Below are positions 1 through 64,000 of a stretch of 64,000 nucleotides of DNA, piece by piece (position 1 is the stretch's first letter; every line of letters begins with the position of its first letter). Made by a program: the position numbers and the translations under genes. The stretch covers positions 124,001 through 188,000 of the forward strand of contig NZ_CAJATU010000155.1 of NCBI RefSeq assembly GCF_903944925.1. The letters run 5' to 3'. This DNA is from an uncultured Rhodopila sp. GTDB taxonomy: Bacteria > Pseudomonadota > Alphaproteobacteria > Acetobacterales > Acetobacteraceae. The notes beneath the pieces are model-generated. The model saw only the letters and a program-made list of their open reading frames with translations, made no database searches and had not been told where the DNA came from.

Positions 1-1128
1 GACTGGCAGCCGGACGTGAAGGAGGAACTGCGCCTCAGCAGTGCCGGCAACAGCAGCGAAACCGCGCCCTATATCCGCCGCACCCGCGACAACCGCCTGC
101 TGGTCACCGTCGCCGTGCCGGTGGAGCGCGACAAGCACACCGTCGGCATTGTGTCCTTAACGCGTGAGGCGCGGGAGGTGGACGACAGCCTGTTCACCGT
201 GCGGATGTCGATCCTGGCGCTGTTCGGCATCGCGCTGCTGATAACGGTGATGCTGTCCTGGTACCTGTCGCTGACCATCGCCCGGCCGATCCTGCGGCTG
301 GCAGAGGCGGCGGCCGATATGCGCGAAGGCGGCGGCCGTTCGGGCAGCGTTCCGCCGTCGTTGCTGAAGCGCCGGGACGAAGTTGGCGTCCTCGCCTCCG
401 CGCTGGCCAATTCCGCCGCCGCGCTGTGGGAGCGGATGGACGCAACCGAGCGCTTCGCCGCCGACGTGGCGCATGAGATCAAGAACCCGTTGTCCTCGAT
501 CCGCAGCGCCATCGAGACCTTGCGCCGGATCGAAGACCCCGGCCGGCAACGGCAGTTGCTGACGATCATCGCGCAGGACGTGGTGCGGATGGATCGCCTG
601 ATCAGCGACGTCAGCGACGCCTCGCGCCTGGATGCCGAGCTGTCGCGCGTGACGGCCGAGCCGGTGGATGTGGTGCCGATCCTGCGCACCTTGCAGGAGC
701 TGGATGAGGCGACGCGGGACCCGGAGCACGATCCGAAGCTGGAGGTGATCGCGCCGCCCGGGCTGCGCGTCTGGGCGGTAGAGGACCGTCTGGTCCAGGT
801 GCTGCGAAACCTCATCGGCAACGCCAGGTCGTTCAGCCCGGAGCGCGGCAAGATTGTCGCCCGCGTGCGCGATGCCGGCGGGATGGCGGAACTGTGCGTG
901 GAGGACGAAGGGCCGGGCATTCCAGATTCGAACCTGGAACATATTTTCGACCGGTTTTACTCGGAGCGGCCGAAAGGCGAGAGTTTCGGCCAGCACTCCG
1001 GCCTTGGGCTGTCGATCAGCCGGCAGATCATCGAGGCGCTGCACGGGCAGGTGTCGGCGGAAAACCGTCGCGATGGCGCGGGCCGAGTGCTGGGCGCGCG
1101 ATTTATAGTTCGATTGCCGATCGTTTAG
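1..1128 (+). CDS. chvG: ChvG-like sensor histidine kinase (3' part, start outside window)
   Basis: Membrane sensor kinase that would phosphorylate a ChvI-type response regulator controlling envelope and acid-response genes. The frame is open from base 1 with no stop, so the tracked GTG at 16 is not the start; the N-terminal membrane segment and most of the sensor lie upstream. Visible in order (numbering from base 16): end of the periplasmic region, a membrane helix (about 62-90), HAMP, the HisKA motif FAADVAHEIKNPLSS with the phospho-accepting His near 153, and a HATPase with DEGPGIPD and GLGLSISRQI. The H-box and position ahead of hprK/rapZ match the alphaproteobacterial chvIG-hprK arrangement. 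Specific ChvG assignment rests on H-box similarity and context; histidine kinase itself is certain. Confidence 0.85.
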   Translation, partial: DWQPDVKEELRLSSAGNSSETAPYIRRTRDNRLLVTVAVPVERDKHTVGIVSLTREAREVDDSLFTVRMSILALFGIALLITVMLSWYLSLTIARPILRLAEAAADMREGGGRSGSVPPSLLKRRDEVGVLASALANSAAALWERMDATERFAADVAHEIKNPLSSIRSAIETLRRIEDPGRQRQLLTIIAQDVVRMDRLISDVSDASRLDAELSRVTAEPVDVVPILRTLQELDEATRDPEHDPKLEVIAPPGLRVWAVEDRLVQVLRNLIGNARSFSPERGKIVARVRDAGGMAELCVEDEGPGIPDSNLEHIFDRFYSERPKGESFGQHSGLGLSISRQIIEALHGQVSAENRRDGAGRVLGARFIVRLPIV

Positions 1129-1265
1129 GCGGTTGCGTGTAATCCGTTTGGATTCGGCACAGGCGGTGAAGTCACAGCCAATTCAGCCAACTTATCGTGC
1201 ACTGTGAACATTTGGGGCAAGAATGTGGTTTAACATCCATCACCCTGTAACAATGGGAGGCACCC

Positions 1266-1709
1266 ATGCCGTTTGATGGAATTGGCTATCTCACCTCGCC
1301 TGCGAAGCCTTCTTTCTGGACGCGCCTGTCGCATTTCGTGCTGGGGACGCCCCCGGTGTCGAAAGCCGTTCCCCTCCATGCCTTTCAGCCTCTGCCGGCC
1401 GGCCAGCCGGATGCGGTGACGCTACAAGTCCTGACGATTGGCCGCGCGCTGATCGAAGACCGGAAGGATTGGGTTCAGCGCCGTTACGAAACCCGCGACG
1501 GCCGTCGTTGCGCTGTCGGCGCCCTGCGCGGGGCGGCACGCCTGCTGAACCTGCATGGTCCGCAGAGCGGCGCCAACACGATCCTGCTCTCGGTCGCCAT
1601 GAGCCGCGGCTTCAACGACATCGAAAGCATGAACGATAATTCGAGCCATCGTCAGGTCATCTCGGCCTTCGATGAGGCGATCAGCCGCGCCCGTCAGTTC
1701 ACGGGTTAG
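1266..1709 (+). CDS. DUF6197-like small protein
   Basis: 147-residue protein of unknown function, preceded by a good ribosome binding site (GGGAGG, 7 bases before the ATG). The centre (about 58-90) reads as ALIEDRKDWVQ followed by RRCAVGALRGAARL, which resembles the 'ALI.D...W....G.RC.LGAL' pattern of DUF6197 proteins. The N-terminal 50 residues look unstructured and no signal peptide is evident. It stands alone between chvG and the convergent zwf. The family call is by eye; the biochemical role is unknown. Confidence 0.65.
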   Translation: MPFDGIGYLTSPAKPSFWTRLSHFVLGTPPVSKAVPLHAFQPLPAGQPDAVTLQVLTIGRALIEDRKDWVQRRYETRDGRRCAVGALRGAARLLNLHGPQSGANTILLSVAMSRGFNDIESMNDNSSHRQVISAFDEAISRARQFTG

Positions 1710-1840
1710 GCTTCCGTAACGGCCGCTCGGGGGCCTTTCGGGTAGACGTTGCGCGCACATCATGGTCTGGAGGGGTCCGGATCATGGTGTGCGCGTTTTC
1801 GTTGGATGGTGTCCCTCTCGAACCAGCGATGATGCCCGGT

Positions 1841-3433
1841 TCAGCCCTCGGCTCTGCCCTCGGCTTTATCCATCACCGGCCGCCACGCCCGCCCGCTGCG
1901 CGCAAGCAGCTCGTCGGCCTCGGCCGGACCATCACTGCCGGAGGCGTAGTTCGGGAACCCCTCAGGCTTCTCCTTGGTCCAATCATCCAGCACGGCACCG
2001 ACGACCCGCCAGGTTTCCTCGACCATATCCGCGCGGTTGAACAAGGTCTGGTCGCCCATCATCACGTCGTAGATCAGCGTTTCGTAGCCGATATTCGGCT
2101 CCTTCGGGAACCAGTCGGCGTATTTGAAAGCCATCCGCACCGCAGCCAGATCCACCACCGGCCCGGGACGCTTGACCTCGAACTGCAACGCGATGCCCTC
2201 GTCCGGCTGGATTTGCAGCAGCAGCCAGTTCGGCGGCAGCGCGGCGACGTTGGTGTCCTCGAACGGCGCGAACGGCGCCGGCTTGAAGCGGATCGCGATT
2301 TCGGAGACGCGGCGCGACATATGCTTGCCGGTGCGTATGAAGAACGGCACCCCGGCCCAGCGCCAGTTGTCGATCGCCACCTGCACCGCGACGTACGTTT
2401 CGATAGCGGAGTCCGGCGCCACATCCTTTTCCTGACGGTAACCCGGAACTCCATCCGGCCCCGGACCGTATTGCCCGCGCACCGCGCAGCCGGGCGCGAT
2501 CGTCCGCATCGCCGAGAACACATCCGACTTGCGGCTTCGCACCGCATGGGCATCGAACCCGGCCGGCGGCTCCATCGCCACCATCGCCAGCAGCTGGAAC
2601 ACATGGTTCGGGATCATGTCGCGCAGCGCGCCGGTCTTCTCATAGAACCGGCCCCGGCTTTCCACCCCGACCGTTTCCGCAACGGTAATCTGCACATGGT
2701 CGATTCGGTCGCGGTTCCAGATCGGCTCGAACATCCCGTTGGCGAAACGCAGCGCCATGATGTTCTGCACCGTCTCCTTCCCGAGGAAATGATCGATGCG
2801 GTAGATCTGGTGCTCTTCCGCGCAACGCAGGATCGAGGCGTTCAACGACCGTGCCGAGGCTTCGTCATGCCCGAACGGCTTTTCGATCACCACCCGGCGC
2901 CAGTGTTCCGGGGCCTTGCCGTCCTGGTCCCAGTTTTCCTCGAACAGCCCCGCCTTGCCGATCTGTGTCACCACCGGACCAAAAAACCGATCCGCCACCG
3001 CGAGATAAAACAGGCAGTTGCCACCGGTATCAGATGGCTGATCGATATGCTGCTTCAGCTTTTGATACAGGCCTTCGTCGTTCAGGTCGCCGCGGATATA
3101 GGCCATATGGCCGGTCAGGCGCTTCCAGGTATCTTCATCGACCTTATCGATACGGCTTTCGCTGGCGGCCTTGCCGACGAAGCTCTCCATCATCGCATGC
3201 AAACTGTCGCGCCACTTATCCGCATCCAGATCGGCCATATCGACGCCGATGAGCTCGAAATGCTCAGGCAGCAGGCCAGTGGTTGCGAGGTTGTACAGGG
3301 CCGGCACCAGCAACCGCTTGGTCAGGTCGCCCCCGGCGCCGAAAATCACCATCGCGCAGGGCCCGGGCGGCTTGGCCTGCTTCCGGGGGGGCGCATTGAG
3401 AACCTGGCCTGGTGAGTGGATGGTGTTTGGCAT
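1841..3433 (-). CDS. zwf: Glucose-6-phosphate 1-dehydrogenase
   Basis: Oxidises glucose-6-phosphate to 6-phosphogluconolactone with NAD(P)+, feeding the pentose phosphate and Entner-Doudoroff routes. The dinucleotide motif FGAGGDLTKRLL lies near the N-terminus, and the family active-site signature RIDHFLGKE near the middle contains the substrate-binding Lys and catalytic His region. The open frame runs to 3718, but the extra 95 residues are Arg-rich and non-homologous; the ATG at 3433 (MPNTIHSPGQ) gives 530 residues, slightly longer than the usual ~490 because of a Pro/Lys-rich leader. A start at the Met just before VIFGAGG would also work. It is not with pgl or edd, which is unusual; it is followed on the same strand by no other gene before the convergent DUF6197-like gene. 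Confidence 0.96.
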   Translation of the reverse strand: MPNTIHSPGQVLNAPPRKQAKPPGPCAMVIFGAGGDLTKRLLVPALYNLATTGLLPEHFELIGVDMADLDADKWRDSLHAMMESFVGKAASESRIDKVDEDTWKRLTGHMAYIRGDLNDEGLYQKLKQHIDQPSDTGGNCLFYLAVADRFFGPVVTQIGKAGLFEENWDQDGKAPEHWRRVVIEKPFGHDEASARSLNASILRCAEEHQIYRIDHFLGKETVQNIMALRFANGMFEPIWNRDRIDHVQITVAETVGVESRGRFYEKTGALRDMIPNHVFQLLAMVAMEPPAGFDAHAVRSRKSDVFSAMRTIAPGCAVRGQYGPGPDGVPGYRQEKDVAPDSAIETYVAVQVAIDNWRWAGVPFFIRTGKHMSRRVSEIAIRFKPAPFAPFEDTNVAALPPNWLLLQIQPDEGIALQFEVKRPGPVVDLAAVRMAFKYADWFPKEPNIGYETLIYDVMMGDQTLFNRADMVEETWRVVGAVLDDWTKEKPEGFPNYASGSDGPAEADELLARSGRAWRPVMDKAEGRAEG

Positions 3434-3470
3434 ACCTACAACAATGAGGCGTTCGGGTTTCGGGTTGACC

Positions 3471-4064
3471 TCACGTTGACGTGCTGCCGACGGATTTATA
3501 ACACGCCGCCCGGCGCTTGTCGCGAAACGCCGCCGTGCCCTCGCGGCCCTCGGCCGAGTGGCGTTGCGTCCACCCTTCATGCGCCAGCATCGAAACCTGA
3601 CGTGCGTCAAGCAACAGGTTGTTGGCGCCGAGGAAGCTGCGCTTCGTCGCCGCAATCGCGGTCGGGCTGCCGAGGAAGATCGCCTCAAGAACCGCTTGTA
3701 GTTTCGCTTCCATCGCATCCGCAGGAACGACTTCGTGGATCAGCCCGATGCGCTCGGCTTCGCGAGCGTCGAACCGCTCGCCGGTCAGCGCGTAACGCCG
3801 CGTATGCCGCAACCCGATCGCATTCACCAGATGCGTGGAGATTGGCGTCGGGGCCACGCCGACGCGCACTTCGGTAATGCCAAACTGCACGTCAGGCGTG
3901 GCAAAGGCGACATCGGCGCAGCAGACGATGCCGACCCCGCCGCCGAAGCAGGCGCCATGCACAACGGCGACCGTCGGTTTGGGAAACTCATTCCACAGCT
4001 GCATCGCGCGGGTTGTGGCGACGGAGGCGGCGTAGTTCTCGTCCGGCGGATACCCCGCCGCCGA
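3471..4064 (-). pseudogene. 5'-truncated enoyl-CoA hydratase (methylglutaconyl-CoA hydratase-like) remnant
   Basis: C-terminal two-thirds of a crotonase-fold hydratase. Homology starts at about AAGYPPDENYAAS, continues through the CoA/oxyanion-hole segment HGACFGGGVGI and ITEVRVGVAPTPIS, and ends normally near EGREGTAAFRDKRRA. Upstream the frame becomes Arg/Ser-rich shadow sequence of the dehydratase gene that ends at 4087, so the first ~75-80 residues, including the usual AGADL segment, are missing. Internal ATGs exist (for example 4004) but any product would lack half the active site. A deletion or rearrangement at about 4065-4086 removed the 5' end. The intact downstream frame suggests the event is fairly recent. 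Confidence 0.82.
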
Positions 4065-4086
4065 GCAAATCCCGCGCCGCTGCGGC

Positions 4087-5019
4087 CTAGCCGCTCGCCA
4101 CCTTCGCCGGATCGGTGTTCGCCCCGCAGACCACGACACCAACCCGCGCACCGGCCGGGGGTTGGAAGCGCCCGGAGAGCAATGCGGCCGCCGCGGTTGC
4201 CCCGCCCGGTTCGACGACCAGCCGGAAACGGTCCCACAACATAAGCTGCGCCGCCAGGATCGCCGCGTCCGGCACCAGCACCGCAGCACTGACGTAGCGC
4301 TGAGCCAGCGGGAACATCTCCGCCCCGACCTGCCGCGCGCCCAGGCTGTCCGCAGCCACGCCGCCGACAGGAGCGTCGATGGGCTGGCCGGCGGCAAGCG
4401 CATCATGCAGCGCCGGACACCCCTCCGGCTCGACGCTGATGACCGAGGCGCTGCCGGCGTACCAGGCGGCGATGCCGCCGATGAGTCCGCCGCCGCCGGT
4501 GGCAACCAAAATATGGGTCAGCTCCGGCGCGTCCAGTTCCAGCTCCCGCCCGACGGTCCCCTGGCCAGCCAGCACATCGGCGTGATCATACGCATGTATC
4601 TCCAGCGCGCCGGTCTCCGCCTGGCGCAGGCGCGACGCGGCCAGCGCCTCGGCATAGGTTTCGCCGCCTTGCACGACCCGGGCGCCATAGCCGGCGATCC
4701 GTGCGATCTTGGCCGCCGGCGTCGCCGCCGGAACGAAAATTTCGGCTTCCATGCCGAGGATTTGCGCGGCGTACGCAACTGCCGCCCAGTGATTGCCACC
4801 GGATGCCGCAATGACCCGCACGGGCCGGACCGGAGCCGCCAAAAGACGATTGAACGCACCACGGGGCTTGAAACTGCCCGCATGCTGCAAAAGCTCCAGC
4901 TTCAAGGCAACGGGCGCACTGGTGGAAAATTCACCCTGGGCTACACGCAGCAATGGTGTATGACGAATATATTGATATATTCGGGATGCAGCCTCGGTCA
5001 CAGTCTGCCGATTTGTCAT
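4087..5019 (-). CDS. PLP-dependent threonine/serine dehydratase
   Basis: Fold-type II PLP enzyme, deaminating threonine or serine to the 2-oxo acid. The PLP lysine is in GSFKPRGAFN (about residue 50), the substrate loop in ASGGNHW, and the phosphate-binding glycine loop in ATGGGGLIGG; the protein ends at the catalytic domain (about 310 residues) with no ACT regulatory domain, as in degradative or racemase-like members. ATG at 5019 (MTNRQTV) fits family N-termini; a TTG at 5055 with an AAGGAAG sequence just ahead is an alternative. It is divergent from hprK, with promoters overlapping in under 100 bp. Its stop abuts the truncated hydratase remnant. Exact substrate cannot be fixed from sequence. 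Confidence 0.88.
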   Translation of the reverse strand: MTNRQTVTEAASRIYQYIRHTPLLRVAQGEFSTSAPVALKLELLQHAGSFKPRGAFNRLLAAPVRPVRVIAASGGNHWAAVAYAAQILGMEAEIFVPAATPAAKIARIAGYGARVVQGGETYAEALAASRLRQAETGALEIHAYDHADVLAGQGTVGRELELDAPELTHILVATGGGGLIGGIAAWYAGSASVISVEPEGCPALHDALAAGQPIDAPVGGVAADSLGARQVGAEMFPLAQRYVSAAVLVPDAAILAAQLMLWDRFRLVVEPGGATAAAALLSGRFQPPAGARVGVVVCGANTDPAKVASG

Positions 5020-5087
5020 GATCGGCACGCTGACATTTGTTGTGCGTCGCCACAAGTCGCTTCCTTTTCTCTTGCGATGCGATCAAA

Positions 5088-5531
5088 ATGCCACTCATGC
5101 ACAGCCATCGGCGTCTGCATGGAAGCTGCGTGTCAAAGCATGAGGACGCGGTTCTGCTGGTCGGACCTCCGGGATCGGGCAAATCCGACCTTGTTCTCCG
5201 GCTTCTTGCTCGCGGCTTCGAATTGGTGGCCGATGATCAGGTGGACCTTGTCGACGGCGTCGCGTCCTGTCCGGCTGCCTTGGCCGGCCTGCTGGAGGTC
5301 CGTGGACTTGGTGTTGTGCAACTGCCTTATCGTTCCGGGGTGCGACTCGCATTGATTGTCGATCTGGCTACACCGTCCGACCGCATGCCGATGCCGCGAC
5401 AGCACCCGGATTTGGGGCTTCCGGTTGTGTGCATTGATCCCGCCGCGGCCTCCGCCCCCGAACGGATCGCCCTGGCGCTCGAATGCGCCATCGGCCGGGT
5501 CCGGCAGGTAGCGGGCGCTTTCGCCGCATGA
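5088..5531 (+). CDS. hprK: HPr kinase/phosphorylase, short alphaproteobacterial form
   Basis: Phosphorylates and dephosphorylates the regulatory serine of HPr, linking metabolic state to the PTS relay. Walker A GPPGSGKSD is followed by VADDQVDL and the family catalytic region; the N-terminal domain of the Firmicute enzyme is absent, which is normal for alphaproteobacterial HprK (about 140-150 residues). The ORF opens at 5037, but family members start just before the HGSCV segment, so ATG 5088 or 5097 is preferred. The 3' end overlaps rapZ by four bases (ATGA), indicating translational coupling. Confidence 0.9.
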   Translation: MPLMHSHRRLHGSCVSKHEDAVLLVGPPGSGKSDLVLRLLARGFELVADDQVDLVDGVASCPAALAGLLEVRGLGVVQLPYRSGVRLALIVDLATPSDRMPMPRQHPDLGLPVVCIDPAAASAPERIALALECAIGRVRQVAGAFAA

Positions 5532-6526
5532 CCGGTCCAGGCCGCAAATCCATCGTTCTCGTCACCGGCCTCTCCGGCGGCGGCAAGGCGTCGATCCTCA
5601 ACGCCATGGAGGATGTCGGCTACGAAACCGTCGACAATCCGCCGCTTCCAATGCTGGAGGAGATGGTCGCTGCCGGCGACCGCAGGCTGGCGATTGGTGT
5701 CGACGCCCGCACCCGCGGTTTCGACGCGACCGCCGTGCTGGATGTCATCGAGCGGTTGCGGCGGAACCCTGGCTTGCGGGTCCAGTTGGTGTTCGCCTGG
5801 GCGGACGATGGCACGCTGTTGCGCCGCTACACGGAATCCCGGCGGCGGCATCCTTTGGCGCCGCAGGGACGCGTCGCCGACGGCATTGTCGCCGAACGGG
5901 CATTGACGGAACTGCTCCGGACCGCAGCCGATCTGGTGGTGGACACGACGGATCTGCCGATTGCTCATCTGCGGCGGCTGATCGAACGGCATTTCGGCGC
6001 CGGCTCCGACGATGATCAGGTGCGGATGATCGTCTCCCTGATGTCCTTCGCCTATCCGAAAGGCCTGCCGCGAGAAGCGGATCTGGTATTCGACGCACGC
6101 TTCCTTCGGAACCCGCACTACGATCCCATATTGCGCCCTAGGACCGGATTGGATCCGGAAGTAGGGGCTTACGTAGAACAGGACCCGGACTTCGTTAAAT
6201 TTTTTTCACAGCTTCGGGAACTCGTTGACCTGCTTTTGCCAAGGTTCGTGCAAGAGGGTAAAAAATACGCTACGATCACGATCGGGTGTACCGGAGGCCA
6301 GCACAGGTCAGTTCATCTGATTGAAAAACTAGCAAATCATCTCACCACGCGGACAGCGGCCAACCTCTCGGACGGCGCCACGCAAACCCCGTGGAGAGTG
6401 TACGTAACGCATCGGGAGCTGGCTCGTGATGGCGCCCAGGACGCGTTCCTGATGGACCGCCCGGTTGCGCGCCGGGAGGATTCAGACATAGACAAGGCTG
6501 CGCGAGCCTTGTCGGTTCAGGCGTAG
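5528..6526 (+). CDS. rapZ: RNase adapter RapZ / nucleotide-binding protein
   Basis: P-loop protein of the RapZ (YvcJ) family, which in enterobacteria binds a small RNA and RNase E to control glucosamine-6-phosphate synthase; in alphaproteobacteria it sits with hprK and the PTS and its target is less clear. The ATG at 5528 overlaps the hprK stop and gives 332 residues, longer than the usual ~285 because of an extended C-terminus. The C-terminal signature region TIGCTGGQHRSV is intact. The P-loop reads GLSGGGKAS: the usual Ser/Thr after the Walker lysine is Ala, which may weaken Mg-nucleotide binding. This could be a lineage feature rather than damage. Confidence 0.92.
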   Translation: MTGPGRKSIVLVTGLSGGGKASILNAMEDVGYETVDNPPLPMLEEMVAAGDRRLAIGVDARTRGFDATAVLDVIERLRRNPGLRVQLVFAWADDGTLLRRYTESRRRHPLAPQGRVADGIVAERALTELLRTAADLVVDTTDLPIAHLRRLIERHFGAGSDDDQVRMIVSLMSFAYPKGLPREADLVFDARFLRNPHYDPILRPRTGLDPEVGAYVEQDPDFVKFFSQLRELVDLLLPRFVQEGKKYATITIGCTGGQHRSVHLIEKLANHLTTRTAANLSDGATQTPWRVYVTHRELARDGAQDAFLMDRPVARREDSDIDKAARALSVQA

Positions 6527-6609
6527 GAGGCCTGAGGCAACATAATGGTCAGACCGAAAAAACACGGCCGAACGGCTCTTGCAGCTCATTGGGACGCCTC
6601 GGATCAAAC

Positions 6610-7041
6610 ATGATCGGTATGGTTCTGGTTACGCATGGCCACCTGGCGGACGAATTGCGCTCTGCGATGGAGCACGTTGTCGGACTCCAGCGCAATGTCG
6701 ATACGGTCTGCATCGGACCGGAAGACGATATGGACAACCGTCGCGCCGAAATCGAAGCCTGTATCGGCCGCTGCGACACCGGTGATGGTGTCGTCCTGCT
6801 GACCGATATGTTCGGCGGCACGCCGTGCAACCTCGCCATCTCCATGATGGAGCGGAAGGGCGTGGAGGTCATCGCCGGGGTCAACCTGCCGATGCTGGTG
6901 AAGTTGGCGAAAGTCCGCTCGAAGCAGCCCTTGGCTGATGCCGTGAGCTGTGCGGAGGATGCCGGCCGTAAATATATCGCCGCGGCCTCGCACGTGCTGC
7001 ACGGCTGCAAAGTGAACGGCTCCAACGGAACCTGTGGATGA
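6610..7041 (+). CDS. PTS EIIA component, mannose family
   Basis: Phosphocarrier EIIA-Man domain (about 143 residues) accepting phosphate from HPr; with no IIB/IIC genes here it is likely a regulatory rather than sugar-transport component. The phosphorylatable His is in VLVTHGHLA near the N-terminus, and the family motif LLTDMFGGTPCN is present. ATG at 6610 (MIGMVLVTHG) is chosen over upstream 6589 because the family begins at this beta-strand. It overlaps the HPr start by four bases (ATGA) and lies 83 bp after rapZ. Confidence 0.93.
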   Translation: MIGMVLVTHGHLADELRSAMEHVVGLQRNVDTVCIGPEDDMDNRRAEIEACIGRCDTGDGVVLLTDMFGGTPCNLAISMMERKGVEVIAGVNLPMLVKLAKVRSKQPLADAVSCAEDAGRKYIAAASHVLHGCKVNGSNGTCG

Positions 7042-7349
7042 GCGACGGTTCCGGTGAGCCGGTGCCGTCGGGCGAACCTGTCCTCACCAAGATCGTCACG
7101 ATCTGCAATAAGCGAGGCCTGCACGCACGGGCCGCTGCCCGCTTCGTCACCATGGCGGAGCGCTTCGGCGCATCGGTGGATGTAATCCGTGACGGCCAGA
7201 CCGTCTCCGCCCGGTCGATCATGGGCCTGATGATGCTCGGCGCCGGCAACGGCTCGGAAATCGAGTTGCGTGCCGAAGGCTGGGATGCCAAGGAAGCGAT
7301 GGACGCTCTGGCAGCCCTGGTCGAGGCCGGCTTCGATGAACAGGATTGA
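7038..7349 (+). CDS. ptsH: Phosphocarrier protein HPr
   Basis: Small phosphotransfer protein receiving phosphate from EI on His and, through HprK, on Ser. The His site is in RGLHARAAARF and the regulatory Ser in SARSIMGLMML; both are intact, consistent with the hprK gene upstream. Length is 103 residues, about 15 more than classic HPr, because of a Gly/Pro/Glu-rich N-terminal leader. Start codon overlaps the EIIA stop, and the 3' end overlaps ptsI by 14 bases, so EIIA-HPr-EI appear translationally coupled. Confidence 0.95.
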   Translation: MSDGSGEPVPSGEPVLTKIVTICNKRGLHARAAARFVTMAERFGASVDVIRDGQTVSARSIMGLMMLGAGNGSEIELRAEGWDAKEAMDALAALVEAGFDEQD

Positions 7350-9213
7350 TCCGCCGCCGCCGCCCCAACACAAGCGACTGGCCCGCGCCAACCTCGCTGC
7401 TCCTGAATCGCGACCGCAGCCCGAACGCCCCGAGCGCGGCTTCACCGGCATACCGGTATCGCCCGGCATCGCCATCGGGCCGGTGTTCGGCGCGCATGAG
7501 CCCGATCCCGTCATCACCCGCCACAAGATCCAGGCCGCCGACATCGCCGCCGAGGGTGCGCGCCTGGACGCGGCGATCGTCCAGTCGCATAAGCAACTGG
7601 TGAAGCTGCGGGCGCGCCTGGCGGTGCTGCCCGAAGAATCCCAATCCGAAATCGCCCCCCTCATCGATGCCTACATCCGTATGATCGGCCCTTCCCGCCT
7701 GATCCGCGGCGTGCGGCAGCGGATCGAGGAAACCCTGCTGTCGGCGGAGAGCGCGGTCATCTCCGAGGCGGACGAGATTGCCGCGGCAATTATGGGGCAG
7801 GCCGAACCGGGCATGTCCACCGAGGACCGTGCCGGGCTGCGCCGCCGTGGCGACGAAATCCGCGAGATCGCGCGCCGCCTGGTGCGCAACCTGACACGGG
7901 CGCCGTTCCGCAGTTTCGCCGGGTTGCCGGAAGGGGCGATCCTGGTCAGCGAGTCATTGCGTCCGGCTGATGCCGCGTTGCTCGATCCGTCCCGGTTGGC
8001 GGGGGTGGTAACCGAGGAAGGCGGCGCCGACGGCCATACGGCCGTGATGCTGCGGGCTCTGGGCCTGCCGTCGGTACTGGGCGTCGCCGGCCTGGCTCAG
8101 GTGATGAAGCCCGGGGATATCGCGGTGGTGGACGGTATCGCCGGCACCGTCATCCTGAACCCGGCGCCGCCGGCCTTGGCCGCCGCCCGGCGCGCGGTAA
8201 CCGCTTTCGCCCGCGAGCGGCAGCGCTATTCCCGCTTGCGCCGGCTGCCCGCGGTGACCCGCGACGGCCACCCGGTAGAGATCCAGGCGAACCTCGAACT
8301 TCCGATGGAGTTGCCACTGATCGTGCAGTCGGGCGCGATCGGGATTGGTCTGCTCCGGACCGAGTTCATGTTCATGAACCGTGAGACCATTCCGGACGAA
8401 GATACCCAAGCCGAAAGCTACCGCACCATCGTCGATGCGATGCATGGCGATCCGGTTACCATCCGCGTGCTCGACTGGGGTGGCGAGAAGGAGATCGAGG
8501 CGCTGACCTTGGCCGGCGTCGTGCCGGAACTTGCGGACACCAATCCAGCGCTGGGCCTGCGCGGTATCAGGCTGCTGCTGCGCCGACCGGAGTTGTTGGA
8601 GACCCAGTTCGCGGCCATCCTGCGGGTGTCCGGCATTGGGCCGGTGCGGGTGCTGCTGCCGATGGTCACCACGGTGGGTGAGGTCCGTGCCGCGCGCGAG
8701 ATCTACGAACGCGTCGGCCGCCGACTGCGCCGGAAAGGTGAGCGCCTGCCGGAAAAGCTGCCGCCGCTGGGGATCATGATCGAGACCCCCGGAGCCGCCC
8801 TGTCGGCCGACGCCCTGGCGCTGGAGGCGGATTTCTTCTCTATCGGAACCAACGACCTGACCGCTTACACGCTCGCCGTGGACCGCTCGGAAAGCGATGT
8901 CGCGGACCTTTACGATCCGATGCACCCGGCGGTGCTGCGCCTGGTACAGTTCGCGACCGAGGCGGCGCTACGCATGCGCATGCCGGTGTCGATTTGCGGT
9001 GAACTGGCCGCCGCGCCAAAGATGACGCCGCTGCTGCTCGGACTGGGGGTGCGGTCGCTGAGCATGAACGCCTCGGCCGTGCCCAAGGTGAAGCAGGTTA
9101 TCAGGTCCGTGGATATTGCTGGCTGCACCCGCTTCGCCCGGCGGGTGATGGAGCAGGGCGACCCGGAACGGATCAGGGCGATGGTTGAGGGGTTCGGTCA
9201 GGGGGCGGAGTAG
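7336..9213 (+). CDS. ptsI: PTS enzyme I (phosphoenolpyruvate-protein phosphotransferase)
   Basis: Transfers phosphate from PEP to HPr. Domain order: a Pro-rich N-terminal extension of about 35 residues, the PEP-utilisers N domain, the swivelling His domain with GGADGHTAVMLRALG carrying the active His, then the PEP-binding barrel with LLRTEFMFM, FFSIGTNDLTAYT and the catalytic Cys in SICGELAAA. 625 residues against about 575 for typical EI; no GAF domain is visible, so this is PtsI rather than PtsP. ATG at 7336 lies inside ptsH and no closer alternative fits. Last gene of the PTS operon; a palindromic repeat follows. Confidence 0.94.
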   Translation: MNRIDPPPPPQHKRLARANLAAPESRPQPERPERGFTGIPVSPGIAIGPVFGAHEPDPVITRHKIQAADIAAEGARLDAAIVQSHKQLVKLRARLAVLPEESQSEIAPLIDAYIRMIGPSRLIRGVRQRIEETLLSAESAVISEADEIAAAIMGQAEPGMSTEDRAGLRRRGDEIREIARRLVRNLTRAPFRSFAGLPEGAILVSESLRPADAALLDPSRLAGVVTEEGGADGHTAVMLRALGLPSVLGVAGLAQVMKPGDIAVVDGIAGTVILNPAPPALAAARRAVTAFARERQRYSRLRRLPAVTRDGHPVEIQANLELPMELPLIVQSGAIGIGLLRTEFMFMNRETIPDEDTQAESYRTIVDAMHGDPVTIRVLDWGGEKEIEALTLAGVVPELADTNPALGLRGIRLLLRRPELLETQFAAILRVSGIGPVRVLLPMVTTVGEVRAAREIYERVGRRLRRKGERLPEKLPPLGIMIETPGAALSADALALEADFFSIGTNDLTAYTLAVDRSESDVADLYDPMHPAVLRLVQFATEAALRMRMPVSICGELAAAPKMTPLLLGLGVRSLSMNASAVPKVKQVIRSVDIAGCTRFARRVMEQGDPERIRAMVEGFGQGAE

Positions 9214-9238
9214 TGGGCAAAGGCAGGCATCCCGTCCC

Positions 9239-9322
9239 TGTGTCATGGCCCGGCCATCTACGACTGTGCCGCCATCACCACCGCAAGTCGTGGATGGCCG
9301 GAGCAAGTCCGGCCATGACACA
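9239..9322. repeat. Dispersed palindromic element, diverged copy
   Basis: Imperfect inverted repeat beginning TGTGTCATGGCC and ending GGCCATGACACA, with the inner half-sites CCGGCCATC and GATGGCCGG. It matches the element at 52633-52734 in arms and in part of the loop (CCGCAAG) but has lost about 8 bases of one arm. It fills most of the 138-bp convergent gap between ptsI and hpf and could also act as a bidirectional terminator hairpin, though there is no T-run. Confidence 0.8.
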
Positions 9323-9351
9323 CTACAGACGCCGGTGCCGATCCCTGCCGA

Positions 9352-9960
9352 TCAAGCCATCCCGTCGGCCACCTGGGTCCCTGGATCGATCCAGCCGATA
9401 TGCCCGTCCGCGCGGCGGTAAACCACGTTCAGCACCCCGCTCGCGCTGTTGCGGAACATCAGCACCGCCTGGTCCGCCAGGTCCATCCGCATCACCGCTT
9501 CGCCAACGGACAGGACGGCGATTTCCGTATAGGTCTCCGCCACCACCGTGGCATAGGCATCATCAAGCGTCCGGCCGTCCGCCTGAGGCGCGTCGGACCC
9601 GCCCTCTTCCTCCTTCAGGATATACTGCCGGGCAGCTTCAGGCCGCGCGCGGTGTGCCAGGTCCCGGTGATGGTCGTTGACCCGCCGCCTGTAGCGTCGC
9701 AGCCGCTTGGCGATATGTTCCGCCGCGTCGTCGAACGCCGCGTTGGCATCCGCCGCTTCGCCTTCCCCGCGCAGGCTTAAGCCCCGGCCGGCATGCACGT
9801 TGATATCGCAGGTAAAGAAGCTGCGCGCCCGGCTGAACGTCACATGCGCTTCCAGGGCATGGTCAAAATATTTGTTCGCGATTGTTTCCAATTGGGTCGA
9901 CACTCGAGTCTGCAATGCGTCCGACAGATCGACCTGCTTGCCGGAGACTGTGATTTGCAT
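9352..9960 (-). CDS. hpf: Ribosome hibernation promoting factor, long form
   Basis: Binds the 30S decoding site and dimerises 70S ribosomes into inactive 100S particles in stationary phase. Residues 1-100 form the S30AE (HPF/RaiA) domain starting MQITVSGKQVDLSDAL; about 140-202 form the C-terminal dimerisation domain of the long form (DQAVLMFRNSASG). 202 residues with the ATG at 9960; the ORF-track start at 9999 adds an unrelated leader. It is downstream of rpoN, as in many proteobacteria, but the ptsN gene that usually follows is not here; the next gene is convergent ptsI. Confidence 0.93.
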   Translation of the reverse strand: MQITVSGKQVDLSDALQTRVSTQLETIANKYFDHALEAHVTFSRARSFFTCDINVHAGRGLSLRGEGEAADANAAFDDAAEHIAKRLRRYRRRVNDHHRDLAHRARPEAARQYILKEEEGGSDAPQADGRTLDDAYATVVAETYTEIAVLSVGEAVMRMDLADQAVLMFRNSASGVLNVVYRRADGHIGWIDPGTQVADGMA

Positions 9961-10129
9961 GGTACTCTCCCAACCGGTTGAAACAACCGTCCGGGGCATG
10001 TTCCTTGGCGACCCCGTCCGGCCAGCGCCACGCGTGAGTGCCTGACGCCAAATCGTATTTGGGCATGGTCCACCCTGTGGAGTCCACTAGGTATAATTAC
10101 GGAGTCCAAAACGGCTTTCACCGGAATCG

Positions 10130-11632
10130 TCAGGCCGGGACGGTTTTTTCCCGCCGCCGCTGCACCGAGTTCGGGATGTGCAGCGCCTCCCGGTATTTTG
10201 CGACCGTCCGCCGGGCGATATCGACGCCCTCCCGCCGCAGGACCGCGACGATCGCATCGTCCGAAAGCACATCAGTGACCGGTTCCAGGTCGATCAGGCC
10301 GCGAATCCGGTGGCGGACCGCCTCCGCACTGTGTGAATCGCCGCCATCGGTGCCGTGGATTGCCGTCGTGAAGAAGTACTTCAGCTCGAACGTACCGCGC
10401 GGCGTCGCGATGTACTTGTTGGCCGTCACCCGGCTGACCGTGCTCTCATGCAATTCCACCGCCTCGGCTATGTCCCGCAGGATCAGCGGCCGCAAATGGG
10501 CCACCCCGAGCCGCAAAAACGCCTCCTGCTGGCGGACGATCTCAGCCGCGACCTTCAAAATGGTCTGCGCCCGCTGCTGCAACGACCGGACCAGCCAGTT
10601 GGCGTTGGCAAGGCGCTCCGTCAGGAACACCTTTTCCTCCTTCTTCGCCCGCGGCGCCACTTTGGCGTAGAAGCGTTCATTCACCAGCACCCGGGGCATC
10701 GTCTCCGGGTTCAGTTCAATCAGCCAGTCCCCGTCCGGCGTCTGCCGCATCAGCAGGTCGGGCACCACGAGTTGCGGCGGCGTAATGTCGAAGGTAGCCC
10801 CGGGCTTCGGATCGAGCGCCCGGATTTCCGCGATCATGTCCGTCAGGTCTTCGGCATCGACCTCGCACAGTGCCATCAGCTTGCGGTTTTCCCGCTTCGC
10901 CAGCAGATCGAGGTTCTCCAGGAGCATCTGCATCGCCGGATCCAGCCGGTCCAGCTCCGCCAGTTGCGCCGCCAGGCACTCCTTCAGATTGAGCGCGAAC
11001 AGGCCGACAGGGTCGAACCGCATCATCCTGGCACGAACCGCCTCGACTCTTTCCAGCGGCAAGCCCATGGCCTTGGCGATTGCCGCCGGATCAGCGGTCA
11101 GGCGGCCGGCGGGACACAGCAACGCGATCAGATGCGCGCCCACAATGCGGTCCACCGGATTGTCGAAATTCAGCCGCAACTGCTCGCCGAGATGGTCCCG
11201 TAGCGAGCGCTCATCCCCCGCGAAATCATCGATCCCGCGTTCCTCGCCGTCGAAGCTGTGGCTGCCGCCGCCGCCATCCATGCGGCCGCCAAGCGACGCC
11301 CCGTCGCTGACCCCACCCGAATCATAGGTGTTGGAATTGTCGATATCGAGCGGCGCCGCGGACTCCGCCGGCAAAGTTTCCGCCCCTGCCGCGTCCGCCG
11401 AATCGCCCGCCGCGGCCACACGCGGCTCGATCTGGTCCACCGCGGCGCGTTCACCGATGGGCGCATCCGAGACGTCGTCGCGTTCCAGGAGCGGGTTCCG
11501 CTCCATCTCCTCCTCGACGAAAGCGTTGACCTCGATGTTGGAAAACTGCAGCAGCTTGATGGCCTGACGCAGTTGCGGCGTCATGACCAGCGTTTGGCTT
11601 TGCCGAAGATCGAGACGGGGGGCCATCGCCAT
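10130..11632 (-). CDS. rpoN: RNA polymerase sigma-54 factor
   Basis: Alternative sigma factor needing AAA+ enhancer-binding activators. N-terminal region I is the Gln/Leu-rich activator-interacting segment (LRQSQTLVMTPQLRQAIKLL), followed by an acidic region II, the core-binding region, and the C-terminal RpoN box ARRTVAKYREALHIP that reads the -24 element. 500 residues, full length. Start MAMAP at 11632; the second Met at 11626 is equally possible. It follows lptB by 111 bp and precedes hpf by 169 bp, the conserved proteobacterial order. Confidence 0.97.
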   Translation of the reverse strand: MAMAPRLDLRQSQTLVMTPQLRQAIKLLQFSNIEVNAFVEEEMERNPLLERDDVSDAPIGERAAVDQIEPRVAAAGDSADAAGAETLPAESAAPLDIDNSNTYDSGGVSDGASLGGRMDGGGGSHSFDGEERGIDDFAGDERSLRDHLGEQLRLNFDNPVDRIVGAHLIALLCPAGRLTADPAAIAKAMGLPLERVEAVRARMMRFDPVGLFALNLKECLAAQLAELDRLDPAMQMLLENLDLLAKRENRKLMALCEVDAEDLTDMIAEIRALDPKPGATFDITPPQLVVPDLLMRQTPDGDWLIELNPETMPRVLVNERFYAKVAPRAKKEEKVFLTERLANANWLVRSLQQRAQTILKVAAEIVRQQEAFLRLGVAHLRPLILRDIAEAVELHESTVSRVTANKYIATPRGTFELKYFFTTAIHGTDGGDSHSAEAVRHRIRGLIDLEPVTDVLSDDAIVAVLRREGVDIARRTVAKYREALHIPNSVQRRREKTVPA

Positions 11633-11743
11633 GATCAGGCGATTATCTAGCCATTCCCGGCGGGGTCAATGGCTTTCGTGAATCCGAGATGCAAAAACCG
11701 TGCTAAGCAATCGCCCCGCACGCAGATCAGGGTTGACCGAATC

Positions 11744-12520
11744 CTAGAGGCTGAATTTTTCGCCCAGATAAACCCGCCTCACATCTTCGTGGGCCACCAC
11801 TTCACTCGGCAAACCCTCCATCAGAACCTGCCCGTCATGCATGATGTAGGCGCGGTCGATGATGTCCAACGTCTCGCGCACGTTGTGGTCGGTTATCAGC
11901 ACGCCGATGTCGCGATCCTTCAGATGCTTCACCAGGTCGCGGATTTCGCCCACCGCGATCGGGTCGATGCCCGCCAGCGGTTCATCCAGCAGGATGTACG
12001 AAGGCTGCGTGGCTAAAGCGCGGGCAATTTCCACACGCCGCCGTTCCCCGCCCGACAGCGCCAGGGCCGGCGTGCGGCGCAGATGGCTGATGCCGAACTC
12101 CGCCAGCAACTCATCCAGCATGCGGTCGCGTGTGCCGGAGTCCGGCTCGATCACCTCCAGCGCGGCCATCACGTTCTGCTCGACGTTCAACCCGCGGAAC
12201 ACGCTGGCTTCCTGCGGCAGGTAGCCGATGCCCAGGCGGGCGCGGCGATACATCGGCAGGCGGGTGATGTCGGCATTATCCAGGCTGATCGCGCCGGTGT
12301 CCGGCTTCACCAGTCCGACGATCATGTAGAACGTCGTTGTCTTGCCGGCGCCGTTCGGGCCGAGCAAGCCGACAGCCTCACCCCGCCGCAGCGTCACCGT
12401 CACGTTGCGCACGACAGGCCGACCTTTGTAGGTCTTGCCGACGGCGCGGGCGGTCAGGCCGGCGCCCCCGTGCAGCACCTTCAGCTCTCGCTCAGGGCGT
12501 GCTTCGCGCACCACGTTCAT
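11744..12520 (-). CDS. lptB: LPS export ABC transporter ATPase LptB
   Basis: Cytoplasmic ATPase powering LPS extraction from the inner membrane with LptF/G and LptC. Walker A GPNGAGKTT, signature LSGGERRRVEIARAL and Walker B ILLDEPLAGID are all present, with the LptB-type C-terminus. 258 residues. The ATG overlaps the lptA stop by four bases (12517-12520), so it is coupled to lptC-lptA. Confidence 0.96.
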   Translation of the reverse strand: MNVVREARPERELKVLHGGAGLTARAVGKTYKGRPVVRNVTVTLRRGEAVGLLGPNGAGKTTTFYMIVGLVKPDTGAISLDNADITRLPMYRRARLGIGYLPQEASVFRGLNVEQNVMAALEVIEPDSGTRDRMLDELLAEFGISHLRRTPALALSGGERRRVEIARALATQPSYILLDEPLAGIDPIAVGEIRDLVKHLKDRDIGVLITDHNVRETLDIIDRAYIMHDGQVLMEGLPSEVVAHEDVRRVYLGEKFSL

Positions 12521-13515
12521 GGCCTGGTCTTCGCCGGAGCTGGCGTCCCCGGCTTGCCCGCGGCTGCGGAAGCGGCGGAATCATTGCCGATGGACTTGTT
12601 GGTTTCGTCGTTCGGAACCACCAACCCATGCACCCGGCCGGAATTGGCGGCGACCAATGTTGCGATGCCGGTCTTCATGTTCACGTCCGCCTCGGCTCCG
12701 TTCAACTGATTCTGGCCGCGCGTAATCTGAACGTTTCCGGCGAGTCGCGCCATACCCGTATCGGGGACGTAAACGCCGCGGTCCCCGGTGACCGTGTCGG
12801 TGGGCGTGCGAACCGAGACATGGCCGAACGCCTCCACCCGCTGCAGCTTGCCGGACGCGGCAAGCGGGTCGTCCGACGGCTTCGCGGCGTCCACCGGCTT
12901 AGCTGCTATCGGGGTCGCCTTGGCATCCGGGGGAGGATTCTCGGTGGTGTAGGCCACCAGTGTATCGGCTGCGACGCGCTTGGCGTCGTTGGTAACAACC
13001 ACGGCATCGCCGCGTGCCACGGCCATGTGCTTCTGCGGCCAGTATTCGAGATCGTCCCGAGCGGTGATCACGTCGTTCGGCGTGGTCAGCTTCAGGTCCC
13101 GCCCGGTCATCACCAGCACCGCCTGATCAAGATCGTAGGTCGCCTTGTCGCCTTGCGCCTGGTCGGTTTGGGTGAAGATATGAACGTTGCCCTCGGCCTG
13201 CAGGCGATACACCTCGTTCCCTTCGGTCGAAGTATCCGCAGCCAGTCCACTGGCCGGCACCGGTGCCGGCGCCGCCCCGTTCTCGCCCTTCTTCCGATAC
13301 CACGCGGTCAGCCGATCGGCGGTGACCGTGACATTGTTGCGGATGGCGCGGGCGTCGCCGCGCGCGATGACCTCGCGCTCGGCCTGCCGCCACTCGATCC
13401 CATCCCGCGACGTGATGTCGATTGGCCCGCCATGCGACAGGTCGAGCTGCTGGGCCCGGACCGGGGTAGCCAGGCAGAGCAGGATCGCGGCCGCCAAAGT
13501 CAGTCGTCGCATCAT
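12517..13515 (-). CDS. lptA: LptA/OstA family periplasmic LPS transport protein
   Basis: Periplasmic bridge protein whose stacked beta-jellyroll carries LPS from LptC to LptD. A signal peptide (MMRRLTLAAAILLCLATPVRA) is followed by an OstA-like domain from about residue 25 with repeated beta strands (IEWRQAEREVIARGDARAI). At 332 residues it is much longer than E. coli LptA (~185), with two OstA-like stretches joined by a Lys/Ala/Pro segment and a Pro/Ala-rich tail; alphaproteobacterial LptA proteins are often longer. Four-base overlaps with lptC and lptB. Confidence 0.88.
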   Translation of the reverse strand: MMRRLTLAAAILLCLATPVRAQQLDLSHGGPIDITSRDGIEWRQAEREVIARGDARAIRNNVTVTADRLTAWYRKKGENGAAPAPVPASGLAADTSTEGNEVYRLQAEGNVHIFTQTDQAQGDKATYDLDQAVLVMTGRDLKLTTPNDVITARDDLEYWPQKHMAVARGDAVVVTNDAKRVAADTLVAYTTENPPPDAKATPIAAKPVDAAKPSDDPLAASGKLQRVEAFGHVSVRTPTDTVTGDRGVYVPDTGMARLAGNVQITRGQNQLNGAEADVNMKTGIATLVAANSGRVHGLVVPNDETNKSIGNDSAASAAAGKPGTPAPAKTRP

Positions 13516-14189
13516 TGTGCCGCGTTCAGGACGACGTGCGCCGGCCCTGGAAAATCGATCGCGCTACCCTTGTCCATGACAGTAAAGCCCTGCGCGTCCA
13601 GCGTGCCAAACGGGCCTTCGACATGCGTCGGCTCCGACCCGGCGGCGGCGCCGGCCTTGACGTCGATCGAGGCACTGGCGGTATGCAGGGTTGTTCCGTC
13701 GTCACGATACAGCGTCACGTCGTTCACCAGGTCGAGCTGATTGAGATGCTGCAAGTACGTCCCGTTCTTGGCTGAGATCATCAGCCAGGTTCCATTCTCG
13801 AGTGTTATGTCGCCCTTCGGCATGGTCAGCGCCACCCGCTCCGGATCGACCTGACGGGCGGTGGCCGCGGTGACCGTGTAGGGACGGCCCTTCTCATCCA
13901 GGCCGTTGTAGCGGGCGTTGATCAGCTTGCCCGAATCCAGTTCGCCGGAAACCCCCGCGATCGAGAGACGCGCTTTGTTGGTAGCGCGATCGATCTCCGG
14001 CCACACCGCGATCATGGCCAACAGAATCAACGCCGCGATGGGCAATACCCACTTGGTCACATTGATCAGCAACCGCCGGCGGGCGATCCGTCCCGGCGTC
14101 GGCGGCGTCCGAGTGCGCGACCCCTTGCCGATAAGGTAGCCGCCGGTATGCCGCTCGGGTGGGGCCGCGAGGCCCTGTCGGCCGCTCAT
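13512..14189 (-). CDS. lptC: LPS export periplasmic protein LptC
   Basis: Single-pass inner-membrane protein linking LptB2FG to LptA. Basic cytoplasmic N-terminus (about 1-48), one membrane helix (WVLPIAALILLAMIAVW, about 50-67), then a periplasmic LptC domain rich in beta strands (YTVTAATARQVDPERVALTMPKG). 225 residues. Four-base overlaps on both sides place it in a coupled kdsD-lptC-lptA-lptB unit. Confidence 0.9.
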   Translation of the reverse strand: MSGRQGLAAPPERHTGGYLIGKGSRTRTPPTPGRIARRRLLINVTKWVLPIAALILLAMIAVWPEIDRATNKARLSIAGVSGELDSGKLINARYNGLDEKGRPYTVTAATARQVDPERVALTMPKGDITLENGTWLMISAKNGTYLQHLNQLDLVNDVTLYRDDGTTLHTASASIDVKAGAAAGSEPTHVEGPFGTLDAQGFTVMDKGSAIDFPGPAHVVLNAAQ

Positions 14190-15241
14190 GCCAGCCCCGC
14201 GCGCAGCAGGTCATGCACATGCAGGATGCCAAGCGGGCGTCCCGCCTGGTCCACCACAAACAGCGTCGTAACCGGCCGCTTATGCGCGTTCATCGCGTGC
14301 AGCGCCTCGACCGCCAGTGCTTCGGGGCCGATGGTGCGCGGCGACGCGGTCATGATGTCGCCCGCGCGGCGAGACAGCAGGTCCGGTCCCATGGCGCGGC
14401 GCAGATCGCCGTCGGTGACGATGCCGATGAGCGCGCCGGTGTCGCTGACGATGCCAAGGCAGCCGAAGCGCTTCTCCGTCATCCGCAGCAGGGCCGTGTC
14501 CATCGGCATGTCAGGCGATCCGAGCGGCACATCGTCGCCGGTATGCATCACTTCCCGCACCCGGCGCAGGCGCGCGCCCAACTTGCCGCCGGGGTGTATC
14601 TGACGGAAATCAGCAGCGGTAAAGCCGCGGCGGGTCAGCAGCGCGACCGCGATCGCATCGCCCAGGGCCAATTGCATGGTGGTGGATGTGGTGGGGGCGA
14701 GGCCCATTGGACAGGCCTCGGCCGCTTTCGGCAGGATTAATGCTACGTCGGAAGCCTGCGCCAGCGTCGAGTCGACCCGTCCCGTAATCGAAACCAGCGG
14801 CAGCGCGAACCGGCGGGTATGCGCCACCAGATCGGCCAGCTCTGCCGTTTCGCCGGAATTGGACAGCGCCAGCACCGCATCGCCCGCGACGATCATTCCG
14901 AGATCGCCGTGCGAGGCTTCCGCGGGATGGACGAATAGGGCCGGCGTTCCGGTGGAGGCCATCGTGGCGGCAATTTTGCGGCCTACATGGCCGGATTTGC
15001 CCATCCCGGAAACCACCACGCGGCCGCTTGCCGAGGACAGGCTGTCTATCGCCTGGCTGAACCGCTCCCCCAGGCTGGCCGCCAGCGACAGCAAACCGGC
15101 CGCTTCGGTGTTCAGCACGTCCCGCGCCACCTGCAAATCGGAGGTGGCGAGTTGGGGCAGAGAGAGGGGATTCGTCAAAGTTGCTGCGTCTTCCGTGCTG
15201 CCGATGGCGTTTCTATGGGCCGCTGGGCCGGCCGGGGTCAA
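14186..15241 (-). CDS. kdsD: Arabinose-5-phosphate isomerase (KpsF/GutQ family)
   Basis: Interconverts ribulose-5-phosphate and arabinose-5-phosphate, the first step to KDO. SIS domain (about 50-190) with SGMGKSGHVGRKIAATMAS and HPAEASHGDLGM, then two CBS domains (about 225-350). Reported as 351 residues from a TTG at 15241; another TTG at 15178, preceded by GGAAGA, would give ~330 residues, nearer the family norm, so the start is uncertain. Position at the head of the lpt operon fits a KDO/LPS role. Confidence 0.92.
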   Translation of the reverse strand: MTPAGPAAHRNAIGSTEDAATLTNPLSLPQLATSDLQVARDVLNTEAAGLLSLAASLGERFSQAIDSLSSASGRVVVSGMGKSGHVGRKIAATMASTGTPALFVHPAEASHGDLGMIVAGDAVLALSNSGETAELADLVAHTRRFALPLVSITGRVDSTLAQASDVALILPKAAEACPMGLAPTTSTTMQLALGDAIAVALLTRRGFTAADFRQIHPGGKLGARLRRVREVMHTGDDVPLGSPDMPMDTALLRMTEKRFGCLGIVSDTGALIGIVTDGDLRRAMGPDLLSRRAGDIMTASPRTIGPEALAVEALHAMNAHKRPVTTLFVVDQAGRPLGILHVHDLLRAGLA

Positions 15242-15320
15242 CGGCTCGACATTATCGAACAGTTACAGCGAGGATTATTCGAGGTCATATTGGCGATATC
15301 AGGGCAAGACTTTGCCAAAA

Positions 15321-15974
15321 CTAATGCGCGAACAGGTCCGGCTGTTCGTAACCCAGCAAATCCAATCGTCCCCGTGCCGGCAGAAAGGCAAAGCACGCCT
15401 CCGCCAGGGCAAGCCGATCTTCACGGATCAGCAGGGATTCGAGCTTAGCCCAGAGGGCGTGCAGATACATTACATCCGAAGCGGCGTAGGCGAGCTGTTC
15501 CGAGGTCAGCTCCACCGCGCCCCAGTCGGAGCTTTGCTGCTGCTTCGACAGTTCGACGCCCAGCAGTTCCTTGCAGAGGTCCTTCAGGCCGTGGCGATCG
15601 GTGAAGGTGCGGACAAGCTTGGCGGCGATCTTGGTGCATTTCACCGGGCTGACGGTGATGTTCAGATAATGTTGCAGAACGGCTACATCGAAGCGAGCAA
15701 AATGCATCAGCTTCACAACGGCCGGGTCGCTCATCATCCGCTTGAGGTTCGGGCATTCGAAGCCGCGTCCGCCGCGCTGCGGTGGAATCAATTGCACCAT
15801 GTGAGCGTGGCCATCGCCGCCCGAGAGCTGGACCAGGCACAGCCGGTCGCGATGCGGATTGAGACCCATCGTCTCGGTATCCACCGCGACGACCGGGCCG
15901 AGCGACAGGCCTTCCGGAAGGTCGTCCCGGTGCAGGTGGATGGTGCCGTTCGGCATGAACTGCGTAATGCTCAT
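15321..15974 (-). CDS. rnd: Ribonuclease D-like 3'-5' exonuclease
   Basis: DEDDy-family exonuclease trimming RNA 3' ends, notably tRNA. Exo I VAVDTETMGL, Exo II MHFARFDVAVL and Exo III YAASDVMYLHALW supply the acidic residues and Tyr. 217 residues: only the nuclease domain, without the HRDC domains of E. coli RNase D, the usual short alphaproteobacterial form. The ATG at 15974 (MSITQF) is chosen because upstream codons read into tRNA-Leu, which lies just 5' on the same strand. Confidence 0.93.
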   Translation of the reverse strand: MSITQFMPNGTIHLHRDDLPEGLSLGPVVAVDTETMGLNPHRDRLCLVQLSGGDGHAHMVQLIPPQRGGRGFECPNLKRMMSDPAVVKLMHFARFDVAVLQHYLNITVSPVKCTKIAAKLVRTFTDRHGLKDLCKELLGVELSKQQQSSDWGAVELTSEQLAYAASDVMYLHALWAKLESLLIREDRLALAEACFAFLPARGRLDLLGYEQPDLFAH

Positions 15975-15984
15975 TCTATGTGAT

Positions 15985-16071
15985 TGGTGCCCAGGAGAAG
16001 ACTCGAACTTCCACGACCTTGCGGCCACAGGTACCTGAAACCTGCGCGTCTACCAATTCCGCCACCTGGGC
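15985..16071 (-). tRNA. tRNA-Leu (anticodon CAG)
   Basis: Reads GCCCAGG at the 5' end and CCTGGGCA-CCA at the 3' end on the minus strand, a perfect 7-bp acceptor with encoded CCA (15985-15987). Anticodon stem CAGGT/ACCTG encloses loop TTCAGGT, anticodon CAG; there is a long variable arm typical of leucine tRNA and a TTCGAGT T-loop. Length 84 plus CCA. It is upstream of rnd on the same strand. Confidence 0.95.
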
Positions 16072-16244
16072 AACCGTTCGTCCGCACGCGGACTGCGGTA
16101 GGGCGGGCGATGTAGCCCCCGGCCGCGGCGGCGTCAACGGCTTGTGTGACGTTTGGAGCGGATTCTTCCAGCAGTATCGATGCCGGGTTGAGGAGGCGGC
16201 GTTGGCAGCGTATCAGTCCGCGTGCTCAAGGGAGGCTCTGCACA

Positions 16245-17207
16245 ATGGCGACGCGGCGCGTGGCGGCGGTTTTCGGCGGCTCGGGATTTGTCGGCCGCTA
16301 TGTGGTCAAGCGGCTGGCCCGGGAGGGCTACATCGTACGGGTGGCGGTGCGCGACCCGGAGGCGGCCTTGTTCCTCAAGCCGATGGGCGCCGTCGGCCAG
16401 ATCGTGCCGCTGTTCGCCTCGGTCACCAACGAGGGCACGGTGCGCCGTGCGGTGGACGGTGCCGACATTGTCGTCAACGCGGTTGGCATTCTGGCGGAGA
16501 GCGGTTCGGCGACGTTCCAGGCGATCCACACCGAGGGTGCCGGACGCATCGCCCGCATCGCCGCGGCGGGTGGTGCCGGCCGCTTCGTGCAGATCTCCGC
16601 CATCGGCGCCGATACCGGCAGCCCAAGCGCGTATGGTGTCTCGAAAGGGGCGGCCGAGCAGGCGGTGCTGGCAGCGTTCCCCTCCGCGGTGATCCTGCGG
16701 CCGTCGCTGGTGTTCGGGGAGGAGGACAAGTTTTTCAACCGCTTCGGCGAGATCGCGCGGCTATCGCCGATCATGCCGGTGATCTGCGGCGAGACGCGGA
16801 TGCAGCCGGTCTATGTGTGCGATGTCGCCGATGCGGTGATGGCCGCGCTGAAGTCGCAAGCGGCCTCCGGCAAGACCTATGAACTCGGCGGCCCGCGGGT
16901 TTGGACGTTCCGCGAGATTCTTGCCTATATCCTGAAGCAGACCAAACGGAACCGCAGGTTGGTGGATATTCCGATGGGGGTTGCCCGGTTCCAGGCGAAT
17001 ATCATGCAGTATGTGCCGGGCAAGCCGCTGACGCCGGATCAGTTGCTGATGCTGCAGCGGGACAATGTGGTGGCCGACGGGGCGCTCGGGCTGGGCGATC
17101 TGGGGATCACGCCGACTCCGGTGGAACTGATCGTGCCGGCCTATCTGAGCCGGTTCCAGCCGGGCGGCGGCAAGCGCCCGATGGCGCCGTCCCCGCTGGA
17201 GGGGTAA
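16245..17207 (+). CDS. NDUFA9-like atypical short-chain dehydrogenase / NAD(P)-binding protein
   Basis: Atypical short-chain dehydrogenase-like protein resembling complex I subunit NDUFA9, common beside quinone-related genes in alphaproteobacteria. Rossmann motif VFGGSGFVGRYV lies at the N-terminus; a YGVSKG segment replaces the classical YxxxK; the C-terminal domain carries VYVCDVADAV and LGGPRVWTFREIL typical of this group. 320 residues from the ATG at 16245, preceded by GGGAGGC. Catalysis is doubtful; a structural or quinone-binding role is usual for the family. Confidence 0.87.
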   Translation: MATRRVAAVFGGSGFVGRYVVKRLAREGYIVRVAVRDPEAALFLKPMGAVGQIVPLFASVTNEGTVRRAVDGADIVVNAVGILAESGSATFQAIHTEGAGRIARIAAAGGAGRFVQISAIGADTGSPSAYGVSKGAAEQAVLAAFPSAVILRPSLVFGEEDKFFNRFGEIARLSPIMPVICGETRMQPVYVCDVADAVMAALKSQAASGKTYELGGPRVWTFREILAYILKQTKRNRRLVDIPMGVARFQANIMQYVPGKPLTPDQLLMLQRDNVVADGALGLGDLGITPTPVELIVPAYLSRFQPGGGKRPMAPSPLEG

Positions 17208-17402
17208 TTACTCCGGCGGCATCGCCGGAATCACGTCCGTGGTGCCGAAGTCATCGCCGATAAACAGCAGCGGCGCGGTGTGAGTCCTGGCAAGACGCTC
17301 CCGCAGGGCGATGGTGACGGCTTCCGTCATGGTTTGTCAGGTCAACCGCGCGAGGCTGCGTGCCAAGCCGTCGGCTTCGGTTGTCTTGATGCTGAGTGCC
17401 AT
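17208..17402 (-). pseudogene. vapBC scar: VapB N-terminus fused to VapC C-terminal tail, with internal stop
   Basis: Not in the ORF track because of a stop. Reading from ATG 17402: MALSIKTTEADGLARSLARLT, TGA, then QTMTEAVTIALRERLART, then HTAPLLFIGDDFGTTDVIPAM to a TAA at 17208. The first part is a VapB (Rv0623-type) antitoxin; the last ~22 residues resemble the C-terminal strand of a PIN-domain VapC toxin (family pattern PLLFKGxDFxxTD). This implies an in-frame deletion removing the end of vapB and nearly all of vapC, plus a nonsense codon at position 22 (17337-17339), probably from GGA. Reinitiation at codon 25 is conceivable but nothing functional is expected. Confidence 0.75.
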
Positions 17403-17481
17403 GTTTGATGACCTTCTGGACCGATTGTCTAGAATAATCGCTTGCGGTCAGCTTTGCCATGGGGGTCGTAAATATTCCGGT

Positions 17482-18540
17482 TCACACCCCCGACGTGACC
17501 CGCTGCACGATCGCCCGCGCGTACTCCCCGGTGGAGGCTTTGCCTCCGAGATCGCCGGTGCGAACGTTGTCGCGGTTCAGCACGTCGTCGATCGCCTTGC
17601 GCAGATGGTGCGCCTGGTCCGTCAGCCCGACATGGTCAAGCATCAGTCCGGCGGCGAGCAGCAGCGCGGTCGGGTTGGCGATCCCGCGGCCGGCGATATC
17701 CGGAGCGGAGCCATGCACAGCCTCGAAGATCGCCGCCTTCTCGCCGATATTGGCGCCGGGCGCCGCGCCCAGGCCGCCGACGAGGCCGGCGATCTCGTCG
17801 GACAGGATGTCGCCGAACAGGTTGGTGGTGACGATCACGTCGAACTGCCAGGGGTTCAGCACGAGCTGCATGGCGCAGGCATCGACGATCCGCTCATCGC
17901 AGTCGATCCGGCCCTTGTACTCCTCGGCGATCTGCCGCCCGGCTTCCAGGAACACGCCGGTCAGCGCCTTCAGCACGTTGGCCTTGTGCACCAGCGTGAC
18001 CTTCTTGCGGCCGAGCTTGACCGCATGCTCGAAGGCATAGCGGACGATCCGGCGCGACCCGGCGCGGGTGTTGACGCCGGAGGAAATCCCCACCGCCTGT
18101 GGATCGTCGCCGATGGGGATGTAGTGCTCGAAGGCGACATACAGGCCCTCCAGGTTCTCGCGCACCAGGATCAGGTCGATGTCCTCGAAGCGTCCGCCGG
18201 GCACCAGGGTCTTCGCGGGGCGGAGGTTGGCGTAGAGCTGGAATTCCTCGCGCAGGCGGACGTTGATCGAGCGGAAGCCGCCGCCGACGGGGGTAGTCAG
18301 CGGCCCCTTCAGCGCCAGCCTGGTGCGGCGGATGCTGGCAAGGGTCGCCTCCGGCAGCGGGTCGCCGCCCGCCGCGATGCCGGCCATGCCGCCCTGCTGG
18401 AGGTCCCACCCGAACGGCGCGCCGAGGGCGGCGAGCACCAGCACGACGGCGTCAACGATCTCGGGCCCGATGCCGTCGCCGGGGATCAGCGTGGCGGGGA
18501 TCTTGTTGCTGCCGTGCGGCGGGGCGGATGCTGCGGTCAT
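17482..18540 (-). CDS. NAD-dependent isocitrate dehydrogenase family protein
   Basis: Oxidatively decarboxylates isocitrate to 2-oxoglutarate in the TCA cycle. Beta-decarboxylating dehydrogenase fold: LIPGDGIGPE at the N-terminus, LKGPLTTPVGGGFRS, the substrate-binding NVRLREEFQLYANLRP, VRENLEGLY, and the metal/NAD region TNLFGDILSDEIAGL with HGSAPDIAG. The NVxLR.xF and ENxEGLY segments are those of the NAD-type/mitochondrial-like enzyme. The open frame extends to 18957, but that part is the tail of a decayed nucleotidyltransferase; ATG 18540 (MTAASAPPHG) is the correct start, giving 352 residues. Confidence 0.88.
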   Translation of the reverse strand: MTAASAPPHGSNKIPATLIPGDGIGPEIVDAVVLVLAALGAPFGWDLQQGGMAGIAAGGDPLPEATLASIRRTRLALKGPLTTPVGGGFRSINVRLREEFQLYANLRPAKTLVPGGRFEDIDLILVRENLEGLYVAFEHYIPIGDDPQAVGISSGVNTRAGSRRIVRYAFEHAVKLGRKKVTLVHKANVLKALTGVFLEAGRQIAEEYKGRIDCDERIVDACAMQLVLNPWQFDVIVTTNLFGDILSDEIAGLVGGLGAAPGANIGEKAAIFEAVHGSAPDIAGRGIANPTALLLAAGLMLDHVGLTDQAHHLRKAIDDVLNRDNVRTGDLGGKASTGEYARAIVQRVTSGV

Positions 18541-18689
18541 GGCTGGGGGACTTTCGGTAAGCAGTCGTGACGGAGTCCGGGGGAGACTGGGATGTCTATA
18601 CAGCCGATGGCTGGCGGGATGATAGACGCAAGAGCAGTGCCAGATGGCGGCGAGGCGATCGGCCGTGTTGGCGGCGCGCGTGGTCGTCG

Positions 18690-19620
18690 GGAGGATGACC
18701 TCCCGGCCGACGCCACGAAGCATGCTTTCCAAGGCTTCGCGCACCCTGGTTGATCCCGTTGCCTGGTCCAGCGAGCTGGCGGCCTCGGCTTCCAGACGGC
18801 GCCATTTCGGGCCGCGGGCTGTCAGTTCTTCCCAGATATCCCGAAGCTCATAGGGACGCTGCTCCGCCAGGATGGCGATAAGGTCCGCCGCCTGCCGGAT
18901 GTCCTTACCGGCTTTCGCCTGACTGTCGGACGTGGCGATCCTTAGGCGGCTCACCATCAGTTTGTGCAGCGCGAATCGCTCAGGTGTGGGGGTACGATGA
19001 TCGGGATGCCGGCGCCCAGAGGGAAACCGCCTGAATCTCCCGATAGATCAGGAAATCGAGAAAGCGCAGCGGCTGGGTGTCCGCCTTCAGGGCCGCCAGG
19101 GCCACCAGCGAATCGTCGGACGGTCCCTGCATCGGCGTCAGGATATCCACCCGGTAGCGATCCCCCAGAGCGAAGCGGCTGGCACGGCCGGGGGCGAAGA
19201 CCGGCGTCAGCGGCTGGAAATCCGGGTCCACGCCGCGCAGGATGTCGAGGAACGGGACATCCACCGCGTCCTCGATCGCGATCGACAGATCGGGGTCGTC
19301 GGTCATAGCATTGCTGGTTGGCAGTTGGCGCCGATAAGGCCGGGGTAGGTCTGATGCGCGCCGGTGCCGACGACGACGACGCGCATGCGAAACACGCCGG
19401 CTTCGGCGAGGGCTTCGTGGATGCGGCCGGTGCGGGCGTCCGGACCGCGCAGGCCGGAGCGGATCAGGGCGGAGACCAGGGTCCGGCGTTCCTTGTAGCC
19501 GGATTTTTCGACGCGATGCCGGGCGATCCTTTGCTCGAGTTCCGCGCTGTCGCGGCCGACGTATTTGTCATGGCGGTTGCCGCCGATGGTGGCGGAGCGG
19601 AAATACCATTAGTGGCGGCC
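18690..19620 (-). pseudogene. Degenerate GSU2403-type nucleotidyltransferase-fold gene
   Basis: Reassembled across frames on the minus strand. Segment 1 (about 19620-19305): WYFRSATIGG, YVGRDSAELEQRIARHR, GRIHEALAEAGVFRMRVVVVGTGAHQTYPGLIGA. Segment 2 (19306-about 19045): MTDDPDLSIAIEDAV to FLDFLIYREIQAVSLW. Short segment 3: AGIPIIVP. Segment 4 (about 19000-18690): ERFALHKLMVSRLR to RDIWEELTARGPKWRR. Shifts fall near GCAATGCTATGACC, TGGGCGCC and the GTACCCCCAC run; a TAA sits at the 5' limit (H-stop-WYF), where homology begins abruptly. The family (AbiEii-like nucleotidyltransferase fold) is recognised by eye. Multiple lesions make function impossible; the last segment reads in frame into idh. 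Confidence 0.72.
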
Positions 19621-19640
19621 TATCGGTCATGCGGACTACT

Positions 19641-19995
19641 TTATATCCGCCTCTCGCTGCCCCCAACGCCTGCCCTGCCCAGCAACATCCGGTCATCGGC
19701 GATACCCAAAACCTCGGCCACCCCATCCGGCGCTACCCGATAAAGGACGATATGCCGAGGGCGTCCGACGCGCCGCTCGGGCGGCATGGACCGGCGCGCC
19801 AAAGCCAGCGGGTATGCCATCACCCCCGGGGGCAGCGACACCTCTTTCGGTTTCACCGGCCGATCGGCCAGCGCGGCGAAGGCTGCCAGCATGAGCCGGT
19901 AATAGCGCCCTGCCGCCTCGAAGCCGAACTTGCGGGCGCTCTGTCAGAATCCGATCGACCTGCACGCGGGCGCGGCCGGCAAGGCGGTAAGCCAC
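19641..19995 (-). pseudogene. ParE-like toxin with frameshift
   Basis: Directly follows the parD-like antitoxin: its GTG start (19995) abuts the antitoxin TGA. Frame one reads AYRLAGRARVQVDRILTE; frame two continues SARKFGFEAAGRYYRLMLAAFAAL, RRVGRPRHIVLYRVAPDGV and EVLGIADDRMLL to the stop at 19641. Joined, they make a normal ~118-residue ParE/RelE-superfamily gyrase-poison-type toxin. Loss of one GA in an ACAGAGAGCG-like stretch (now ACAGAGCG near 19943) would explain the shift. The toxin should be inactive unless the shift is a sequencing error. Confidence 0.8.
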
Positions 19996-20283
19996 TCAGG
20001 TCTTGTCGGCCGCCAAATTGGCTTGCACTCGGGCCATCGTGCTCTCATACAGCGCCTCGGCATTCGCCTCGGTTTCGATCAGGGCAAATCGGCCGGCCTC
20101 GATATCCTCGATGCCTTCTTTCGCGATCGTCCACAGGTCTTTTTCATCGTCCAGATCCTCGGCATAGCGCCGCACGGCTTCCTGGAGATACTCGGTCTCG
20201 GACGCCGCCAGTCCGGCGGCGATTTGCCGATCGATGGCGGATTTCAGACCGTCTGGAAGCTGAACCTGCACGATGACACTCAT
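19996..20283 (-). CDS. ParD/CopG-like antitoxin (toxin partner frameshifted)
   Basis: 95-residue antitoxin. The N-terminal ribbon-helix-helix region (VIVQVQLPDGLKSAIDRQI, then YLQEAVRRYAEDL) would bind operator DNA; the acidic, Ala-rich C-terminus (about 50-95) would bind the ParE partner. ATG at 20283 is chosen over the tracked start because the DNA-binding strand must be at the N-terminus. It stays intact while its toxin is broken, consistent with loss of selection on the toxin first, and probably autoregulates its own promoter. Confidence 0.82.
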   Translation of the reverse strand: MSVIVQVQLPDGLKSAIDRQIAAGLAASETEYLQEAVRRYAEDLDDEKDLWTIAKEGIEDIEAGRFALIETEANAEALYESTMARVQANLAADKT

Positions 20284-20343
20284 GGACCGCTCCATAGCAG
20301 GAAAAATACCACAAACCCCGGCCGTACGCAGCCGCAAACGCCC

Positions 20344-21675
20344 CTACCCGAACACCCGTTCAAAAATCCGGTCCACCCCCCGCAGATGCAGCCCCGGGTC
20401 CATCGCTGCGTCCAGCACCGCAGGCGCAACCCGCCCCGCCACGTCCGGATCAGCGTCCAGGTTCTGCCGGAACGTCTTCCCCTCCGGCGTCCCCAACAGA
20501 GTCCACGTCGCCATCGCGCTACCCTGCACGATCCGATAGGCGTCCTCCCGCAGGATCCCCGCCTTGGTCAGCGCCAGCAGCACCTCGCCGGAGTGCACCA
20601 CCCCGCCCAAACTCTCCAAATTCGCCAGCATCCGCTCCGGATGCACCACCAGCTTCTCCATCATCCCCGCCAGCCGCATCAGCGCGAAATCCAGCGTCAC
20701 CGTCGCGTCCGGGCCGATGGCCCGCTCCACCGAGGAGTGGCTGATGTCGCGCTCATGCCACAGCGTCACGTTCTCCAGTGCCGGCACCACGGCGGCCCGC
20801 ACGATCCGCGCCAGGCCGCATAAATTCTCGCTCAGCACCGGGTTCCGCTTGTGCGGCATCGCCGAGGACCCCTTCTGCCCGGGATGGAAGAATTCCTCCG
20901 CCTCCCGCACCTCGGACCGCTGCAAGTGCCGCACCTCCGTCGCCAGCCGCTCGATACCGCTGGCGATCACCGCCAGCGTGCAGAAGAACGCCGCATGGCG
21001 GTCGCGCGGGATCACCTGGGTGGAGACCGGCTCCGGCCGCAGCCCCAGGTGCGACGCGACATATTCCTCCACCGACGGATCGAGATGCGCGAAGGTGCCG
21101 ACGGCGCCGCTGACCGCGGCCACTGCGATCTCGGCGCGGGCGGCGACCAGCCGCTCGCGGTTGCGGGCAAACTCGGCGTAGTGCCCGGCCAGCTTCAACC
21201 CGAACGTCGTCGGTTCGGCGTGGATGCCGTGGCTCCGGCCAATGGTCAGCGTGTATTTGTGCTCCAGCGCACGAGTCTTCAGCGCCGCCAGCACGGCGTC
21301 GATATCGGCCAGCAGCAGGTCCGCAGCCTGCGTCAACTGCACCGACAGGCAGGTGTCCAGCACGTCGGAGCTGGTCATCCCCTGATGCACGAACCGGCTG
21401 TCGGGGCCGACAGCCTCGGCCAGCCAGGTCAGGAAGGCGATGACGTCGTGGCGGGTCTCCCGCTCGATCGCGTCGATCCGCTCGATCTCGGCGGCGTTGA
21501 TCGCCGCCAGCTTCGGGGCGCCTTTCTCCCGTATGGTGCGGGCGGCGTCCTCCGGGATGGCGCCGGCACGGGCCATGCCTTCGGCGGCGAGAGCCTCGAT
21601 CTCGAACCAGATGCGATAGCGGTTCTCGGGCGACCAGATGGCGGCCATTTCGGGCCTTGAGTAACGCGGGATCAT
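20344..21675 (-). CDS. purB: Adenylosuccinate lyase
   Basis: Cleaves SAICAR and adenylosuccinate to fumarate in purine and AMP synthesis. Fumarase/aspartase-superfamily: N-terminal MIPRYSRPEMAAIWSPENR is characteristic of PurB, TSSDVLDT supplies an active-site loop, HTIGRSHGIHAEP-like LTIGRSHGIHA carries a catalytic His, and the signature SSAMPHKRNP is intact. 443 residues, full length. Single gene here, ending 60 bp before the parD-like gene. Confidence 0.97.
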   Translation of the reverse strand: MIPRYSRPEMAAIWSPENRYRIWFEIEALAAEGMARAGAIPEDAARTIREKGAPKLAAINAAEIERIDAIERETRHDVIAFLTWLAEAVGPDSRFVHQGMTSSDVLDTCLSVQLTQAADLLLADIDAVLAALKTRALEHKYTLTIGRSHGIHAEPTTFGLKLAGHYAEFARNRERLVAARAEIAVAAVSGAVGTFAHLDPSVEEYVASHLGLRPEPVSTQVIPRDRHAAFFCTLAVIASGIERLATEVRHLQRSEVREAEEFFHPGQKGSSAMPHKRNPVLSENLCGLARIVRAAVVPALENVTLWHERDISHSSVERAIGPDATVTLDFALMRLAGMMEKLVVHPERMLANLESLGGVVHSGEVLLALTKAGILREDAYRIVQGSAMATWTLLGTPEGKTFRQNLDADPDVAGRVAPAVLDAAMDPGLHLRGVDRIFERVFG

Positions 21676-21754
21676 GATTGCCTTGTCCGATGCCGGGGAA
21701 GAGGCCAGCTAGACCGCGACACACTCACTGGCAAGCGGAGACGACCCGAGCGTG

Positions 21755-22384
21755 ATGGATTTTGCCCAACTGGCGCACATGCTGCCGCCCGGGCTGGCCG
21801 CCGATATGGCGGCTCTGGCGCAGGTGGTGATGATCGACGTGGCGCTGGCGGGCGACAACGCCGTCGTCGTCGGTCTGGCCGTCGCCGGGTTGCCGCGCCG
21901 GCAGCAGCGTTCGGCCATCCTGCTCGGGATCGCGGGCGCGACGGTGGTCCGCATCGCCATGGGCGCGCTGGCGCTGCAGTTGCTGGCGATCATCGGCCTG
22001 CTTCTGGCCGGTGGCGTGCTGCTGCTGTGGGTGTGCTGGAAGATGTATCGCGAGCTTCGCCGCCCCCCCGGCCTCGCCGAGGTCTCGGTCGAAGGCAAGA
22101 CGCTGAGCCAGGCGGTGCTGCAGATCATCGTCGCCGACGTTTCCATGAGTCTGGACAACGTGCTGGCGGTGGCCGGTGCCGCGCACGGCAATACGATGGC
22201 CCTGGCCGCGGGGCTTTTGTTGTCGGTCGCCCTGATGGGTCTGGCCGCCAACCTGATCGCCCGTCTCCTGGAAAAATTCCGCTGGATCGCCTGGATCGGC
22301 CTGGCGATCGTGCTGTACGTCGCGCTCACCATGATCTGGCATGGCGGGCATGAGGTCGCCCGGGCGGTCCAGGCCCACCCCTGA
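21755..22384 (+). CDS. TerC/YjbE-family integral membrane protein
   Basis: Inner-membrane protein of the TerC superfamily (YjbE type), a group linked to manganese or other metal export and to metalation of exported proteins. About six to seven helices; two conserved acidic half-sites are visible, IDVALAGDNAVVVGLA near residue 30 and VADVSMSLDNVLAVAG near 125, the duplicated D..L..DN pattern expected for metal handling. ATG at 21755 follows an adjacent in-frame GTG. The 79-bp upstream gap is too short for a full yybP-ykoY Mn riboswitch and none was recognised. Confidence 0.88.
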   Translation: MDFAQLAHMLPPGLAADMAALAQVVMIDVALAGDNAVVVGLAVAGLPRRQQRSAILLGIAGATVVRIAMGALALQLLAIIGLLLAGGVLLLWVCWKMYRELRRPPGLAEVSVEGKTLSQAVLQIIVADVSMSLDNVLAVAGAAHGNTMALAAGLLLSVALMGLAANLIARLLEKFRWIAWIGLAIVLYVALTMIWHGGHEVARAVQAHP

Positions 22385-22437
22385 CAGCGCGCACCGGACT
22401 CACTATCTTCCGCATCAACGAAGCAGGAGGAACGATC

Positions 22438-23916
22438 ATGCTGAACCCGGTATCACCGCTGCCGCTAAAGGACCCGTCGCTGTTCCGTCAGGCCAATTAC
22501 CTCGACGGCAAGTGGGTGGAGGCCGACAACGGCCAGACCATCATGGTGAAGAACCCCGCCACCGGAGAGGCCATCGGCGAAGTTCCGTCCATGGGCGTCG
22601 CCGAAACCCGCCGCGCGATCGAAGCGGCGAACCGAGCCTATCCCGGCTGGCGCGCGCTGCTGGCGAAGGAGCGCGGGACGATCCTGCGCAAGCTGTCCGA
22701 CCTGATGCTGGCCAATGCGGACGATCTGGCGGTGATCATGACCGCCGAACAGGGCAAGCCGCTGACCGAGAGCAAGGGCGAGATCGTCTACGCCGCCAGC
22801 TTCATCGATTGGTTCGCCGAGGAGGGCAAGCGCGTCTACGGCGACACCATCCCGCAGAACGCCAAGGGGCGCCGCATCATCGTGACCAAGGAGCCCATCG
22901 GCGTGTTCGCGGCCATCACGCCGTGGAATTTTCCGTCCGCGATGATCACCCGGAAAGCCGGCCCGGGCTGGGCGGCCGGCTGTACCGGCGTCATCCGACC
23001 GGCCTCGCAAACCCCGTTCTCGGCGCTGGCGCTGGCGGTGCTGGCCGAGCGGGCCGGGATGCCGGCCGGCGTCTGCAACATCCTGACCGGCGGATCCTCC
23101 GCCATGGGCGGCGAGCTGACCTCCAACCCGCTGGTCCGCAAGCTATCTTTCACCGGTTCCACCGAGGTCGGCGCCAAACTGCTGGCGCAGTGCGCGCCGA
23201 CAATCAAGAAAACCAGCATGGAACTGGGCGGCAACGCACCCTTCATCGTGTTCGACGACGCTGATCTCGACGCGGCGGTGGTAGGGGCGATGGGAAGCAA
23301 GTTCCGCAATACCGGGCAGACCTGCGTCTGCGCCAACCGCATCCTGGTGCAGGAGGGCGTCTACGATGCCTTCTCCGCCAAGCTGAAAGCCGCTGTCGAG
23401 GCCATGAAAATCGGCAATGGCATGGAGCCGGGCGTTAGCCAGGGGCCGCTGATCAACGCCGCCGCGGTGGCAAAGGTCGAGGAACACGTCGCCAACGCGC
23501 TGTCGCTGGGCGCCTCGGTGGTGACGGGCGGCAAGCGGCATAGGCTTGGCGGCAATTTCTACGAACCGACAGTGTTGGCGAACGTGCCGCACGAAGCGCA
23601 GATCTTCCGGGAAGAAACGTTCGGCCCGGTGGCGCCGCTGTTCCGGTTCAAGACCGAGGACGAAGCGATCCGATTGGCGAACGATACCGAGTTCGGGCTG
23701 GCAGCGTATTTCTATGCCCGCGATATCGGCCGCATCTTCCGCGTCGGCGAGGCGCTGGAATACGGGCTGATCGGCATCAACGAAGGCATCATCTCGACCG
23801 CCGAGGCACCGTTCGGCGGCATGAAGTCGTCGGGGCTGGGGCGCGAAGGATCGAAATACGGGATCGAAGAGTATCTGGAGATCAAGTACCTGGCCATCGG
23901 CGGGATCGGAACATAA
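22438..23916 (+). CDS. gabD: NAD(P)-dependent succinate-semialdehyde dehydrogenase
   Basis: Aldehyde dehydrogenase oxidising succinate semialdehyde to succinate (GABA shunt). Full length at 492 residues with a strong RBS (AGGAGGAA). Motifs: PWNFPSAMITRK for the oxyanion Asn, FTGSTEVG for the dinucleotide, ELGGNAPFIVFDDAD with the general-base Glu, and NTGQTCVCANR with the catalytic Cys. The usual KPAxxTP cofactor-binding Lys is Arg (IRPASQTPFS), which may alter cofactor affinity. Overall closest to GabD; related semialdehyde substrates are possible. Confidence 0.88.
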   Translation: MLNPVSPLPLKDPSLFRQANYLDGKWVEADNGQTIMVKNPATGEAIGEVPSMGVAETRRAIEAANRAYPGWRALLAKERGTILRKLSDLMLANADDLAVIMTAEQGKPLTESKGEIVYAASFIDWFAEEGKRVYGDTIPQNAKGRRIIVTKEPIGVFAAITPWNFPSAMITRKAGPGWAAGCTGVIRPASQTPFSALALAVLAERAGMPAGVCNILTGGSSAMGGELTSNPLVRKLSFTGSTEVGAKLLAQCAPTIKKTSMELGGNAPFIVFDDADLDAAVVGAMGSKFRNTGQTCVCANRILVQEGVYDAFSAKLKAAVEAMKIGNGMEPGVSQGPLINAAAVAKVEEHVANALSLGASVVTGGKRHRLGGNFYEPTVLANVPHEAQIFREETFGPVAPLFRFKTEDEAIRLANDTEFGLAAYFYARDIGRIFRVGEALEYGLIGINEGIISTAEAPFGGMKSSGLGREGSKYGIEEYLEIKYLAIGGIGT

Positions 23917-23926
23917 GCGATCGCTT

Positions 23927-23959
23927 CGGGGAGATCGCGGTGGCAAGGCGATCTCCCCG
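23927..23959. terminator. Bidirectional hairpin between gabD and GH5 gene
   Basis: Perfect 12-bp arms CGGGGAGATCGC and GCGATCTCCCCG with a 9-base loop, placed between two converging stop codons (23916 and 23967). There is no T-run on either side, so intrinsic termination is plausible rather than certain. Confidence 0.6.
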
Positions 23960-23966
23960 CGGCACG

Positions 23967-25961
23967 TCAGGTGATCAGGTGGCTGAGCCAGTCTGACAAC
24001 GTGGCATTTGACGTCCCGTCGATCGTCGCGATCGCCACGCCCGTCCCGCCGGAGGTTGGCGCAACCGACAGAACGGTGCCCGTTGCGGACCCGGCCAGCG
24101 TCACATAGTTCGCCAGCGTCGAGGCTGCCCCGTTCCAGTCGGTCGCGGCGAGCGCCGCCTTCAGGTCCAGCGTATCCCCTGTTGCCAGGATGTCGTTGGT
24201 GAACGTGTCGCTACCCTTGCCCGCAGCGGGAAGGATGTATGTGTTCCGCTGCCCGGTGTCGGTGATCGTGTCGGACCCGCCGGACAGGCTTACGATGTCA
24301 GCCGAACCGCTGAGAAACAGCATGTGGTCGCCGGAGGTAGCCACCACGGAGACCTGGCTCTGGCTGACCGTGTTGCCTGCCGCCCCCGTGGAAAGCGTTA
24401 TCGGCGCCGGCAGCGGACTCGCGCCGGTTCCAGCCTGCGGCGACCATGCTGCCGCCGGGCTCGTCTTGCCCCACCAGAGGTTATTCGCGTTCTCCTGCCA
24501 GACCTCGTTATTGACATAAGCCAGTTCGGTCACATTGGCGGTTGTCGTGTCGGCGACACCATTCACCGCGACCTGGCCGGAACCGGTGATGGACCAGGTG
24601 TTGCCGCTCGCGTCGGTGATCGTGGCCGCCGAGCCGGCCAAAACCATCGAGTCATTCGCCGAAGCCGTTACGACGGGAGTTGGTGCGGGTGCCGCCGCCG
24701 GCAACGGGCTGGTCGCCGTACCGCCATTCGAATCCCAGCTGGTGCCGGTCCACTGCCACCACAGATTGGTGCCGTTTTCCTGCCAGACGCTGCCGTTGAC
24801 GTAGGCCAACTCGGCCACGCCCGAACTGTAACCGGCAGCCTGGCCGTTGATCTCCGCTGCGCCGTTGACGATCGTCCAGGTGTTGCCGAATGCGTCCGCG
24901 ATTGAGCCGGTGGCCCCGGCAAGCAATGTCATATCATTGGCCGAAGGCGTCGGCGCGGCGGTTGCGACTGTTGCCGGGGGCGTGGCAACCGTAGCGGGCG
25001 CCGATGCGGCGCTGGCCGCGGTCGCCGCGATGCCGGCGGCTATTTGCTGGCCGTATGCGGTCAGGCTGCTGCCGTCGCTGGCGGTCAGGCCGTCTCCCGG
25101 ACCACCCTGGCCCCACGACCACGCAACGTTCCCGTAGCCGCTCTGCTGGACCGCGGTGATCACCTGATTTGCATTCGGGTCGATTGTCGTGCCGCTCGTG
25201 CTGTTGCCGTATTCGCCGATGATTATCGGCAGAGTGCCATCGGCGCTGCTGATGGTTTGCTGCGTTTGCGCGATGTCGGCCGCGAGGTTTCCGCTGACCG
25301 CAGCCTGGTCGGTTGAGTAGCCCGTGATCCATCCGTAATAGTGGACGTCGCCGATGATGTTTGTCATGCCGGCGTAAACCGATTGCGTGTAGCCCTGCGC
25401 GAATGAGGACGGCGTGCTCCCGCCATTGATTTCGATCATGACCGGGTTGGCGTTGCCTGCGCCGCGGATGGCATCGTAGGTCTGTTGCTGCCAGGTAGAA
25501 AGCGCGGCGGGGTTCTGGCTGCCGGACGCGTCGGTCTCCGAAGGCTCGTTATTTGTGCCGAACCAGACATAGGGATTGCTGGCAAAGGCGGAGGCGATCG
25601 AGGAATACCAGTTGAGCTCCGTGGTGAGCTGCTGGCCGGTAAAGATCGTGCCAGAGGAGCCCCCGGCGTTTGAACCGTTAGAGGTGCTATGGTCCTCAAG
25701 TTCAACAACGATTCCGGCCGAGGTGAGCTGATCGACATAGGCTGATAGCGTGGCCGGGCTGGCGAAATCATAGATCGCCAAGCGAACGAAATTGATACCG
25801 GGGAAATCGCTTCGCAGCGTGCTTGCCGAAGGCTGGTTGCCTTCGATCACATCGACGCCTGCCGCCACAAAAGGCTGGCCGTTGGGCGCGATGATCTGGC
25901 CGTTCGTTACGTGAAATGCGCTTGTGGCTGAGGACGTCGATGCGGATGTAGTACCTGACAA
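23967..25961 (-). CDS. GH5-like secreted glycosidase with duplicated LWW module and type I secretion tail
   Basis: 664 residues, no N-terminal signal peptide. Residues about 15-300 form a TIM-barrel GH5 (cellulase-like) domain starting FHVTNGQIIAPNGQPFVAAGV, with the acid/base in WFGTNNEPSE and the nucleophile in IIIGEYGNS. An Ala/Pro-rich linker leads to two copies of a ~85-residue module (about 341-425 and 430-515) each ending VTELAYVN..VWQEN..NLWW. The last ~120 residues (DHMLFLSGSADIVSLSGGSDTI to SDWLSHLIT) resemble the VCA0849-type C-terminal target of type I exoproteins. Low-complexity Ala/Ser/Thr-rich composition fits an exported protein. Substrate unknown (beta-glucan likely). Confidence 0.8.
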   Translation of the reverse strand: MSGTTSASTSSATSAFHVTNGQIIAPNGQPFVAAGVDVIEGNQPSASTLRSDFPGINFVRLAIYDFASPATLSAYVDQLTSAGIVVELEDHSTSNGSNAGGSSGTIFTGQQLTTELNWYSSIASAFASNPYVWFGTNNEPSETDASGSQNPAALSTWQQQTYDAIRGAGNANPVMIEINGGSTPSSFAQGYTQSVYAGMTNIIGDVHYYGWITGYSTDQAAVSGNLAADIAQTQQTISSADGTLPIIIGEYGNSTSGTTIDPNANQVITAVQQSGYGNVAWSWGQGGPGDGLTASDGSSLTAYGQQIAAGIAATAASAASAPATVATPPATVATAAPTPSANDMTLLAGATGSIADAFGNTWTIVNGAAEINGQAAGYSSGVAELAYVNGSVWQENGTNLWWQWTGTSWDSNGGTATSPLPAAAPAPTPVVTASANDSMVLAGSAATITDASGNTWSITGSGQVAVNGVADTTTANVTELAYVNNEVWQENANNLWWGKTSPAAAWSPQAGTGASPLPAPITLSTGAAGNTVSQSQVSVVATSGDHMLFLSGSADIVSLSGGSDTITDTGQRNTYILPAAGKGSDTFTNDILATGDTLDLKAALAATDWNGAASTLANYVTLAGSATGTVLSVAPTSGGTGVAIATIDGTSNATLSDWLSHLIT

Positions 25962-26464
25962 AATGCCGCTCCCGTTTTCGTGATGGAAGGCAGCCTAGAT
26001 CACGAAAAAGAGAGCAGTCAAACTAGAAATCCTGTCGAAATATTTTAATACAATCAATAGTATTTCGGCACATAGCCGTCGTACTTTCACCCGTTGATAA
26101 AGTGCAGGTAGTTCATGCTGCGGATATGTTGTCGTTATCTCCGGTAATGATGCGGATACTAGCAATAGTAGCGTTATCGTTACGTACTGGCCTCGCCATC
26201 GGCCGTCCATAATCACTCAGCCGCGAACCATAGCCCTGATTGCGCAGGCATTTCGAACCCGGCTGCGCGTGCCGGGGCTGCCCGATCCGAACCCGATGAT
26301 ACGACCTCATTCGGGTCCGGAGGCTCTGAGGACGATCAAGAGCGTCCGGCCGGCTGACCAACGGCGAATCTCAATACGGGTCAGCACCATATGTCGTTCT
26401 GATATCAGACCGTCCGGGGTGTACCACAAGGCACACCGCCCGAGCCCGGATAGAACGTGGCGTA
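25962..26464. other. Intergenic stretch with AT-rich upstream region of the GH5 gene
   Basis: No supportable gene. About 25990-26200 is clearly more AT-rich than the surroundings (for example AAATATTTTAATACAATCAATA), upstream of the minus-strand GH5 gene, so it probably holds its promoter, but I cannot assign -35/-10 boxes with confidence. 26230-26460 is GC-rich, non-coding in all frames by codon character. Confidence 0.5.
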
Positions 26465-26500
26465 CAAAAGAAAACGGCCCCGAAGTCACCTCCGGGGCCG
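26465..26500 (-). terminator. Rho-independent terminator of hppA
   Basis: On the minus strand: CGGCCCCGGAG, loop GTGA, CTTCGGGGCCG, followed by TTTTCTTTT. It begins 25 bases after the hppA stop codon. Long GC stem plus T-rich tail make this the clearest intrinsic terminator of the window. Confidence 0.9.
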
Positions 26501-26524
26501 CTTCTCAACCACATACGAACCAGC

Positions 26525-28624
26525 CTACTTGATCAGGTTCGCCAAAACCGCCAGCAGCAGCAGAGCCACGATGTTGGTGATCTTGATCATCGGGTTCACC
26601 GCCGGACCAGCGGTATCCTTGTACGGGTCGCCCACGGTATCACCGGTCACCGCGGACTTGTGCGCCTCGGAACCCTTGCCACCGAAGTTACCCTCTTCGA
26701 TGTACTTCTTCGCATTGTCCCACGCGCCGCCACCCGAGGTCATCGAGATCGCGACGAACAGGCCCGTCACGATCGTTCCCAGCAGCATCGCACCCAAGGA
26801 CGCGAACGCCGCAGCCTTGCCGGCGATGATGGCGATCACGATCCACAGCACGATCGGCGCACCGACCGGCAGCAGCGACGGCAGGATCATCTCCTTGATC
26901 GCGGCCTTGGTCAGCAGGTCAACCGCCTTGCCGTATTCCGGCTTGCCGGTGCCTTCCATGATGCCCGGGATCTCCCGGAACTGGCGGCGGACTTCCACCA
27001 CCACGGAGCCGGCCGCGCGACCCACCGCGGTCATGCCCATCGAGCCGAACAGGTACGGCAACAAGCCGCCGATGAACAGCCCGACGACCACGTACGGATT
27101 TTGCAGCGTGAAATCGACGGTCAGTTTCGGGAAGTAATGCGCCAAGTCCTGGGTATAGGCCGCGAACAGCACCAGCGAGGCCAAGCCGGCCGAACCGATG
27201 GCATAGCCCTTGGTCACCGCCTTGGTGGTGTTGCCGACGGCGTCCAGCGCATCCGTCGTCACGCGCACGTCTTCCGGCAGATCGGCCATCTGGGCAATGC
27301 CACCGGCATTGTCCGTCACCGGGCCATACGCATCCAACGCCACGATCACACCGGCGAGGGACAACATGGTCGTCGCCGCAACCGCGATGCCGAACAGGCC
27401 CGCGATCATGGACGTGAAGATGATGCCGATGCTGATGACCACCACCGGCAGCGCCGTCGCTTCCATCGAGATTGCCAGCCCCTGGATCACGTTGGTGCCG
27501 TGACCGGTGGTGGAGCTTTGCGCGATCGACCGTACTGGCCGGTATTCGGTCGATGTGTAATACTCGGTGATCCAGACGATCGCCCCGGTCACCGCCAGGC
27601 CGATCAGCGAGCAGATGAACAGTTCGAAGCCGTTGACCGATCCGCCTGCCGTCAAAGTCAGCGGGGTGAACAGGCCGGCGGTGAAGATGATGACGAACAG
27701 GATACCGACGACAGATGCGCCGCCGGTGACCAGCAGGCCGCGGTAAAGCGCCTTCATGATCCCGTTATCCGGACCCAGCTTGACGTAATAGGTGCCAAGG
27801 ATGGAGGTCAGGATACAAACCGCGCAGATGCCAAGCGGCAGCAGCAGCAGTTCGTCGCGGATCACGCCGGTGAACAGGATCGCCGCCAGCAGCATGGTCG
27901 CCACGATGGTCACCGCATAGGTCTCGAACAAGTCGGCCGCCATACCGGCGCAGTCGCCGACGTTGTCGCCGACGTTGTCCGCGATCACAGCCGGGTTGCG
28001 GGGGTCATCTTCCGGAATCCCGGCCTCAACCTTGCCAACCAGATCGGCGCCCACGTCGGCGCCCTTGGTGAAGATGCCGCCGCCGAGACGGGCGAAGATG
28101 GAGATCAGCGATCCGCCGAAGCCAAGCGCGACCATTGCTTCCAGCACCGGACGCACGTCGGCGTCTGGCCCTACGCCCCGGCGCAGGTAGAAGTAATAGC
28201 CGGCAACGCCCAGCAGGCCCAGGCCGACGACCAGCAGGCCGGTGATGGCGCCCGCCTTGAAGGCGACGTCGAGACCGGATGCCAGGCCGCGGCGGGATGC
28301 CTGCGCGGTACGCACATTGGCGCGGACCGAGACATTCATGCCGATGAAGCCGGTCGCCGCCGACAGGACCGCGCCGATAAAGAAGCCGATGGCGGTGTGG
28401 AGGCCCAGGAACAGGCCCAGAATGACCATGATGACCACGCCGACAAGGCCAATCGTGAGATACTGCCGGTTCAGGTAGGCGCGGGCGCCTTCCTGTACGG
28501 CCGCGGCAATTTCTTGCATGCGGGCCGTTCCGGCGTCCGCGGCAAGTACTTGCCGAGTAGTGATGAGACCATACACCAGGGCCGCGAGGCCGCAGGCGAT
28601 GATCAGGATTTGCGCCGCACTCAT
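26525..28624 (-). CDS. hppA: Membrane-bound proton-translocating pyrophosphatase (K+-independent type)
   Basis: Couples pyrophosphate hydrolysis to proton pumping across the inner membrane. 699 residues, about 16 helices. Pyrophosphate/Mg motifs include the [20 protein letters not shown] region and [19 protein letters not shown]. The diagnostic segment [10 protein letters not shown] has Lys where K+-dependent enzymes have Ala, which by the established family rule marks the K+-independent H+-PPase. Single gene with its own terminator; divergent from the mannose-1-P gene across a 258-bp gap. Confidence 0.96.
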
Positions 28625-28882
28625 TTCGGGTTTACCCCTTCCTCGTTATTCGGTAGGCGCCTATCCCCGAAGCACTCCATGTTCTGGCGCCACGGTCGCG
28701 GCATATGCCAGATGCGTGACGGTCCGGCAATCGGCCAAGGATTTTCAGCGACGGGCAGCGGCGTTGTCCCGTACGCAACCGTATTCGATTTTCGTCCGCA
28801 TCTTTTGAAGACACCCCGCACCCGATGATGTGCTTGCGGCTTGGCAAGCAGGGGTAAAGGCGGGCTAGAACGTTCCGGGCAT

Positions 28883-30319
28883 ATGGATGAGGCCATGACC
28901 GAAAATCGTATCGTTCCCATTATCCTGTCCGGCGGCTCCGGCACCCGGCTTTGGCCGGTCTCGCGGGAGAGCTTCCCCAAGCAGCTTTGGCCCTTGGTGT
29001 CGGAGCGGACGCTGATGCAGGAAACCGCCCTGCGGGCGCACGGCGCGGGGTTCGCACCGCCGATCGTGGTGTGCAACAACGAACACCGCTTCCTGATCGC
29101 CGAGCAGTTGCGCGACGCCGGTATCAACGATGCCCGCATCGTGCTGGAACCGGTGGGCCGCAACAGCGCCCCGGCGATCGCCGCCGCCGCACTTCTGGTG
29201 GCGGAGGATGATCCGGACGCAGTGGTGTGGATGATGGCGGCCGACGCCTCGATCACGGACACAGCCGCCTTGCAGGTCGCGCTGAACGCTGCGGCGACAG
29301 CCGCGAGAGCCGGCTATGTGGTGACCTTCGGCATGCAGCCGACGGCGCCCGAGACCGGTTACGGATATATCGAAATCGGCGATCCGCTGCCCAAGGCGGA
29401 TGGTGTCTATGGCGTGGCGCGCTTTCTGGAGAAGCCTTCCGCCGAGACGGCGGCGCAGTTCGTCTCCGGCGGCCGGCATTTGTGGAACTCCGGCATGTTC
29501 GTCTTCACTGCCCGCACCTTGCTGCAGGAGCTGGAGGTTCACGCGCCCGCCGTCCTCCCCGCCATCCGCCAATCCGTAGCCGATCGGCAGACCGATCTGG
29601 ATTTCATCCGGTTGGGGGTGGAGGCGTTCAAGGCCTGCCCGTCGATCAGCATCGACTATGCGGTGGCGGAGCGGACCAGCCGCGCGGCGGTGGTTCCGGC
29701 CAATCTCGGCTGGTCGGATGTCGGAAGCTGGAGCGCGCTGTGGGAGCTTGGCGTCAAGGATGAGGCCGGCAACGTCGCGCTGGGCGATGTCTTCCTGGAG
29801 GGCGCCGAGAATTGCTACGTCCGCAGCGACGGCATGCTCGCCGCGGTCGTCGGCCTGAAGGATGTCGTGGTAGTGGTGACCGAAGACGCTGTGCTGGCTA
29901 TGCATCGCGCCCACGCCCAGGACGTCAAGAAGATCGTTGAGCGACTGAAGGCCGCGCGCCGGCCGGAAGCTGTGGCGCATAATCGTTGCTATCGGCCATG
30001 GGGCTACTACGAAAGCCTGTTCCAGGGCGAACGCTTCCAGGTCAAGCGTATCGTGGTCAATCCGGGGCGGCAGCTATCGCTGCAAAGCCATTTCCATCGG
30101 GCCGAGCACTGGGTCGTGGTCAACGGCACCGCCCGCGTGACGCGGGATTCGCAAACCCTGATCGTCCGTGAGAATGAGAGCGTCTATCTGCCGCTGGGCT
30201 GCGTCCACCGGCTGGAGAACCCGGGGAAGATTCCGCTAACGCTGATCGAGGTGCAGTCCGGCGCGTATCTGGGTGAGGACGACATCGTCCGGCTGGAAGA
30301 TACCTACGGCCGGGTTTGA
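28883..30319 (+). CDS. Mannose-1-phosphate guanylyltransferase / mannose-6-phosphate isomerase
   Basis: Bifunctional enzyme making GDP-mannose for exopolysaccharide or LPS. N-terminal nucleotidyltransferase with ILSGGSGTRLWPVSRESFPKQ and FLEKPS, then C-terminal type II phosphomannose isomerase cupin with the metal-site region RQLSLQSHFHRAEHWVVVNG. About 478 residues, standard length for AlgA/ManC/CpsB. ATG at 28883 (MDEAMTENR) or 28895 (MTENR) both precede the conserved start. It is isolated from other sugar nucleotide genes; the next gene converges 11 bp away. Confidence 0.94.
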   Translation: MDEAMTENRIVPIILSGGSGTRLWPVSRESFPKQLWPLVSERTLMQETALRAHGAGFAPPIVVCNNEHRFLIAEQLRDAGINDARIVLEPVGRNSAPAIAAAALLVAEDDPDAVVWMMAADASITDTAALQVALNAAATAARAGYVVTFGMQPTAPETGYGYIEIGDPLPKADGVYGVARFLEKPSAETAAQFVSGGRHLWNSGMFVFTARTLLQELEVHAPAVLPAIRQSVADRQTDLDFIRLGVEAFKACPSISIDYAVAERTSRAAVVPANLGWSDVGSWSALWELGVKDEAGNVALGDVFLEGAENCYVRSDGMLAAVVGLKDVVVVVTEDAVLAMHRAHAQDVKKIVERLKAARRPEAVAHNRCYRPWGYYESLFQGERFQVKRIVVNPGRQLSLQSHFHRAEHWVVVNGTARVTRDSQTLIVRENESVYLPLGCVHRLENPGKIPLTLIEVQSGAYLGEDDIVRLEDTYGRV

Positions 30320-30330
30320 CCGGACAGGCT

Positions 30331-30807
30331 TCAAACCGGGGTTCGGCGGGCCAGCGGCTCGATGAATTGCGGCTCGGTGTCCCAGGGGAACAGAATCCAG
30401 GTGTCCTGGGACACCTCGGTTACAAAGGTGTCCACCGCCTCCCGACCCTGCGGCTTGGCGTAGATGCAGGCAAAATAGGCCTTTGGCAGAAGGGCGCGCA
30501 CCACGCGGGCGGTGGTGCCGGAATCCACCAGGTCGTCGACGATCAGGAACCCGGTGCCGTCGCCGGCCGCTTCGGGCGGCTTGGTGACCACCGGCTCGCC
30601 GCGCTGTTCATCCTGGTAGGTGACGACGCAGACGCTTTCCACCAGCCGCAGATCGAGCTCGCGCGCGATGATCGCGGCGGGGATCAGGCCGCCTCGGCTG
30701 ATCGCGACGATCCCGGCATACGGTCCGGTGTCCATTAGCCGCCACGCCAGGGCGCGGGCATCGCGATGGAGCTGATCCCAGGTTACCGTATAGTAGTGCG
30801 CGGCCAT
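30331..30807 (-). CDS. gpt: Xanthine(-guanine) phosphoribosyltransferase
   Basis: Salvages xanthine/guanine with PRPP. Type I phosphoribosyltransferase with PRPP motif FLIVDDLVDSGTTARVV, the flexible-loop YQDEQRGEP region and C-terminal WILFPWDTEPQF typical of Gpt. 158 residues from ATG 30807 (MAAHYYTVTW); upstream tracked residues are leader. Divergent from the enoyl-CoA hydratase gene, 74 bp apart. Confidence 0.92.
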   Translation of the reverse strand: MAAHYYTVTWDQLHRDARALAWRLMDTGPYAGIVAISRGGLIPAAIIARELDLRLVESVCVVTYQDEQRGEPVVTKPPEAAGDGTGFLIVDDLVDSGTTARVVRALLPKAYFACIYAKPQGREAVDTFVTEVSQDTWILFPWDTEPQFIEPLARRTPV

Positions 30808-30881
30808 ATAAGCTTTTGGGCGAAAACAGGCGGTCGGTGCAAGAGGGTTCCGGTTACCGCCGGCGACAGGGAGAGCAACCA

Positions 30882-31646
30882 ATGGCGGATGTTATCGTCA
30901 CGCAGTCCGGCCCGGTGCTGGAAATCCGGCTCAACCGGCCGGAAAAGAAGAATGCCCTGACCGGGGAGATGTATGACGCGGTCGAAACCGCGTTCAGGCG
31001 CGCCGACGACGATCCGGCGATCCGGGTAGTCGTGCTGACCGGGACGGGCGACGCCTTCACCAGCGGCAATGACATCAAGGACTTTCAGGCGCGGGCGGCG
31101 ACGGAGGAGGGAATCCAGGTCTCGCCTTTCCTCAACGCCTTGTCCTCTTTGACGAAGCCGCTGGTGGCGGCGGTCAACGGCATGGCTGTCGGCGTTGGGA
31201 CCACAATGCTGGCCCATGCGGATATCGTTGTGGCGGTGCGCTCGGCGCGCTTCGTGATGCCGTTCACCAGCCTGGGGCTTGTGCCGGAAGCCGCCAGTTC
31301 GCTGCTGTTTCCCCTGCTGGTCGGGCACCAGCGGGCCAGCGCGCTGCTGTTGCTCGGCGAGCCAATCGATGCGGAAACCGCATACGACTGGGGTTTGGTC
31401 AATCGGCTAGTGGCCGATGCCGATCTGATGAGCACTGCGCATGAGTACGCGGCTCGGCTGGCGGCGCTGCCGCCCGAAGCAGTGCGGCAAACCAAGGCGC
31501 TGATCAAGCACGGCCGCCGCGACGTGCCGGGGCGGATCGAGGAGGAACTGGCGCTGTTCCGCCACCGGCTGCGCTCGGCGGAGGCGGCGGAGGCGTTCCG
31601 GGCGTTCGTGGAGAAGCGCAAGCCGGATTTTTCGCGGTTTTCATAA
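30882..31646 (+). CDS. Enoyl-CoA hydratase/isomerase family protein
   Basis: Crotonase-fold protein of 254 residues. N-terminal RLNRPEKKNALTGEMYD, the CoA segment TSGNDIKDFQ, oxyanion-hole NGMAVGVGTTMLAHADIV and the ending AFRAFVEKRKPDFS are all present. The catalytic Glu positions are not the canonical pair: SLGLVPEAASS has one acidic residue, as in isomerase-like members, so hydratase against delta-isomerase is open. A GGGAGAG RBS precedes ATG 30882. Complete, unlike the remnant at 3471-4064. Confidence 0.88.
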   Translation: MADVIVTQSGPVLEIRLNRPEKKNALTGEMYDAVETAFRRADDDPAIRVVVLTGTGDAFTSGNDIKDFQARAATEEGIQVSPFLNALSSLTKPLVAAVNGMAVGVGTTMLAHADIVVAVRSARFVMPFTSLGLVPEAASSLLFPLLVGHQRASALLLLGEPIDAETAYDWGLVNRLVADADLMSTAHEYAARLAALPPEAVRQTKALIKHGRRDVPGRIEEELALFRHRLRSAEAAEAFRAFVEKRKPDFSRFS

Positions 31647-31686
31647 CCGGTAGTCGGGCACCTTCGCCAAAGTTGGTGCCGAGGGA

Positions 31687-33282
31687 TCAATCAGCCTCAG
31701 CCGCGACCGCGCCGCCATGGGTTTCCATCGCCAGCGGATGGAACTGCGCATAGCGTGACAGGTAGAACAGGATGCCGGCCACCCCGAGATAAGACACCGC
31801 GACCGCGGGCGAGCTGTTTATCCTGATGCCCTCCGCCCCATGGATGAATCCGAAGAACGTCAGGATCGTTCCGGCCAGGGCGAAGGCAGCCGCTTTTTCG
31901 AATGCACGGTCGATGATGAACACGGTGATCGCACCGAGGATGATGCCCGCCAGGGTGGCGCCACCGCCTAACGTTGCCAAACCGTCATACAGCACCCCGA
32001 CCTGCGCCAGCTTGCCGGTGCCGACCGCGGCGGCGTTCGTTCCGGCGGCGCCGAGTGCGTTGTCGATTTGGGTCTTTCCCCAGGCGGCCAACTGAGGCAG
32101 CAGCGCCAGAACGATCGCCGGAGCATGGCGATGCGGCGACTCCTGGAAAGCCTGAGATCCAATCAGCATTCCGATGTAAAGCAAAATCGGCAGGATCGCA
32201 ACGACCGGGATCAGGGCGCTGATCACGGCGATGATGCCGAGCCAGGTCAACACCAAAACGATGATGCCGGTCATTGCAGAATAGCCGATCCGGCCACCCA
32301 TCGATTTCCAACCGGGGTGGCCGATATAGACAGCGTTGATGAACGGATTTCCCATCAGGCAACCAATCAGGCTGATGACGCCGTCCGCCGTCAACACGCG
32401 GATGGTCGGAAAACTGTCGCCGGCTGCGGCGGCGCTTTCGACGTTGTCCAGCGCCTCGATCAGATCGTAGATGCCGAACGGGATCGCGGTGACCAGAATA
32501 ATTCCAAGGTATTTGAAGCCGTCGAACGTGTAGTTGAACGCCGGCATCGGCAAGGAAAAGCCGAAATTCGAGACGGATACAGCAAGTTTTCCGACGCTGA
32601 GATCGCCGTACCCCAAGCCGAGCGCAGTTGATACCCAGGCGATCAGAGTACCAACGGCGATGGCCACCAGCCCGCCCGGGACGCCGCCGAAATACCGCAC
32701 GCCACCGAACCAGTTCGCCAGGATGACCGCAAAGCAGACAACGCCGATCACTGGGGTGGAAAAAACCTGGGCTGCGGGGCTCATGGATATAAATGTGATG
32801 GAAATTCCGGCCAATGAACCGAGCAACGCCGCGCGTGGTGTGATCTTGCGAATATACGGTCCGACAAAACCGCCCAGCATCAAAACAAAACTTTGAATGA
32901 ACACCCAGGTCAGCCCCGCCTCCCACGCCTGGACCGGATCATTCGTTGCCAGTTTGATCGGCAGCATGACCACGAAAGTCACCACAAACATGTGAGGCAC
33001 GCTGATGCCCGAAGGCAGCGCGCAGACATCGCTGCGCCCGGTCTTGCGGGCCAAATTCCACGCCAGGAATGCATAATATCCCGTGCTCAGGAAAAGCATC
33101 AGGCCCAGCGCCGGCAGGATGCGTCCGAACACCAGCGCATCCGACATCTTCAGCACAAAGCGCAGCAAGCCGGTCAGGACGAGGACGTTCACCAGGATGT
33201 TGGTTCCGAAGCCGAACAAGGCGTTCCAGTCGCCCGCAACCCAGAATTTCGGCCGAAAATCGGTTGCCGTATTTCCGCTCAT
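31687..33282 (-). CDS. NCS2-like (xanthine/uracil-type) permease
   Basis: 531-residue inner-membrane transporter with about 12-14 predicted helices, belonging to the broader xanthine/uracil permease-like group but divergent from XanQ/UraA. Visible: WNALFGFGTNILVNVLVLTGLL near the N-terminus, SDVCALPSGISVPHMFVV, and PFINAVYIGHPGWKSMGGRIGYS near the middle. It ends the two-gene unit with the cysteine hydrolase (16-bp gap), suggesting uptake of the compound the hydrolase acts on, such as a purine breakdown product or amide. Substrate is not decided by sequence. Confidence 0.8.
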   Translation of the reverse strand: MSGNTATDFRPKFWVAGDWNALFGFGTNILVNVLVLTGLLRFVLKMSDALVFGRILPALGLMLFLSTGYYAFLAWNLARKTGRSDVCALPSGISVPHMFVVTFVVMLPIKLATNDPVQAWEAGLTWVFIQSFVLMLGGFVGPYIRKITPRAALLGSLAGISITFISMSPAAQVFSTPVIGVVCFAVILANWFGGVRYFGGVPGGLVAIAVGTLIAWVSTALGLGYGDLSVGKLAVSVSNFGFSLPMPAFNYTFDGFKYLGIILVTAIPFGIYDLIEALDNVESAAAAGDSFPTIRVLTADGVISLIGCLMGNPFINAVYIGHPGWKSMGGRIGYSAMTGIIVLVLTWLGIIAVISALIPVVAILPILLYIGMLIGSQAFQESPHRHAPAIVLALLPQLAAWGKTQIDNALGAAGTNAAAVGTGKLAQVGVLYDGLATLGGGATLAGIILGAITVFIIDRAFEKAAAFALAGTILTFFGFIHGAEGIRINSSPAVAVSYLGVAGILFYLSRYAQFHPLAMETHGGAVAAEAD

Positions 33283-33298
33283 GCTGCCGCTCCGTTGA

Positions 33299-33958
33299 TC
33301 AGTTGATTGCCTGCAAGACCGCCGCCGAAGCCGCGACCCAGCCGAAAATGCCGCCCTGCGCCTTGATCATCCGAAGACCCATGTCGTGGAACTCCGGGAA
33401 ATACGAGCCGCAGCAATCGGAGACGACCAGGCAGTCATAGCCGCGGTCGTTGGCTTCGCGGACCGTGGTGTTGACGCAAACCTCCGTCGTGACACCTGTA
33501 ACGACAAGCTGGCTGATGCCACGGTTTTGCAGGATCGCCTGCAAGTCTGTGGCGAAGAATGCGCCCTTGCCGGGCTTGTCGATCACCGGCTCACCGGCGG
33601 CCGGATAGAGTTCGGGGATGATGTCGTGGCCTGCCTCGCCGCGCACCAGAATGCGGCCCATCGGTCCCGGGTCGCCGATGCATCTCGCGCTGCGCCCGCG
33701 GATTTTCTTTGCCGGCGGCAAATCCGCCAGATCCGGGCGATGGCCTTCGCGGGTGTGGATTACCAACCCGCCGGCCTTGCGCCATGCGGCGAGCAGCGCC
33801 CGGTTCGGCTCGATCGTGCGGCGAAGTTGCGAGACGTCGTTGCCCAGCATTTCGCCGAAGCCGCCGGGCTCAAGAAAATCCCGCTGCATATCGATGATCA
33901 GCAGCGCGGCGATGGGGAGATTCAAAGTGTATTCGTACGGTTCCGCCTCGACGATCAT
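33299..33958 (-). CDS. Isochorismatase-family cysteine hydrolase, biuret-hydrolase-like
   Basis: 219 residues. The catalytic Asp is in LIIDMQRDF, Lys in DKPGKGAFF and nucleophile Cys in [20 protein letters not shown]. Segments [24 protein letters not shown] and ELYP closely follow biuret hydrolase (BiuH) and related amidases rather than isochorismatases or nicotinamidases. It probably hydrolyses a small amide (biuret, carbamoyl or ureido compound), releasing ammonia. The first gene of a unit with the permease. Substrate is inference. Confidence 0.8.
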
Positions 33959-34077
33959 GGATGCCCCCGGGCGAGGAGATTAATACCAGCCCACAATGCA
34001 ACTTTAAGGCCAGTATCCGGGAGACGTGCGGGACGCAATCGCCGAGCGCGCGGAGTTGTCCGCCGCGCCGGCTGGTA

Positions 34078-36156
34078 TCACTCGGCCGCCAGCGCAACCT
34101 CGGCGGCTTCCTCACGCAACCAGACGGCGGTGTCGTGGAACACCGCTCCGCCGAACGGCGGCCCGGGATCGTCGCTGGTCAGGGCGTTGATGCCGATCCC
34201 TCCTTCGAAACATTCGCTCGGCCAGATGCTTTCCGCGACCAGCACGCCCGGTTGCTGGCCCGCCGCGATACGCACGTGCAGCACAACCTCTCCGCGGTCA
34301 TTGCCGAGCCGGATTTTCGATCCGTCCGTCAGGCCGAGGCGCGCCGCATCGTCGGGATGTAGCAGCACCGTCGGGCGTCCTTCCCGCCTGCGTCCCGATG
34401 CCATCTCGGAAAAGCTGGTATTGAGGAAACTGCGCGACGGTGCCGTCACCAGCCGGAACGGTTCCTTCGCGGTTGCGGCATCCACATTGTCCATGTGGTC
34501 CGGCAGGGCGGGCATGACGCCATTGCGGTCGCCCATCGCTTTCCAATCAGGTGCGAAATGGAAGCGCTGGTCAGCGGTCGGGAAGCCATCAAGGAAATGC
34601 CCGGCGCGGAACGGCGGTGCCGCATCGAACCAGCGTTGTTCGAGCAGCGTCGCGGCATCCGGATAGCCTGATGCCAGCAGCGTGGCATCGACCATTTCCA
34701 TCGCCGACATCTCGAACCCCCGATGCTGCGCCCCCAGCCGCCGTGCCAGTTCCCGCGCCACATCATGGTTCGATCGGCATTCCCCCGGTGGCTCTATCAG
34801 TTTGGGACCGATTTGAAGGTAGCTGTGGCCGCCAGCCTGGTAAAGATCATCATGCTCCATGAACATCGTTGCAGGCAAAACGATATCCGACCAGCGAGCC
34901 GTTTCGGTCAAGAACTGCTCATGCGTGACGACGAACAGGTCCTCGCGGCCGAAACCGCGCCGCACGCGGTTGCTGTCGGGACAGACCGTCAGCGGATTTT
35001 GGTTCTGGATCAGCATCGCGTGCACCTGCGGCCCGTCGCCGAGTTCGCTGCGGTCCCCGGTCAGCACGCTGCCGATACGGCTCATGTCCATCATGCGGAC
35101 CGTCGGGTCCAGCGCGTCGAGGCCCTCGATCAGCGTCTTGTCGATGCCGTAGATCCCGCGGTTGGACCACAGCGCGCCGCCGCCCTCGTGCTGCCAGGCG
35201 CCGGTGACGGTTGGCAAACAGGTCACGGCGTGCATCGCTGCGGAGCCGTTTCGGCTGCGCGTGAAACCGTAGCCGGCGCGGATGTAGCTTCGCTTCGTCT
35301 GTCCATACAGCGCGCCGAACGCCTCGATCTGCTCCACCGGAATGCCGGTGATCGCAGCGGCCCAGGCTGGATCGCGGGTGCGAAGATGCGCTTCCAGCGC
35401 CTCCGGACAATCCGCGTAGTCGCGCATATAGTCGCGATCTGCATAGCCGTCGCGGAACGCGATGTGCATGATCGCGCAAGCCAGCGCGGCGTCGGTTCCC
35501 GGCCTTGGCGCGATGTGCATGTCGGCCACCGCGGCTGTCGGCGTGCGGTATGGATCGATGACCGCCAGCTTTGCGCCGCGTTCCTTGCGCGCGCGCGACA
35601 CGTGGGTCATGACGTTGACCTGGGTGGACACCGGATTGCCGCCCCAGACGACGATCAGGTCAGAGCGCGCCATCTCGCGGGCATCGACTCCGCGGTTGGC
35701 GCCGATGCCGGCGAGCCAGCCGGCTTCCGGCAGGGACGTGCAGATCGTCATCTTCTGCCGCGAGTAGCGCATCACGTTGCGCAGCCGGTTGAGGCCGTCG
35801 CGCTGCACCAGGCCCATGGTGCCGGCGTAGTAGAATGGCCAGACCGCTTCGCTGCCGTGGCGGGCGGCGACATCCATAAAGCGCCCGGCGACGCGGTCCA
35901 TCGCTTCGTCCCAGGTGATGGATCGGAACTGGCCGGCGCCCTTGGGGCCGGTGCGAAGCAGCGGCTGGGTCAGGCGGTCCGGATGGTGGATGCGCTCGGC
36001 ATAGCGCGAAACTTTGTTGCAGATCACCCCGGCGGTGTAGCTGTTGTCGGCACCTCGGACTGCGCCGATGCGCTGGCCGTCGATGACTTCGACGGAGAGC
36101 GCGCAGGTGGAGGGGCAGTCGTGCGGGCAGACGGAGGATTTGGTGGCACGGGTCAT
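34078..36156 (-). CDS. Molybdopterin-dependent oxidoreductase (DMSO reductase superfamily)
   Basis: 692-residue catalytic subunit with an N-terminal 4Fe-4S site CPHDCPSTCAL...GVICNK, then the bis-MGD domains (ARSDLIVVWGGNPVSTQ, QNQNPLTVCPDSN, FLTETARWSDIVLPATMFME) and a C-terminal cofactor-binding beta-barrel (LHPDDAARLGLTDGSKIRLGNDRG). No Tat signal, so it is cytoplasmic. ATG at 36156; upstream codons in the open frame are spurious. No electron-transfer subunit or chaperone is adjacent. Substrate unknown; family members act on formate, nitrate, S-oxides or other oxyanions. Confidence 0.88.
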   Translation of the reverse strand: MTRATKSSVCPHDCPSTCALSVEVIDGQRIGAVRGADNSYTAGVICNKVSRYAERIHHPDRLTQPLLRTGPKGAGQFRSITWDEAMDRVAGRFMDVAARHGSEAVWPFYYAGTMGLVQRDGLNRLRNVMRYSRQKMTICTSLPEAGWLAGIGANRGVDAREMARSDLIVVWGGNPVSTQVNVMTHVSRARKERGAKLAVIDPYRTPTAAVADMHIAPRPGTDAALACAIMHIAFRDGYADRDYMRDYADCPEALEAHLRTRDPAWAAAITGIPVEQIEAFGALYGQTKRSYIRAGYGFTRSRNGSAAMHAVTCLPTVTGAWQHEGGGALWSNRGIYGIDKTLIEGLDALDPTVRMMDMSRIGSVLTGDRSELGDGPQVHAMLIQNQNPLTVCPDSNRVRRGFGREDLFVVTHEQFLTETARWSDIVLPATMFMEHDDLYQAGGHSYLQIGPKLIEPPGECRSNHDVARELARRLGAQHRGFEMSAMEMVDATLLASGYPDAATLLEQRWFDAAPPFRAGHFLDGFPTADQRFHFAPDWKAMGDRNGVMPALPDHMDNVDAATAKEPFRLVTAPSRSFLNTSFSEMASGRRREGRPTVLLHPDDAARLGLTDGSKIRLGNDRGEVVLHVRIAAGQQPGVLVAESIWPSECFEGGIGINALTSDDPGPPFGGAVFHDTAVWLREEAAEVALAAE

Positions 36157-36365
36157 GCGAGAGAGCTTAACCTGTACGCCGGCTCCATGAAACAGCCAAG
36201 CAACCGACCCGTCGCTTACGGCATCCAGCCCGCTGCTCTTTCCGGAGCTTGTCCGCAAAGTGTGAGCAGACCCGGGGTTGAGACCGGAGCCATCGGCCAA
36301 ATGACTGGCGGTTGTAGCGGTGCGGCGCTGACAGAGGCTATGAGTGCACCCGTCTGCGATCCGCC

Positions 36366-38984
36366 CTACGCAGTTTGCACCCCGCCGAGCAAGGTGTTCT
36401 CCAGTCCGTAAAGCCCGGTCACTGCACCGGACAACCAGCCGCCTGACCAAGTATGGGCATCTAAGGTTTGCGGCGCTAGCGTGTGAGAGACGCCATGCGC
36501 GGTCAGCAGAGCGTTGAAGTCCGTAATGTCTTGCTGGAACACATCGTAGCCGGAAATCCAGATACGATCCGCGGAGGTAAACGGTGCTTTCAGAGCATCA
36601 AGGAAACTACCGGTCAACTGATAGTTGCTCTGAAAATTCGCCTGCGTGCCATAATCATTGCTCGAGCTTGTACCGAAACTGTTGTAAGCTGCCATGTCCG
36701 CCGGGAAATCCCACGCCGCGGCAGCATTAAATACTCCCGGGTGCTTCAGCAGGAGATCGAGTGCACCGTAGCCGGACTTCGAGAAACCGACCAGCAAGTT
36801 CTTTTCGGTGCCGGTGGTGGCAAAAGTGCTGTCGACCCACGCAGGCAGGATAGTCGACATAAATGTCTCGTAGTTGATGGTCGGATTGAGAGGATTATTC
36901 GCATACCAGGGATCGATGGGGAAGATCGGCTCGATAATAGTTGCGTTATATTTATTTTCTACGTTGAGTTGGGCCATTTGATCAAGACCACTTCCATAGG
37001 TGGCTTGGGCGAGCCCTGGCTCCACCGGTAGCGCATAGAGGAAGCTATGCGTGTAGTTCGCCGAAGGATTGGTTGGTGTCAGCACGCGAACAGCGAACGG
37101 CTGCGATCCCGAGGTACCCCATGTCACATCATATATCTTGGCGCCGGTCGCATCGAGGCCCTCGTAGATAAAATGTGGCGTGTCCCCGACCCCGGTATTG
37201 CCCACGATCCCGATCGTTCCATCGCCATTCAAGTCTTGCTGGAAACTGGGCTCAAGCGATTCCAACGCGGTGCTCGATCCGGATGCCGTTGTAAATACAC
37301 TTGACAGGTAAGCGCCGGTGCTATCGGTGTCCCAGACGGTATATTGATCGGCCCCCGTCATCTTGAAGGCGACTTCGAACCCGGTCGCGGTCTTTTCCGC
37401 GCCAATCGGCGTCCATCCGCCGAATTGGCCGACCACAACGGGGGCACCACCGTAACTGAGAGTGACCGCCGTCCCACCATTGGGAGCAAGCAAATAGGTG
37501 TTGCCTTGCTGTTCCAGGCTGGTCGTTCCGAATGCCTCGATCACCTTTGGCGCGGTCCCTGCAGGTATACCGATCGTGCCATCGCCGTTCAGATCTTGCT
37601 GGAAACTGGGCTCCAGCGACTCCAATGCGGTGCTCGATCCGGAGGCCGTTGCAAATACACTTGATAGGTAAGCGCCGGTGCTATCGGTGTTCCAGACGGT
37701 ATACTGATCGGCCCCCGTCATCTTGAAGGCGACCTCGAACCCGGTCGCGGTCTTTTCCGCGCCAATCGGCGTCCATCCGCCGAATTGGCCAGCCACGACA
37801 GGCGCTCCACCATAGCTTAATTCGACCGCCGTCCCACCGATCGGGGTAAGAAAGTAATTGCTTCCCCGCTTGTCCAGGGTGGTTGTTCCGAATGCCTCGA
37901 TTACCGTGGGAGCGGTCCCGGCAGGAACCCCGATCGTGCCATCGCCATTCAGATCTTGCTGAAAACTGGGCTCAAGCGATTCCAAGGCGGTACTCGATCC
38001 GGATGCCGTGGCAATGACACTTGATAGATACGCACCGGTGCTATTGGTGGCCCAGACGGTATACTGATCGGCCCCCGTCATCTTGAAGGCGACCTCGAAC
38101 CCGGTCGCGGTCTTTTCCGCCCCAATCGGTGTCCATCCGCCGAATTGGCCGACCACAACGGGGGCACCGCCGTAACTGAGAGTGACCGCCGTCCCACCAT
38201 TGGGAGCAAGCAAATAGGTGTTGCCTTGCTGTTCCAGGCTGGTCGTTCCGAATGCCTCGATCACGGTGGGCGCGGGTCCGGCAGGAACCCCGATCGTGCC
38301 ATCGCCATTCAGATCTTGCTGAAAACTGGTCTCAAGCGACTCCAACGCGGTGCTCGATCCGGAGGCCGTTGCAAATACACTTGATAGGTAAGCGCCGGTG
38401 CTATCGGTGTTCCAGACGGTATACTGATCGGCCCCGGCCATCTTGAAGGCGACCTCGAACCCGGTCGCGGTCTTTTCCGCGCCAATCGGCGTCCATCCGC
38501 CGAATTGGCCGACCACAACGGGGGCACCGCCGTAACTGAGAGTTACCGCCGTCCCACCATTGGGAGCAAGCAAATAGGTGTTGCCTTGCTGTTCCAGGCT
38601 GGTCGTTCCGAATGCCTCGATCACGGTGGGCGCGGGTCCGGCAGGAACCCCGATCGTGCCATCGCCATTCAGATCTTGCTGAAAGCTAGGCTCAAGCGAC
38701 TCCAATGCTGTGCTTGATCCGGAGGCCGTTGTAAATACACTTGATAGGTAAGCGCCGGTGCTATCGGTGTTCCAGACGGTATACTGATCGGCCCCCGTCA
38801 TCTTGAAGGCGACCTCGAACCCGGTCGCGGTCTTTTCAGCGCCAATCGGCGTCCATCCGCCAAATTGGCCGACCACAACGGGGGCACCGCGGTAGCTAAG
38901 CGTGACCGCCGTCCCGCCGATCGGCGTCATGATGTAGTTGTTGCCCTGTTGATCGAGACTAGTATTTCCGAACGCCTCAATCAT
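36366..38984 (-). CDS. Five tandem W_rich_C-type repeats fused to an esterase domain
   Basis: 872 residues, no signal peptide. Residues 1-about 600 are five copies of a 120-residue unit: IEAFG.TSL, AVTLSYGGAPVVVGQFGGW, TPIGAEKTATGFEVAFK, GADQYTVWNTDSTGAYLSS, ending FQQDLNGDGTIG. The unit resembles the Trp-rich Synechocystis C-terminal domain (W_rich_C); the DLNGDGTIG end is a Ca2+-loop-like motif. The C-terminal ~270 residues are an alpha/beta hydrolase of the esterase-D type with nucleophile motif GFSKSGYGAL and a candidate catalytic His in LDAHTW. ATG 38984 has a GGAG RBS 8 bases ahead. Probably an exported surface or extracellular enzyme; substrate unknown. Confidence 0.8.
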   Translation of the reverse strand: MIEAFGNTSLDQQGNNYIMTPIGGTAVTLSYRGAPVVVGQFGGWTPIGAEKTATGFEVAFKMTGADQYTVWNTDSTGAYLSSVFTTASGSSTALESLEPSFQQDLNGDGTIGVPAGPAPTVIEAFGTTSLEQQGNTYLLAPNGGTAVTLSYGGAPVVVGQFGGWTPIGAEKTATGFEVAFKMAGADQYTVWNTDSTGAYLSSVFATASGSSTALESLETSFQQDLNGDGTIGVPAGPAPTVIEAFGTTSLEQQGNTYLLAPNGGTAVTLSYGGAPVVVGQFGGWTPIGAEKTATGFEVAFKMTGADQYTVWATNSTGAYLSSVIATASGSSTALESLEPSFQQDLNGDGTIGVPAGTAPTVIEAFGTTTLDKRGSNYFLTPIGGTAVELSYGGAPVVAGQFGGWTPIGAEKTATGFEVAFKMTGADQYTVWNTDSTGAYLSSVFATASGSSTALESLEPSFQQDLNGDGTIGIPAGTAPKVIEAFGTTSLEQQGNTYLLAPNGGTAVTLSYGGAPVVVGQFGGWTPIGAEKTATGFEVAFKMTGADQYTVWDTDSTGAYLSSVFTTASGSSTALESLEPSFQQDLNGDGTIGIVGNTGVGDTPHFIYEGLDATGAKIYDVTWGTSGSQPFAVRVLTPTNPSANYTHSFLYALPVEPGLAQATYGSGLDQMAQLNVENKYNATIIEPIFPIDPWYANNPLNPTINYETFMSTILPAWVDSTFATTGTEKNLLVGFSKSGYGALDLLLKHPGVFNAAAAWDFPADMAAYNSFGTSSSNDYGTQANFQSNYQLTGSFLDALKAPFTSADRIWISGYDVFQQDITDFNALLTAHGVSHTLAPQTLDAHTWSGGWLSGAVTGLYGLENTLLGGVQTA
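37204..38984. repeat. Tandem repeat, five units of exactly 360 bp
   Basis: The sequence ATCGT(T/G)CCATCGCC(A/G)TTCA recurs at 37207, 37567, 37927, 38287 and 38647, a strict 360-bp period in frame with the repeat-esterase gene. Units 2, 4 and 5 are nearly identical over long stretches, including silent sites, which points to recent duplication or gene conversion. The unit nearest the start codon and the third unit are the most diverged. Confidence 0.95.
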
Positions 38985-39590
38985 GGCGAACACTCCGCGG
39001 TTCGAAGTCGACTCTGCATATTCTTGAAGGGCAAAGCCCGGCTAGCCAACTCAGCCAAAATTGTTCTTTAGTCCGCCATCTACCTTTTGGCGCTTATCCA
39101 AAATAGTTAGTTTACCTTCGTCTAATTCGATCAAATCACGCTCCCGGTCGGCTGTGCCGGCAGATTCGGGGTTTGACGTAAGCCTGCATTCCCGAATCGA
39201 TGGGCCTCCACCACACTTGCGTCTGATGCAGATGCGAGCGCAGCACCACCGGGCGAGCGCAACTTCGAAAACGCAAGTGTGAATGCGGGGTGTATTATCA
39301 AGGTGCTGGGGTGGCGGGCGCGGCACCAGCACGTGATGTTGGCGTTTAGTTTCGTTGCTCTGCAACAGGTCGCTGAACGATCCGGGTTGACGCTACTGAC
39401 ACCGTCCGACATCGTCGAGAAGGACGCCGGTGACGAGCCATCGAGCCTCGGTTCCCTACGCACCGCAAGGAGGCGATGACTTAGTCCCGGCCGACACCCG
39501 GGAACAGTCGCTGCATTCGACGGTGCCCCCAGACGTATGGCCCGGCTTGTCCTGGCCTTGAGGGAGGTGCGGAAAACCTCAGGCACTGCT
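38985..39590. other. Intergenic region with a small inverted repeat
   Basis: No convincing gene in 606 bp. An AT-rich stretch about 39050-39135 lies upstream of the minus-strand repeat-esterase and may hold its promoter. An 11-bp inverted repeat, CACACTTGCGT (39212-39222) and ACGCAAGTGTG (39271-39281), encloses 48 bp. A plus-strand frame from 39279 has weak resemblance to a transposase C-terminus but I could not support it. Confidence 0.45.
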
Positions 39591-40553
39591 TCAAATAAAG
39601 GTCTCCACGATATCCTGGTGCAGCCCGCCGATCTCCCGCTGAACAAAATCGAGAAAAGGCGACAGGTCCCGCGACGCCAACTCCGTCACGTTCTGATACG
39701 TCATCGTGGCATTCAACTGGTCCAGCCGCTCCAGCGCCGCCGACATCCCGCGTAGCCCATAGCTGGTCCGCAACTGCGTCAGATGCCGCTCCACCCGCCC
39801 CAAATTCAGCCCGACCGACCGTGGAAACGCCCGGTTCGCCAGCAGGAAGCATGCGACCTCCTGCGGATGATACCCGTTCGGATGCTCCCGCCGATACGCG
39901 TGATACCCCGCCGCCGCGCGCAGCAGTGCGTTCCACTGGCCTGCATCGATATTGTCGCTCGCATCCTCCCGCGGCACCAGCGAGTGGAACCGCGTATCGA
40001 GCAACCGCGTGGTCTGGTCCGCCCGCTCCAGATACCGGCCGATCATATAGAAATGCCAGGCCTGGTCGCGGTAGAAGGTGCCCTCGGTGATGCCGGTATG
40101 CGACTGCGCGCCGTCCTTCAGCATGTTGCAGACGGCGGTGAAATGCTCCGGCACGATCGACGCCGCGTCCAGCGCCCTGATGTGTCCGTAAAATACGTTG
40201 ATCTGCAGCCACATCTCAGTCGAGATCAGTGCCCGCAACGTTCGTGCATTCTCCCGCGCGGCGATGATGAACGACTGGACGGAGGTCTCGTTCGTCGTAT
40301 CAAGCAGGTAGAACTCGCCCACGGTCCGCTGCGTCGCGATCTGGTGGCGCTTGTGGAACTCGACCAGGTCGCCGTTGATCCGCGGCACCGACAGCCAGTT
40401 GCGCGAATCGTCGGCGTCGCGAGCGAAGGTGTTGGTGACGTCCAGGATGCGGGCGAGGTTCTCGATCCGCTCCATATACCGCGCAAGCCAGATGGTGCCC
40501 TCGGCATGGCGGGCGATCAGGTAAGCGGTGTGCCGGTTCGGGTTGATGTCCAT
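39591..40553 (-). CDS. Alpha-E domain protein
   Basis: 320-residue helical protein of the 'alpha-E' family (DUF403-like), found almost always beside circularly permuted ATP-grasp proteins and thought to act with them in an uncharacterised peptide-ligation pathway. Opens with YLIARHAEGTIWLARYMERIENLARILDVTN and contains the later RYLERADQTTRLLDTRF copy of the same helical pattern. ATG 40553 overlaps the ATP-grasp stop (TAATG). The third usual partner, a transglutaminase-like protease, is not present on either side. Confidence 0.92.
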   Translation of the reverse strand: MDINPNRHTAYLIARHAEGTIWLARYMERIENLARILDVTNTFARDADDSRNWLSVPRINGDLVEFHKRHQIATQRTVGEFYLLDTTNETSVQSFIIAARENARTLRALISTEMWLQINVFYGHIRALDAASIVPEHFTAVCNMLKDGAQSHTGITEGTFYRDQAWHFYMIGRYLERADQTTRLLDTRFHSLVPREDASDNIDAGQWNALLRAAAGYHAYRREHPNGYHPQEVACFLLANRAFPRSVGLNLGRVERHLTQLRTSYGLRGMSAALERLDQLNATMTYQNVTELASRDLSPFLDFVQREIGGLHQDIVETFI

Positions 40554-42064
40554 TATGCGAGCACCCAGGTATCCTTGGTTCCCCCGCCCTGGGAGGAATT
40601 GACCACCAGCGTCCCCTGCTTCAGAGCGACCCGGGTCAAGCCGCCAGGCAGAACCCAGGTCTCTTTCCCGGTGACCGCGAATGGCCGCAGATCGATGTGG
40701 CGGGGCCGCACGCCGTCGTCGCACAGCGTCGGCGACACCGACAGCTTCAGCGTAGGCTGGCTTATATAATTAGACGGGTCCGCCTTCAGCAGCACCCGGA
40801 AATCCTCAAGCTGCTGCTTGGAAGCGTGCGGGCCTATCAGAATGCCATAGCCGCCGGATTCCGCGACCGGCTTGGTCACCAGTTCCGCCAGATGGTCCAG
40901 CGTATAGGCCAGCGACTCCGGTTCCGCGCAGATCCGCGTCTCCACGTTCTTCAGGATCGGCTCTTCCGAAAGGTAGTAGCGGATGATGCGCGGCATATAC
41001 GCATAAATCGCCTTGTCGTCGGCGACACCGGTGCCGACAGCGTTGGCGATCGCCACTGTGCCATGCCGCCAGCAGTCGATCAGGCCGCGCACGCCCAGCA
41101 TGCTGTCGGGATTGAACGCATCCGGATCAAGGAAGTCGTCGCCGATGCGGCGATAGATCGTATGCACCGCGGCGAGGCCGGCGGTCGTACGCATCCAGAC
41201 CTTGCCGCCTTCGACGGTCAGGTCGCGGCCCTCCACCAGGGGCACGCCCATCTCGCGCGCCAGGAAGACGTGCTCGAAATAGGCGGAGTTGAAGATGCCG
41301 GGCGACAGCACCACCACCTGCGGGTCGCTGACGGCGGCCGGCGCGATCTCCGCCATCGCGTTGTGCAGGCGCAGGCCGTACTCCTCGACACCGCGGACGC
41401 GCAGCCCGGTCATCAGGTCGGACATCACCCGAAGGCTCATGTGCCGGTTCTCGACGACATAGGCGACGCCGGACGGGGTGCGGGCGTTGTCCTCCAGCAC
41501 CCGGAATTCGCCGGTTTCGTCGCGCACGATGTCGGTGCCGCAGACATGCACATACGTGTTGTACGGGACGTTGAAGCCGACCATCGCCTCGCAGTAGCCG
41601 GCGTTCTTCAGCACCAGCGCTTCAGGAACGATCTTGTCGGCGAGAATCTTGCGCTCGTGGTAGATGTCGCGCAGAAACATGTTCAGCGCCCGGACGCGCT
41701 GGACGACACCGGTTTCGATCTGGTTCCACTCCGATGGCGTGATCACCCGGGGGATCAGGTCGAATGGCAGGATGCGGTCGATCGCCGTGGCATCGGAGTA
41801 GACGGTGAAGGTGATACCGCGTTCGAGCAGGTCGCGTTCGGCATCCGCCGCCCGCTGCCGCAAAGAGCTTATCGGCAGAGCTGCCAGCCGAGACAGCAAC
41901 AGCGTCAGGGTAGGGTGCTGCGGCTGCCCGGGTCTCAGCATCTCACAGAAGAATGAGTTCGGATCGTAGCCCTGCATCGTCCCGTGCGGCTGCAACTGGC
42001 TCTGACTTTGCGACTGGCTCGCTGCACCCACCGGCATCCGTGTCTCCGTTCTGCGATACGTCAT
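40553..42064 (-). CDS. Circularly permuted ATP-grasp protein
   Basis: About 503 residues. ATP-grasp-type ligase fold with permuted order; family landmarks include PFDLIPRVITPSEWNQIE, FLRDIYHERKILADKIVP, RTPSGVAYVVENRHMS, LRVMSDLM and GVRGLIDCWRHGTVAIANAVGTGVADDKA. Predicted to form an amide bond using ATP, partner unknown. N-terminus is Gln/Ser-rich and the start is uncertain: ATG 42064, 42037, or 41977 (MQGYDPNSFF), the last matching family N-termini best. Translationally coupled to the alpha-E gene. Confidence 0.9.
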   Translation of the reverse strand: MTYRRTETRMPVGAASQSQSQSQLQPHGTMQGYDPNSFFCEMLRPGQPQHPTLTLLLSRLAALPISSLRQRAADAERDLLERGITFTVYSDATAIDRILPFDLIPRVITPSEWNQIETGVVQRVRALNMFLRDIYHERKILADKIVPEALVLKNAGYCEAMVGFNVPYNTYVHVCGTDIVRDETGEFRVLEDNARTPSGVAYVVENRHMSLRVMSDLMTGLRVRGVEEYGLRLHNAMAEIAPAAVSDPQVVVLSPGIFNSAYFEHVFLAREMGVPLVEGRDLTVEGGKVWMRTTAGLAAVHTIYRRIGDDFLDPDAFNPDSMLGVRGLIDCWRHGTVAIANAVGTGVADDKAIYAYMPRIIRYYLSEEPILKNVETRICAEPESLAYTLDHLAELVTKPVAESGGYGILIGPHASKQQLEDFRVLLKADPSNYISQPTLKLSVSPTLCDDGVRPRHIDLRPFAVTGKETWVLPGGLTRVALKQGTLVVNSSQGGGTKDTWVLA

Positions 42065-42278
42065 GATAAACAAAACGGCTTGCCCGGGAAGGCATTTTCG
42101 GCGCGCGGGTTGGTATGGAGACGAAACCGATGCCGGGCGCGGGCAACGCGGGACACCCCACCAGGCGCGGCGGCGGTCTAACGCTCCTGTGATCGCAGGA
42201 AACCGTGTCCAAATCGCGACGAACTACCATTTTCCGGCGTGAGGCGTTCATGATCAATGTGAATGCAGGAGGGCAGCT

Positions 42279-42575
42279 ATGAACACATCAGGTGCCACGA
42301 TCTTCGCCGCGCTTGCGCTGTTGACCGTTATTCCCGCCCGGGCCCAGACCAAACCCGCCCCCGGGGCCGGGCCGACCTTTGCGGGTCAGTCCGTGACGTC
42401 GGAAATCCAAGGTCGCACACCGGCGACACAGCCGCGGCCGATAGCGACGATCGGGAACGTCAATGTCGGCATCTGGGCGCCGGTGCCGCTGCCCTACAAC
42501 GCTGGCAACAACCGCAACCTCGCCTCGAACCCGGTTGGTGGCGAAGGCGTTGCGCCAGCGCATTCCGGCTTTTGA
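42279..42575 (+). CDS. Small secreted protein of unknown function
   Basis: 98 residues with a strong RBS (GGAGGGCAGCT before the ATG) and a clear signal peptide, MNTSGATIFAALALLTVIPARA, cleaved near ARA-QT. The mature part is short, rich in Pro, Gly and Asn, with no Cys and no motif I recognise. Probably periplasmic. It lies between the divergent ATP-grasp gene and thyX; no functional link is evident. Confidence 0.7.
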   Translation: MNTSGATIFAALALLTVIPARAQTKPAPGAGPTFAGQSVTSEIQGRTPATQPRPIATIGNVNVGIWAPVPLPYNAGNNRNLASNPVGGEGVAPAHSGF

Positions 42576-42662
42576 TGACTGACGGGGCGGCCGGTCAGAC
42601 AACCCTTTCTACGACCCGGCGCGAAGCTGTATGGACGCCTCACCGGTTCCGGAGAGGCTCGC

Positions 42663-43598
42663 ATGTCCGACGATTTGCACGCATTGGCGCGGGACGCCGA
42701 AATTGAAGACGCGCGGAGCCAGACCTCCGCCACGCTGCGCCCCACTGTGCCGGGGTTGGAGGATATCCTCCATCGTCCCTTCCCGGTCCTCGACCACGGC
42801 TTCATCCGCGTGATCGATTACATGGGCGATGACAGCGCGATCGTGCAGGCGGCCCGCGTATCCTACGGCCGCGGCACGAAGCGGGTGCAGGAGGATGCCG
42901 GCCTGATCCGCTACCTGATGCGCCACCGCCACACCACGCCGTTCGAGATGTGCGAGATCAAGTTCCACGTCAAACTGCCGATTTTCGTGGCCCGGCAGTG
43001 GATCCGCCACCGCACCGCCAGCGTGAACGAATACTCCGCGCGATACTCGATCCTGGACAAGGAGTTCTACGTTCCATCGCCTGAAAACCTCGCCGCTCAG
43101 TCGTCGATCAACCGGCAGGGCCGGGGGGATGTGCTGGATGGCGACGAGGCGGCCGACGTGCTGAATCTGCTGCGCTCGGATGCCGACCGCTGTTACGCGC
43201 ACTACGCCAGCATGCTGAACGAGGGCGACTCAGCCGATCCCGGGCGGCGCGGATTGGCGCGGGAACTGGCCCGGATGAACCTCACGCTGAATACCTATAC
43301 GCAGTGGTACTGGAAAACCAACCTCCACAACCTGTTCCACTTCCTCTCGCTGCGGGCCGACTCGCATGCCCAGTATGAGATCAGGGTCTACGCCGAGATC
43401 ATGCTGCGGATGACCGAAGCCTGGGTGCCGATCGCCTGCGCTGCCTTTCGCGACTATCGGCTGGGCGCGGTGACGTTGTCGGCTCAAATGGTGCACGTCA
43501 TAAAGCGCATGCTGGCCGGGGAGGCTGTGACGATGGAGACCAGCGGGCTAAACCGGCGCGAATGGGTGGAGTTCGCAGCGCAATTCCGCCCGGAATAA
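42663..43598 (+). CDS. thyX: FAD-dependent thymidylate synthase
   Basis: Makes dTMP from dUMP using methylenetetrahydrofolate and NADPH with FAD. The ThyX signature [15 protein letters not shown] is intact, preceded by [19 protein letters not shown] and followed by the substrate-binding Ser/Arg region. 311 residues, with a ~35-residue N-terminal extension relative to short ThyX. Its presence suggests the organism may lack thyA, which cannot be checked here. Confidence 0.97.
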
Positions 43599-43750
43599 GC
43601 GCTGGCGCGGCCCATAACAGTTGAGGCAGCTCGCAGCGCAGACGCCGAATACAGGCTTACGGGTTGCTTGCTCCCGTGTGGCCACCACGGTAAGGGACGC
43701 AGCGCCCGAACCGTCCTCTCCGCGGAACAGCCGGCAATGAGGTCATTTAT

Positions 43751-45640
43751 TTGAGCCACGATCTGCAGACCGCGGAAACCACCAAGTCTGTTCCGCGGAT
43801 CGGGGTGCTGATGGCGGTGCTCGGCATCGTCTATGGCGACATCGGCACCAGCCCACTCTATGCGTTCAAGGCCAGCCTCCAGCTTTTCGACCCGACCCAG
43901 ACCACCGCTGTCGAGATCTTTGGCGTGCTGTCGCTGATCTTCTGGTCGCTGATCATCATCGTGACGATCAAATATGTCTTCCTGGTGATGCGAGCCGACA
44001 ACCGCGGCGAAGGCGGCATCCTGGCGCTCATGGCGCTGGCCCAGCGAGTCTCCGTCGGCGCAGCCACCAAAAGCGGGCTGGCGCTTGTCGGCATCGCCGG
44101 CGCCTGCCTGTTTTTTGGCGACGGGGTGATCACGCCCGCGATATCCGTGCTGTCGGCGGTGGAGGGGCTCGAGGTTTCCGCGCCGCAGCTCAAGCTATAC
44201 GTCCTGCCGATAAGTGTTGCCGTTATCGTCGCCTTATTCGCTGCACAGTATCAGGGCACCGGCCGCGTCGGCCGGGTGTTCGGGCCGATCATGGTGGTGT
44301 GGTTCCTTGTCATCGGCTTGGCGGGACTGCTCGAGATTATCCAATATCCGCTCGTGCTGAAGGCGGTTTCCCCGAGTTATGCTTTCGCCCTGTGCCTTCA
44401 GTATAAGGGGCTGGCCTTCTTCGTACTCGGCGCCGTGGTGCTGTGCGTTACCGGAGCCGAGGCGCTATACGCCGATATGGGACATTTCGGCGCCAAGCCC
44501 ATAAAGATCACTTGGCTGACCTTCGTGCTGCCCAGCCTGATCCTGAACTATTTCGGCCAGGGCGCGCTGATGCTGCACGACCCGGCGGCGATCCAGAACC
44601 CGTTCTTCCTGCTGCAGCCCGAGTGGCTGCGGCTGCCGATGGTGATCCTGGCAACCCTGGCGACGGTAATCGCCAGCCAGGCGGTGATCTCCGGCGCGTT
44701 CTCGATGGCACGGCAGTGCATGCAGCTTGGCTTCCTGCCGCGCATGACGGTGCGCCATACCTCCAACATGGAGGAGGGCCAGATCTACGTGCCGCAGGTT
44801 AATACCGCGCTGGCGATCGGGGTCGTCCTGCTCGTGCTGGCGTTCAAGACATCGGACAATCTTGCCTCGGCCTACGGCATCGCCGTGACCGGCACCTTCC
44901 TGTGCACCGCGATCCTGGCGATGGTGGTGTTCCGCCGGCAGTTCCATTGGTCCCGCTTTGCCGCAATCTCCGTATTCGGTTCGCTGTTCATGATCGATAC
45001 GGTCTTCTTTTCGGCCAACACGGTGAAGGTCGTCGAGGGCGGTTGGGTGCCGCTGGCAATGGGACTTGCGCTCACCGGGATGATGACATCGTGGAAACGC
45101 GGACGGGACCTGCTGCTGTCGCGCTGGAAGCAATCCAGCATGCCGCTGGCCCCGTTCCTGGCGCGGCTGCCGCAGTCGCGCATCATCCGGGTGCCCGGCT
45201 TGGCGGTGTTCATGACCAGCAACCCGGATTACGTGCCGACATCGCTGCTGCACAACCTCAAGCATAACAAGGTGCTGCACGAGAACGTCCTGTTCGTCAC
45301 GGTTGAAAATGAGGACGTGCCGGAGGTTTCGCCGCAGCGCCGGACCGAGACGGCGCTGCTTGCGCCCGGAATCCACCGCGTGATCCTGCGCTACGGATTC
45401 ATGGAAAGCCCGAACATCCCGCGCGAACTGGAAAGCCTGACGGATGACCTCGGCGTGCGGGTTTCGCAGGCCAGCTACTTCCTGGGGCGCGAGGTGCTGG
45501 TGCCGGGCATGGCGCCGAAACTGCCCTGGTGGCGGCGTGCCCTGTTCCTGATCATGGCCCGCAACGCCGTGCCGGCGACGGAGTTCTTCCGCATTCCGAG
45601 CGACCGCGTGGTTGAGCTGGGTGTCCGGATTACGATCTGA
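43751..45640 (+). CDS. kup: Low-affinity potassium transporter Kup
   Basis: Inner-membrane K+/H+ symporter of 629 residues, about 12 helices and a C-terminal cytoplasmic domain of ~170 residues. Family signature [20 protein letters not shown] is at the N-terminus, with IGTSPLY as the pore segment, and [22 protein letters not shown] follows. The tracked start is TTG (43751); no in-frame ATG precedes the first helix except at 43811, within the motif region, so TTG is likely real. It lies 152 bp after thyX. Confidence 0.96.
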
Positions 45641-45667
45641 GGGTAACCACCTTCGCCGGGAGTTTGA

Positions 45668-46774
45668 TCAGGGAACCGTCAGCCGATACACTCGCGCTGC
45701 CGTGCCACCATACAGCGCGGTCTTTTCCGCAGCGGATGCGCTGGCGGTGATGCGCTTGAAGGCGTTCCACAGCTCGGTGTAGCCACAGGATTGCTTGTCC
45801 GGCGGAAAATTGCTCTCGAACATGCAGCGGCCCACGCCGAAGGCTTCGATGCACGGCTCGATATAGGGACGCCACGCTGCGGCAAGTTCCTCGGATGAGG
45901 GCGGCACGTCACGCTCGGGGAAATCAAACCCAAACGACGTCATGCCGAGGCCGCCGAGTTTGACGTAGACGTTCGGGCACAGCGCCAACGCCGCGATGTC
46001 CTTTCGCCAATCCGCCAAGACCTCCTGCCTGCGGCCCGCATACGGTCCAACCCCAAGCACGCCGCCGACATGATCGAGAATGATCGTGGTGTCGGGGAAT
46101 GCCCGCGCCAGATCGATCGCATCGGGCAGTTGCGGATGATACTGCCACGCCTCGAACGACAGGCCGAGCCTGGCAAGCTGGCCGAAACCCTCGCGAAACG
46201 CCGGGTCGAGCAGCAGATGCGGCGGGACCTGGCGGGAGACGAACCTGCCCACCGAATCGTTTGAGTCCCAGGCCGCGCCCTGCCGGATACCGCGAAACCG
46301 GCCGCCGCCAGCCGCGATCTCAGCCTCGAGGACCTCCCTTACCCGGGCGCCGGCGCGCAGATCGGCGTGGCCGACAATGCCCTCGGCGACACGGCAGGGG
46401 CCGTAGTTGCCCGATGCGCTCATCGCCGCGATGCCATTGACGAACTCGACCTCGCCGATTGGCGCCATCTCGGTTGGACCGTGCTGGCGGTACATCGCCT
46501 GGCATTCCACGAAGACCGTGGCGACGATTCGGTGGCCGCCGCCGATGTCGGCCAGCAGGTCCGGCAGAAAGTAACGGCCGCGATGCAAGCTGTGCCACAG
46601 ATGATGGTGCGGGTCGATAATCGACAGATCCGGTTCCAGCGCCTCTTCCGCCTGCCGCTTTTCCAGCCAGGATTTTAGATCGGCATCAAGACGGTAAAGC
46701 AGGCCTCGATACTCGCCCTTCGCGTCGCCGATTCGGTCCACTCGTTCCGCTCCCTCCGATTTTGGAGGCAGCAT
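45668..46774 (-). CDS. Amidohydrolase family protein (amidohydrolase-2 type)
   Basis: 368-residue TIM-barrel metal hydrolase. Metal motif IDPHHHLW near residue 53, FVECQAMY strand, ILDHVGG for a later His, and CMFESNFPPDK carrying the conserved C-terminal acidic residue. This pattern matches lactonase/decarboxylase-like members (for example 2-pyrone-4,6-dicarboxylate lactonase relatives), acting on a cyclic ester or carboxylate. No pathway genes are adjacent. ATG 46774 has GGAGG six bases ahead. Confidence 0.87.
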   Translation of the reverse strand: MLPPKSEGAERVDRIGDAKGEYRGLLYRLDADLKSWLEKRQAEEALEPDLSIIDPHHHLWHSLHRGRYFLPDLLADIGGGHRIVATVFVECQAMYRQHGPTEMAPIGEVEFVNGIAAMSASGNYGPCRVAEGIVGHADLRAGARVREVLEAEIAAGGGRFRGIRQGAAWDSNDSVGRFVSRQVPPHLLLDPAFREGFGQLARLGLSFEAWQYHPQLPDAIDLARAFPDTTIILDHVGGVLGVGPYAGRRQEVLADWRKDIAALALCPNVYVKLGGLGMTSFGFDFPERDVPPSSEELAAAWRPYIEPCIEAFGVGRCMFESNFPPDKQSCGYTELWNAFKRITASASAAEKTALYGGTAARVYRLTVP

Positions 46775-46842
46775 GAAGCGGCGGCCGCGGCATCGTCAAC
46801 GTGCCGGGCGCCTGCTCAGGCCCCGGCACGCCGCTCCGGGAT

Positions 46843-47076
46843 TCACTCGCTGCGATAGGTCCCGTTGACCACGCTTGGCACGTCGGCCCGGCTGATGCCC
46901 ATGTCCCAGAGCTGCCGATCGGTCGACTCGGACAGGGCCTGGAAATCGCGCGCCCGGCGGCGACGCTCGGCCCGGGCGCGGACAAACCGGTCGAGCGCGG
47001 CATGCAACCGGGTCCGCCAAATGGCGGCGTTATGTTGGCTATGATGATGGCTTTGCGTGCCTTCGTATAAATTCAT
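46843..47076 (-). CDS. DUF1127 (YjiS-like) small protein
   Basis: 77 residues. The DUF1127 pattern is seen in ARDFQALSESTDRQLWDMGISRADVP, preceded by an Arg-rich helix (RFVRARAERRRR). Such proteins are small, basic regulators often induced under nutrient or acid stress; several bind RNA or influence phosphate and carbon metabolism, but the role here is unknown. ATG 47076 chosen over the tracked start at 47145. Confidence 0.85.
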   Translation of the reverse strand: MNLYEGTQSHHHSQHNAAIWRTRLHAALDRFVRARAERRRRARDFQALSESTDRQLWDMGISRADVPSVVNGTYRSE

Positions 47077-47339
47077 CCCACGATCCTTCGAATGTGCCGG
47101 GCAGGGCCCGGACGGGTGGCGAAGGACGCTCCTCTCATTGTGCACCGCAGCATAAAGGATATCGCCAGGGCGATTTCAAGGCTGACGGCATCCGGGCGCC
47201 ACCGCCCGGATAGGACTCCGGAGGCCTTGCGCTCGCGGAAACGCCAGGCGGGAGGTTCGACCGCCTCATCTTCCATTTCGCCGGCCGGCGGGCGCGACGT
47301 GGAACCGCCGCCCGCGCCGGAACCAGATCCTGAACGGAC

Positions 47340-47750
47340 TTAACCGGCGGCCGCCGCGGCTTGCTCCCGGAACGGGTTGAACGGATTGCTCCTGGCGGCC
47401 GGGCGGGCTTTGCGGGCACTCCTCTCGCCGGCCGGCACTGCGACGAGGCGACGCAACGGGCGTGTGTTTGCCGGACGTGCCGTTTGTTCCGGTTCCGCCG
47501 GCAGACCTTCCCGCCGCCGGCGATCCGCGATCCAGCGTTCGCCGCAACGCTTCAGGTCGTCCGGATGCATATCGAGACAATCTGCAACGATGAGGCGGGA
47601 CTCCGCCCATTCCCCGCGACTAACGAAAAATGCCGCCGCCTGATTGAATATGATCGACCCAACCGGCTCATTTTCCAGATCGGCTTTGGCCTGAAGCACC
47701 ACTTGAGCCCACAAAAGGCGGTATGATTGTTGCGTTTCCTTGATAGGCAT
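47340..47750 (-). CDS. Hypothetical protein
   Basis: 136 residues, not recognised. Good RBS (GGAGA) ahead of ATG 47750. Residues 1-75 look folded and alpha-helical (LLWAQVVLQAKADLENE, AAAFFVSRGEWAESRLIVADCLDMHPDDLKR); the C-terminal 60 residues are Arg/Ala/Pro-rich and probably disordered. Charge pattern and high GC at third positions support real coding. On the same strand as DUF1127, 263 bp upstream of it. Confidence 0.6.
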   Translation of the reverse strand: MPIKETQQSYRLLWAQVVLQAKADLENEPVGSIIFNQAAAFFVSRGEWAESRLIVADCLDMHPDDLKRCGERWIADRRRREGLPAEPEQTARPANTRPLRRLVAVPAGERSARKARPAARSNPFNPFREQAAAAAG

Positions 47751-47826
47751 GTCGGTCTCCAGCTATCTTGATTGAGGGAGGCTCGAAGGCGTGCCGAATG
47801 TTACGTTGCAATACCCCAGTAACGAT

Positions 47827-48123
47827 CTATCCGCCGATGGCGGCGAGGGTCAGAGCGAGCGAGGTTGGAACGAAACAGATTGAGTTTGTGATTGGCTTTG
47901 CTGCATCGATTTGGACGAGTCCGGGGTGCGTGACCGGCCGCGTTGTTAGATTTTCGTATTGGATGCGATCGTCTTGCACCGGGACCACCAGATTCCAGCC
48001 TGAACCACTCTGCGGCATCAAAACCGTCCCGAAAATATCGCCGGCGTGGCTGATGACGACGAGATGCTTCGGAGCGGAAACATCACGGTTGTATATCGGA
48101 ATTTCGCCCGGCCGCAATGCCAT
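47827..48123 (-). CDS. Hypothetical protein
   Basis: 98 residues from ATG 48123 (MALRPGEIPIYN). Beta-rich with hydrophobic strands (HLVVISHAGDIFGTVLMPQ, WNLVVPVQDDRI, NSICFVPTSLALTL). The 'GEI.....VVIS' opening and VVPV strand recall small MazF/PemK- or CcdB-like barrels, but the match is too weak to name. No antitoxin-like gene is obvious next to it. Third-position GC is lower than in neighbours, so it may be acquired. Coding status is moderate. Confidence 0.5.
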   Translation of the reverse strand: MALRPGEIPIYNRDVSAPKHLVVISHAGDIFGTVLMPQSGSGWNLVVPVQDDRIQYENLTTRPVTHPGLVQIDAAKPITNSICFVPTSLALTLAAIGG

Positions 48124-48340
48124 TCTCACAAAGACGTGATCACATCTATTGTGCTAAATCGTTACTGATGCGATTATGCAACTTTTGGGTCGACTCGGCT
48201 GCACTTTACCCGCCCCCTTGATACCACCCTTCGCCAACGACGGCGGCCATGGCACAAGGCTCGGGATACCGCACGCCCGCGGCAACGCTGCTGACGAACC
48301 GCGGCAGCCGCCCTATCATGGCGGAAACGGAGATGAGTGA

Positions 48341-50188
48341 ATGCGCATGCGCTGGCGGTTTGTTTTGGTTGCCTGGCTCCTGGCCGGCGCGGGTACGGTT
48401 CACGCCCAGGCCCCGGCACCCGGTGAAGCCCCGTTGCGGACCTACGGTTTGTCGCTGCTCGGCACCCCGTCGCTGCCGGCAAACTTCAAGGCATTTCCCT
48501 ACGTCAACCCGGACGCGCCGAAAGGCGGCGAAGTCGCGCTCAGCGCTATCGGCACCTTCGACAGCTTCAACCCGTTCATCGTCCGCGGCACCCCGGCGGC
48601 CGACGTTCTGCAGGTCTGGGACACGCTGCTCAAGCCCAACGCGGATGAGGCCGAGACCGAATACGGCCTGCTCGCGGGCGTCATCGAGCTGCCCGCCGAC
48701 AGGATGGGCGTCGCCTTCGAACTGCGTCCGGAGGCGAAGTTCAACGATGGCACGCCCGTGACCGCCGACGACGTCGCCTGGACCTTCAACACCCTGCGGG
48801 ACAAAGGGCGGCCGTTCTACCGGCAGTACTATGCCGATATCGCCTCGGTTGCGGTGGAGGGTCCACGGCGCGTGGTGTTCCGCTTCAAGTCCAGCACCAA
48901 CCGCGAACTGCCGCTGATCATCGGCCAGATGCCGGTGCTGCCGAAGCACTGGTGGGAGGGCCGCGAGTTCGATCATCCGCTAACCGACCCGCCGCTCGGC
49001 TCCGGCGCCTACCGCGTCGGCCGCTTCGAGTTCGGCCGCACCCTGACGCTGGAACGGGTGCCGAATGTCTGGTCGAAGGACCTGCCGGTGATGCGCGGTC
49101 TCGATAATTTCGACACCCGCCGCACCGAATACTTCCGCGACGGGACGGTCGCGCTGGAGGCCTTCAAGGCCGGACAGATCGACTTCCGCCAGGAGAACGT
49201 CGCCAAGGATTGGGCCACTGCCTACGATTTTCCGGCGGTGCAGAAGGGGCTGGTGAAGAAGGAACTGCTGACGCACCGCCTGCCCACCGGCATGCAAGGC
49301 TTCGGCATGAATACCCGCCGGGCGATCTTCAACGATGTTCGCGTCCGCCACGCTTTGGCCCTGGCGTTCGATTTCGAGTGGGCCAACGCCAACCTGTTCT
49401 ACGGCAACTACACCCGCACCAGCAGCTATTTCAGCAACAGCGAACTCGCCTCCAGCGGCATCCCGGAGGGCGCCGAACTGGCCCTGCTGGACAAATACCG
49501 CAGCCAGTTGCCGGCCGATGTGTTCACCAAACCCTTCCAGCTTCCGGTCACCGACGGATCCGGCAACAACCGCGAGCAGCTGCGCGCCGCCCTGGCGCTG
49601 CTGGAGGCGGCCGGCTGGAAAGTCCGCGACCGCAAGCTGGTGGATGCCAACGGCAACCCGTTCAGCTTCGAAATCCTGCTGGATCAACCCGCCTTCGAGC
49701 GCGTCGCCCTGCCCTACGTCCAGTGGCTGTCGCGGCTGGGAATCGAGGCCAGGGTCCGCACGGTCGATCCGGCGCAGTTCCAGCGCCTGATCGACAGCTA
49801 CGACTATGACATGATCGTCGTCACGCTGCCGCAATCCGAAAGCCCCGGCAACGAGCAGAGCGGCTTCTGGACCTGCGACAGCGCCAAACAGGAAGGTGGC
49901 GACAACCTGATGGGCGTCTGCAGACCGATCATCGACGACCTCGTGCACCAAATCCTGGCATCGCCCAACCGCGCCGAACAGGTGACCGCAACCCGGGCCC
50001 TCGACCGCGCCCTGCTGGCCGGCTGGTATGTCGTACCGCAATGGCACCTGCAATCCGTGCGCGTCGCCTACTGGGACATCTTCGGCCGCCCCGACAGGCC
50101 AGTCCGCACCGGCCTCGCCTTCGACAGTTGGTGGATCGACCCCGCAAAATCCGCCGCCGTAGCCACCGCCCGCCGGGCGGGGCCATGA
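48341..50188 (+). CDS. yejA: YejA-like periplasmic oligopeptide/microcin C binding protein
   Basis: Family 5 extracellular solute-binding protein of the YejABEF importer, which takes up oligopeptides and, in enterobacteria, microcin C. Signal peptide MRMRWRFVLVAWLLAGAGTVHA is followed by the SBP_bac_5 domain: GTFDSFNPFIVRGTPAA, KFNDGTPVTADDVAWTFNTL and LGSGAYRVGRFEFGRTLTLER. 615 residues, full length. First gene of yejABEF; separated from yejB by a 247-bp stretch filled with hairpin repeats. Confidence 0.93.
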   Translation: MRMRWRFVLVAWLLAGAGTVHAQAPAPGEAPLRTYGLSLLGTPSLPANFKAFPYVNPDAPKGGEVALSAIGTFDSFNPFIVRGTPAADVLQVWDTLLKPNADEAETEYGLLAGVIELPADRMGVAFELRPEAKFNDGTPVTADDVAWTFNTLRDKGRPFYRQYYADIASVAVEGPRRVVFRFKSSTNRELPLIIGQMPVLPKHWWEGREFDHPLTDPPLGSGAYRVGRFEFGRTLTLERVPNVWSKDLPVMRGLDNFDTRRTEYFRDGTVALEAFKAGQIDFRQENVAKDWATAYDFPAVQKGLVKKELLTHRLPTGMQGFGMNTRRAIFNDVRVRHALALAFDFEWANANLFYGNYTRTSSYFSNSELASSGIPEGAELALLDKYRSQLPADVFTKPFQLPVTDGSGNNREQLRAALALLEAAGWKVRDRKLVDANGNPFSFEILLDQPAFERVALPYVQWLSRLGIEARVRTVDPAQFQRLIDSYDYDMIVVTLPQSESPGNEQSGFWTCDSAKQEGGDNLMGVCRPIIDDLVHQILASPNRAEQVTATRALDRALLAGWYVVPQWHLQSVRVAYWDIFGRPDRPVRTGLAFDSWWIDPAKSAAVATARRAGP

Positions 50189-50223
50189 GGCAAGAAAAGG
50201 CCAGGGCGCTGTCCTGGACCCGC

Positions 50224-50244
50224 AAAGGGGGCGAGGCCCCCTTT
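50224..50244. repeat. Short GC-rich hairpin after yejA
   Basis: Perfect 9-bp arms AAAGGGGGC and GCCCCCTTT around loop GAG, 36 bases after the yejA stop. It could attenuate transcription into yejB or protect the yejA mRNA 3' end; there is no T-run. Confidence 0.7.
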
Positions 50245-50257
50245 GATCCCACTGATT

Positions 50258-50332
50258 TAAGGCGCGTGGACGAGAGTGGGCGACTGTGTCGGTTGACACG
50301 ACTGTGTCGCCCCCTCTCGTCCACTCGCCTTA
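50258..50332. repeat. Large inverted repeat between yejA and yejB
   Basis: 27-bp arms TAAGGCGCGTGGACGAGAG.. (50258-50284) and its complement (50306-50332) differ at only two positions; loop is 21 bases (TGTGTCGGTTGACACGACTGT). The stem is far longer than a normal terminator and it sits inside an operon, suggesting a REP/ERIC-like or non-autonomous mobile element. Confidence 0.85.
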
Positions 50333-50435
50333 GTCCAGGGTTCCATGGGTCGTCGGCCCTTGGCGGGCTTGGGCCGCGAAGCGGACCAAGGGGAAGGAGC
50401 CCCCGCCTTGCTTACTTTGCCACAGGCCCAGCCTG

Positions 50436-51515
50436 ATGGGGGCGTATCTGCTGCGGCGGTTGTTGTTGGTGATTCCGACGTTGTTCGGGATCATTGCGAT
50501 TAACTTTTTTGTCGTACAGTTCGCCCCGGGCGGCCCGGTGGAGCAGATGATCTCTGAGCTGAAGGGTCGCGGCGGAGATGTTACCGGGCGCATGAGCGGG
50601 AGCGGGGGGGCGGAGTCGATGCCGTCGGGCGACGGCGCTTATCGTGGCGCGCGGGGCTTGGATCCGCATGTGGTTGCCGACATCAAGAAGATGTTCGGCT
50701 TCGACAAGCCGGCGCCCGAGCGGTTCGTGCTGATGCTGCGGGATTATCTGAGCTTCGATTTCGGGCGCAGCTTTTTTCGCGACGAGCCGGTGCTGCAATT
50801 GATCAAGGAGAAGATGCCGGTCTCTGTCTCGATCGGCCTTTGGTCCACGCTGCTGGTGTATTTCGTCTCGATTCCGCTGGGCATCGCCAAGGCGGTGCGG
50901 GACGGCAGCCGGTTCGACGTGGCGAGCAGTGCGGCGGTGCTGATTGGCTATGCGGTGCCGGGGTTTTTGTTCGCCATCCTGCTGGTGGTGCTGTTTGCCG
51001 GCGGCAGCTTCGTGCAGTGGTTCCCCTTGCGCGGCCTGCACAGCGCGGGAACCGAGACCTGGAGCATTCCGGCCCGCATTTTGGATTATCTCTGGCACAT
51101 GGTGCTGCCGACGGTGGCGCTGGTTGTCGGTGGGTTTGCCGGTCTGACGGTGCTGACGAAGAACTGCTTCCTGGAGGAGATCCGCAAGCAATACGTCGTC
51201 ACCGCCCGCGCCAAGGGTGCCAGCGAACAGCGCATCCTGTATCGCCACGTGTTCCGCAATGCGATGCTGCTGATCGTCGCCGGGTTTCCCTCGGCGTTCA
51301 TCGGCATGCTGTTCTCCTCCGCCTTGCTGGTGGAGATTATCTTTTCCCTCGATGGCCTCGGGCTGCTGGGGTTTGAATCGGCGATCCGGCGCGACTATCC
51401 GGTGATGTTCGGGACATTGTATATGTTCACCCTGCTCGGCCTGCTGATGCAGATCGTCGGGGACATGCTGTACACCGTGGTTGATCCGCGCATCGATTTC
51501 GAGGCCAGACAGTAG
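50436..51515 (+). CDS. yejB: Peptide ABC transporter permease YejB
   Basis: Inner-membrane permease of 359 residues with six helices, starting [37 protein letters not shown], typical of DppB/YejB. The EAA loop that docks the ATPase is present near [22 protein letters not shown] Gly/Ser/Met-rich insert follows the first helix, as in YejB. yejE starts two bases after the stop. Confidence 0.95.
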
Positions 51516-51516
51516 C

Positions 51517-52560
51517 ATGCATCTCTCGCCGCTGACGCGCCGCCGCCTGGCGATCTTCCGGGCGCATAAGCGGGGCTATTGGTCGCTGTGGATCTTCGTG
51601 GCGCTGTTTGGCGTGACACTGTTCGCCGAGTTTCTTGCCAATGACCGTCCGCTGCTGATCCGCTACGACGGGCATTGGTATGTGCCTGTGTTGCAGGACT
51701 ACAGCGAGGACACGTTCGGCTCCGACTTCCTGCCGACGGATGCGGATTATACCGAGCCGGACGTGCAGGCGGCGATCGAGGCGAAGGGCTGGATGATCTG
51801 GCCGCCGATTCCCTACAGCTACAATACGGTCGTGAAGGGCTTGCGGACGCCCGCGCCGTCGCCGCCGGACGCGCAGAACCTGCTGGGGACCGACGACCAG
51901 GCGCGAGACGTGCTGGCCCGGGTGATCTACGGGTTCCGCATTTCCGTGCTGTTCGGCTTCACCCTGACCACGATCTCCTCGGTCATCGGCATTGCCGCCG
52001 GCGCCATCCAGGGCTTTCGCGGTGGCTTGGTGGATCTGCTGTTCCAGCGTTTCATCGAGATCTGGTCGGGGATGCCGCAGCTTTATCTGCTGATCATCCT
52101 AGGCAGCATCATCACGCCGAGCTTCGGGATATTGTTGATATTTCTGCTGTTGTTCAGCTGGATGAACCTGACCGGGGTAGTGCGGGCGGAGTTCCTGCGC
52201 GGCCGCAACCTGGACTATGTGCGCGCGGCGAAAGCGCTGGGCGTCTCCGACCCGGCGGTGATGTGGCGGCACATCCTGCCCAACGCCATGGTCGCGACCC
52301 TGACGTTCCTGCCGTTCACGCTGTCAGGGTCGGTGACGATCCTCGCCAGCCTGGATTTCCTCGGCTTCGGCCTGCCGCCCGGGTCGCCGTCGCTGGGCGA
52401 ACTGGTGTCGGAGGGAAAGAACAATCTCCAGGCGCCCTGGCTGGGGATCACCGCGTTCGTGGTGCTTGGGGGATTGCTGACGCTGCTGGTGTTTGTGGGT
52501 GAGGCGGTGCGCGATGCGTTTGACCCGCGCAAGACGCCGGTGAATGGGTCGTTGAAGTGA
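51517..52560 (+). CDS. yejE: Peptide ABC transporter permease YejE
   Basis: Second permease (347 residues). Opens with SPLTRRRLAIFRAHKRGYWSLWIF and contains the YejE-type periplasmic insert (about 60-125) before the DppC-like permease domain with LGTDDQARDVLARVIYGFRIS. The EAA motif is YVRAAKALGVSDPAVMWRHILPNA. ATG 51517 is chosen since the tracked start lies within yejB. Confidence 0.95.
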   Translation: MHLSPLTRRRLAIFRAHKRGYWSLWIFVALFGVTLFAEFLANDRPLLIRYDGHWYVPVLQDYSEDTFGSDFLPTDADYTEPDVQAAIEAKGWMIWPPIPYSYNTVVKGLRTPAPSPPDAQNLLGTDDQARDVLARVIYGFRISVLFGFTLTTISSVIGIAAGAIQGFRGGLVDLLFQRFIEIWSGMPQLYLLIILGSIITPSFGILLIFLLLFSWMNLTGVVRAEFLRGRNLDYVRAAKALGVSDPAVMWRHILPNAMVATLTFLPFTLSGSVTILASLDFLGFGLPPGSPSLGELVSEGKNNLQAPWLGITAFVVLGGLLTLLVFVGEAVRDAFDPRKTPVNGSLK

Positions 52561-52632
52561 TGCCGTCGGCAAAATACGGCCGTCGGCTCGTTGTGCCCTG
52601 CGTGTCCCGGGTGCGCCACGTGCACCCAATGC

Positions 52633-52734
52633 CCTTTGTGTCATGGCCGGGCTTGGCCCGGCCATCCACGATTTTGGCTGGTTCGGCACCGCAAGCCATG
52701 GATGGCCGGGCCAAGCCCGGCCATGACACAAAGG
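52633..52734. repeat. Dispersed palindromic element with perfect 36-bp arms
   Basis: Left arm CCTTTGTGTCATGGCCGGGC.. (52633-52668) is the exact reverse complement of 52699-52734; loop is 30 bases. It lies between yejE and yejF, inside the operon. A shorter, diverged copy is at 9239-9322. The palindrome itself contains nested half-sites GGCCGGGC/GCCCGGCC. No coding capacity, so it is a REP/MITE-like element. Confidence 0.9.
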
Positions 52735-52783
52735 CGGCGGTCCATGCCCAAACAGCGGCCATTGCTCAAGCGGCCCCCGCTCC

Positions 52784-54388
<1,605 letters not shown>

Positions 54389-54397
54389 TCGACAGGT

Positions 54398-55294
54398 TCA
54401 GCGGCTGCGCTCATCCAGCCAGGCCAGCAGCGGTGCGTGGAAAGGGCGCACACTCTTATAGTGTACAATCTCTTCCGGTAGTGCCCGCACCGCTTCCGCC
54501 AATGCCGCGGCGCGCTGCGGCCGATCGATGACCCGTGCAATTGGATACACGTGCACGCGGATTCCAAATAGCACCGCCTCGGTTTCCGGGAGCCGCCGCA
54601 GCGTCTGCCGCTCCACTCGCAGGAAGACCCGGCTTGCGGCGTTCTCCGCGGTGATACCCGTCCCGCTATCTACCCGCCATTTGCCGCCCGGCTGAAATAA
54701 CGCCGGATCATCCAGCAGCGACCAGTTCAGGCGCGACGCGATTCTGCCCGGCTTCAGGTGCTGCATAAACCGGTCCACCGGCGCGGCGAGCCGATCGGCG
54801 TAGAACGGCACGGGGGCGTGCACGGCGGAGAGGGGCTTGCCTATTTTATCCTCCAACCGCCAGCGGCTGGGGAAACAGAGCACGGCGGCGGTGAAGATCG
54901 GACCTTGGTCGCCTGTCTCGATCAGGCACAGATCCTCCTGCACCAGCTGCCCAGCCAGTTCCAGCGGATCGACCACCCCGACTTCGAAAACTTCGTCCGT
55001 CAGGTGATTCCGAATGACGCGGCCGTCGCGGCTGAACCAGTCGGAATGATGCGCGGTCAGTGCAGCCTGGACTACGTCCAGTGCCTCCGCCCTCGCCCGG
55101 CCGGACTCGGGCAAGGCGGCGAAGACATCGTCATGGGCGTCCGCCAGCAGCCGCCGGCGTTCGGCCATCTCCGGCTGATAACGTTGGTCCAGTTCGAACC
55201 AGCCCGCTTCGGGGACGGACACCAAATCCATGCCCATCCGGTATCGGCCCGGCTCGAACGGTAGATGCATCGCCTCATCGGGCAACGGCCGCAT
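54398..55294 (-). CDS. Heme-dependent oxidative N-demethylase (HODM/DUF3445) family
   Basis: 298 residues. DUF3445 pattern: PFEPGRYRMGMDLVSVPEAGWFELDQRY, the central LVQEDLCLIETG and SRLNWSLLDDPALFQ segments, RVERQTLRRLPETEAVLFGIRVHVYP near the C-terminus. The family includes dimethylamine oxidative demethylases that use heme with a PAS-like fold; actual substrate is unknown. ATG 55294 is five bases after the alpha/beta hydrolase stop, so the two are co-transcribed with the CoA-transferase upstream. Confidence 0.87.
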   Translation of the reverse strand: MRPLPDEAMHLPFEPGRYRMGMDLVSVPEAGWFELDQRYQPEMAERRRLLADAHDDVFAALPESGRARAEALDVVQAALTAHHSDWFSRDGRVIRNHLTDEVFEVGVVDPLELAGQLVQEDLCLIETGDQGPIFTAAVLCFPSRWRLEDKIGKPLSAVHAPVPFYADRLAAPVDRFMQHLKPGRIASRLNWSLLDDPALFQPGGKWRVDSGTGITAENAASRVFLRVERQTLRRLPETEAVLFGIRVHVYPIARVIDRPQRAAALAEAVRALPEEIVHYKSVRPFHAPLLAWLDERSR

Positions 55295-55299
55295 GCTGG

Positions 55300-56154
55300 T
55301 CAGCGCGCCAGGAAGGCCCGGATTGCCTCGATCTGAGCCGGATCGAGCAGGGCCGGCGCGTGCCCGGTCACCGGCACCTCGAACGCCTCGGCACCGGAGG
55401 CTTCCATGCGGCGGAACGTGTCGGCAAGCAGCACGTCGCTCGTCTCGCCGCGGATCACCATCCGCGGCACGCGGATGCGGTCCCAGAACGGCCACATATC
55501 GATATCGACCGGTTCATGCCCGCGCAGCGGTTCGGCGATGCGCGGGTCGTAGTGCATGGTGAACCGCCCGTCGGGCAACGCGCGCGCCGAGTTGCGGGCC
55601 AACTGCGCCCACTGCTCATCCGACAGCGGACCGAACGGCGCGTGGACCACGCGCAGGTGCCGCTCGATCGACTCCAGGTCGGGGAAGCGCACCATCAGCG
55701 GCGAGTCACCCGACGCGACCATGTAGTCGCGGATGCGCCGCAGCGAGTCGGCCGGGATGAACGGCCCGACATCGTTCAGCACCAGCCGGTTGATGGGCGA
55801 ACCCTCGGTCGCGGCGATCGCCATGCCGCAGATGCCGCCGAGCGAGGTCCCGATCCAGGTGACGTCTTTGGCGATCCAGGCGAGAACATGGGCGAGGGCG
55901 ACGACGTAGTGCTGCGCCTGGTAGAGCATCGGGTCGGGCAGCCTGTCAGAGTTCCCCCGTCCTGGCAGGTCCGGGCAGATGACGTGGAACTGGCCCGACA
56001 ACGACTCGGCCAGGGCATCGAAGTCGCGGCTGTTGCGTGTCAGGCCGTGCACGCAGACAACGGCCGGGGCTTGGGGATCGCCCCACGCATCGAATGCCAT
56101 CTTGTGGAACTGCCCGGCAAGCAGATACGGGATCGAGCCGGATCGATGATCCAT
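55300..56154 (-). CDS. Alpha/beta-fold hydrolase
   Basis: 284 residues. HG motif CVHGLTRNSRDFD, PDLPGRGNSDRL, nucleophile in WIGTSLGGICGMAIA, acid Asp near IRGETSDVLLAD and catalytic His in VPVTGHAPALLDP. Resembles carboxylesterase/haloperoxidase-type hydrolases. ATG at 56154 overlaps the CoA-transferase stop by one base (TGATG); the tracked TTG at 56157 is less likely. Substrate not evident. Confidence 0.88.
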   Translation of the reverse strand: MDHRSGSIPYLLAGQFHKMAFDAWGDPQAPAVVCVHGLTRNSRDFDALAESLSGQFHVICPDLPGRGNSDRLPDPMLYQAQHYVVALAHVLAWIAKDVTWIGTSLGGICGMAIAATEGSPINRLVLNDVGPFIPADSLRRIRDYMVASGDSPLMVRFPDLESIERHLRVVHAPFGPLSDEQWAQLARNSARALPDGRFTMHYDPRIAEPLRGHEPVDIDMWPFWDRIRVPRMVIRGETSDVLLADTFRRMEASGAEAFEVPVTGHAPALLDPAQIEAIRAFLAR

Positions 56155-57359
56155 CAAATAACCCCCTTTGCCCGCAACGCCGCCAGCGCCTCGTCATCCA
56201 GACCCAACCGCTCCCCCAGCACCGCATCGGTGTGCTCGCCCAGCAACGGCGGCGGCAGGCGGTAATCTACCGGCGTCTCGGACAGCTTCACCGGGTTGGC
56301 AATCACCTTCACCGTCTGGCCCGAGCCGTGCGCCATTTCCAGCACCATATCTCGCGCCAGCACATGCGGGTCCGAAAACACCTCGGACAGCTTGTTTATC
56401 GGGCCGCTGCCGATCTTTAAGGATTCCAGCCGTTCGATCCACCAGTGTGTCGGATGCTGCTGCATGACCGGAGTCAGCGTGTCGGTGACAAACTGCCGGT
56501 TGCCGACACGGGCGGCATTGGTGACGAAGCGCGGGTCGTCCAGCAAATGTGTCAGGTCGAACGCCTCGCAGAAGCGCTTGAACGTCGGGTCGTTGCCGAT
56601 GGACAGCACCATGTGGCCGTCCGCGGTCGGGAACACCTGGTAGGGCGCGATGTTGGGATGCTGGTTGCCCAGCCGCACCGGGTTCTCCCCGGTCGCCAGG
56701 TAGTTCATGCCCTGGTTGGCCAGCCACGCCACGCTGGTGTCCAGCATGCCAATATCGAGCTGCTGGCCCTGTCCGGTAAGGTCGCGATGCCGAAGCGCCG
56801 CCAGGACGCCGATGCAGCCGTACAGCCCGGCAAACAGGTCCGCCACCGGAACGCCCACCTTCTGCGGCAAACCCTCAGGCTCGCCGGTCAGGCTCATGAC
56901 CCCGCCCATCCCCTGGATCAGGCTGTCATACCCCGGCCGCGGCGCGTACGGGCCAGTCTGCCCGAAGCCGGTGATCGAGCAATAGATCAGCCGCGGAAAT
57001 CGGGCATGAATTTGTTCATACCCCAACCCGTATTTCGCCAGCGCGCCGACTTTGAAGTTCTCGACCAGGATGTCACAGCCGGCTATCAGCTTCAGGGCGA
57101 TCTCCTGGCCCTCCGGCTGGCCGATATCCAATGTGACCGAGCGCTTGTTGCGGTTGACGCCGATGAAGTAGGCGCTCTCGTTGGTGCCCGGCATGAAGGG
57201 CGGGGCAAACCCCCGCGTATCGTCGCCGGCCCCGGGCCGTTCGATCTTGATGACCTCGGCCCCCAGATCGGCCAGCATCTGCACGCAGCTCGGTCCCGCC
57301 AGCACGCGGGTGAGGTCGAAAACCCGCAAACCCTTCAGCGGACCTGTCGGATCGGTCAT
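56154..57359 (-). CDS. CaiB/BaiF family CoA-transferase
   Basis: Class III CoA-transferase, moving CoA between carboxylic acids. 401 residues. N-terminal GLRVFDLTRVLAGPSCVQMLADLGAEVIKIE, RNKRSVTLD and the catalytic Asp in GVPVADLFAGLYG are all present. It heads a three-gene unit with the hydrolase and HODM-family protein, which together suggest breakdown of an amine- or acid-containing compound, but the acid acted on is not known. Divergent from the MFS gene. Confidence 0.93.
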   Translation of the reverse strand: MTDPTGPLKGLRVFDLTRVLAGPSCVQMLADLGAEVIKIERPGAGDDTRGFAPPFMPGTNESAYFIGVNRNKRSVTLDIGQPEGQEIALKLIAGCDILVENFKVGALAKYGLGYEQIHARFPRLIYCSITGFGQTGPYAPRPGYDSLIQGMGGVMSLTGEPEGLPQKVGVPVADLFAGLYGCIGVLAALRHRDLTGQGQQLDIGMLDTSVAWLANQGMNYLATGENPVRLGNQHPNIAPYQVFPTADGHMVLSIGNDPTFKRFCEAFDLTHLLDDPRFVTNAARVGNRQFVTDTLTPVMQQHPTHWWIERLESLKIGSGPINKLSEVFSDPHVLARDMVLEMAHGSGQTVKVIANPVKLSETPVDYRLPPPLLGEHTDAVLGERLGLDDEALAALRAKGVI

Positions 57360-57483
57360 ATCAGTCTCCCGGATGCCGGTTGTTGCGTGCGGCGGCGACT
57401 CGTCACACGGTTATAGGTCGCGGCATGGCGCAAGCAACCGGCCCTGATGCAACAGGGCGCCGCCGCGCGGGGGAGAAAAGTCG

Positions 57484-58758
57484 ATGCAGAGGCCGGCCGG
57501 CACGATCGAGGGGCCGCTGTCGTGGCGGGCGGCGCTGGTGACCCTGGCCATATTGTCGGTATCCTACGGCTCGCCGCTGCTGGCGGTCGTTGGTTTGCGA
57601 GAGATGCAGGCCGCCCTTCACACCGACCGGTCGGTGCTGTCTCTGGCCAGCGCGCTGGTCTGGATCGGCAACGGAGCCGGCGGCGTCCCGATGGGCTGGC
57701 TGGCGGACCGTATCGGCATCCGCCGGACGGTGATGCTCGGCGCGGTCATGATGGCCGCCGGGCTTGCACTCTCCAGCATCGGCACAGTTGGGGCGCTGCT
57801 GATAGGGCATGGTCTGTTCATCGGGTTTCTCGGCAATGGCGCGATCTACGCTCCGCTGATCGTCTATGTCAGCCGCTGGTTCGACCGCCGCCGGGGCACG
57901 GCGATCGCGCTGATTTCCTCCGGCCAGTATATCGCCGGCATGATCTGGCCATCGCTGATCGGCTACGGCATCGCCCGCTACGGCTGGCAAACGGCAATGC
58001 TCGCCTATGGCGGCGTCGTGCTGGCGTTGATCATGCCGATGCTGGCGCTGCTGCGCCCCGCCCCGGAACCGGTCGTGAGGTCGGTTGGCCAGGCCGGTCT
58101 GCAGCCGGGAGGCCGCGTGTTGGGCCTGGCGCCTAACGTGACGATGGGGCTGATCTGCCTGGCCGGTTTCCTGTGCTGCGTGCCGATGGCGCTACCGGCA
58201 TCGCACCTCGTCGCATTCTGCGGTGACATCGGCATCGCCGACGGCGCGGCGATGGTGTCTGTCCTGACGGCCTGCGCATTCCTGTCCCGCCAGTTCTGGG
58301 GCGCCTTCGCCGACAGGTTCGGCGGCTTGCGCACGGTGATGGCCGGTTCGGCATTCCAGATGCTGGCCATCGGCGGGTTCATGCTGACCCGCAACGAGGC
58401 CGGGCTGTTCGCCGTTTCGGCGGCTTTCGGGTTGGGCTTCAGCGGCATCATCCCGGCCTATTCGGTAGCGATCCGGGACCTGTATCCCGCGAAAGAGGCG
58501 TCCTGGCGCATCCCGACGGTCCTGTTCACGGCGATGTCGGGAATGGCGTTCGGAAGCTGGCATGCCGGGTTGCTGGTTGACCTGTTCGGGTCGTATCAGC
58601 CAGCCTTCGCCTCGGGCCTGGTGTTCAATCTTGGCAACCTGGCGGTGCTACTGTTCCTGCTCGGACACCCGATGCGGCGAGGCGGAGCCTCCCTGCCGGC
58701 TGTGGCTCGTTGGATCATTCTTGCGCGGCGGTGGAGCACTCCGCGGCCACGGCTTTAG
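57484..58758 (+). CDS. MFS transporter
   Basis: 424-residue major facilitator with 12 helices. Loop 2-3 motif GWLADRIGIRRTVMLGAVMM is the standard MFS signature; helix 5 reads ISSGQYIAGMIWPSLIGYGIARYGW. Resembles carboxylate/organic acid MFS members. It diverges from the CoA-transferase gene across 124 bp, so it could import the acid used by that operon (inference). Stop overlaps the convergent small gene by four bases. Confidence 0.88.
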   Translation: MQRPAGTIEGPLSWRAALVTLAILSVSYGSPLLAVVGLREMQAALHTDRSVLSLASALVWIGNGAGGVPMGWLADRIGIRRTVMLGAVMMAAGLALSSIGTVGALLIGHGLFIGFLGNGAIYAPLIVYVSRWFDRRRGTAIALISSGQYIAGMIWPSLIGYGIARYGWQTAMLAYGGVVLALIMPMLALLRPAPEPVVRSVGQAGLQPGGRVLGLAPNVTMGLICLAGFLCCVPMALPASHLVAFCGDIGIADGAAMVSVLTACAFLSRQFWGAFADRFGGLRTVMAGSAFQMLAIGGFMLTRNEAGLFAVSAAFGLGFSGIIPAYSVAIRDLYPAKEASWRIPTVLFTAMSGMAFGSWHAGLLVDLFGSYQPAFASGLVFNLGNLAVLLFLLGHPMRRGGASLPAVARWIILARRWSTPRPRL

Positions 58759-59081
58759 TGAGCCGGCAGGTATCTGAATGCCGCCAGGATGATCCCGACG
58801 GCGGCCACGAGCATCCCGCCGAAGCGGATGGTCACTCGCTGTTCGAGGTCGACCAGGTCACGCTTGAAAGTGGTCTCAAGCGCACTCAGGTCACGCCTGA
58901 CCGAGGTCTCCAGGGCACTCAAATCCTGTTTGAGCGCACCCACATCCTGCTTCGTGGCAATGTCCGAACTCGCTGCCGCGTCCGCAAGGGCCGACGAAAT
59001 AGTACACGCCTGTTCCGCATCGAAACCCCCAGCTTGCAGCCGATCGGCGAGTTTAAGGGTGTCGAACGGGACGGCGGTCAT
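58755..59081 (-). CDS. CCDC90/DUF1640-like coiled-coil membrane protein
   Basis: 108 residues: a helical N-terminus (FDTLKLADRLQAGGFDAEQACTISSALADA), a coiled coil (about 42-85, LKQDLSALETSVRRDLSALE with an 11-residue repeat), then one C-terminal membrane helix (MLVAAVGIILAAFRYL). This is the layout of DUF1640 proteins, related to mitochondrial CCDC90/MCUR1. Function in bacteria unknown. Confidence 0.8.
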   Translation of the reverse strand: MTAVPFDTLKLADRLQAGGFDAEQACTISSALADAAASSDIATKQDVGALKQDLSALETSVRRDLSALETTFKRDLVDLEQRVTIRFGGMLVAAVGIILAAFRYLPAH

Positions 59082-59165
59082 CCATAATGCTCCTGCATTG
59101 CGATATTAGGGAGCATCCGGGAACGTTTGCAACCTGCCGGCCACTTGGGCGTCAGGTCGTACTTT

Positions 59166-60383
59166 CTATGCCCCCCGCTTCTGCCGCCGCAGCAGAACCA
59201 GCATCAGCGCCATCCCTGGCAGCGCGCCCGCCATGCAAACCGCATAGAACAGCGTCCACCCCAAAGATGCAGCCATCAACCCCGACACCCCCCCGATGGT
59301 ATGAATAGCGAGGTTCGGCACCGAGGACAGCAGCGCATACTGAGTCGCCGCGAACTCTCGCGCGCACAAGCCGGACAGGAACGTCAGGAACGCGGCATCG
59401 GCCAGGCCCTGCGCGAACGCCTCGGTCGTCACCGTCGCATACAGCATCGCGGGCTGCCCCGGCGTCAGCGATAGCAGGACATACATCGCCATCGCCACTG
59501 TCTGTGCCGTACCGGTCAGCAGCAACGCTCGCCCGACCCCGATGCGCGCCACCAGCCAGCCGCCCAGGGAGATGCCGGCCAGCGTCCCCCCCAGCGAAAA
59601 CGGCCCGGTTCCGGCGATTGCCGCCTTGTCGAACGTCAGGTGCCGGTAGAACGGCGCGGTCATGATCCCGGCCATCGCCTCGCCCAGCTTGAACAGGGCC
59701 ACGAACGACAGCACCAGCAAGGATGACGGACGCGCCAGGAACGATCGCACCGGATCGATCACCGCATGCCGCAGCCCGCGCAGAGGAATCGTGGCCGGTC
59801 CATCCTCCTGCGCCGCGGCCAGGGTTACTCCACATCCCGCAGCGATCAGGACCGCAACGCCCAGCAGCGCCTGATGCCAGCCGATATATCCGGCGGCGGC
59901 GATTACGCCAGTGGTGGAAACCAGCATGGCGACACGGTAGCCCCACACATAGCAGGCCAACGCCACGCCCTGCCGGCGTTCGGGGAAAATCTCGATGCGC
60001 CAGGCGTCGATCGCGATGTCCTGGGTCGCCGATAACAACGCCACGCAGGCGGCCGCCGCAAAGGCCGCCACCGGAGCGGCTGCCGGGTTGGACAGCGCCA
60101 GCAGCACCGCGGCGAGTCCGAGCAGCGGCTGAACCAGCAGCAACCATCCCCGCCGCCGGCCCAGACGGCGCAGTCCCGCCAAGGGAGGCGGCTGGTCGAG
60201 CAGTGGCGCCCAGACGAATTTCAGCGAGTACGCCAGCCCGATCCAGGCGGTCAGCCCGACGACCGAAAGCGCAGTGCCGCTGTCGGACAGCCACAGCCGG
60301 AAGGTGAACCCGGACAGCGGCAGCGGCAGGCCGGAGACGAAACCGTACGCCGCCATCGCCGCCAGCCGCCTATCGAAGCGCAT
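59166..60383 (-). CDS. AmpG-like muropeptide MFS transporter
   Basis: 405 residues, about 12 helices. N-terminal GFVSGLPLPLSGFTFRLWLSDSGTALSVVGL and WAPLLDQ, then SATQDIAIDAWRIEIFPERRQG, are the landmarks of AmpG/PAT-family permeases that import anhydro-muropeptides for cell-wall recycling. ATG 60383 (MRFDRRLAAMAAYGF) is chosen; the tracked start adds 56 unrelated residues. Adjacent to an acetyltransferase 10 bp upstream on the same strand. Confidence 0.9.
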   Translation of the reverse strand: MRFDRRLAAMAAYGFVSGLPLPLSGFTFRLWLSDSGTALSVVGLTAWIGLAYSLKFVWAPLLDQPPPLAGLRRLGRRRGWLLLVQPLLGLAAVLLALSNPAAAPVAAFAAAACVALLSATQDIAIDAWRIEIFPERRQGVALACYVWGYRVAMLVSTTGVIAAAGYIGWHQALLGVAVLIAAGCGVTLAAAQEDGPATIPLRGLRHAVIDPVRSFLARPSSLLVLSFVALFKLGEAMAGIMTAPFYRHLTFDKAAIAGTGPFSLGGTLAGISLGGWLVARIGVGRALLLTGTAQTVAMAMYVLLSLTPGQPAMLYATVTTEAFAQGLADAAFLTFLSGLCAREFAATQYALLSSVPNLAIHTIGGVSGLMAASLGWTLFYAVCMAGALPGMALMLVLLRRQKRGA

Positions 60384-60393
60384 AATGTGACAG

Positions 60394-60912
60394 TCAGGCC
60401 GGAACGTTCGCGTCGCCCTTGCCGAGCGCCCTTTGCATCGTGACCACGTCGATCCAGCGCCCGAACTTGATTCCGACGGCCCGCATGGTCCCGACGCGGT
60501 TGAAGCCCAGGCTGGCATGCACGCCAATAGACCCGACGTTATCGGAGTCACCGATGACCGCGATCATCTGCCGCGCGCCCTGGGCCGTCGCAAGCTCGAT
60601 CAGCCGTGTCACGAGCGCCTTGCCGACGCCCTGACCGCGGACGTCCTCCCGAACATAAATGCTGTCCTCCACGGTGAACCGATAGGCCGAGCGGTCGCGA
60701 AACGGCCCATAATAGCCGAAGCCGAGCACGCCGGTCGCGTCCGCCGCCACCAGCCAGACGGTGCCGTGATCGACGATATTGTGGAACCGCTGCGCCATCT
60801 CCTCCACGGAGGGCGGTTCCTCCTCAAATGTCCCGGTGCCGTTAAGCACGTGATGAGCGTAGATCGCCTGCATGTCCGGGACATCGGCTTCCGTGGCGTT
60901 TCGGATGTTCAT
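60394..60912 (-). CDS. GNAT N-acetyltransferase, phosphinothricin acetyltransferase-like
   Basis: 172 residues. Acetyl-CoA loop VREDVRGQGVGKAL and the C-terminal IGVHASLGFNRVGTMRAVGIKFGRW match the Pat/Bar/MddA group, which acetylates phosphinothricin, methionine sulfoximine or related small amines. Likely a detoxification or amino-acid analogue acetylase. It precedes ampG in a two-gene unit. Confidence 0.9.
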   Translation of the reverse strand: MNIRNATEADVPDMQAIYAHHVLNGTGTFEEEPPSVEEMAQRFHNIVDHGTVWLVAADATGVLGFGYYGPFRDRSAYRFTVEDSIYVREDVRGQGVGKALVTRLIELATAQGARQMIAVIGDSDNVGSIGVHASLGFNRVGTMRAVGIKFGRWIDVVTMQRALGKGDANVPA

Positions 60913-61370
60913 GCGAACTGTCTCCCTGCGAGGCTGTCACAGAATAGGCACATCTACGGGTCGTTGACGATCCATCTCGCAGTACGCCGAGCGACGCCTT
61001 GGATCCGGTGCGTCGTAACGCTGGGTTATTGGTGTTGCATATTTGGCACCAGCCACGAGACATGCCAAAAGGGGCGCGCGTAAGCGACGCGAATTGCGAT
61101 GGTATCGCTAACGACGGTAGGGCGAGGTCCATCTCGTATTAAGATTTTTGTTGGTTTTGATGGTTTGGTTCTACATACTCGAATTCGTGATCAAGCCGCC
61201 GCGGTGATCGAGGCAGCTTTCGGGAGTGACATCTATCGCCTTGCCGTGCCAGGAAACGGCTCTGGCAGGTGAAAGGTCGTGCACGTCCTTGTACACAAAC
61301 TGGCCAGACCCACGGAATCCGGGCATCCCGGGGGCCATGTAGTCTGATACGCCACTAGAAGGGTTTGCTC
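60913..61370. other. Intergenic region with a possible small minus-strand ORF
   Basis: 458 bp between divergent genes. A minus-strand frame (61338-61171, 55 residues, starting MAPGMPGFRGSG and containing FVYKDVHDLSPARAVSWHGK) has GC-rich third positions and a protein-like pattern, but no recognisable family; it may be a small gene or a fragment. The AT-rich stretch at 61140-61195 and AGAAGG at 61357 probably belong to the promoter and RBS of the exporter gene. Confidence 0.4.
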
Positions 61371-63692
61371 GTGGACATATCTGACGGACACACTCCCGGG
61401 CCACTGGGGACTAACCGCGTACCTGCAACGTTAGCGGAAGCCGTTGCTGGCGGCGGCGGGTCGTCCGGCGCAGGCATGTCGTCCACGTCCGGGGGCACCG
61501 GACGGGGTCCGATCCATCCCAGGCTTTTGGCGATGATGGCGGCTGCCAGATACTATGGCCTGGAGTTGGATTCCGCCGATTTTCGCCTGGGTCAGGGCGA
61601 AACCTTCCCGACCGCGGCGGCGCTTTCCCTCTGGGCCCAGAACTCCGGCATGTGGTCACGCGGGTTGCGCCTGCGGTGGCGCCACATGTTTTCGGTGGCG
61701 GGCGCCGGTCCCGTTGTCCTGCTGTTCAATGACGGCTCCGCCGGGCTTCTGATTGGCGCGAACGCCGAGACGAAAACCGTCTTCATCCGGGATCCCCGTG
61801 CGCCAGAAGCCGAACCGCCGATCCCGGTCGACGAAATGCGCCTGGCCGAGGTCTGGAGCGGCGAGGTGGTTCTGCTACGCGCCGAGCGATCTCAAGAAAA
61901 AGCCGATCCGCCGTTTACATTGCGTTGGCTCGCCAGCGTCGTGTTGAAGGAGAAGAAGCATCTTCGCGATCTTCTCGTCGCGTCATTGGCAATCAGCGTT
62001 CTGACCATCCTGCCGCCCCTGCTGGTCATGCAGACGGTGGACCGGGTTATGGTTCATCACAGTTACTCAACACTTTTCCTCATCGCGGTGATCCTCGCGA
62101 CGATGGTTCTCTATGAAACCTTGCTGGGTTTCGCCCGCCGCCTGATCATTCTGGTGGTTGGCATCAGAACCGACGCGACGTTGAGCTTGCAGGTATTCAG
62201 CCGCCTGATTCGCCTTCCGCTTGATTATTTCGAGCGGCACCCGGCCGGCGAGACGATGTATAAAGTGAGCCAGGTCAATCAGGTCCGGCAGTTCATAACC
62301 GGCAAGCTGATGACCACCATTCTCGACCTGATCACTCTGGCTGTGCTGCTTCCGTTTCTGTTCTGGCTGAACGCGACACTTGCCTGGATCGTTGTCGTTT
62401 GCGCAACGATTATCATGCTCATTATTCTCGCCTTCCTCCGGCCTATTCGGGTGGTCTTCGGAAAAGTCATCACGGCGGAAACCCTGAAGCAGGCCGCCCT
62501 GGGTGAGACCATCTTCGGCATCAAGACCGTAAAGGCGCTCGCGATCGAGCCGCAGCGAAAGGCGCTTTGGGACGAGAAGACCGCAGAGGTCGGCAAGTGG
62601 CGCATGGAACTCGGAAAACTGTCGAACTGGCCGCAGACTCTCGTCACCCCCATCGAACGTTTTATGTACATGGGCACGATTCTCGTCGGTGCGTATCTCG
62701 CGCTTTCCGACGAGGGCGGATTCCAGATCGGCAGCATGTTCGCGTTCATGATGCTTTCGCAGAGGGTCAGTCAGCCGCTCGTCGGCTTGGCGCGTCTGAT
62801 CGAGGAATGGGAAGAGGTCGGCGCCTCGATGGGCCAGGCGGGCGAGGTTCTCAACCGGCCGCTTGAAGTCGATGCCGCGTCGGGTGGCCTGCGTCCGAAA
62901 TTCGCCGGTGCCGTCTCGTACGAGGACGTCACGTTCACCTACGCCGGGACCAAGATTCCAGCCCTCGATCGCGTCTCCTTCTCCGTCCCGGCCGGGACGA
63001 CGCTTGGACTCGTCGGCCGCTCCGGCTCCGGAAAGTCCACCATCACCAGGCTGCTGCAGGGCATAAACCGGGAGTATTCGGGCTTTCTGAAGATCGACGG
63101 CGCCGACCTGCGGGAGATCAATCTGCGACATCTGCGCTCCAGCTTTGGCGTTGTCTTGCAAGAGAATTTCCTGTTCCGTGGAACCATCCGAGACAATATC
63201 CTGTCCGGCCGTCCCGGCCTGACCCTCGAAGATGCAATCCGGGCGGCGCGACTGGCCGGCGCCGAGGAATTTATCGAGCGGATGCCCAACGGGTATGAAA
63301 CATGGGTCGAGGAAGGATCGCCAAACCTGTCCGGCGGCCAGCGACAGCGACTGGCGATCGCGCGGGCGCTGATTACCGATCCGCGCATCCTGATCCTTGA
63401 CGAGGCAACGAGCGCACTGGATCCGGAATCGGAGGCCTTGGTCAATGCCAACCTCAAGCGAATCGCCCGCGGGCGCACGATGGTCATCGTGACCCACCGC
63501 CTCTCCTCGCTGGTCGATTGCGACCAAATCCTCGTGCTGGACAAGGGCAAGGTGATCGATATCGGAACTCACTCCGCCTTGCTGGAGAAATGCGCGATTT
63601 ACCGCACTCTCTGGAACCAGCAGAACCGACACATGTTTAGCGAAGGACAAGGTCATGCAGCTCTCGCCCCGACCCTCCTCCAAGGCAATTAG
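61371..63692 (+). CDS. Type I secretion ABC exporter (HlyB-like permease/ATPase)
   Basis: 773 residues. N-terminal about 50-180 is a C39-like domain lacking the catalytic Cys (LAMMAAARYYGLELDSADF), as in HlyB/LapB exporters that bind rather than cleave substrate. A six-helix permease (about 195-470) is followed by the ATPase: GRSGSGKSTITRLLQ, NLSGGQRQRLAIARAL, ILILDEATSALD and the switch His in IVTHRLSS. GTG at 61371 is preferred to TTG 61365 because AGAAGG lies 8 bases ahead. The adaptor gene overlaps its 3' end. Candidate exporter for the GH5 and repeat-esterase proteins. Confidence 0.92.
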   Translation: MDISDGHTPGPLGTNRVPATLAEAVAGGGGSSGAGMSSTSGGTGRGPIHPRLLAMMAAARYYGLELDSADFRLGQGETFPTAAALSLWAQNSGMWSRGLRLRWRHMFSVAGAGPVVLLFNDGSAGLLIGANAETKTVFIRDPRAPEAEPPIPVDEMRLAEVWSGEVVLLRAERSQEKADPPFTLRWLASVVLKEKKHLRDLLVASLAISVLTILPPLLVMQTVDRVMVHHSYSTLFLIAVILATMVLYETLLGFARRLIILVVGIRTDATLSLQVFSRLIRLPLDYFERHPAGETMYKVSQVNQVRQFITGKLMTTILDLITLAVLLPFLFWLNATLAWIVVVCATIIMLIILAFLRPIRVVFGKVITAETLKQAALGETIFGIKTVKALAIEPQRKALWDEKTAEVGKWRMELGKLSNWPQTLVTPIERFMYMGTILVGAYLALSDEGGFQIGSMFAFMMLSQRVSQPLVGLARLIEEWEEVGASMGQAGEVLNRPLEVDAASGGLRPKFAGAVSYEDVTFTYAGTKIPALDRVSFSVPAGTTLGLVGRSGSGKSTITRLLQGINREYSGFLKIDGADLREINLRHLRSSFGVVLQENFLFRGTIRDNILSGRPGLTLEDAIRAARLAGAEEFIERMPNGYETWVEEGSPNLSGGQRQRLAIARALITDPRILILDEATSALDPESEALVNANLKRIARGRTMVIVTHRLSSLVDCDQILVLDKGKVIDIGTHSALLEKCAIYRTLWNQQNRHMFSEGQGHAALAPTLLQGN

Positions 63693-64000
63693 CTCACGCC
63701 GGGATGACCGGCATGATCCTACCCTGCCGGTTATCCTTGAATATCAGTCCCCGACGCTGGGCATCATCAATATGCCGATGCCGCGTATCGCGCGAGGTCT
63801 CGCTCTGACCGTCAGCAGCATGGTTGCTGTTCTGTTCGCGCTGACCGGCCTGATCAGCGTCGACCGGGTCGTGACCGCGCAGGGTGTCGTCGTTGCACGA
63901 TCGCCGACGATCGTTGTGCAGCCGCTGGAGACCGCTATCGTTCGCTCGATCGAGGTGCATGTAGGCGATATTGTCCATGCTGGTCAGATCCTGGCTCGCC
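63655..64000 (+). CDS. HlyD-family type I secretion adaptor (3' end outside window)
   Basis: Absent from the ORF track because it runs off the window. ATG 63655 opens MQLSPRPSSKAISSRRDD; a membrane helix (about 50-75, ALTVSSMVAVLFALTGLISV) is followed by VVTAQGVVVARSPTIVVQPLE and the start of the biotinyl-lipoyl hairpin, VRSIEVHVGDIVHAGQILA. This is the standard N-terminus of a membrane fusion protein bridging exporter and TolC. It overlaps the exporter gene by 38 bases. Confidence 0.9.
   Translation, partial: MQLSPRPSSKAISSRRDDRHDPTLPVILEYQSPTLGIINMPMPRIARGLALTVSSMVAVLFALTGLISVDRVVTAQGVVVARSPTIVVQPLETAIVRSIEVHVGDIVHAGQILAR

Follow-up and report, generated by a model that had tools for sequence, protein, structure and literature searches.

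W_rich_C modules (Pfam PF07483), whose family name reflects C-terminal occurrence, are almost unstudied in the open literature as searched by name or accession. One published protein, YP_382882.1, carries them ahead of an enzyme, in the order (W_rich_C)2-(PPC)2-subtilisin (PMC2605481). Repeat modules are combined with enzymes that act on exopolysaccharide (EPS) in the Rap/Ply proteins of Rhizobium, in which calcium-dependent EPS-binding modules are exported by PrsDE (PMC9298526). The gene described here lies in a 64,000-nucleotide stretch of DNA from an uncultured Rhodopila sp. (the window). Its product resembles YP_382882.1 in that the modules are N-terminal to the enzyme, but in YP_382882.1 the enzyme is a protease, there are only two modules, and PPC domains lie between them and the enzyme. 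The likeness to Rap/Ply is limited to the way of working (a repeat module joined to an enzyme on EPS, and the type I route of export); Rap/Ply modules are Ra/cadherin-like domains and not W_rich_C, and export has been demonstrated for Rap/Ply, whereas for the window protein it is predicted. A module-bearing exported enzyme is known in outline; the form described here is without the export tail of its closest relative.

A gene of five W_rich_C modules and an esterase domain

The gene occupies 36366..38984 on the minus strand. Its open reading frame starts with an ATG that is preceded by a Shine-Dalgarno-like GGAG (38985..38997, minus strand, direct reading of the sequence) and encodes 872 aa with 0 Cys, a pI of 4.05 and 2.5% K+R. 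The stop-to-stop frame is 891 aa, and because it is open for just 19 codons upstream of the ATG, a signal peptide or a longer N-terminus is ruled out; the N-terminus is W_rich_C module 1 itself, in agreement with the first-pass annotation, which had noted the lack of a signal peptide. A repeat search found five copies at an exact 360-nt spacing, with DNA 87-95% identical to the reference copy. Module 1 (38649..38984, minus strand, aa 1-112) begins at the initiator Met and is complete, but is without a leading linker; it is followed on the same strand by module 2 (38289..38648, aa 113-232), module 3 (37929..38288, aa 233-352), module 4 (37569..37928, aa 353-472) and module 5 (37209..37568, aa 473-592), each with its linker. 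Each module closes with DLNGDGTIG (residues 112, 232, 352, 472 and 592), so the five units of 120 residues described by the first-pass annotation are indeed present, and in register, and the W_rich_C similarity that it had suspected was found in a protein profile search, which gave five PF07483 matches (E 1.9e-102, 337 bits, against a curated cut-off of 26.2 bits). Singly, the modules score 69-75 bits, and all five pass the cut-off. Since they are in frame and under purifying selection (dN/dS 0.07-0.17), the array is not a chance pattern. The family name notwithstanding, the modules here are N-terminal, and they are nearly identical to each other; no other W_rich_C gene was found in the same genome. 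An AlphaFold model of the module (mean pLDDT 74; 78-93 over residues 1-80) is all-beta with a low-confidence end. Comparison of this model with the PDB gave no significant match (many of the weak matches were beta-propeller proteins, which were set aside), and a sequence search found no solved structure for W_rich_C. Pfam matches of the repeats to proteasome, FIST and LEA families were rejected as repeat-driven chance; NCBIfam proteasome models scored far under their cut-offs.

The remainder of the protein (36369..37190, minus strand, aa 599-872) is an esterase-like alpha/beta hydrolase domain, assigned from PF00756, alignments and a low-confidence model. The match to Pfam Esterase (PF00756; E 3.9e-9, 37.1 bits, curated cut-off 22 bits) is restricted to the nucleophile region, residues 703-757. 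Ser735 lies in a GFSKSG motif, and it is kept, together with Asp819 and His844, in relatives down to 26% identity (four further homologues aligned). In the alignment, Ser735-Asp819-His844 follow the order of an alpha/beta hydrolase triad, and this putative triad is well supported by comparison, since Ser, Asp and His occupy the same columns in plasmid-borne Streptomyces homologues that are 26% identical. By alignment, the esterase domain is 68-70% identical to its homologue in Bradyrhizobium neotropicale and 43% identical to one from Shapirobacteria, and the motifs G(F/L)SKSG, AAAWDFPADM, RIWISG and AHxW are invariant across the three. The first-pass annotation, which had seen a complete esterase domain with GFSKSG and a downstream His, thus read the parts of this gene correctly.

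The nucleophile region and the triad order are common to the window esterase and the PF00756 group (S-formylglutathione hydrolase, Ag85, feruloyl/CE1), but the window esterase has a GxSKSG elbow in place of the GxSMGG found in L075, for example. It belongs to a small subfamily with the WDFPADM motif, present in very few genomes. Both by sequence and by the low-confidence model, the best solved relatives are esterase-family hydrolases, the PDB matches being 4rgy, Ag85C and a feruloyl esterase; because the esterase model is poor (pLDDT 43), the matches obtained from it count as supportive only. The label esterase-D, used in the first-pass annotation, is loosely right in that there is weak similarity to S-formylglutathione hydrolases, but the corresponding model, TIGR02821 (S-formylglutathione hydrolase, esterase D), scores 15.6 bits against a cut-off of 281.7. 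This similarity, and the Streptomyces homologues, which show no obvious signal peptide by eye, would be in keeping with an intracellular hydrolase (one like S-formylglutathione hydrolase, for example) that carries the repeats as passengers. We regard that as very improbable, given how far the score falls under the family cut-off, the exported-type composition of the protein and the secreted-type enzymes that accompany its module relatives. The Shapirobacteria homologue has, by eye, a hydrophobic segment at its N-terminus, which speaks for an extracellular enzyme.

Relatives of the protein and of its architecture

The same esterase domain follows directly on a W_rich_C array in a B. neotropicale protein of 1213 aa (L006, NZ_LSEF01000025.1). 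Like the window protein, L006 has no signal peptide and no Cys; of the modules compared, those of L006 come nearest to the window modules (53-60%, with limited sampling). L006 differs in having three plus four modules that flank the esterase on both sides, whereas the window protein has five on the N-terminal side alone, and in carrying an RTX-type C-terminal tail ending SDFHIV, which the window protein lacks. This tail matches those of PueAB polyurethane esterase and EglC glycanase. As read from sequence, L006 is surrounded by an exopolysaccharide cluster with dTDP-sugar, glycosyltransferase, Wzc-like and Wza-like genes, and the Streptomyces esterase homologues adjoin a sugar nucleotidyltransferase gene and galE. 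These neighbourhoods suggest, by analogy, that an esterified surface or secreted polysaccharide would be the likeliest substrate.

The first-pass annotation considered an N-terminal array ahead of an esterase to be unusual. Comparison of 15 W_rich_C proteins or fragments indicates that the placement is uncommon, though less surprising than that annotation had it, with precedents in the published subtilisin, in a metalloprotease from a relative in the family (G371) and in the B. neotropicale esterase; the (W_rich_C)n-esterase arrangement is rare and not unique. Most of the 15 have about 108-148 aa after the last module, three (G266, G308 and an M10 protein of B. neotropicale) end just 3-6 residues past it, and the window protein and G371 are the two in which an enzyme domain, placed after the array, closes the protein. 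G371 contains at least three W_rich_C modules followed by an NF038122 metalloprotease, with no recognisable tail. In other proteins of the family the partners of W_rich_C include GH16 with CBM60, an M10 protease with RTX, or shared C-terminal tails of ~140 aa.

Genomic setting

The gene lies within a 3.4-kb stretch (36193..39598), between an Alpha-E gene and a molybdopterin oxidoreductase gene, that is missing from genus-mates. In blastn comparisons with seven of them the two flanking genes are conserved and collinear, and the gap between them measures 64 bp to 1.4 kb and differs in content. Genus-mates contain no orthologue, and searches of 193 relatives, 385 class genomes and 399 phylum genomes returned no close homologue besides the gene itself; the class and phylum samples yielded generic esterases only, and no relative of the esterase was found in viral contigs. 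GC3 is 0.66 in the gene versus 0.75-0.84 in its neighbours. Upstream of the gene lies what is left of an IS701-type transposase gene, its degraded 3' end (39216..39420, plus strand), recognised by DNA match and frame reading: this remnant of ~205 bp matches G007:C55 at 73% DNA identity, the translation of G007:C55 matches the IS701 transposase model NF033540 (1.9e-13), and the window copy itself has no Pfam match. The absence from seven genus-mates, the low GC3, the IS701 remnant and the modules, which are nearer to those of B. neotropicale than to W_rich_C proteins of the same genus (again with limited sampling), together make horizontal acquisition of the gene, as a unit and at a variable spot, very probable. 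Within 34078-42073, the gap between the Alpha-E/ATP-grasp pair and the molybdopterin oxidoreductase gene is an insertion site whose cargo varies across the genus: one relative has a phosphofructokinase-like frame there, another a PEP-CTERM-like protein, and two others almost nothing.

The main rival to a functional exported enzyme starts from the same insertion, which would have carried no more than the first half of a gene like that of B. neotropicale and left a truncated, decaying copy whose product is not exportable and is either useless or accidentally cytoplasmic. The missing tail and second array of L006, the adjoining IS701 remnant and the restriction of the gene to this one member of the genus fit such an origin. 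Against it, the frame of 872 codons is intact and the triad is kept, the protein ends about 11 residues past the esterase domain, as a standalone homologue does in the alignment, and G371 provides a second protein with the array first, the enzyme last and no tail. The low dN/dS of the modules also speaks against decay, as a record of past selection that was not necessarily exerted in this host. We consider decay possible, but on the doubtful side.

Export and proposed function

Our data are about evenly poised on the reading that we prefer, in which the protein is an extracellular serine esterase on a five-fold W_rich_C array that acts on surface or matrix polysaccharide and is descended from a type I-secreted protein. 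L006 is the same fusion with an RTX-type tail, situated amid EPS genes; the composition is acidic and Cys-free; other W_rich_C proteins are found with secreted-type enzymes; the modules are under purifying selection; and the genome encodes HlyB-HlyD and, on another contig (G000:C101), a PrtD exporter. On the other side, none of the known types of secretion signal is present in the protein itself, and nothing evident connects its neighbours in the window (Alpha-E/ATP-grasp and molybdopterin oxidoreductase) with polysaccharide. As an extracellular esterase, the protein is predicted to be one of the type I (RTX-like) secreted proteins. Its modules would each fold outside the cell, possibly with calcium bound in the DLNGDG loop, and the array may hold the enzyme on a polysaccharide of the surface or matrix, by analogy with the Rap/Ply proteins. 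The C-terminal domain would strip that polymer of ester groups (acetyl, for example), which makes the protein a candidate for an enzyme that frees bacterial exopolysaccharides of such groups.

Two features of type I RTX-type substrates are present in the window protein (no N-terminal signal peptide; acidic, cysteine-free composition) and two are absent (a C-terminal tail; RTX nonapeptides GGxGxDxUx, for which there was no PF00353 match). The lack of a classic C-terminal type I tail, noted by the first-pass annotation, holds for the protein and for the sequence downstream: no tail remnant was seen by eye in the three frames of the ~200 bp downstream, and tblastn of two type I tails against the window found nothing. 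A frameshifted tail downstream of the gene was accordingly rejected. A tail of the genus type was not seen elsewhere in the genome, in a search that had no positive control. With the second array and the RTX tail of L006 missing here, export of the tail-less form may proceed through a signal in the modules or in the remaining C-terminus, or may have been lost.

That the repeats could be the secretion or binding part, as the first-pass annotation put it, is possible. In its strong form, the W_rich_C modules are themselves the type I export signal and a classical tail is unnecessary, as might be suggested by G266, G308 and the B. neotropicale M10 protein, which stop so soon after the last module, and by the window protein and G371, which have no recognisable tail. 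Most W_rich_C proteins of the genus, however, keep 118-148 aa after the modules that resemble a conserved tail, and the window modules are N-terminal, whereas known type I signals are at the other end; we therefore judge this unlikely. Rather improbable, too, is the proposal that the modules are an export and surface-retention unit that replaces the C-terminal type I signal, so that an enzyme at the C-terminus could be exported tail-less. Whether W_rich_C modules can replace that signal is the most testable point. The window protein and L006 form a natural pair around the same esterase, without and with an RTX tail, in which it can be examined directly what the modules and the tail each contribute to type I export and to retention at the surface. 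In genus-mates, W_rich_C proteins (L151, L152, L153, L051 and L091) share a conserved C-terminal tail of ~140 aa ending GGHALI(S/G). It has no Pfam or NCBIfam match and is a candidate for an unnamed type I targeting domain.

The exporter that the first-pass annotation had placed near 61371 is real: a HlyB-type gene at 61365-63692, the best match of this gene although below that model's own cut-off, is followed by HlyD from about 63655. It lies 22 kb from the module-esterase gene and is not linked to it. From 61365 to 64000 and beyond (L047), HlyB-HlyD is followed by three genes assigned by eye, one for a Sel1-repeat-like protein and two that are glycosyltransferase-like. Among 16 window proteins compared, only a GH5 cellulase-like protein resembles the module-esterase in composition, and the other 14 differ. 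The GH5 protein (23967-25961, minus strand, 664 aa) has no Cys, a pI of 4.05 and, by eye, a type I-like C-terminal region, and probably joins the module-esterase as a further type I substrate encoded in this stretch. About 18 kb to the left of the window (L048:1293-3074) there is a glycine-rich RTX-like protein that aligns at its C-terminus with a part of the model for EglC glycanase.

Follow-up and report, generated by a model that had tools for sequence, protein, structure and literature searches.

The yej operon contains a long, perfect palindrome between the stop codon of yejE (52560) and the ATG of yejF (52784), which raises the question of what this repeat is and what placed it there. 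The window, that is, the whole 64,000-nt stretch of DNA that was analysed, carries four yej genes, matched by Pfam to SBP_bac_5, BPD_transp_1 (twice) and ABC_tran. The preliminary description of this DNA had reported a palindrome with 36-bp perfect arms and a 30-base loop between yejE and yejF, and this is exact: the arms (52633-52668 and 52699-52734) are complementary at 36/36 positions and are separated by a 30-nt loop (Table 1). A point beyond that description is that each arm is a small hairpin in its own right, GTC-ATGGCCGGG-CTTGG-CCCGGCCAT-CCA. In the left REP, the tag TGTC (52639-52642) is followed by one strand of the stem, ATGGCCGGG (52643-52651), the loop CTTGG, the other strand of the stem, CCCGGCCAT (52657-52665), and the tail CCA. 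The outermost bases, CCTTTG and CAAAGG, fit a family-wide bias towards pyrimidines on the left and purines on the right; a copy-specific pairing of this outer extension was rejected (p = 0.2-0.26).

Table 1. Features of the yejE-yejF junction (positions in the window)
Feature	Position	Strand	Basis
yejE, permease, BPD_transp_1	51481..52560	+	Pfam
yejE-yejF gap, 223 nt	52561..52783	.	
Whole palindrome, two CGTC-type REPs in inverted orientation, 36-bp perfect arms	52633..52734	.	sequence
Outer arm extension CCTTTG (partner CAAAGG, 52729-52734)	52633..52638	.	family flank bias
Left REP	52639..52668	+	layout of tag, stem and tail as in PMC3733652
Spacer, 30 nt, variant of family spacer CGACTTTGCCGCGACCAGCACCGCAAGTCG	52669..52698	.	
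Right REP, same type as left REP, opposite orientation	52699..52728	-	
yejF, double ABC ATPase	52784..54388	+	Pfam

This layout is that of the CGTC REPs, which were defined by Di Nocera, De Gregorio and Rocco in 2013 and for which no associated transposase was found (PMC3733652). The repeats described here resemble them in the CGTC/TGTC tag (TGTC at yej), the 9-bp AT-initial stem, the 5-nt loop and the CCA tail, as well as in their high-copy dispersal, their inverted dimers with a conserved spacer and their mostly intergenic and mostly alphaproteobacterial distribution. A stem of 8-9 bp and a loop of 4-5 nt are characteristic of the class, and the tag is conserved throughout the present family. 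When the window was searched for the 29-nt core at up to three mismatches, three matches were found compared to 0.00 expected from shuffles. A single CGTC REP of the GGACTTGCTCC variant was observed at 9291-9319 on the minus strand. In the 7.0-Mb genome there were 89 REP sites at up to three mismatches and none for a reversed-pattern control. The palindrome is one of ~45 CGTC-type REP dimers in this genome that have in common an asymmetric spacer of roughly 30 nt. Together with further copies in related genomes and a site that is empty (see below), these numbers bear out the earlier suggestion of an interspersed mobile palindrome and contradict a one-off hairpin. The gene context of the REPs, as called by a simple gene finder, was unidirectional for 38, convergent for 12 and divergent for 4, with 15 inside a called ORF and 2 at a contig edge. 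A second, smaller dimer family, in which the spacer is shorter, at 16-19 nt, and the loops are of the GTGTC or GCGTC type, is represented by loci L076, L077, L085, L090, L093, L095 and L096 of this genome.

To what extent the long palindrome itself is conserved was assessed from base pairing. The stem pair at positions 12/18 was Watson-Crick in 117/123 monomers, in the forms G-C, A-T and C-G, compared to a shuffled mean of 52, whereas arm-arm pairing at the same site was retained in just 14/45 dimers. This indicates that the small hairpin is the conserved unit, and the long palindrome arises when both REPs happen to share one type. Concerted evolution of the arms was rejected, as the identity within dimers was 23.9 of 29 compared to 24.2 for permuted pairs (p = 0.94). 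A generally slower evolution of the arms was also rejected, since divergence over ten shared sites was 11.6% for the arms, 17.3% for the spacer and 11.7% for the flanks. The yej arms have 0/58 differences from those of one relative, G007. A comparison of L040 with L177 suggests that the dimer has opposite orientations at one and the same place in this genome and in G007.

The same dimer was found at the identical place in the yej operons of two sister species (G007 and G024), where the gaps are 193-202 nt, and the insertion is therefore older than the split of the three species. Most other relatives have an empty site, with a 4-bp overlap (ATGA or GTGA) of yejE and yejF, so the repeat now splits genes that once overlapped. 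The dimer would thus have inserted between yejE and yejF in the ancestor of the three sister species and in doing so would have abolished the overlap. Perfect arms had earlier been taken to suggest a recent insertion. This is not borne out, given the two other species with the dimer at this site, the within-dimer arm identity, which is no higher than random, and another copy in this genome (L029) that has perfect arms of 37 bp. Beyond the dimer, the gap contains 72 nt (52561-52632) and 49 nt (52735-52783). In two further relatives (G030 and G018; L111 and L112) the gap harbours another repeat, CCCTCTCCCCTCGCGGGAGAGGG..., and the junction has thus received insertions in two lineages. Reduced yejF expression after the insertion would be plausible, because the once overlapping start codon is now 223 nt away and behind a strong hairpin.

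Such a hairpin could also act, on either strand alike, as a transcription terminator or attenuator that has been under selection inside the yej operon. The predicted fold of the palindrome transcript is very stable (-148 kcal/mol, z = -10), and its position between permease and ATPase genes would suit this role. However, neither arm is followed by a T-run, a scan for intrinsic terminators was empty at the palindrome, the same family is present at dozens of unrelated loci and the yej operons of most relatives are without the palindrome. Collectively, these results make a terminator very unlikely. An Rfam search returned no match.

The two-hairpin layout is also like that of REPINs, the dimers of GTAG REPs mobilised by RAYTs, and a RAYT-type transposase had been suggested from the sequence at the outset. 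The tag here is TGTC rather than GTAG, and no intact RAYT is encoded in this genome, where Y1_Tnp gave a single match, to a broken remnant of IS200-like appearance on a contig without detected REPs. The REP count across the genus ranged from 0 to 416, and no Y1_Tnp match was found in four REP-rich genomes (G029, 416 REPs; G030, 228; G018, 220; G007, 147). In view of the broken remnant and the absence from REP-rich relatives, a RAYT was rejected as the mobiliser, and we regard a RAYT-mobilised GTAG REP as a negligible prospect. In G029, the listed REPs of the 416 are mostly of a near-identical GGGCGTGTCCC type, suggesting a recent expansion.

A candidate enzyme was found inside the repeats themselves. 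At one locus of this genome (L069, G000:C63), two REPs of the yej type, 410 bp apart, enclose a 95-codon gene that matches the GIY-YIG family (Pfam PF01541, E = 3e-12). No other small GIY-YIG gene is present in this genome, and among the loci of this genome that were examined no other gene lay inside a pair of outward-tagged REPs spaced 150-1500 bp. The locus is syntenic in seven relatives. We surveyed 139 loci with a small GIY-YIG gene, drawn from relatives and other alphaproteobacterial genomes. Of these, 131, mostly alphaproteobacterial, had full flanks. REPs were detected solely by a fixed GTCA plus a 9-nt stem, in the correct orientation and within 250 bp of the gene. A REP was present upstream (+ orientation) at 87 loci, downstream (- orientation) at 89, on both sides at 64 and on either side at 112, compared to 9 upstream, 11 downstream and 0 on both sides for 1222 control windows within the same loci, all counts being non-independent because the loci are phylogenetically related. 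Of 247 other long ORFs located in 80 of these loci, only 1 had REPs on both sides. REPs of the opposite orientation were also enriched close to the GIY-YIG gene, being present upstream at 45 loci, downstream at 39 and on both sides at 15, as expected from whole dimers adjoining the gene. Among further loci of the genus, 16/18 had at least one REP. The association of GIY-YIG genes with CGTC REPs is new with respect to the open-access literature searched, and the small GIY-YIG gene between the REPs distinguishes these loci from the CGTC REPs without a transposase described in 2013 (PMC3733652).

It could be argued that the link between gene and REPs is a by-product of regulation or position, with REPs gathering round a small, dispensable gene and being mobilised by an unrelated or extinct enzyme. 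Di Nocera et al. proposed in 2013 that CGTC REPs were moved by an extinct or generic transposase (PMC3733652), and a detectable REP was absent at 19/131 GIY-YIG loci, which also counts against a role for the nuclease. Flanking on both sides at 64/131 loci is nevertheless difficult to reconcile with the values for the controls and for other ORFs, and the REP types match the nuclease, as set out next. A by-product is therefore quite unlikely.

The stems upstream and downstream of the GIY-YIG genes agreed at 4.25 of 5 positions compared to 3.34 when shuffled. On a tree of 43 nuclease proteins of the genus, the REP type changed 11 times, compared to a shuffled mean of 22.7 and a minimum of 19. G007 and G024 each encode three paralogues of the GIY-YIG nuclease, every one with a REP type of its own, and in G027, G010 and G006 the commonest REP types genome-wide are those beside the nuclease gene. 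The REP type follows the nuclease, even between paralogues of one genome. GIY-YIG genes with REPs resembling the second, short-spacer type were seen in G019 and G025 (L222 and L225). Other observations count against the nuclease. The only small GIY-YIG gene found in G029 is flanked by REPs of a non-GGGCGTGTCCC type. Being single and syntenic among close relatives, the GIY-YIG gene is not apparently freely mobile itself. Within the genus, the presence of the nuclease was weakly linked to the number of REPs (p = 0.03, with three negatives only).

The dimers and the gene-bearing element also have ends in common. When the spacer consensus is compared with the GIY-YIG element of the same type, its first 22 nt agree with the internal left end at 18/22 positions, including 10/14 positions beyond the common CGACTTTG (0.1-1.3% of shuffles), and its final bases agree with the right end. 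The REPs of G027 are of another type, and there the match, judged by eye, is between the spacers and the right end of the GIY-YIG element of G027, over some 50 nt. These shared ends would fit an internal deletion from the gene-bearing element and, equally, the insertion of a gene into a dimer.

GIY-YIG enzymes include known homing nucleases. The gene could be a passenger of the homing type, for which REP dimers are the target of insertion, the dimers having spread by other means. A spacer made up of the two element ends is as compatible with insertion into the dimer as with deletion from the element, and the REPs usually outnumber the nuclease. Against this, paralogues within a single genome pair with different REP types, the type tracks the nuclease tree, no other enzyme candidate was found and the REP-rich genomes are without Y1_Tnp. 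A homing passenger is therefore improbable.

We favour, at roughly two chances in three, the reading that the yej palindrome is a non-autonomous CGTC REP dimer, REPIN- or MITE-like, which shares its ends with a REP-nuclease-REP element and for which the GIY-YIG nuclease is the candidate mobiliser. The longer element, a REP, the GIY-YIG nuclease gene and a second REP, is single-copy in this genome and has its terminal sequence in common with the dimers. The nuclease, of ~95 aa, may recognise the CGTC tag and hairpin and cut or nick there, and repair or replication would then copy the dimer to new sites. The comparisons establish the repeat family and its copies, the shared insertion and the empty site, the conservation of the hairpin, the association of gene and REPs, the matching of types and the common ends; cleavage of DNA, mobilisation, the direction of descent and an effect on yejF are inferred. 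Judged from these sequence comparisons, the small GIY-YIG nuclease is the best candidate for an enzyme that mobilises or processes CGTC REPs, in a role that would be comparable to that of RAYTs for GTAG REPs.

As in the REPIN-RAYT system, there are many short inverted hairpin dimers and a few-copy enzyme gene with REPs of the matching type on its flanks. The differences are the tag (TGTC, not GTAG) and the enzyme (GIY-YIG, not the Y1_Tnp/IS200-like RAYT, an HUH tyrosine transposase). Like MITEs, the dimers are non-autonomous, have terminal inverted repeats and, in two lineages, share their ends with a gene-bearing element. Unlike MITEs, there is no classical transposase here. Extra non-repeat sequence masks the yej junction, such that no target-site duplication is definable. 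The protein itself is like the UPF0213 / PF01541 GIY-YIG nucleases (PDB 1zg2) in being single-domain, ~95 aa long and conserved in its Y, R, H and E residues; its REP association sets it apart from these nucleases as described in the open-access literature searched. In that literature (preprints and subscription papers lay outside the scope), we found no report of a GIY-YIG/REP pairing, and the sole co-mention of the two was a Moraxella gene list.

The same REP flanking was found beyond the genus in records of S. meliloti, Azospirillum lipoferum 4B, Sphingobium, Shinella, Rhizobium and Aeromonas caviae. In Azospirillum lipoferum 4B AZO_p3 (L406), the REP-flanked GIY-YIG gene sits between sufB and sufC. 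In Neisseria, dRS3-like repeats surround a GIY-YIG gene, an adjacency that could be due to chance because REPs are abundant there. No REPs of the expected kind were detected at the GIY-YIG gene in the records of Novosphingobium pNL2, Planktothrix, Vibrio and Spirosoma, and in the Photobacterium record REPs were only distant from the gene. It seems somewhat more likely than not that CGTC REPs, including dRS3-like repeats outside the Alphaproteobacteria, are selfish or domesticated elements copied by dedicated small GIY-YIG nucleases, one hairpin type each, and would represent a second, independent solution of the REPIN-RAYT kind.

CGTC REPs are common in Alphaproteobacteria, and what moves them was left open by the 2013 survey because no transposase gene lay beside them. 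If the proposed role is correct, the cognate GIY-YIG nuclease would provide a concrete, testable enzyme for these repeats. It would also account for a large set of multi-copy genes annotated merely as 'GIY-YIG nuclease family protein', and would mean that REP-type repeats have evolved alongside two unrelated nuclease families.
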